Source of the DNA: Akkermansia sp.
GTDB lineage: Bacteria; Verrucomicrobiota; Verrucomicrobiia; Verrucomicrobiales; Akkermansiaceae
DNA length: 21,822 nt
Direction of reading: 5' to 3'
NCBI GenBank assembly: GCA_020047775.1
Contig: JAIFNK010000142.1
Location: 1-21,822 of the forward strand
The notes beneath the pieces were generated by a model. The model saw only the letters and a list, made by a program, of their open reading frames with translations. It searched no databases and had not been told where the DNA came from. Of the stretch, positions 1 to 21,822 are shown piece after piece. Position 1 is the first letter of the stretch; every line of letters begins with the position of its first letter. Position numbers and translations under genes: made by a program.

Positions 1-183
1 CGGGACGAAGGTGGGGGAGGTGAAAATGAATTCGAGGGATTCGATTTGTTCGAGTTCAGCCTTGAGGGCATCGAACGCGTAGATGGAAAAGCAGGACGCC
101 GCGATCTTGAGTTTCGCACCGGGCGTGACGGATTTCTTGAGATTGTCCCCGAGGAGATGGGTGATATTGTCGATGATTTCCAT
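1..183 (-). CDS. N-terminus of a PLD-like/helicase protein (partial, runs off left edge)
   Basis: The reverse strand reads ATG at 183-181 and stays open for 61 codons to the window edge. The protein begins MEIIDNITHLLGDNLK and continues with KLKIAASCFSIYAFDAL and then LEFIFTSPTFVP. From memory, this resembles the N-terminal phospholipase-D-like region of large (about 1000 aa) SNF2/DEAD helicase proteins often found beside restriction or defence genes. Neither the HKD motif nor any helicase motif lies within the visible part, so the assignment rests on the N-terminal pattern alone. No good Shine-Dalgarno site precedes the ATG. The strong family-like N-terminus is why I prefer this frame to the plus-strand alternatives here. 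Confidence 0.6.
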   Translation of the reverse strand, partial: MEIIDNITHLLGDNLKKSVTPGAKLKIAASCFSIYAFDALKAELEQIESLEFIFTSPTFVP

Positions 184-733
184 CAGGAAAAAGGTTGAGC
201 CATGCAGCTAGCAGGAAACAGGACGATTCAAACGGTTTGGGGGCTTAGTGAAAAGGCTCGTTTTTCACGATGTCTGCGTTGCGCTCTCAGTCGTCTCCGG
301 AACCGCAGCATGCGTTCGCGGAGTGACGGGGAAAGGCCGAGGCGAATTCTCCGACATTCCCGTCATCATGGGCGTGTGACCTCTGGCACAAGTACCTGTT
401 CATCGCGCACGGGCACCCATTCATCGCGTAACGGGGGTCCGTACATCGGGAACAGGCACTCGTTCCTCGCGTAACGGGGGGCCATACCTCGGGAACAGGC
501 ACCCGTTCCTCGCGTAACGGGGATCCGTACCTCGGGAACAGGCAGTGGAAACACGGGGCAACGGCCTCGGGATCGAGTTTTTTGAGCCCGTTCATCGCGC
601 ATCAAGACACCGCACCCGCAAACCAAAGGTCCGGCACCTCGCGGCGGGAGTGGCTCGCGGATCACTAAGGATCATTACCGTGGAAAGAACAATTCGCAAC
701 GATGATTACTGATTATGGAATCACGTTTTAATT
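184..733. other. Intergenic region without a supported gene
   Basis: This stretch separates the minus-strand helicase-like gene from the plus-strand toxin-antitoxin pair. Short open frames exist on both strands, but their translations (rich in Arg, Ser, Cys and Pro) look like read-through of repeats and not like protein. The only structure I see is the decayed tandem repeat at 399-545, with one more isolated repeat-like word (TTCATCGCGCAT) near 591. The last 70 bases are AT-rich and probably hold the promoter of the downstream pair. Confidence 0.6.
399..545. repeat. Decayed 43-bp tandem repeat built from two related half-units
   Basis: The repeat alternates a 22-base half (TTCCTCGCGTAACGGGG plus 5 bases) with a 21-base half (TACCTCGGGAACAGGCAC plus 3 bases). 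Half-units start at 399, 420, 442, 463, 485, 506 and 528, so the composite period is 43 bases (420, 463, 506). Copies in the middle are nearly identical, and the outer ones are diverged or partial. There are no unique spacers between units, so this is not a CRISPR array. The function is unknown. Confidence 0.8.
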
Positions 734-754
734 AAATTACCAAATGTGTAATTT
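734..754. promoter_or_regulatory. Inverted repeat, candidate operator of the toxin-antitoxin operon
   Basis: AAATTAC (734-740), a 7-base spacer and GTAATTT (748-754) form a perfect inverted repeat in an AT-rich patch just upstream of the HigB-like gene. Toxin-antitoxin operons are usually autoregulated by the antitoxin binding such a site. The repeat covers an in-frame upstream ATG at 744, which is one reason to prefer the internal start at 798 for the toxin. Confidence 0.45.
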
Positions 755-797
755 TAAGGTTGACGGGGTCCGATTGGTTCGGCAGAGTTCGGGCAAC

Positions 798-1118
798 ATG
801 ATTGTCACGGGATTCACCAAACAATTAGGGAGCGACGCGGAACAGAAATGCGCGGGGCGCTTTCTGGCATGGCTGGGCGAGGCAAGGAAGGGTCAGTGGA
901 AAAGCTGGCCGGAACTGCTGCGGCGCTTTCCGACCGCCCGTCGCATGGATGATCACGAGGCCCACTTTCCGCTGGCGGCGGATGGCACCGGAATCCGCGC
1001 GGCGGTGATTTTCAATCCCGGCGTGTTGCGCCTGCTGTGCATCGCCCCGGCCACGGCGGCTCGCCGCCAGATCCCTCTGTCCCATCCTCACAGCCAGCCA
1101 CAACCCCATGAATCCTAA
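798..1118 (+). CDS. HigB-like type II toxin (RelE-superfamily mRNA interferase family)
   Basis: The frame encodes 106 aa from ATG 798. An in-frame ATG at 744 would add 18 residues of non-coding-looking sequence overlapping a probable operator, so I reject it. Starting at 798, the block FLAWLGEARKGQWKSW followed by LLRRFPTARRMDDH falls where HigB-family proteins carry their L-R-A-W, W and F-P-x-A-x positions. Residues such as FPLAADGTGIRAAVIF match the family's central beta strands. The last ~25 residues (ARRQIPLSHPHSQPQPHES) do not match the usual HigB ending and may reflect a family variant or a small frameshift. The next gene starts 8 bases downstream, consistent with a toxin-first higBA layout. 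In this family the toxin cleaves mRNA at the ribosome. No clear Shine-Dalgarno site is visible. Confidence 0.65.
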   Translation: MIVTGFTKQLGSDAEQKCAGRFLAWLGEARKGQWKSWPELLRRFPTARRMDDHEAHFPLAADGTGIRAAVIFNPGVLRLLCIAPATAARRQIPLSHPHSQPQPHES

Positions 1119-1126
1119 TCCAAACT

Positions 1127-2353
1127 ATGAAACCAATCAAAACTCCCGAACAACACGCCGAAGCACTCTCCTGCCTCGACTCCCTGTTTTCGCGAGGTGA
1201 AAGCCTGACCCAGGAGCAAAGGGACGAACTGGAGATCCTCGCCACCCTGATCGAAAAATACGAGCGGGACACCTACCCCGTAGCATCCCCCACCCCGCTG
1301 GAAGCCATCAAGTTCCGCATGGAGCAGATGGGTTACAAACAGAAAGACCTGGCCGGACTGGTGGGCGGCGCGAGCCGGGCCTCCGAAATCATGACCGGCA
1401 AGCGCGGGCTCACCACCGAGATGATCCGCCGACTGCGGGACGAGTGGGGTATCCCCGCCGACTCTCTGCTCGGCGGTGCCACGCCCGACCCCGACCCATC
1501 CGCGCCGACTCCCGGCGCGGATGGCGCGTACGATCCCGACAACTACCCGCTGAAGCAGATGTACGGCCGCGGATATTTCCCGAAATATTCCAACGACTGG
1601 AAGGGCCACCGCAAGGATCCTGCAGGGCTGCTGCGGGACCTCTACCCACACGGCTCCGGAGTGCGGCGGGAACTGGCCCATTGTCGGCAAGGTGGCGGCG
1701 AAAACGCAAAGGCCAACCGGCACGCGCTGGACGCCTGGCAACACCGGGTGCTGGTGCGGGCGGCGGAAAAAAAGAACCTGCCCGCCTATGACCGTGCGGC
1801 GCTAGATGGGAATTTCCTGCGCTGGCTGGCCGGACTGAGCGTGCTGACGGATGGGCCGCGGCTGGCCTGCGAGGCGCTGGCGGAGAAGGGCATCGCCATG
1901 GTGATCGAGCCGCATCTCGAACAGACCTATCTGGACGGAGCCGCCCTGCTAGGCAGCGACGACCGGCCGGTGATCGGGCTCACCCTGCGGCACAACCGGC
2001 TGGACAATTTCTGGTTCACCCTCTTCCACGAAATCGGCCACGTGCTGTTCCACCTCTCGCCCGAGAATCCGGTAATTCTCGATGTGGACATCGACCGGAG
2101 GAAAACCGATGTGGTCGAGACCGAGGCAGACCGCTTCGCGCTGGACACGCTGATCCCACCGGGCGCGTGGGACGAGCAGGTGCGCCACCTGCACTTGGCC
2201 GCCGAAATCCGCGCCGCAGCCAAGCGGCTGTGCGTCCATCCGGCGGTGATCGCCGGTCGCCTGAGACGCGAGGCGAACGACTACCGCATGCACCGCACGC
2301 TGGTGGGCTACAACGAGGTAAAAACGGTCTTCGGCATCACGGAGGAAAACTAA
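1127..2353 (+). CDS. HTH antitoxin-like regulator fused to an ImmA/IrrE-type zinc metallopeptidase
   Basis: This is a 408-aa protein. Residues 1-50 resemble the N-terminal extension of HigA-type antitoxins. Residues ~55-108 form an XRE/HigA helix-turn-helix (YKQKDLAGLVG, then SEIMTGKRGLT). After a linker of about 100 residues, the C-terminal half is an ImmA/IrrE (peptidase M78) domain: the zinc motif HEIGH is at residues 301-305, and ETEADRFA at 331-338 supplies the expected third acidic ligand. It starts 8 bases after the HigB-like gene and is presumably co-transcribed with it. HigA antitoxins are usually about 100-120 aa. The fused peptidase suggests that repression or toxin neutralisation may be released by proteolysis, as with ImmA/ImmR systems; this is inference. 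HTH-ImmA fusions are well known, but their pairing with a HigB-like toxin is less usual. Confidence 0.85.
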   Translation: MKPIKTPEQHAEALSCLDSLFSRGESLTQEQRDELEILATLIEKYERDTYPVASPTPLEAIKFRMEQMGYKQKDLAGLVGGASRASEIMTGKRGLTTEMIRRLRDEWGIPADSLLGGATPDPDPSAPTPGADGAYDPDNYPLKQMYGRGYFPKYSNDWKGHRKDPAGLLRDLYPHGSGVRRELAHCRQGGGENAKANRHALDAWQHRVLVRAAEKKNLPAYDRAALDGNFLRWLAGLSVLTDGPRLACEALAEKGIAMVIEPHLEQTYLDGAALLGSDDRPVIGLTLRHNRLDNFWFTLFHEIGHVLFHLSPENPVILDVDIDRRKTDVVETEADRFALDTLIPPGAWDEQVRHLHLAAEIRAAAKRLCVHPAVIAGRLRREANDYRMHRTLVGYNEVKTVFGITEEN

Positions 2354-2358
2354 CGAAG

Positions 2359-2526
2359 ATGCACCACGCAACCTACGAACACAAACTTTTCGGACGGCTC
2401 GGGGAGCCGTCCCGATCCCTTTCCCAGGCGGAGGACTCCACGCAGACCTCCGGCTCCGAAAAAACGCCCGGCACGGCCCGACCGCGAGTGCGGATCCGGG
2501 AGCACCGTCCGGGCTTCACCGTTTAG
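2359..2526 (+). CDS. Possible small protein of 55 aa, uncharacterised
   Basis: ATG 2359 opens 5 bases after the stop of the ImmA-fusion gene. A GGAGG at 2341-2345, inside the end of that gene, lies 13 bases before it. The frame ends with TAG immediately before the ATG at 2527. The product is polar and rich in Ser, Arg, Pro and Thr, with no recognisable domain. Tight spacing on both sides is the only support for its being translated; it could equally be spacer within the transcript. Confidence 0.3.
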   Translation: MHHATYEHKLFGRLGEPSRSLSQAEDSTQTSGSEKTPGTARPRVRIREHRPGFTV

Positions 2527-2943
2527 ATGTATCTAATGATGGCTAACGCCCGTACATCCACCCAACGCCGCCGGCCTGGCAGAAAGGCCGAAGACATCCG
2601 TCTCGTGTGGAAGGAGCAAGCTCCGGAAGCCGTGTTTGCGGACAAACCCCTCGCTGAACTTGAAGCCTCGCTTGCGGAGCTCCAACAGTCCAACGAAGAA
2701 CTGAAGATCAAGGATCAAGCCCGCTCGGCCGCCGTAAAAACGCGCGACGACAAGGTGAAGTCCCTGGCCGCGCTATTGCGCAACGTCGTGAAGGGCGTGC
2801 AGTGCCACCCTGCCTACGGCGAGGACAGCCCGCTGTATCGCGCGATGGGCTACGTGCCATTCAGCGAACGCAAAACCGGCCTCATCCGGCGCCCGAAAGC
2901 GGGCACCGGTGGCGCTGCCGCAATTGAAAAAACCGTCGTCTGA
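2527..2943 (+). CDS. Conserved hypothetical protein of 138 aa (coiled coil plus basic C-terminal motif)
   Basis: The N-terminus is basic (STQRRRPGRKAEDIRLVWKE). Residues ~42-90 are a predicted coiled coil (LAELEASLAELQQSNEELK, then charged repeats). The C-terminal third carries YGEDSPLYRAMGYVPFSERK and TGLIRR. From memory, small proteins ending in an LYRAMGY...SERKSGLTRK-like motif recur in Verrucomicrobia and Planctomycetes without a known function. Start choice is open: ATGs at 2527, 2536 and 2539 are in frame and none has a clear ribosome binding site; 2539 (MANARTSTQ) looks the most protein-like N-terminus. An intrinsic terminator lies 48 bases downstream, so this is probably the last gene of the unit that begins with the HigB-like toxin. 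Confidence 0.7.
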   Translation: MYLMMANARTSTQRRRPGRKAEDIRLVWKEQAPEAVFADKPLAELEASLAELQQSNEELKIKDQARSAAVKTRDDKVKSLAALLRNVVKGVQCHPAYGEDSPLYRAMGYVPFSERKTGLIRRPKAGTGGAAAIEKTVV

Positions 2944-2990
2944 TTCGCTCCTGGCAGAGTAAGAAATCAGAACGACGGCTTGAGAACCCA

Positions 2991-3021
2991 ACCACCGGTC
3001 CGCAAGGGCCGGTGGTTTTTT
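2991..3021 (+). terminator. Rho-independent terminator
   Basis: ACCACCGGTCC (2991-3001), loop GCAA and GGGCCGGTGGT (3006-3016) form an 11-bp stem with one T-G wobble pair, running straight into a T tract (to 3021). It ends the plus-strand unit 798-2943. Confidence 0.85.
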
Positions 3022-3197
3022 GTTCGACGGCAAGATAGGCACGGTCCCACGAAAATGCCAAGGAAAGGATTTCCAGATTTGCGACCACCCTTGATCCGCC
3101 GCATTCGCTATTCCGCCACGTCACCACCCTGGAGAACGCGTTTGTGGCGCTCACGCGGCAGGACTGACAAAGGGAATGAACGCCTCGTCCCCTCCCC

Positions 3198-3881
3198 CTA
3201 TTTTTCAGACTCCACCATCCCCCGGTAGCGCCAGGGCGCGTAACCGAGCTTGCGTAATTTCCCCACGTCGAGGCCGCAGGCGCTGACTCTCCACACCGGA
3301 AACGGCCCGGCCTCATACGCCGCGATTTCCTTGCCGGGCACCTTCCACGCCACGAACAGCACGACGTGCCGGTCATTGAGCAGGATATCGCCCGGATGCA
3401 GGTCGTCCCACGACGCGAGGGGATCGCAGATTCCGGGCAGCTCGCGGGTGGAATACGGGCGCTTGAGATTCCAGCAGCGCGAGACGAATCCCGAGCAGTC
3501 GATGCCGCACGACTCGGCGCTGACCCCGGCATCTCCGAGCGCGCGTTTCGCCGGATCCGCGATGTCGCCCGCCTTCTTCCCGGCGGCGATTTTTTCCAAA
3601 AACGATTCCGGCGTGTCGAAGCCGCCCCACTGATAGGGCATGCTTCGCGCGGGCACGCCCGGCTGCCACCACCCACGGCGGTCGCCGGATTTCATGAGTG
3701 TCCGGTCCGGGGTCTTCACCACGATCCCTTTCGAATCCGGCCCGTGCCGGACATGCCGCTCCTCCGGCATCCATTGCACCCGGGTGTAGCGATAGGCGGT
3801 GGCGATCGCCTCGTCCGGCGTGACCCGCGGCGCGCAGGAAGCGCAGAGAAGGGAAATCAAAATCAGCTGGAAAATTTTCAC
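3198..3881 (-). CDS. NlpC/P60-like putative cysteine peptidase lipoprotein
   Basis: From a GTG start at 3881-3879 the protein is 227 aa and begins with a compact lipoprotein signal: basic K2, a hydrophobic run FQLILISLL and a lipobox ending at Cys16 (LCASC). The longer open frame upstream would bury this signal and run towards the divergent potA, so the GTG is preferred. The mature part has the NlpC/P60-type Cys motif GIDCSGFVSRCW (Cys129) and, after HPGDILL, a candidate catalytic His in RHVVLFVAW (His172). Such enzymes cleave peptidoglycan stem peptides or related amide bonds at the cell envelope. The precise substrate cannot be read from the sequence. The gene stands alone, divergent from potA. 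About 175 bases of featureless sequence (3022-3197) separate it from the terminator. Confidence 0.75.
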   Translation of the reverse strand: MKIFQLILISLLCASCAPRVTPDEAIATAYRYTRVQWMPEERHVRHGPDSKGIVVKTPDRTLMKSGDRRGWWQPGVPARSMPYQWGGFDTPESFLEKIAAGKKAGDIADPAKRALGDAGVSAESCGIDCSGFVSRCWNLKRPYSTRELPGICDPLASWDDLHPGDILLNDRHVVLFVAWKVPGKEIAAYEAGPFPVWRVSACGLDVGKLRKLGYAPWRYRGMVESEK

Positions 3882-3985
3882 GCGCCCGAGGATTAACAAT
3901 CCGCCGCGGGAACGGTCACGGAGAAAATGGCCGATCCGGCAGCTTGATCTTTCCCCCCAAGCCCGCAAGCTCCCGCACCCAGACC

Positions 3986-5122
3986 ATGCACGGCACGTTG
4001 CGATTTGAAAATGTCACCAAGCGCTTCGGCAACTTCACCGCAGTCGATTGCGTGACGCTGGAAGTCGAGCACGGCAAGGTGTTCTCCCTGCTAGGCCCGT
4101 CCGGCTGCGGAAAAACCACCTTGCTGCGGATGGCCGCCGGATTTGAGACACCGGACGAGGGCCGGGTCCTGCTCGATGGCCGCGACATCACCGGACTTCC
4201 GCCCGAGCAACGCCCGGTCAACACGGTGTTCCAGAACTACGCGCTCTTCCCGCATCTCAGCGTGCGGGACAACATCGGCTTCGGGCTGAAAATCGCGAAA
4301 CTTCCCAAAGCGGAAATCACCCGCCAGGTGGACCGGATGCTGGAACTGGTGGATCTAACGTCGCACGCCGACAAGATGCCGGCCAAACTCTCCGGCGGAC
4401 AGAAACAACGCGTCGGCATCGCCCGCGCACTGGCTAACAAACCGCGCGTCCTCCTGCTGGACGAGCCGCTCGCCGCGCTCGACCTGAAGCTCCGCCAGCG
4501 CTTGCTCGTCGAGCTGGATGCGATCCATGACGAGGTCGGCGTCACCTTCCTTTACGTCACCCACGACCAGGGCGAGGCGATGTCGATTTCCGACACCATC
4601 GCGGTGATGAACCAAGGCCGCATCGAGCAGACCGGCAAGCCCGTCGAGATTTACGAAACGCCGCGCACCTCCTTCGTCGCGGCATTCATCGGCGACACGA
4701 ATTTCCTCGAAGGCCGCGTCACGGAATCCCTCGGCGAGCGCTTCTCCCGCGCGGAGATCCCCGGACTCGGCGCGGTGACGATCGACAACGACAAACCGGT
4801 GCGCCCCGGCGACCGGATCCATCTGTCACTGCGCCCGGAAAAACTGATGGTCTCCCGCGAAAAGCCGGCGAACGGCCCCTGGGACAACTCGGTGCCCGGC
4901 ACCGTGGAGGACATCATCTACTTCGGCTCACACACCCGCTACTGGGTCCGCTGCGGCGGCTACCGGATCTGCGCCGAGCAACAACACCGCACCTTCCCGC
5001 TCGACGAAACCGCCCCGAGCTGGGGCGACCCGGTGTGGCTGCGCTGGCACGCGAACGACGGGTTTTTGCTAGAGCAATACCGCGAGGAGGACGAGGAGCT
5101 GCTGACGCTGCCGGAGGAGTGA
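3986..5122 (+). CDS. potA: ABC transporter ATP-binding protein, PotA-type (spermidine/putrescine or related)
   Basis: The protein is 378 aa from ATG 3986; an in-frame TTG at 3944 would only add a non-conserved 14-residue tail. Walker A is GPSGCGKTT at residues 37-45. The Q-loop region reads NTVFQNYALFPHLSV, the signature is LSGGQKQR, Walker B is VLLLDEP, and the H-loop is YVTHDQGEAM. After the ATPase domain, a TOBE-type C-terminal region (from about residue 245, containing RPGDRIHLSLRPEKL) is present. This arrangement fits the CUT1/PotA/FbpC class. PotA is my best match from NTVFQNYALFPHL and the overall length, but the substrate is not fixed because no permease or binding-protein genes (potB, potC, potD) are adjacent. 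It is divergent from the lipoprotein gene and convergent with the ABC-F gene. Confidence 0.85.
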   Translation: MHGTLRFENVTKRFGNFTAVDCVTLEVEHGKVFSLLGPSGCGKTTLLRMAAGFETPDEGRVLLDGRDITGLPPEQRPVNTVFQNYALFPHLSVRDNIGFGLKIAKLPKAEITRQVDRMLELVDLTSHADKMPAKLSGGQKQRVGIARALANKPRVLLLDEPLAALDLKLRQRLLVELDAIHDEVGVTFLYVTHDQGEAMSISDTIAVMNQGRIEQTGKPVEIYETPRTSFVAAFIGDTNFLEGRVTESLGERFSRAEIPGLGAVTIDNDKPVRPGDRIHLSLRPEKLMVSREKPANGPWDNSVPGTVEDIIYFGSHTRYWVRCGGYRICAEQQHRTFPLDETAPSWGDPVWLRWHANDGFLLEQYREEDEELLTLPEE

Positions 5123-5144
5123 GTGGAGCGCGGAATTTATTCCG

Positions 5145-5464
5145 ATGCCTTTAAGGATTGGATAGAATTTCGGTCGATTTCCTTATCCCGGCAGGGATTG
5201 CAGCGGATAGCCCGGGGTCGAGGAGCGGTAGCGACGACTACCCCGGGTCTCGGTTTTCAAAGATTCGCACCCTGAAAGGCGTGCCAGAAGGGCTCGATGC
5301 ACCACGGACATCCGCTACTTCTGCGACCCACTACCGGGGTCGAATTCTTCTATTTCCTCGTTTCCCCGGGTGTTCGTCGCTGTCGCTCCTCGACCCGGGG
5401 CTACAATCCGTGATCCCTGCCGGGATCAAGAAGCGAAGTGCAAGGATCCAATCCTTAAAGGCAT
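5145..5464. repeat. Long inverted-repeat element (~320 bp) with 19-bp perfect ends
   Basis: The ends are perfect 19-bp inverted repeats (5145-5163 and 5446-5464; outer words ATGCCTTTAAGGATTGGAT and its complement). A second pair of 61-base arms (5187-5247 and 5364-5424) is about three-quarters complementary, including GAGGAGCGGTAGCGACGA against TCGTCGCTGTCGCTCCTC. About 115 bases lie in the loop. No transposase is inside and I see no clear target-site duplication. The element sits between two convergent genes (potA and ABC-F), so it could act as a bidirectional terminator or be a MITE/REP-like repeat. The open frames crossing it are products of the repeat and not real genes. The remaining bases to 5587 hold only a short hairpin, GGGCCTTTGGCCC at 5528-5540. 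Confidence 0.8.
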
Positions 5465-5587
5465 TGGCCTTCCGCCCTCGTCATCGTGTGGTTGCGACCA
5501 CCCGGCCCGCCGGGCTGGCATGGTGCCGGGCCTTTGGCCCTCAAGAGCGCCATCTCATTTTCCGACACACCTTCTCAATTCCAACCA

Positions 5588-7591
5588 TCAGGCTTCGATC
5601 CCGAGCTTCGTGCGAAGGCGTTCGATCTCCTCGGACAGCGCGCCCCAGCGGGTGTAGCTGACTTCCAGCGATTTCGCGAGTTTGTCCACGGCGTTGGTGA
5701 CCTCGCGGAGTTTGCCGGAATTGTTGCTTACTTCCTCGCTGGAGAGTTGCTGGGTGAGGGTCGCTTGCGCGCCTTCAAGCTCGGCGATTTTCGCTTCGAG
5801 CGCGGTGAATTCGGTTTCCAGCGGCTTGAGGACCTTGGAGCGGATTTCGCGCTGCTCGGCCTCGATCCGGCGTTGTTCCTTGCGATTCACGCCGGGGACG
5901 GATTGCCGGGACGAGCCGTTGGCCGACGCGGCGCTGCCGAGCGTGGTGAGGCGCGGGGCGATGCCCTTTTTCGCGGCCTCGTCCTCGGCGGACTTTTCCA
6001 AGTAGTAGGTGATGTTTCCGGCGTAGAGTGTCGGTTGCTCGCCGGGGCGGAATTCGAGGGTCTTGGTGACGAGGGCGTCGAGGAACTGCCGGTTGTGGGA
6101 AACGATCATCACGCTGCCGGGGTAGTCGATGAGCGCGCGCTGGAGCACGTCCTGCGATTGCATGTCGAGGTGGTTCGTCGGCTCGTCGAGGATGAGGAAA
6201 TTCGCGGGACGCAGCAGCATGCAGACCAGCGCGACGCGCGAACGCTCGCCGCCGGAGAGGACGCCGATTTTCTTAAAAACATCGTCGCCGCGGAAAAGGA
6301 AGCAGCCGAGCAGGTTCCGGGCGTGCGGCATGGCCTCGCGGGAGGCGGCGGCCTCGACGGTTTCGAGCACGGTGAGCTCCGGGTCGAGCTCGTCGGCGTG
6401 GTTCTGGGAGAAAAACGAGGTGGCCACCTTGTGGCCGAAGGTGTGGGTGCCGGCGTCGGGTTCCTCCTGCGCGGTGATCATCCGGCAGAAGGTGGATTTG
6501 CCCGCGCCGTTCGGGCCGACGATGGCGAATTTCTCGCCCTTGTTGATTTCGAAATCGAAGCCGCTGAAGATGTTGAGCGCGCCGTAGGATTTCGCCACGC
6601 CGTCGAGTTTTGCCACGGTGTGGCCGGAGTTCGGCGGTGGTGGGAATTTGAAATTCATCACCGCGTCGTCGCGCTCGGGCTGCGGGATGCGCTCGATTTT
6701 CGCGAGCATCTTGATGCGCGATTGCACGAGCGTCGCCTTGTTCGCCGAGGCACGGAAGCGGTCGATGAAACGCTGGATTTCGCCGATCTCGCGTTGTTGG
6801 GCTTCGTATTGTTTGAGCTGGATTTCCTTCCGCAGCACCGACTCGCGTTCGAAGTAGGAGAAATTCCCCGCATACTCCTCGGCCCGGCCGTTCGCGAAGG
6901 CGATGGTGCGGGTGCAGAGCGTGTCGAGCAGCGCGCGGTCGTGGGAAATGAGCAGGATCGCACCGGGGTAGTTGATCAGGTATTGCTCGACCCAGATCTG
7001 GGTGCCGATGTCCAAATGGTTCGTCGGTTCATCGAGCAGCAGGACTTCCGGCTCCTGGAGGAACAGCTTCGCCATCGCGATCCGCATCTGCCAGCCGCCG
7101 GAGAATTCCGAGCAATCGCGGGTGAAATCCTTGGCTTGGAAACCGAGGCCTTTCAGCACCGATTCGATCCGCGGCTTCATGCGGGCCGGGTCGGTGGCGT
7201 CGAGCAACAGCTCCAGCTCGCCGATTTCCTCGAGTAAATCGCCGTAGGGTGAAGAGCGGGGATCGAGCTTGGTGAGTTCGTTGGAAAGCCGGTCAATTTT
7301 CTCGCTGAGCGCCATCGTTTCGCCGAACGCGGACTCGGTTTCCTGCCACAGCGTGCGGCCTTTCACGTGAATCCCTTCCTGCGGCAGGTAGCCGATGCGC
7401 GTCCCTTTCGGCGCGTGGATCTGGCCGGAGGTTGGCCGGATCAGTCCCGCCACGCATTTCATGAGCGTGGACTTGCCCGCACCGTTGTGACCGGCGAAGG
7501 CGATGCGCTCGCGCGGCTGGACGGAAAAGGCAAGGTCGTTGAAGAGGACGCGGGCGCCGAATTCAACGCGGAGTGACTGGACGGAAATCAT
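5588..7591 (-). CDS. ABC-F family ATPase (ribosome-associated type), two ABC domains plus C-terminal coiled coil
   Basis: The protein is 667 aa from ATG 7591 (MISVQSLRVEFG); an upstream in-frame GTG at 7609 adds only six residues. Two full nucleotide-binding domains are present. The first has Walker A GHNGAGKS (residues 34-41), signature FSGGWQMR and Walker B LLLDEPTNHLD. The second has GPNGAGKS, LSGGERSR and LILDEPTNHLD. The linker between them is the basic helical P-site tRNA interaction region (IGEIQRFIDRFRASANKA). The last ~110 residues are a charged coiled coil. There are no membrane segments, so this is not a transporter. Known ABC-F proteins act on stalled or antibiotic-bound ribosomes; which subfamily this belongs to (Uup, YheS, EttA or a resistance type) cannot be set by eye. 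It lies 55 bases downstream of the VapC gene on the same strand. Confidence 0.93.
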   Translation of the reverse strand: MISVQSLRVEFGARVLFNDLAFSVQPRERIAFAGHNGAGKSTLMKCVAGLIRPTSGQIHAPKGTRIGYLPQEGIHVKGRTLWQETESAFGETMALSEKIDRLSNELTKLDPRSSPYGDLLEEIGELELLLDATDPARMKPRIESVLKGLGFQAKDFTRDCSEFSGGWQMRIAMAKLFLQEPEVLLLDEPTNHLDIGTQIWVEQYLINYPGAILLISHDRALLDTLCTRTIAFANGRAEEYAGNFSYFERESVLRKEIQLKQYEAQQREIGEIQRFIDRFRASANKATLVQSRIKMLAKIERIPQPERDDAVMNFKFPPPPNSGHTVAKLDGVAKSYGALNIFSGFDFEINKGEKFAIVGPNGAGKSTFCRMITAQEEPDAGTHTFGHKVATSFFSQNHADELDPELTVLETVEAAASREAMPHARNLLGCFLFRGDDVFKKIGVLSGGERSRVALVCMLLRPANFLILDEPTNHLDMQSQDVLQRALIDYPGSVMIVSHNRQFLDALVTKTLEFRPGEQPTLYAGNITYYLEKSAEDEAAKKGIAPRLTTLGSAASANGSSRQSVPGVNRKEQRRIEAEQREIRSKVLKPLETEFTALEAKIAELEGAQATLTQQLSSEEVSNNSGKLREVTNAVDKLAKSLEVSYTRWGALSEEIERLRTKLGIEA

Positions 7592-7646
7592 CGGAGGCGG
7601 AAGATGCACGCCACGGGCGCGGGGTCAAGCCCCAGGGGGAGTGGGA

Positions 7647-8078
7647 TCAGTCGGCCGTGGACGGGGCCGAAAGCACGAGGCTGCGGGAGAGCTTGGTTGC
7701 GGCCTTTTCAAAGGTCACGAGCGGCAAACCGTTGGTGGTGTATTCCGCGTGAATCAGGCGGTCGAGGAATCCCGGTTTGGCGGTGGCGAGTCCGGCGACG
7801 GAGAGCAAATCGATCAGTCCGGGCTGAACGACGAAAGTGGGTAGGGAAAGTAGGTTGAGCAGACCTTGGAAAATCTCGGACTTCGCCATCCGGTAGTGAT
7901 GCTGACAGGCGAAATAGGCTTCGGAGACCACGAGATTCGAAACAAAGACGACGACTCCGGACTCCTCGACTTCCGCGAGATAATCACGGGCGACTTCGGC
8001 AAGGGGCTCTGGCTGGCCGGTGAGCAACCGCATGAGGACGGAGGTGTCCAATCCGGCGCGGATTTCAGGACGGTTCAT
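7647..8078 (-). CDS. vapC: PIN-domain toxin, VapC-like
   Basis: The protein is 143 aa with the PIN fold pattern: Asp11 in GLDTSVLMRLL, Glu53 in VVSEAYFAC, Asp106 in GFLDRLIHAEY, and Glu124 in VTFEKAATKL where many VapC proteins have TFD. These acids would bind Mg2+ and give the ribonuclease activity of VapC toxins. Its start overlaps the end of the antitoxin gene by 14 bases (8065-8078), the usual antitoxin-first arrangement with translational coupling. The target RNA cannot be predicted from the sequence. Confidence 0.85.
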   Translation of the reverse strand: MNRPEIRAGLDTSVLMRLLTGQPEPLAEVARDYLAEVEESGVVVFVSNLVVSEAYFACQHHYRMAKSEIFQGLLNLLSLPTFVVQPGLIDLLSVAGLATAKPGFLDRLIHAEYTTNGLPLVTFEKAATKLSRSLVLSAPSTAD

Positions 8079-8331
8079 TCCAGTTCTCTACGATGCTTTT
8101 CCGGATGGATTCCGAAGAGTGGTCGGTCACGTTTTCCGGAACCAGATGAGCCAATGGGGCCTTGAAATTCCGCCAATCGACCGCTGGTGAGACTTTCGTA
8201 GCAGGCTTTCGCTCACGCAGCCATTGCTCGAAGAGACTGATCGTCACATCCCGCAGGGTGCGCCCTTCGCGGGCGGTTTCTGCTTTCACTTCGCGGTAAA
8301 GCTCATCGGGAATCTGAAAGGTGGCTTTCAT
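8065..8331 (-). CDS. vapB: Antitoxin, ribbon-helix-helix type (VapB-like)
   Basis: The protein is 88 aa. The N-terminus MKATFQIPDELYREVKAE followed by GRTLRDVTISLFEQWL is a ribbon-helix-helix (CopG/MetJ-like) DNA-binding module. The C-terminal ~45 residues are polar and probably wrap the toxin. It overlaps the PIN toxin gene by 14 bases. A perfect inverted repeat lies 3-18 bases before its start codon, which fits autoregulation of the pair. Confidence 0.8.
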   Translation of the reverse strand: MKATFQIPDELYREVKAETAREGRTLRDVTISLFEQWLRERKPATKVSPAVDWRNFKAPLAHLVPENVTDHSSESIRKSIVENWNEPS

Positions 8332-8333
8332 GG

Positions 8334-8349
8334 ATACAGCTTGCTGTAT
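8334..8349. promoter_or_regulatory. Palindromic operator upstream of vapB
   Basis: ATACAGC, spacer TT, GCTGTAT forms a perfect 7-bp inverted repeat directly in front of the antitoxin start (ATG at 8331). The position and symmetry are what a ribbon-helix-helix antitoxin would bind. Occupancy would block transcription or initiation of the operon. Confidence 0.6.
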
Positions 8350-8422
8350 TCATGGCCTGAGGTCAAGGCTCCGGATCTCGTCAAAAGTCCATTCCCCATG
8401 AGAATTGAACGCCAAGTGTGGG

Positions 8423-8527
8423 ATTTTCATCGCCAAACCAGATCAAGCCCCGATCTGCCTTGCCGCCTGCAGCGTGTTTTTCATCAACATCGCGATGGTC
8501 ATCGGGCCGACGCCGCCGGGCACGGGG
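8423..8527 (-). repeat. Displaced copy 1 of the folD 3' end (candidate attachment-site remnant)
   Basis: Bases 8443-8527 match the last 85 bases of intact folD (15389-15473) at 83 positions by hand alignment, including the stop codon. In the reverse strand it still encodes the FolD C-terminus from [10 protein letters not shown] to AARQIGA and the stop. Upstream of 8527 the match ends abruptly, and unrelated sequence follows in the folD 5' direction. The block ATTTTCAT at 8423 occurs at the same 24-base distance as in copy 2, so the shared unit extends past the stop codon. No start or catalytic part of FolD is present, so it is non-functional as an enzyme. Confidence 0.9.
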
Positions 8528-8635
8528 CTTATAGGATTGCAGCCCGTTCTTCTGCGCGAATTTCGCCAAACCCGGTATGTGTTCGCCGAGCAGGGAGCGG
8601 GAAGGTCCAACGAGATTGATGACGGCGAGGCGCAT
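8528..8635 (-). pseudogene. Truncated 5' fragment of a type I phosphodiesterase/nucleotide pyrophosphatase-like gene
   Basis: From ATG 8635 the reverse strand reads [19 protein letters not shown] and then [14 protein letters not shown]. By recall this matches the start of alkaline-phosphatase-superfamily phosphodiesterases (MKLAVINVVGLTPxLLGEHTP...). After about 34 codons the frame runs straight into the displaced folD 3' copy, out of the FolD frame, so the rest of the gene (normally several hundred residues with metal-binding motifs) is missing. The fragment starts 9 bases after the stop of the ATPase gene. It probably marks a deletion or recombination junction. Confidence 0.5.
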
Positions 8636-8644
8636 GGGATGATA

Positions 8645-9772
8645 TCAAGCAAGAGCCTCCAAGGGCAGTACTTGAATGGATTCCCCGAGAGGATAGGACT
8701 TACGTCCCGGGTAGATGACAAGAAGCTCGTCTAACTTCAAATCATCCATGGCGATTTTCATCGAAGCGGTGAGTTTGGGAGCGTCCCGCCGCTTGCACTC
8801 GATGCCGATCCTTTTTCCATCCTTGAACAACAGGAGATCGAGCTCCGCGCCATTGTGGGTGGCCCAGAAATACTCCTGATCCGGTTGATAGTGGCGGAGG
8901 GTTTCCTCGATCGCGTAGCCCTCCCAGGAAGCGCCGATCTTCGGATGGGTGAGCAGGTCGTTTTCGGATTTGATATGGGTGAGTGTGTGGAACAGCCCGG
9001 AATCCCGGAAGTAGATTTTGGGCGCTTTGACTTGCCGCTTCCCGAGATTTTCATGCCAAGGTTGTAGCTGGCGAATCATGAAAGTGTGGGTGAGAAGATC
9101 CACATAGCGCCGGGTCGTCGTGGCCGAAACGCCCATCGAGCCGGCGATCTCCGACGCATTCCAAGTCTGCCCATGACAATGGGCGAGCATGGTCCAGAAC
9201 CGCATCATGGCGACCGGGGAAATTCCCATTCCTGATGCAGGCAGATCCCGCTCAAGAAAAGTGCTGACAAATCGACTCCGCCAAACGGAACTGTCCTGGT
9301 CGTTTTCCGCCAGATATGACAGGGGGAATCCCCCGCGCAGCCAATGCCGTGGCATCGCAGTCGCACCGACTTCCGACAGATTAAAGCCGGTCAACTCCAA
9401 GGTCTCGATGCGACCGGCCAAGGACTCCGACGATTGCCGGAGCAATTCCGGAGCCGCGCTGCCGAGCACGAGGAACTTCGCGGGATTCGGCTGACGGTCC
9501 GCAAGCACCCGCAGCAGCGGGAATAACTCCGGCTTGCGTTGGATCTCATCGATGACGACCAAGCCCGTCAAACTCTCCAGCGCCAGCTTGGGCTGATCCA
9601 GGCGGGCCAGGCTCTCCGGATCTTCGAGATCGAAATAGTTCACCGAATCCGGTGGGACAAATTCCCGCGCCAAGGTAGTTTTTCCACATTGCCGGGGACC
9701 CAACAACGCGGTCACCCGGCTCCGGCGCAGGGCGGTTTCAATCTTGGTTTTTACGCCGTCACGGTGAATCAC
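8645..9772 (-). CDS. AAA ATPase with DUF4143 C-terminal domain
   Basis: The protein is 375 aa from GTG 9772 ([18 protein letters not shown]); a nearby ATG at 9774 is out of frame and meets TGA at once. The N-terminal AAA_14-type domain has Walker [12 protein letters not shown] (P-loop residues 25-33), Walker [15 protein letters not shown] and the sensor stretch [15 protein letters not shown]. The middle region contains a winged-helix-like segment ([23 protein letters not shown]). The C-terminal DUF4143 part reads [16 protein letters not shown] followed by [15 protein letters not shown], a restriction-endonuclease-like fold pattern (E, D, ExK). The cellular role of this widespread family is not settled. 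It is the only intact gene between two folD 3'-end copies and has a 14-bp perfect inverted repeat just upstream. Confidence 0.88.
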
Positions 9773-9781
9773 ATCCCGAAA

Positions 9782-9824
9782 TTACCATGAAAATTGAATA
9801 CTTAAAGTAGAATTTTCATGGTAA
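9782..9824. promoter_or_regulatory. Perfect 14-bp inverted repeat upstream of the DUF4143 ATPase
   Basis: TTACCATGAAAATT (9782-9795), a 15-base AT-rich loop and AATTTTCATGGTAA (9811-9824) form a perfect inverted repeat. It lies 10 bases before the ATPase start and 11 bases from the folD copy 2. It could be an operator over the ATPase promoter, a terminator-like hairpin after res, or part of an attachment site; part of its inner arm (ATTTTCAT) is also found beside folD copy 1. Confidence 0.65.
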
Positions 9825-9910
9825 AATCAATGCATGCTCCGATCTGCCGCGCCGCTTGCAGCGTGTTCTTCATCAGCATGGCGATGGCCATCGGGCCGCC
9901 GCCGCCGGGG
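9812..9910 (-). repeat. Displaced copy 2 of a folD 3' end, diverged allele (candidate attachment-site remnant)
   Basis: Bases 9836-9910 match the folD 3' end with about 8 differences in 75 by hand alignment. The reverse strand encodes [18 protein letters not shown] and then AARQIGA, differing from the resident FolD by V to G and T to A; the other changes are silent. The original stop is lost and the frame reads on through CIDFTMKILL. The match begins 1 base after the stop codon of res. The pattern of mainly silent differences says this copy came from a related but different folD gene. Confidence 0.88.
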
Positions 9911-9911
9911 A

Positions 9912-12392
9912 TCAATCGCCATGGTCTTCGAACAACGACTCCAAATCTCCCGCTGCCACCATTCGTAGCGCCTTCTTTCGCACTAAAGAATCAGCAACAT
10001 CGACTACCTGCATTCTCCCATCTTTCATTCGTCCAACCATCAACCGGCCGAAATCCATCCCATGCTTGTCCGCAAACTGAGCGAGGCCCTTGACCTTCGC
10101 CCAAGTATCGTTCCGCGAATCATCGTGCGGCTCCAACACATCCACTTCATAGCTCTTGCCCTTCTTCCGAACGATGAGGAAGTCGGGATAAAAGGGTTTT
10201 TCCCCTGCCAATTCATAGGGCACGCAAAGCGCCCACGGGCGCCTGTCGAGATTTCTCAACCAACAGACGAAATCATCCGCCTCCATGGCGGATTCGAGAA
10301 ACTCAATCTCCCATGAATTCAAAGTCGCTGCGAAATCTCCCGCTTCATCGACAAAAAGGTGATTCTTCCAAATCTTGTCACCCGGTTTTTCCACGATGAC
10401 CTCTGGCAATTCCCACTCGTGAGTAACCGCCCTGCCGCTCGATTGGATCAACTGATGGAATCGTGCCCGCTCCGCTTCCGGCAGCTCCTTGATTTTCACC
10501 TTGGAGACCGCCCACAGCGCCTCGAACTCTTTCCTCGCCAGTTTTTCCATCGCGCCCAGCGTTTCGCCCTGCCTGATGATTGCGAACAACTCCAATTTCG
10601 AATCGCCAGGGTTCTCCTTGTCCTGATAGCGCTTCCAATAGCTCCGGTGCAACCCCTCGCCCGCCGCAAGCACACGGCCCGACTCATCAAAAAGCTGATC
10701 GATGTTCTCCTGTGAAAGCACGAGCTTGGTGGTGTTGGTGGTCGTGGCCTTCATGCCGCCAACCGAAATGTGCGTTACATCCACCTCGATCTCTCCTCCC
10801 TCGCGCACCACTGACCGCCAATCCTTCTCCCGCTTCGCATAAAGCTCCCCGAGTTCCTTAAGCTTTCCCGTCAGGGTCTCCCGCATCTTCTCATCGGCCT
10901 TCTTGTCGATCCCTTCGTGAACCAGCAACCCAGCAAGCCGCAACGCCCGTTTCACATCACTCATCCTGGGTGCGCGATTCACACTGTAGGTGGGGAGCTT
11001 CGCGAGGTGCTTGAAGACATCGGTAAAATCCGGATTCCGGCCATAATACCCGGCATCCGTGGTGGTTTTGCTTGGCACTCCGTCATGTTCATCCGGGCTG
11101 CGGAGTTTCGAGAGCACCGCTTCCAGTGTCTCCTTGTCGTAGTGCGGCAGGAAGAGTTCCACCGTATTGAGCGCTTCGTCGCTCTCGATCCGCCTGGCGA
11201 GCGGTGTCCGGATCATTCGTCCCACAAGTTGGGCGATGCTGGTCGGATCCTGAGCGCGGCGGAAACTCATCATCACCTCGGCACGCGGGCAATCCCAGCC
11301 CGTCGTGAGCGCGGTTTTGAAAAGAACCACCTTCACGTCCTGCGCGTCCTGAATCCGCGATGCGTCCATCCGCCGGATGATGCGCTGCCCATACTGGATT
11401 TCTTCTTTGTCCTGGAAACAATGCACGATCTCATTGACAGCCAGCGGACCCGTCTGTCGTTCGATCACCCGGACCACGTCATGCAGTGGCGTCTTAGTCA
11501 GCGTGCCTTCGCTTCCGTCCTCCACTTGCACGACCAGCACCGGCCTTACCTTGTCCCGCTCTTTCTCCCGCGTGCAGTATTTTTCCCAACGGTCACGGAA
11601 CTGCTTCCAGCGGGCGGCGGCGTTTTCCAGCAACGTCAGATCGCTCTCGGCATTGGTCTTGGGGCAGGTGGCGATGATGAGATCCTTTAGCAATCCGCTC
11701 TCGCGTACCATCTCGGGCGTGATGTTTACCGGCCGCTGCGTGCGGCTTGTGTTTCCAAGCAGTTCCGTAAAGCGCTGGGGCGTCGCGCTCATGCCTAGAA
11801 CCAAGGGAACCGCCGGCAATCCATCCGCCTCCGAGCCAGTGATGAACTTCTGCATGATCGGCTTTCTCGACTTGTCCGTCACGCCTGCTCCGCGGTGCGC
11901 CTCATCAATAATCAGAATGAAATCCTGCGGGGACTCTGCGATGGTGTTGGCCACCGTTTGCCAGAAGGTGAACGTCTTCTTGTCTCCACCTTTGGTCAGC
12001 AGTTTGTCTTTGCCGAGGAGCTGGGTGTTGATGAAATACAGACAACCGGGCTGCAAGCGCTCCTCGTCGAAGCTGTCGCTCTCCACAGTGAAAAGCTTGT
12101 GAAAACGCAGGTGCTCGCAAGCTGCCATGAGCTTGCTTTTGCTTTGCTGGTTGAGTTCCGGGGAGTCGGACAGCCAGAGAAACGTTGTCTGCGGCCTTGG
12201 AACGATTCCGTCTTCGCCACCCAGCAGCCAATCGATGACAGCTGCCACGGTGATGGTTTTGCCCGATCCGGTCGGCGCGCTCAGAACGATTGCCTCCAAG
12301 TCGCCCTCCGCCACGCTTTGTCTTGCCTGCGACAGCCGCGACAGAATCAAGCGGGCCGATGTGTTCTGGAAATCCTTCAGTTCAAATTTCAT
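9912..12392 (-). CDS. res: Type III restriction enzyme Res subunit (DEAD/DEAH helicase-nuclease)
   Basis: The protein is 826 aa with superfamily 2 helicase motifs in order: SAPTGSGKT (P-loop, ending at residue 46), IIDEAHRGAG (DEAH 163-166), MSATP (SAT 202-204), TGWDCPRA (364-371) and AQLVGRMIRTP (about 387-397). Near the C-terminus, YPDFLIV (Asp737) and YEVDVLEPH (about 748-756) fit the PD-(D/E)XK nuclease core, although the canonical ExK lysine is not where expected. In type III systems Res works with Mod: ATP-driven translocation or sliding between two unmethylated sites leads to cleavage. Its start is 6 bases after the antitoxin-like gene. The stop codon almost touches the folD copy 2, so the operon ends at the island boundary. 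Confidence 0.87.
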   Translation of the reverse strand: MKFELKDFQNTSARLILSRLSQARQSVAEGDLEAIVLSAPTGSGKTITVAAVIDWLLGGEDGIVPRPQTTFLWLSDSPELNQQSKSKLMAACEHLRFHKLFTVESDSFDEERLQPGCLYFINTQLLGKDKLLTKGGDKKTFTFWQTVANTIAESPQDFILIIDEAHRGAGVTDKSRKPIMQKFITGSEADGLPAVPLVLGMSATPQRFTELLGNTSRTQRPVNITPEMVRESGLLKDLIIATCPKTNAESDLTLLENAAARWKQFRDRWEKYCTREKERDKVRPVLVVQVEDGSEGTLTKTPLHDVVRVIERQTGPLAVNEIVHCFQDKEEIQYGQRIIRRMDASRIQDAQDVKVVLFKTALTTGWDCPRAEVMMSFRRAQDPTSIAQLVGRMIRTPLARRIESDEALNTVELFLPHYDKETLEAVLSKLRSPDEHDGVPSKTTTDAGYYGRNPDFTDVFKHLAKLPTYSVNRAPRMSDVKRALRLAGLLVHEGIDKKADEKMRETLTGKLKELGELYAKREKDWRSVVREGGEIEVDVTHISVGGMKATTTNTTKLVLSQENIDQLFDESGRVLAAGEGLHRSYWKRYQDKENPGDSKLELFAIIRQGETLGAMEKLARKEFEALWAVSKVKIKELPEAERARFHQLIQSSGRAVTHEWELPEVIVEKPGDKIWKNHLFVDEAGDFAATLNSWEIEFLESAMEADDFVCWLRNLDRRPWALCVPYELAGEKPFYPDFLIVRKKGKSYEVDVLEPHDDSRNDTWAKVKGLAQFADKHGMDFGRLMVGRMKDGRMQVVDVADSLVRKKALRMVAAGDLESLFEDHGD

Positions 12393-12398
12393 GCGGCG

Positions 12399-12641
12399 TC
12401 ATTTCTTCTGGTTGCCGTAAGGCGGGTTTTCCTCGCGCAGCAGTAAGGCTTCACGTTCCTGTTGCTCGGCCCATTCGCGAAGTTCCGCCGCGTTTTTGAC
12501 GCGTGGGCCTGAGTGTGGATGCTCCGCCGCCCAGCGGCGGGTGTTCTCGCCCATGCGGCGCACATCGTCACCGGCTTCGACGGCCAGCGCGTCCTTGATG
12601 CTCCAAAGCTCCTCAAAAATCGGGTCGGTTTTCGTTTTCAT
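12399..12641 (-). CDS. Small antitoxin-like protein paired with the PIN toxin
   Basis: The protein is 80 aa, charged and helical, starting MKTKTDPIFEELWSIKDALA and continuing with GDDVRRMGENTRRWAAEHP. By recall, small proteins of this type (an M-x-DPI-x-EE-x-x-x-x-(K/R) start) commonly sit next to PIN-domain genes with the YIETS motif and are taken to be their antitoxins. Its start overlaps the 3' end of the PIN gene by 29 bases, so translation is likely coupled. It lies 6 bases upstream of res. No DNA-binding motif is visible. Confidence 0.68.
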   Translation of the reverse strand: MKTKTDPIFEELWSIKDALAVEAGDDVRRMGENTRRWAAEHPHSGPRVKNAAELREWAEQQEREALLLREENPPYGNQKK

Positions 12642-13119
12642 AAGGCGAGTCTCCCATCAATTCCAAGGGGGTGCAAACATTGGGCAGCACCCATCCACGG
12701 CGGGCGGCCTCACGCTCCAGGCGGCGAAGGATCTGGGCATTGGCCAAATGGCGGCAATTCCACGTCAGCAAATAGTCGGCCTCCGCTAAAGTGGCCACCG
12801 CGAGATGCACGGCGTCGGCCCGGGCAGCGGGCGGCAGGCTGCCGGTTGCCAGAAACTGAGCGGCAAGCTCCACCGCGGCCGTCGAAATCGGGAGCGCCGC
12901 CATGCCCGCGAGTTTTTCCAAGCGCAGGTGTGCCTGCCGCTCGTTGCCTAGGGACGCTTCGCGCAGGGTTTCGTCCGATGTCACACAAACAAAAGACTCC
13001 CGGCGCAGTTGCCACCAATCCCGCGTCACCTGCTGGTTGCCCGCGATGCTCAAGTCCCGGCTGGGGTCCGCTACCAACAGGCTCACGAAACTGGTCTCGA
13101 TGTAAACGATCTCCCTCAT
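12613..13119 (-). CDS. PIN-domain nuclease, VapC-like toxin, inside the mod-res operon
   Basis: The protein is 168 aa from the ATG at 13119-13117, which overlaps the mod stop codon by one base (TGATG). PIN-type acidic positions are Glu8 in VYIETSFVS (this subfamily often has Glu in place of the first Asp), Glu54 in ETLREAS and Asp102 in ARADAVHLAVA, followed by LLTWNCRHLANA (Asn121) near the end. The motif YIETS...WNCRHLANA is, from memory, a recognisable PIN subfamily annotated as type II toxins. It is followed by an overlapping small gene of the expected antitoxin type. Here the toxin precedes the antitoxin, opposite to the VapBC pair at 7647-8331. The longer open frame upstream to 13407 is an antisense extension through mod and is not used. 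Confidence 0.83.
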   Translation of the reverse strand: MREIVYIETSFVSLLVADPSRDLSIAGNQQVTRDWWQLRRESFVCVTSDETLREASLGNERQAHLRLEKLAGMAALPISTAAVELAAQFLATGSLPPAARADAVHLAVATLAEADYLLTWNCRHLANAQILRRLEREAARRGWVLPNVCTPLELMGDSPYENENRPDF

Positions 13120-15242
13120 CAGCGCAGCACCTCCGGCAGGTTGATACGGAAATTCTCCAAATAGTTTTTGTAAAGCTGCACGCACTGATAGCGACGGCCC
13201 AGCGCCCGGCGCATCTGGGAGAAGTTCTCCTCGCTGTCCGTCACTAGAAACAGCCACTCGATGTCCTTGCGCTCGTCGAGCTTCGCCCGGAAGTCCCGGA
13301 ACTCGCTCTCCCGGATCAACACTGCGAACGGCGAACGCTTTGGAATGAACCACGGCGTCGAGCCCTTGGAGTCTTCCCGCTCGCCCCGACAACCGGCCAT
13401 CATCCACAACACCGGCAGAATCGCCTTGAAGGAATCCCCTCGGGCCACCTCGTCGGAATCGAGAAAATCCAGGCGGAAGTATTCGAGGTTTTCTTCAAAG
13501 CCATCACTGAGAGATCGGCCGCTTAAGTAGCTGCCGACTAAAGGTTTTCCATCAGATGCACAGCCAGAGATGGCGTTTCGGCATCTGGGCCAAGTAACAC
13601 TTTCGGCGATACCTTGTTCTTCATACTGCTTCATGCCGGGCAGAATTCCTCGCTTCTGAAGCTCTTGGCCCGCCTTGTATTCAGCTTCGTTGTTTGTTAC
13701 CAAAATTGCTCGGCGACGGCCGGAATCTTCAGAGTTTAAAAGAGCTGTCGCGTGCATCGTCGTGCCAGAGCCCGCAAAGAAATCTAAAATTAGAGCGTCC
13801 GGCTTGTTTCTGACAATAGCGCGTAGGGAGTCACGAACGGCATATAGCGATTTAGGGAAATCGAAATTGACCTCCTTTCCAACAGTCGAACGCAACATGC
13901 TCGATCCATAGATTCCAGAATCGTGAAAGCCACGATGCCACACCGTTTTGATATTTCGCTGTCTGGCCTCAGCACTGGAATATTCGACTTCAAGCGCACC
14001 GGTCACAGCATCTTTTCCAACAATTCTTATCTCTCCTTTGTCGATACGACCTCGTGAGCCCTTGTTGAGGTAAAGAATCGTCCAAGTGTTACGCTTTTTG
14101 TCAAATCCACCAAGCTTCACAAAACCTCCATAAATAAGCTCACGTAACGTTGATGGTTTGGCTTGCCAATTTCCGTAGGAACCATCGGTTCGTAAGGGCC
14201 AAGCAACAGTACCGGGCGTAAAAGATGAAAGGTCTGGATTCTGTCCAATCGGCAATGGTTCCCCAACCTTAGTTATCACTTTTGTAGTTGGATCTACATG
14301 AATTGGATAAAAGAGATTCGGCCGGTCCTCTCGTCGAGAATTGTTACCCCCACGCAACAACCACTCCCACCTTGGAACCTGAAATCGTTTCTGATCGGAT
14401 TGATCGGGAGAGAGAAGATCATCGTGATGCGTGTCTACCTTGGCATCTGGTTTGAAAACAAAAATTGCATATTCCTCAACTCTGGCAAGACGGCCCTGCG
14501 AAACACCCTTCTGATTGATGACAATAGTGACCATCTGCTGGGTGCATTCCGAGTAATTTTGCTCAAGAAGCATTCCAAGATGGTGAACTTCGTGTTCGTC
14601 GATAGTGACAATCAACACACCATCCGGCTTCAGCAACCGTTTCGCCAGCAGCAGGCGTTTTTTCATCATGGACAGCCATTTCGAATGCCGGAAGGAATCC
14701 GTCTTGTCCACGTAGTCGTTGTTGTATTTCCAATCGCGGGCACCGGTGTTGTAGGGCGGGTCGATGTAAATCACATCCACCTGGCCTTCGTAACAGTAGA
14801 GCAGGAGCTGGAGGGCGTGGAAATTGTCCGAGTTGATGAGCACGTTCCACGGCTTGTCCGGGCCGCCGCGGGCGATGCGGTCCACCGGCACCAGAGCCGG
14901 ATAGATCGAGTCGCCGAAGCTGCCGACCACCACCAGCTCCGCCACCGGCACCTCTCCGCCCTCGTCGGCACCAGTGGAATAGCCTTCGACAGGTTTGACC
15001 AAGTCCGCCTTGCCCTTGCGGATCGCCCTCACTTTCCAGACCTGATTTCCGCCTTCCCGCTTCTTCGCCACCAGATCCCCCACCTTCACCGGCAGGTTCG
15101 GCAACCGCACCGTTTCCGGCAGATGTTCCTCGAACACCAGACCGAATTTCTTGTTCTTCTTCAGGTCACGCACTTCCGCCGCAACTGCCTTGCGCAAGCG
15201 TTCGTCGGGAATCTGGGCGATGAGATCTTCAATCTTGGCCAT
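13119..15242 (-). CDS. mod: Type III DNA methyltransferase Mod subunit (beta-class N6-adenine)
   Basis: The protein is 707 aa from ATG 15242 (MAKIEDLIAQIPDERL). The catalytic motif is DPPYNT at residues 161-166 and the S-adenosylmethionine-binding motif is DFFAGSGTT at 487-495; catalytic motif first is the beta-class order typical of type III Mod. The region between them should include the target-recognition domain. The N-terminal ~120 residues carry a small domain (LPVKVGDLVAKKREGG) seen in such proteins, and the last ~130 residues contact no known motif. The stretch coding roughly residues 217-577 is clearly less GC-rich than the rest of the gene. The stop overlaps the PIN gene start by one base. 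The recognition sequence cannot be predicted. Confidence 0.9.
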   Translation of the reverse strand: MAKIEDLIAQIPDERLRKAVAAEVRDLKKNKKFGLVFEEHLPETVRLPNLPVKVGDLVAKKREGGNQVWKVRAIRKGKADLVKPVEGYSTGADEGGEVPVAELVVVGSFGDSIYPALVPVDRIARGGPDKPWNVLINSDNFHALQLLLYCYEGQVDVIYIDPPYNTGARDWKYNNDYVDKTDSFRHSKWLSMMKKRLLLAKRLLKPDGVLIVTIDEHEVHHLGMLLEQNYSECTQQMVTIVINQKGVSQGRLARVEEYAIFVFKPDAKVDTHHDDLLSPDQSDQKRFQVPRWEWLLRGGNNSRREDRPNLFYPIHVDPTTKVITKVGEPLPIGQNPDLSSFTPGTVAWPLRTDGSYGNWQAKPSTLRELIYGGFVKLGGFDKKRNTWTILYLNKGSRGRIDKGEIRIVGKDAVTGALEVEYSSAEARQRNIKTVWHRGFHDSGIYGSSMLRSTVGKEVNFDFPKSLYAVRDSLRAIVRNKPDALILDFFAGSGTTMHATALLNSEDSGRRRAILVTNNEAEYKAGQELQKRGILPGMKQYEEQGIAESVTWPRCRNAISGCASDGKPLVGSYLSGRSLSDGFEENLEYFRLDFLDSDEVARGDSFKAILPVLWMMAGCRGEREDSKGSTPWFIPKRSPFAVLIRESEFRDFRAKLDERKDIEWLFLVTDSEENFSQMRRALGRRYQCVQLYKNYLENFRINLPEVLR

Positions 15243-15368
15243 GGACTGGCAACAGGCTATGACGCTGCCGGATGGTGGGAAGGGAAAAAAGTAAGAACTC
15301 AAACAACTCGCTTGGTTGTAATCACCAACTAGCCGAATGGCTGCTTCCTTCCCGTGGGAATGGAGGCA

Positions 15369-15473
15369 AACAGCAAGGTAAAACCGACTCAAGCCCCGAT
15401 CTGCCGCGCCGCCTGCAGCGTGTTTTTCATCAACATCGCGATGGTCATCGGGCCGACGCCGCCGGGCACGGGG
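15369..15473 (-). repeat. Intact folD 3' end matching the two displaced copies (candidate attachment site)
   Basis: This is the reference copy of the 75-85 bp sequence repeated at 8423-8527 and 9812-9910, all in the same orientation. Here it forms the functional C-terminus of FolD ([10 protein letters not shown] to AARQIGA). Just past the stop the bases GGTAAAA at 15377-15383 also match the flank of copy 2, so the shared unit runs about 15-20 bases beyond the gene. The PGG(V)GP motif is strongly conserved among FolD proteins, which would make it a dependable insertion target. Confidence 0.75.
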
Positions 15474-16270
15474 GTGATGGCGGAGCAAAGCGGGGCGACT
15501 TCCGCGTAAGTGACGTCGCCGGTGAGGCGGTAGCCGGATTTTTTCGAGGCATCCGGCACGCGGTTGATGCCCACGTCGATGACGACGGCTCCGGGTTTCA
15601 CCCAGTCGGCCTTGACCATTTCCGGGCGGCCGACGGCGGCGATGAGGATGTCCGCGCGGCGGCAGATGGCGGGCAGGTCCTTGGAGCGCGAGTGGGCGAT
15701 GGTGACGGTGGCATTGGAATTTTTGGCGACTAACAAAAGCGCCATCGGCTTGCCGACAATCATGCTGCGGCCGATGACGACGGCCTCGGCGCCGTTGGTG
15801 TTGATGCCGGAAACCGCGAGCAGTTTCATGCAGCCGGCCGGGGTGCAGGGGACGAAGCCGGTGGGATCCTCGAGCACGAGCTTGGCGACGTTTTCCGGGT
15901 GGAAGCCATCGACATCCTTGCGCGGGTCGATGGCGCGGATGACGGCTTCCTCGTCGATGTGCTTGGGCGGCGGCGATTGCACGAGGATGCCGTGGACGGC
16001 GGGGTCGTTGTTCAAATCACGGACGACTTGGAGCAGTTCCTCCTGGGTGGTTTCCGCCGGGAGTTCGATTTTCAACGAGTGGAATCCGAGCTCGGCGCAG
16101 GTGCGGGCCTTGGAGCCGACATAGACTTGCGACGCGGGATCGCTGCCGACGAGCACCACGGCGAGGCCGGGGCGGATGCCCATGGCTAACAAGGCGGCGG
16201 TTTCCGCGCGGCACTCGTCAAGCACGGCGGCGGCTACGGATTTTCCATCGAGGATTTTCGGTGAGTTCAT
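15389..16270 (-). CDS. folD: Bifunctional methylenetetrahydrofolate dehydrogenase/methenyltetrahydrofolate cyclohydrolase
   Basis: The protein is 293 aa, the usual family length, from ATG 16270. FolD interconverts 5,10-methylene-, methenyl- and 10-formyl-tetrahydrofolate in the cytosol, feeding purine and formyl-Met synthesis. Visible signatures are [13 protein letters not shown] with Tyr50 and the catalytic Lys54, [27 protein letters not shown], the NADP-binding [17 protein letters not shown] and the C-terminal [19 protein letters not shown]. It follows the DUF374 gene by 10 bases, so the two are likely co-transcribed. Its 3' end is the sequence duplicated at 8443 and 9836. Transcription reading out of folD would run into mod. 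Confidence 0.96.
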
Positions 16271-16280
16271 GGGATTGATG

Positions 16281-16952
16281 TTAGGCGTCGTCGGTGCCGC
16301 TGATGAGCAGGTTTTCGATTCTGAGGCGTTCGCTTTCAAAAGTCTCGGGGGTCATGCCGCGGGGCAGGTGGATGGCTTCGGCAAAGGTGACTTCCACCCG
16401 GCTGAAGGGCCAGGGAATCACGAAGCGGTCCCAGCTTTTCAAGCGCAAGGCGGAGGAGAATTTCACATGTACGGGAATGATCGGCGCGCCGGTGGATTCC
16501 GCGAGTTTGATCACGCCAGGCTGGATGACGTAGCGGGGCCCCCGCGGACCATCGGGCGTTAGGCAAACGTCGAAGCCGTCCTTCAAGGCGTGTTTGAGTC
16601 CGATCAGGGCGGCCACGCCGCGACGGGAAGAGGATCCGCGGACGGCACCGAGGCTGAAGACCGCCATGGCGCGGGCGACCAGATCGCCGTCGTGGCTGGC
16701 GCTGGTGAGTGTGACCGCCTTGCGGTGCGTGCTGCAAATCCGGTTCCACGCGGCGGGCACGGTGAAAAACCGGTTGTGCCAGAGAATGTAGATGACCGGC
16801 GGGACGGCGGCGGCCGGCGAGCCGACGCCACTGAGGTCGCGCACTTCGAGCCGGAGGGAGGCGGTGACGAGTTTCATCGTCCAACCCGCAAGCGTGCCGA
16901 GCATCGCGCTCTTGCGGTCGCTGCGGACTTCACTGCCTTTTTTCGAACTCAT
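16281..16952 (-). CDS. Lysophospholipid acyltransferase-family protein (DUF374)
   Basis: The protein is 223 aa. The DUF374 pattern is clear: [14 protein letters not shown], then [31 protein letters not shown] and [20 protein letters not shown]. The WHNR histidine and the TPDGPRGP block correspond to the acyltransferase active-site regions. DUF374 members are relatives of LpxL/PlsC-type acyltransferases and are thought to act on lipid A or a lipid precursor at the inner membrane; the substrate is not shown here. It lies between the FGGY gene (21 bases upstream) and folD (10 bases downstream), all on the same strand. Confidence 0.87.
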
Positions 16953-16973
16953 CGGAACTGCGGAATCATGCCC

Positions 16974-18473
16974 TCACAGGAATCCGGCGGGGTGGAGGGT
17001 ATCGACGAGGTATTGCTGGCGGGACATCATTTCCTGATACATCTCGTGGGCCTGCGGGTTAGGATCGCAGCGGGATTCCGAGTCGCCGGCGACCAGATAG
17101 CTGGCGATCTCCTCGAACCCGAGCGACTCGCCGCTCTGATGGAAAAACGCGACCGCCGCCTGCATCGCCGCGCCGATCGCCGCACCCTGGCGGCTGGAAA
17201 CGGGCACCACCGGCGCGCCGAAGACATCGGCTAACAACTGCCGCGTCACCGGACTGGTCACGCCCGGGCCTAGCAGGCGGATTTCGGGCGGCTCGAATCC
17301 CAGATCGCGCAGCCGACTCATCGCATAGCCGAGGCCGAGCGCCACGCCCTCCGCCGCCGCGCGGGCCATGTGGGCGGGGGTGAAATTTTCCGGCGTCATG
17401 CCGTGCAGCAGTCCGGTGCCGTCGGGGAGTTTGGGAATCGACTCGCCGGTGAAATAAGGCAGCAGCAAGAGCCCGTCCGCGCCCGGTGCGACGCTGGCGA
17501 CCATGGTTTCGAATTGTTCCGCAGTCCATCCGTAGTGACGGCGCAGCACTTCCGGGGCGACCGCCGCATTGGTGGTGGTTGCCAGGCCGAGCCAGCTGCC
17601 GGTCGCGTTGCACAGCGCGGTGATTTCTCCCCGATAGTCCACCACCGGCGAGTTCCCCACGCCGACGATGACGCCCGCGGCTCCGAGTTCGACCGCGACC
17701 GTGCCATTCGTGACGCAGCCGGCGGCAAGCGCCGCCAACATCGGTGCCGCGCTGCCCGCGCCGACCTGCACCCTATCAGAAATCCCCCACTCGCGGGCCA
17801 GCGCCGGGCGCAGCAATCCGCGCGGCTGGTCGGAGGCGCCGATGGGTGGGAGCAGCGAGGCGAGTGCCGGATCGATGAAATCCAACAACTCCGCCGACCA
17901 CTGGCGCGTCCGGATGTCCAGCAGTCCGGTGCCCGACGCGCTGCCCGCCTCGGTGGCCCGCTCGCCGGTCAACCAGTAGGCGATGAAATCCTGTGCGGTG
18001 AGCAGGCTGGTGGCGCGTTGAAAATGATAGGGTTCGTGTTGTTTCAGCCACAGGCACTCGGCTGCGGCGGATTCCACGCCCGGTGCTTGTCCGGCGAGTT
18101 CGATCAGGCCGGGTGCGCCGCCGAACGCGCGGGCGATTTCATCCGCCTGGCGTTTTACCGAGGTGTCGCCCGCGAGTTTTGCCGGACGGATGATGCGGTT
18201 GCCCTCGTCGAGCAGGACCAAGCCGCGCTGGGGGCCGGCGACGCCGATGGCGGCGAGGCGTTCTTTCTGGTTTTCCAGTGCCGCGAGGCATTGGCGCACC
18301 GCTTGGTCCACCGCAGTGATCCATTGCGCGGGGCTCTGCTCGCGGTAGCCGGCGGGGAGCCCTTCGATCCAGTCATGCGGAACCCAGGATTCGGCACGGA
18401 TCACGGCCGATTCCAAATCCAAAGCCACCGCGCGAGTGCCGCCGTGACCTATTTCGATCCCCAAAAAATACAT
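16974..18473 (-). CDS. FGGY-family carbohydrate kinase-like protein (xylulokinase-related) with altered active site
   Basis: The protein is 499 aa from ATG 18473 (MYFLGIEIGHGGTRAVALD). Length and architecture match FGGY kinases: two actin-like halves, SPAQWITAVDQAVRQCL, PAKLAGDTSVKRQADEI and a C-terminal RLLGPGVTSPVTRQLLADVF. The longer upstream frame to 18827 covers intergenic sequence and is rejected. Key positions differ from active relatives. The N-terminal DIGT-type phosphate motif reads EIGH (Glu7, His10). The catalytic-Asp region usually written GGGD reads GAGS (residues 238-241). The GTSG nucleotide motif reads GAAG (264-267). Either this is a diverged subfamily with another substrate or it has lost kinase activity. 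It seems to start the operon with DUF374 and folD. Confidence 0.8.
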   Translation of the reverse strand: MYFLGIEIGHGGTRAVALDLESAVIRAESWVPHDWIEGLPAGYREQSPAQWITAVDQAVRQCLAALENQKERLAAIGVAGPQRGLVLLDEGNRIIRPAKLAGDTSVKRQADEIARAFGGAPGLIELAGQAPGVESAAAECLWLKQHEPYHFQRATSLLTAQDFIAYWLTGERATEAGSASGTGLLDIRTRQWSAELLDFIDPALASLLPPIGASDQPRGLLRPALAREWGISDRVQVGAGSAAPMLAALAAGCVTNGTVAVELGAAGVIVGVGNSPVVDYRGEITALCNATGSWLGLATTTNAAVAPEVLRRHYGWTAEQFETMVASVAPGADGLLLLPYFTGESIPKLPDGTGLLHGMTPENFTPAHMARAAAEGVALGLGYAMSRLRDLGFEPPEIRLLGPGVTSPVTRQLLADVFGAPVVPVSSRQGAAIGAAMQAAVAFFHQSGESLGFEEIASYLVAGDSESRCDPNPQAHEMYQEMMSRQQYLVDTLHPAGFL

Positions 18474-18569
18474 ATTGATTTGCTGTCCGCCGGGCGAACT
18501 GCATGAGTTTCGCCAAGGATGTCGCTTTGACAAGTCCTGCCGCAGGGAAATCCGGTAACTCGCCGGGGT

Positions 18570-18596
18570 TTGACATGATTTAAAGATTCCGATAAT
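18570..18596 (+). promoter_or_regulatory. Candidate promoter for the GYF-domain gene, giving a near-leaderless transcript
   Basis: TTGACA (18570-18575) and GATAAT (18591-18596) are close to sigma-70 consensus with a short 15-base spacer. The start codon of the next gene is at 18605, so transcription would begin within a few bases of the ATG. No Shine-Dalgarno site exists between the -10 box and the ATG, which agrees with leaderless initiation. Confidence 0.4.
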
Positions 18597-18604
18597 CAGC
18601 ATCC

Positions 18605-19357
18605 ATGAATGAAACGCAGTCGGACGCTTGGTTTTACTCGCGGGAGGGAGAACGGCTCGGACCGGTGACTTTCGCGGAATTGAGAGCCAAAGCCGCAGAG
18701 GCCGGCTTGAACCCCCGACTCGACATGGTCTGGATCCACGGCATGCCCGAGTGGAAGCCGGCGGGCGAAATCGACGGCTTGTTCGAGCGCCGCGCCGCGA
18801 CGGAAGGCGGGGAAGCGGCGTCGGCAAGCGACCCTTATGACCCGCCGGAATACGATTCGGAGGAGGATTTCGAGACCGAGGAAGGGCCCTGGCCGGGGGC
18901 CCGCCGGCGGAGTTTTCTCGCTGTTACTTTGATTTTTCCGGCGTTGTGGGTATTTGGATTCATTCTGGCCACTCCAACCCTGACCGGCCTGCTCGGCGCG
19001 GAAAACATGAAAATCGCCGAGCTTGCGTCGAACATCGTGCCATTCATCGTCGTGCTGTATTTCAGCCTCCAGCGATTGGCGAACCTGGGCATGAGCCGCT
19101 GGTGGTATCTCGCCAATTTCGTGCCGATCCTCAATCTCTGGCTCGGCTACCGCTGCTTCGCCTGTCCCGCCGGGTATGCCTACCACAAGACGCTCGACGG
19201 GGTGGGCGTCTTCCTCGCCATTCTTTACTGGCTGATGCTGCTCGCCGTCGTGCTCGCCATCGCCGCGGTCATCGCCATCTTCCTCGGAGGTGTCGGACCG
19301 GATGTGCAAGAACAGTTCCAGGAAATCCTGCGGAAGTCGTTAGAGCCGAAATCGTGA
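18605..19357 (+). CDS. GYF_2-domain (DUF4339) membrane protein
   Basis: The protein is 250 aa. Residues ~6-60 form a GYF_2 domain (AWFYSREGERLGPVTFAEL and later VWIHGMPEWKPAGEIDGLF), a cytoplasmic protein-binding module. An acidic linker (about 65-98) follows. Then come four hydrophobic segments at about 103-122, 137-156, 165-185 and 199-228, the third containing SRWWYLANFVPILNLWLGY. The combination of GYF_2 and a DUF805-like membrane region is common in Verrucomicrobia and Planctomycetes, and its function is unknown. The stop overlaps the next gene's proposed GTG start (GTGA, 19354-19357). Confidence 0.8.
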   Translation: MNETQSDAWFYSREGERLGPVTFAELRAKAAEAGLNPRLDMVWIHGMPEWKPAGEIDGLFERRAATEGGEAASASDPYDPPEYDSEEDFETEEGPWPGARRRSFLAVTLIFPALWVFGFILATPTLTGLLGAENMKIAELASNIVPFIVVLYFSLQRLANLGMSRWWYLANFVPILNLWLGYRCFACPAGYAYHKTLDGVGVFLAILYWLMLLAVVLAIAAVIAIFLGGVGPDVQEQFQEILRKSLEPKS

Positions 19358-20139
19358 TTCAGTATTCCAAACAAGCCGACGAGCGCCGCGATGCGGGCCC
19401 GATGGAATGCTGGTGCCTGCATGGTGCCGTGGGCATGGCGGCGGACTGGCGCGGCTTCGCGAAATCCCTGGCCGCCACCGCGATCAGCTCGCGGGCGGTG
19501 GACTTGTGGCGGTTTCTCGACTGCTGCCCGCTGCCGATTGCCGGGTTCGGGAAAACCCTCAACGCCGAGGCCGGCGGCGAGGTCTTCCGCGGCACGGGCC
19601 GGGCTTTGTTAGGCTACTCGATGGGCGGACGCATGGCGTTGCACTCGCTGCTGGAGAAGGATCATCCGTGGCAGGCCGCCGTGATTGTCTCCGCGCATCC
19701 GGGATTGGAAAACGCAGCCGACCGCTCGTCCCGCCGCGCGTCCGATGCCGAGTGGGCGAGCCGCGCGCTCGCCGGAAACTGGCAGGAATTTCTCACCGCC
19801 TGGAATGCCCAGTCACTGCTCGGCGCCACGCCGATGCGGGACCCGCAGGCGTCCGGCAGTCTGATCATGCGCCGTCGGGAAATCGCCCGCAGCTTCGTCG
19901 ATTGGTCGCTCGGCGTGCAGGAACCGCTGTGGGACCGGCTTGGCGGAATTTCCGTCCCCGTGCTCTGGATCGCCGGGGAAAATGACCCGAAATTCCTCGC
20001 CCTCGCCGAGCGCGCCGTTTCCCTGATGCCGGATGCCCATCTCGCCATCGCCCCCGGTGCGGGCCACCGCGTGCCGTGGGAAGCGGAAACCTGGTTCGCC
20101 GAAAAAGTGTCCGGATTCCTTCGGCTCGGGCGAATTTGA
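19354..20139 (+). CDS. Alpha/beta hydrolase, MenH-like
   Basis: From GTG 19354, which overlaps the upstream stop by 4 bases, the protein is 261 aa; ATG 19402 (MECWCLHGAVG) is an alternative giving 245 aa. It has the oxyanion motif CLHGAVGMAADW, the nucleophile elbow LLGYSMGGRMAL (Ser in GYSMGG), a candidate acid region VLWIAGENDPKF and the catalytic His in IAPGAGHRVPWEAE. This set fits the alpha/beta-hydrolase fold and resembles MenH (SHCHC synthase of menaquinone biosynthesis), but no other men genes are in view. I therefore leave the specific function open. Translational coupling to the GYF membrane protein is likely. Confidence 0.78.
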   Translation: MIQYSKQADERRDAGPMECWCLHGAVGMAADWRGFAKSLAATAISSRAVDLWRFLDCCPLPIAGFGKTLNAEAGGEVFRGTGRALLGYSMGGRMALHSLLEKDHPWQAAVIVSAHPGLENAADRSSRRASDAEWASRALAGNWQEFLTAWNAQSLLGATPMRDPQASGSLIMRRREIARSFVDWSLGVQEPLWDRLGGISVPVLWIAGENDPKFLALAERAVSLMPDAHLAIAPGAGHRVPWEAETWFAEKVSGFLRLGRI

Positions 20140-20148
20140 TCAATCCCA

Positions 20149-20168
20149 CTGTTGACGCTTGTCAGCAG
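20149..20168. other. Short hairpin between the hydrolase and the WGR gene
   Basis: CTGTTGAC (20149-20156), loop GCTT and GTCAGCAG (20161-20168) pair over 8 bases with one G-T wobble. A run of seven T lies 12 bases further on (20181-20187), so it is not a textbook terminator. It may attenuate or separate transcription before the next gene. Confidence 0.3.
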
Positions 20169-20195
20169 CCGAAAGGATCGTTTTTTTAGTTGGTA

Positions 20196-21822
20196 TTGAA
20201 ACTGGTCCGTCAAACAAAGCTGCATTTCCAGCAAGGAAACTCGGACAAGGTCTATGAGGTGGACTTGTGTGAGGCGGGCGGGGGCGAGTTCCTGGTGAAT
20301 TTCCGCTACGGCCGGCGGGAGGCGGCCTTGCGCGAAGGCACCAAGACGGCATTCCCGATGTCGCGGGCCAAGGCGGAGGCGATTTTCGACGCCTTGGTGA
20401 CGGAGAAAACCGCAAAGGGATATCAAATCACGGCAGGCACCGGAACGGTCGCGGCGCAACCGCGGACCGTGCGCGCACCCGCACCGGACCTCGTCGATCC
20501 GCGGCGGGTGGCGGTTGCGAAACGGCTGGCGGATGAAGCGACCGGCCGAGTCCCGAAGAACTCCCGATGGAAGCTCTCGCGGGTGATCTGGCGCGCCGGC
20601 GCGTGGAAAATGACGGAGACCGCGGATTCGATCGCCGCCTTGGTGCCGCAGATGAAGTCCGAGATCGATTTCTGGTGCGCGGCCTGGGCGCTCGGCCGCT
20701 GCGGCGAAGCGAAGCATGCGGTGGTCCTGGAATTGATTGGCGAGCGGGCGAAATCCGTGCCGTGGGTGCTGTCGATGGTGGTCGAGGCGCGGGCCGCCTT
20801 GTTGCCGGATGAGCCTGTTCCGGCGGGTGACCATGATCTCACGCGGCTCGAACACGAGCTGCGCAGCGGGTCGCTCGATGAGGCCGGGCAGCGCGAGCTT
20901 GTCTTGTTAGCTGCGGGTCGGCCCGCGCTGCGCGAGGTGGTGCACGAGCTTGTGAGGTGCCTGCCGCTGCAAAGCGGCACGATGGCGTTTTTCCGGCAGG
21001 TGTTGAAATCGGCCGAGTTCCGGCTGGATGCGGAGCTTTACGGCCAGGTCGTGCGGCGGATCGAACAATCACGGGCGAATCCGGTGAATTACCCGGTTAG
21101 GAAAGGCGCGCCGCCTGCTGTTTTCCCCTCCACCACGCGGGATTACCTGCGCCGCCGCGTGATCCGGCATCTGCGGGTGATGGGGGAAAGCGGCGACCCC
21201 GCGCTATTCATTCCACTGGCCACCGGTGTGTTGGCGGCATGCGATGATGCGGTCGATAGCCCTCAGGAAACTTCGACGGTCAGCTACACTTATGATCGCG
21301 CCACGCGGCGGTCGGTCGAGCACCGGATCTGGTCGCCGCGTTATGGCAATCGTCTCGGATTCACGTGGCTGTTGCGCGGCGCGGGCAGCCTGGTGGAAAT
21401 GAACGCGCCGGGCACGCGCTGGCGCTGCAAGCCAGGTCAACGGGGTGATGCCAATGGACGCGAGGAACCATTTCCCGAACTGTGGGACCAGGCTCCGGAC
21501 GCGGTGATGCACTTGCTTCGCCATGCCCGCAGTGCGGAGGCGCAGCGGTTCGCATTGCGGGTCTGGCGGGCAAATCCGGATTTCCTGGAAGAGGCGGACG
21601 GCGGCTTGATCGGCGATTTGCTGGCGAGCTGGTTTCCTGAAACCGTGGCGCTGGGATTGGAAATCGCGCGGGCGAAATGGGACGCTGCGCGGCCGGATTT
21701 GAAGCTGCTGCTCGCGATGCTGGACTCGCCGCTGGACGAGGCCCGGACGCAAGGCGTGGTCTGGCTGCGGGAAGCGGCGGCGGTTTTGCAGGGCGATGGG
21801 GATTTTCTAGCAGGCGTGGCGT
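20196..21822 (+). CDS. WGR-domain protein (partial, runs off right edge)
   Basis: The frame is open from 20190 to the window end with no stop. No ATG fits; TTG 20196 gives MKLVRQTKLHFQQGNSDKVY, the usual start of WGR proteins, while TTG 20190 is an alternative with AAAGGA (20172-20177) 12 bases before it. Residues 1-80 form the WGR domain (KLHFQQGNSDKVYEVDLC, then FLVNFRYGRREAALREG, a variant of the WGR motif). The following ~460 visible residues are rich in Arg, Ala and Leu helices without a recognised domain; they may be HEAT-like. WGR domains occur in PARPs and in MolR-type bacterial proteins and can bind nucleic acid; this protein's role is unknown. At least 542 codons are present. Confidence 0.8.
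   Translation, partial: MKLVRQTKLHFQQGNSDKVYEVDLCEAGGGEFLVNFRYGRREAALREGTKTAFPMSRAKAEAIFDALVTEKTAKGYQITAGTGTVAAQPRTVRAPAPDLVDPRRVAVAKRLADEATGRVPKNSRWKLSRVIWRAGAWKMTETADSIAALVPQMKSEIDFWCAAWALGRCGEAKHAVVLELIGERAKSVPWVLSMVVEARAALLPDEPVPAGDHDLTRLEHELRSGSLDEAGQRELVLLAAGRPALREVVHELVRCLPLQSGTMAFFRQVLKSAEFRLDAELYGQVVRRIEQSRANPVNYPVRKGAPPAVFPSTTRDYLRRRVIRHLRVMGESGDPALFIPLATGVLAACDDAVDSPQETSTVSYTYDRATRRSVEHRIWSPRYGNRLGFTWLLRGAGSLVEMNAPGTRWRCKPGQRGDANGREEPFPELWDQAPDAVMHLLRHARSAEAQRFALRVWRANPDFLEEADGGLIGDLLASWFPETVALGLEIARAKWDAARPDLKLLLAMLDSPLDEARTQGVVWLREAAAVLQGDGDFLAGVA

Follow-up and report, generated by a model that had tools for sequence, protein, structure and literature searches.

How did two gene islands, one with a type III restriction-modification (R-M) operon and one with a single AAA_14-DUF4143 gene, come to lie between three copies of the 3′ end of folD? 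To our knowledge, the entry into chromosomes of small defence genes that lack a recombinase is poorly understood. The window analyzed here is an entire contig of 21,822 bp from an uncultured bacterium, belonging to an assembly that is 57% complete and consists of 337 contigs. Its relevant features are collected in Table 1.

Table 1. Location of the folD-end copies, the islands and the neighbouring features in the window.
Feature	Position	Strand	Basis or remark
folD, intact	15389..16270	-	Pfam THF_DHG_CYH and THF_DHG_CYH_C; stop at 15389; start ATG at 16270 picked by comparing relatives
Copy 1, last 85 bp of folD	15389-15473	-	within intact folD
Island A: type III DNA methyltransferase (mod)	13119..15242	-	N6_N4_Mtase; PADLOC MTase_III, E 2.5e-149
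Island A: PIN-like gene within the R-M operon	12655..13119	-	PIN judged by eye
Island A: 80-residue ORF between mod and res	12399..12641	-	no family match
Island A: type III restriction subunit (res)	9912..12392	-	ResIII; PADLOC REase_III, E 9.5e-10
Copy 2 of the folD 3′ end, immediately past the res stop codon	9833..9909	-	90% over 77 bp
Palindrome in the interval between copy 2 and DUF4143	9782..9824		14-bp perfect arms; folding z -5.8
Island B: AAA_14-DUF4143 protein, PADLOC candidate PDC-S01	8645..9772	-	PD-(D/E)XK-like residues E284, D312, E325, K327
AP-family gene fragment, first 38 codons, fused to copy 3	8522..8635	-	comparison with the intact gene
Copy 3 of the folD 3′ end	8443..8527	-	98% over 85 bp
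Degenerate palindrome past copy 3	8398..8430		sequence; folds no better than shuffles
Antitoxin-like ORF	8065..8331	-	named by position; no family match (Pfam, PADLOC, NCBIfam)
PIN-domain toxin-like protein	7647..8078	-	PIN, E 8e-07

Gene content and folD-end copies of the window

The preliminary description of this DNA had claimed three folD-end copies in the same orientation, and these were confirmed by blastn. With positions 15389-15473 as the query, exactly three matches at E 0.001 were obtained in the assembly, all on the window's contig and in one orientation, copy 3 matching the folD end at 98% over 85 bp (E 5.8e-36) and copy 2 at 90% over 77 bp (E 1.3e-23). No further copies were detected by blastn elsewhere in this 57% complete assembly. 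The ungapped repeat family reaches 125 bp, because the palindrome beside the folD end is also common to copies 2 and 3. Both displaced copies start at or near CCCGGCGG, with copy 3 retaining a few extra folD bases (tblastn match to 8541). Manual counting gave five synonymous and two other changes between copies 1 and 2 in 71 bp, and two synonymous changes between copies 1 and 3. Over these 71 positions, copy 2 is identical at 66 to the folD end of G086, at 65 to that of G087 and at 64 to that of the window.

The interval between copies 1 and 2 contains mod, res and the PIN-like gene, the last of which matched no family in Pfam, PADLOC or NCBIfam, while the interval between copies 2 and 3 contains AAA_14/DUF4143. 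A relative of Res at E 1e-40 was found in one of the 243 other family genomes searched, with 30% identity. The claim that the window carries no integrase or transposase agrees with a Pfam search of 20 of its ORFs, which identified no integrase, resolvase or transposase. Two features were absent from the preliminary description, namely a toxin-antitoxin-like pair that follows copy 3 and the AP fragment joined to it.

The DUF4143 protein of the window matches the PADLOC PDC-S01 models (best E 4.1e-86), and PDC-S01, a candidate defence gene, has been ranked as the fourth commonest prokaryotic defence gene. The nuclease-type residues are conserved in 98% (E284), 99% (D312), 98% (E325) and 97% (K327) of 114 length-filtered sequences. 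In a whole-chain fold search AAA/STAND ATPases predominated and Card1 came 17th among the best 50, and the nuclease fold therefore rests on the motif and on passages of PMC12988326. A sequence search of the PDB gave no match to this protein at 0.1.

The palindrome upstream of the DUF4143 gene is probably its operator. Inverted repeats with arms of at least 8 surround the start codon in 31 of 71 DUF4143 genes, compared with 6/71 further upstream, 4/71 downstream and 3/71 in shuffled sequences. The exact pattern occurs in two of the 73 genus genomes (G000 and G033), the variant in G087 being missed by it. On account of this rarity and of the association with DUF4143 starts, a folD terminator and a dispersed repeat were both rejected as explanations. 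The degenerate palindrome past copy 3 may be the remnant of a DUF4143-type operator.

The folD locus in related genomes

The preliminary description likened the 3′ end of folD to the gene ends used by site-specific islands and proposed that isolated folD-end copies be sought in relatives. A linked second end was found in two of the 73 genus genomes, the window's own and G003, and the junction positions differ, which does not support such a site. It had also been stated that each match ends abruptly in one region; the two window joints are both near CCCGGCGG, and the joint of G003 is located ∼40 bp downstream. An order-wide peptide search, which misses short folD-end copies such as that of G003, gave more than one match in four of 386 genomes: the window's own (three matches), G011, G376 and G141. 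The extra match of G011 stems from a second folD gene on another contig, and the second matches of G376 and G141 were counted without inspection. Given these frequencies in the genus and the order, folD was rejected as a general hotspot. A literature search for methylenetetrahydrofolate dehydrogenase with attB and integrase returned no island paper by title.

The fragment fused to copy 3 represents the start of an AP-family gene, AP being what we take to be the alkaline phosphatase superfamily (a name based in part on the source label of P0002). The intact AP-family gene (G000:C282:3825-5168) is on a contig other than the window's, and none was found further downstream within the window. Among 52 genus-mates fetched, AP lies at most 1.7 kb after folD in 16, and in eight of those the gap is at most 100 bp. 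In relatives, all of species other than the window's, AP can thus follow folD with nothing or almost nothing in the gap. In the window, copy 3 starts inside AP, and the two meet at a common CCCGGCGG.

In G087 the order is folD, a decayed orfX, palindrome, DUF4143 and AP. Its DUF4143 protein is 91% identical (aa) to that of the window. At the DNA level, G087 and the window agree at 82% over a 1,290 bp stretch that runs from the palindrome of copy 2 to the AP start and ends there. No second folD end was found in G087, nor was a folD-end remnant found in eight filled folD-AP gaps, with G064 being borderline (3 of 200 shuffles attain its score). In G003, folD and orfX are followed by 38 bp of a folD end (97%), and the sequence beyond resembles, by eye, the folD end of G033 and not that of G003 itself. 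The AP start at copy 3, together with the folD-DUF4143-AP order without extra copies in G087, indicates that the cassettes arrived one after another and that a folD end stayed behind with each, a complete end being kept beside folD. This upholds the earlier proposal of stepwise cassette accretion at one anchor.

Direct repeats around DUF4143 genes

Long direct repeats flank the inserted gene in the window and, more widely in the genus, at 28 of 73 testable DUF4143 loci (26/71 after subtraction of two loci fetched twice), where their length is 34–265 bp. Inverted repeats were present at 4/73 testable loci, and direct repeats in one of 276 random windows. In a first-pass control, swapped flanks matched in 10 of 139 pairs (looser cut-off, both strands), and for this reason the later passes relied on different controls and a tighter cut-off. 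With flanks of 300 bp, repeats straddle DUF4143 in 15 of 71 cases versus none of 302 windows beside the gene; the centre of the latter was shorter (500 bp), because a 1,130 bp centre gave no windows (0/0). In 19 of 26 loci the repeats start within 125 bp of the DUF4143 stop codon.

Outside the genus but within the phylum, such repeats were also observed at 7 of 27 testable DUF4143 loci, of which two are doubtful, and beyond the phylum at two of 12 plasmid loci, one of them weak. The effect is not exclusive to DUF4143, because PIN toxin genes show repeats in three of 24 testable loci (Fisher p 0.039 for the difference in rates). At locus L248 in G036, three copies delimit DUF4143 and then an AbrB/PIN-like pair. 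The repeats comprise parts of folD, of PQQ-like, rmlB-like, recQ-like and pnp-like genes (names other than folD were assigned by eye) and intergenic DNA, and include gene starts. The targets are diverse and look unrelated, and a specific target, as expected for homing, was not found among them. Some of the non-folD repeats may be dispersed repeats, because they are intergenic. The occurrence of the same kind of repeat around DUF4143 at many unrelated sites fits the alternative raised in the preliminary description, an unrecognised recombination route.

For the L213 locus, a single-copy empty site was identified in the sister species G085, where the alignment spans all 466 bases at 89%. The two L213 copies differ from each other at six positions and from the empty allele at 11 and 14. 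They arose in or near one lineage, and there is therefore no support at this locus for a foreign donor. In a synonymous-difference test of ten loci, those passing a script filter showed 33 synonymous and 28 other changes, and the seven judged truly coding showed 30 and 14. As proof of foreign origin the synonymous excess was weakened: selection on the intact copy produces one without foreign DNA too, and at L213 the two copies are closer to each other than to the empty allele.

Explanations for the arrangement

We favour, with a probability of roughly 0.6, additive insertion with a long target duplication, in at least two events, between folD and the downstream AP-family gene. The donor fragment would have consisted of a folD end plus cargo, and would have entered by recombination within the folD end; the simplest form of this is a single crossover of a circularised fragment. 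The far end of the donor would have been joined to a folD end, either the donor's or that of the resident gene, with CCCGGCGG providing microhomology at the AP/folD joint. In such a process folD would remain complete, the displaced end would stay beyond the cargo, and no site-specific recombinase would be needed. One event would have brought DUF4143 and the AP start, and a later event the type III R-M operon. Counting against additive insertion are the single folD end of G087, the fact that the nearest relative of copy 2 is not clearly G087, and the position of the two window joints near the same place, as a preferred site would give.

The last of these points is what would be predicted if a tyrosine or serine recombinase integrated the islands site-specifically into the 3′ end of folD, with mobilisation in trans, as are the shared orientation of the copies and the restored gene end. 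We regard this explanation as very improbable, given the displaced joint of G003, the lack of a recombinase domain in the 20 ORFs searched and the low frequency of possible partial folD-end copies in the order (at most 3/386 genomes by the peptide search: the window's own, G376 and G141). An intragenomic tandem duplication of the folD-end/AP-start segment, in which the CCCGGCGG of AP and that of folD recombined unequally and the copies diverged later, would create the AP/folD joint and agrees with the high identity of copy 3 to folD. It seems improbable, however, as it leaves copy 2 at the res end unexplained and would have to accommodate the intact AP gene being on another contig, with none further downstream in the window, and the mostly synonymous changes of copy 2 (manual count), as if it had been coding before its displacement. 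Repeats of 77–85 bp can mislead short-read assembly, and the bin is fragmented; nevertheless, a chimera in this metagenome-assembled genome appears hardly credible. An 84-residue frame over the AP/folD junction is 100% identical on a second contig of 8,154 bp, which by its length is not the window's own; it may come from the same sample. This identity speaks against an assembly error at the AP/folD joint, the one joint (not that of copy 2) to which it applies, and the separate genome G087 has the DUF4143-AP join.

A different reading makes the DUF4143 gene itself the mobile entity. PDC-S01 would then be a homing-like ATPase-nuclease that cuts the unoccupied allele, repair inserting the gene together with a stretch of target, and the R-M operon would have reused the same folD end. 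The straddling repeats, absent from the windows beside the gene, their start close to the stop codon, their recurrence in other genera and the conserved E, D, E and K residues (97–99%) speak for it, as does the closest architectural analogue, the fungal mitochondrial ORFs, credited to an endonuclease in passages of PMC3630166. The repeats at PIN toxin genes, the R-M island without a DUF4143 gene inside, the seemingly unrelated targets and the count beyond the phylum (two of 12 plasmid loci, one of them weak) speak against it, and we consider it rather unlikely. It is equally doubtful that PDC-S01 is a solitary homing-like mobile gene that inserts itself with target duplications of about 35–265 bp, supplying or copying the end of the host gene so that the latter stays complete.

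Under the favoured additive insertion, too, the repeats are a footprint that points to single-copy empty alleles. PDC-S01, a very common but unstudied family, is often found inside such footprints and is the most frequent rider seen in them. The repeat pattern suggests an entry route for defence genes and turns self-moving versus riding into a testable question for PDC-S01. If it were self-mobile, it would owe its abundance to mobility, and the entry sites that it opens would be used by further small defence genes as well.

Comparison with known systems

The DUF4143 protein of the window matches the models of PDC-S01 (PADLOC; PMC12988326), and differs from the published account in its long flanking repeats, which passages of that source do not mention; nothing in the literature searched, these passages included, tied PDC-S01 or DUF4143 to flanking repeats. 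According to passages of PMC3240628, homology-facilitated illegitimate recombination (HFIR) combines homology at one end with an illegitimate joint at the other, with 3–10 bp of microhomology in most cases, and in laboratory E. coli a single crossover of trimmed circles left homologous-end duplications of 109–950 bp. The arrangement proposed here would be alike in these respects: homology at one end, an illegitimate joint at the other and a duplicated homologous end. However, those cases are laboratory constructs, and typical HFIR deletes recipient DNA, which was not seen at the G085/G030 pair.

For the mobile endonuclease ORFs of Allomyces and Glomus mitochondria, duplicated carboxy-termini and endonuclease-driven mobility are reported in passages of PMC3630166; there, too, a host gene end is present twice, once functional and once displaced, with a gene of endonuclease type between the two. 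They are LAGLIDADG or GIY-YIG enzymes at specific genes of organelles, whereas the targets described here are diverse and include gene starts, and mobility is putative. R-M genes of Helicobacter pylori have been reported to insert with long target duplication (Nobusato et al., 2000, as cited in passages of PMC1643837 and PMC3031569). As in our data, R-M and other selfish-type genes lie there between long direct target repeats, and an insert-free allele exists elsewhere. Our case differs in its phylum, Verrucomicrobiota, in that the rider seen most often is a single AAA-nuclease gene, and in the tandem accumulation of events at one gene end.

Copies of the folD end in the window

The window is one entire contig (C107; 21,822 bp) of a metagenome-assembled genome that is 57% complete and comprises 337 contigs. 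A search of this assembly with the 3'-terminal 85 bp of folD recovered two displaced copies in the orientation of the gene itself, and none in the rest of the 57% complete assembly. The three co-oriented folD ends of the preliminary description were thereby confirmed and are, within the assembly, unique to this contig. Read along the direction of folD, the gene is followed by type III mod, a PIN-like gene, a small ORF, res and copy 2. Between copies 2 and 3 lie a palindrome, the DUF4143 gene and the first 38 codons of an alkaline-phosphatase-family (AP) gene, and beyond copy 3 there are a degenerate palindrome, an antitoxin-like ORF and a PIN toxin-like gene. As a whole, the window looks like a defence island.

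Features of the window and their positions
Feature	Position	Details
Tandem repeat near the contig end	403-544	~43 bp unit, three copies
Two ORFs, PADLOC PD-Lambda-2 A and B	744-2353 (+)	E 6.1e-08 (A); E 1.1e-120 (B)
Next ORF after this pair	2527-2943	no match
Inverted repeat between two ABC ATPase genes	5179-5432	69-nt arms, 78% complementary, 116 nt spacing
folD end, copy 3	8443-8527	98% identity
Palindrome at the DUF4143 start codon	9782-9824	
folD end, copy 2	9833-9909	90% identity
PIN-like gene (by eye)	12655-13119	within the type III R-M operon, between mod and res
folD end, copy 1 (in folD)	15389-15473	

Most of the named relatives identified through folD are metagenome bins, assigned to Akkermansiaceae, Verrucomicrobiaceae, Akkermansia, Prosthecobacter or simply Verrucomicrobia; a 96%-identical relative of the DUF4143 protein carries the source label Luteolibacter.

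The folD neighbourhood in relatives

The folD loci were taken from 52 other genomes of the genus (G-numbers below), some on contigs that end too early to show the downstream gene. An AP-family gene was found within 1.7 kb after folD in 16 of the 52, eight with 6-100 bp between the two genes and eight with 184-1,649 bp. The filled gaps hold differing small cargo (gene names assigned by eye). G033 has an AbrB/PIN-like pair, G031 a short nuclease-like ORF, G002 two ORFs, and G061 and G064 a phosphotransferase-like ORF. In G087 a DUF4143 gene is preceded by a decayed ORF (orfX) and a palindrome, whereas the gaps of G035 and G069 are without any ORF of 60 codons. The DUF4143 proteins of the window and G087 are 91% identical, and at the DNA level the two loci agree at 82% across 1,290 bp reaching from the palindrome to the AP start, so the AP fragment of the window stands where it is expected after a DUF4143 gene. 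The fragment is truncated at codon 38, where copy 3 starts and where AP and folD have CCCGGCGG in common; an intact AP gene is present on a different contig of the same genome. On other metagenome contigs (P0002 and P0003), AP-family reading frames likewise depart from the AP sequence around codons 37-47, not far from the break in the window.

The proposal that folD is an attachment site for site-specific islands was not supported: the copies are real, but they represent one case of a wider pattern, and folD is probably not a special insertion site. Of 73 genus genomes, two have a linked second folD-end copy, that of the window and G003; G013 shows a weak match of 35 bp that is not linked. Among 386 genomes of the order, a 31-residue folD peptide, a query blind to short copies such as that of G003, matched more than once in four: the window's own genome (three matches) and G011, G376 and G141 (two each, the second matches of G376 and G141 not being inspected). 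Partial folD-end copies are possible in at most three of the 386. No recombinase was found among the 20 window ORFs searched. Downstream of folD, G003 carries orfX and, after it, a displaced folD end of 38 bp which, by eye, runs on like the folD end of G033 and unlike that of G003 itself, the pattern expected if an incoming end displaced the old one. Two different folD genes are present in G011, on contigs C35 and C66, the former running off the contig end.

Direct repeats around DUF4143 genes

The palindrome next to copy 2 led to the DUF4143 gene. Its product contains AAA_14 and DUF4143 domains and matches PADLOC PDC-S01, which passages of PMC12988326 describe as the fourth most common defence across prokaryotes and as an ATPase fused to the PD-(D/E)XK superfamily, most such candidates still awaiting experimental validation. 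Residues E284, D312, E325 and K327 are conserved in 97-99% of 114 length-filtered sequences. The AlphaFold model (mean pLDDT 86) matched chiefly AAA and STAND ATPases in the PDB, Card1 ranking 17. An inverted repeat with arms of at least 8 surrounds the start codon in 31 of 71 DUF4143 genes and probably serves as an operator. In that case, a DUF4143 gene would once have stood at the degenerate palindrome beyond copy 3 and at the one that follows folD in G033. Many DUF4143 genes of the genus have a palindrome of 35-43 bp at their start codon, with half-sites such as CTTGAAAATC, CATGAAAATT or CCTTGCAAATC, and similar ones precede some alphaproteobacterial plasmid homologues.

Among the first 30 DUF4143 loci, 11 of 29 testable lay between direct repeats (cut-off at least 30 bp, E 1e-3), compared to 1 of 276 random windows with matching geometry drawn from folD loci. 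Adding 60 loci brought the testable ones to 73 of 90, the test requiring that the gene be found with 300 bp or more to each side; direct repeats flanked 28 of them and inverted repeats 4. Removal of two doubly fetched loci left direct repeats at 26 of 71, representing fewer independent events because sister genomes share some of the loci as orthologues (L270/L271; probably L233/L234). Repeat length ranges from 34 to 265 bp and identity from 75 to 98%, and in 19 of the 26 loci the downstream copy begins within 125 bp of the DUF4143 stop codon. With 300 bp flanks, repeats were detected at 15 of 71 DUF4143 genes versus 0 of 302 adjoining windows, whose 500 bp centre is shorter than the gene. PIN loci, as an accessory-gene control (24 testable of 30 fetched), gave 3 direct and 2 inverted repeats (p 0.039 for direct repeats versus DUF4143); the direct repeats measure 279 bp (L308), 185 bp (L317) and 194 bp (L319). 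In other genera of the phylum, 27 of 30 loci were testable, with 7 direct repeats and 1 inverted; two of the seven are doubtful (L348, where the wrong frame may have been tested, and L364, whose 583 bp match at 68% may be a paralogous neighbour). Among 12 plasmid loci of other phyla, 2 had direct repeats, of which one is distant and only 30 bp long. The effect is therefore most marked in this genus, extends to other genera of the phylum and is not exclusive to DUF4143; its demonstrated range is genus and phylum.

Some of the repeats are the ends of genes, namely folD, a PQQ-like gene (L203) and an rmlB-like gene (L213). Others are gene starts, at L269 and, for a recQ-like gene, at L270/L271, or come from the interior of a pnp-like gene (L229) or from intergenic DNA, gene names other than folD being assigned by eye. 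At L213, in G030, the flanks joined over one repeat copy align to G085 over 466/466 bases at 89% with no DUF4143 gene between; G085 carries a clean single-copy allele. Between the two G030 copies there are 6 differences, against 11 and 14 in their comparison with G085, which places the duplication in or near the G030 lineage. At L248 (G036:C441:4300-9600), three direct copies enclose first a DUF4143 gene and next an AbrB/PIN-like pair, so that the layout of the window recurs at a different site, although the repeat there may be dispersed. These long direct repeats around PDC-S01 genes are the part worth following up.

Possible origin of the duplications

The folD-end copies are most simply explained by additive recombination. 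A related cell would supply a fragment bearing a folD end and cargo; this would close into a circle or be joined at its far end, and crossing over within the folD end would insert it, leaving folD intact and a second folD end beyond the cargo, starting at the illegitimate joint. This would explain why copies 2 and 3 begin abruptly, why AP and folD share microhomology, why the insertions are stacked in tandem, why there is no recombinase and why the folD copies differ mainly at synonymous sites. Judging from the nesting, DUF4143 would have entered first and the R-M operon second. Duplications of this very kind, of 109-950 bp, were obtained in E. coli conjugation experiments (PMC3240628), and R-M genes with long target duplications have been described in H. 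pylori (PMC1643837, PMC3031569). Alternatively, the DUF4143 protein itself may promote insertion, for which the nearest analogue is provided by fungal mitochondrial endonuclease ORFs with duplicated carboxy-termini (PMC3630166).
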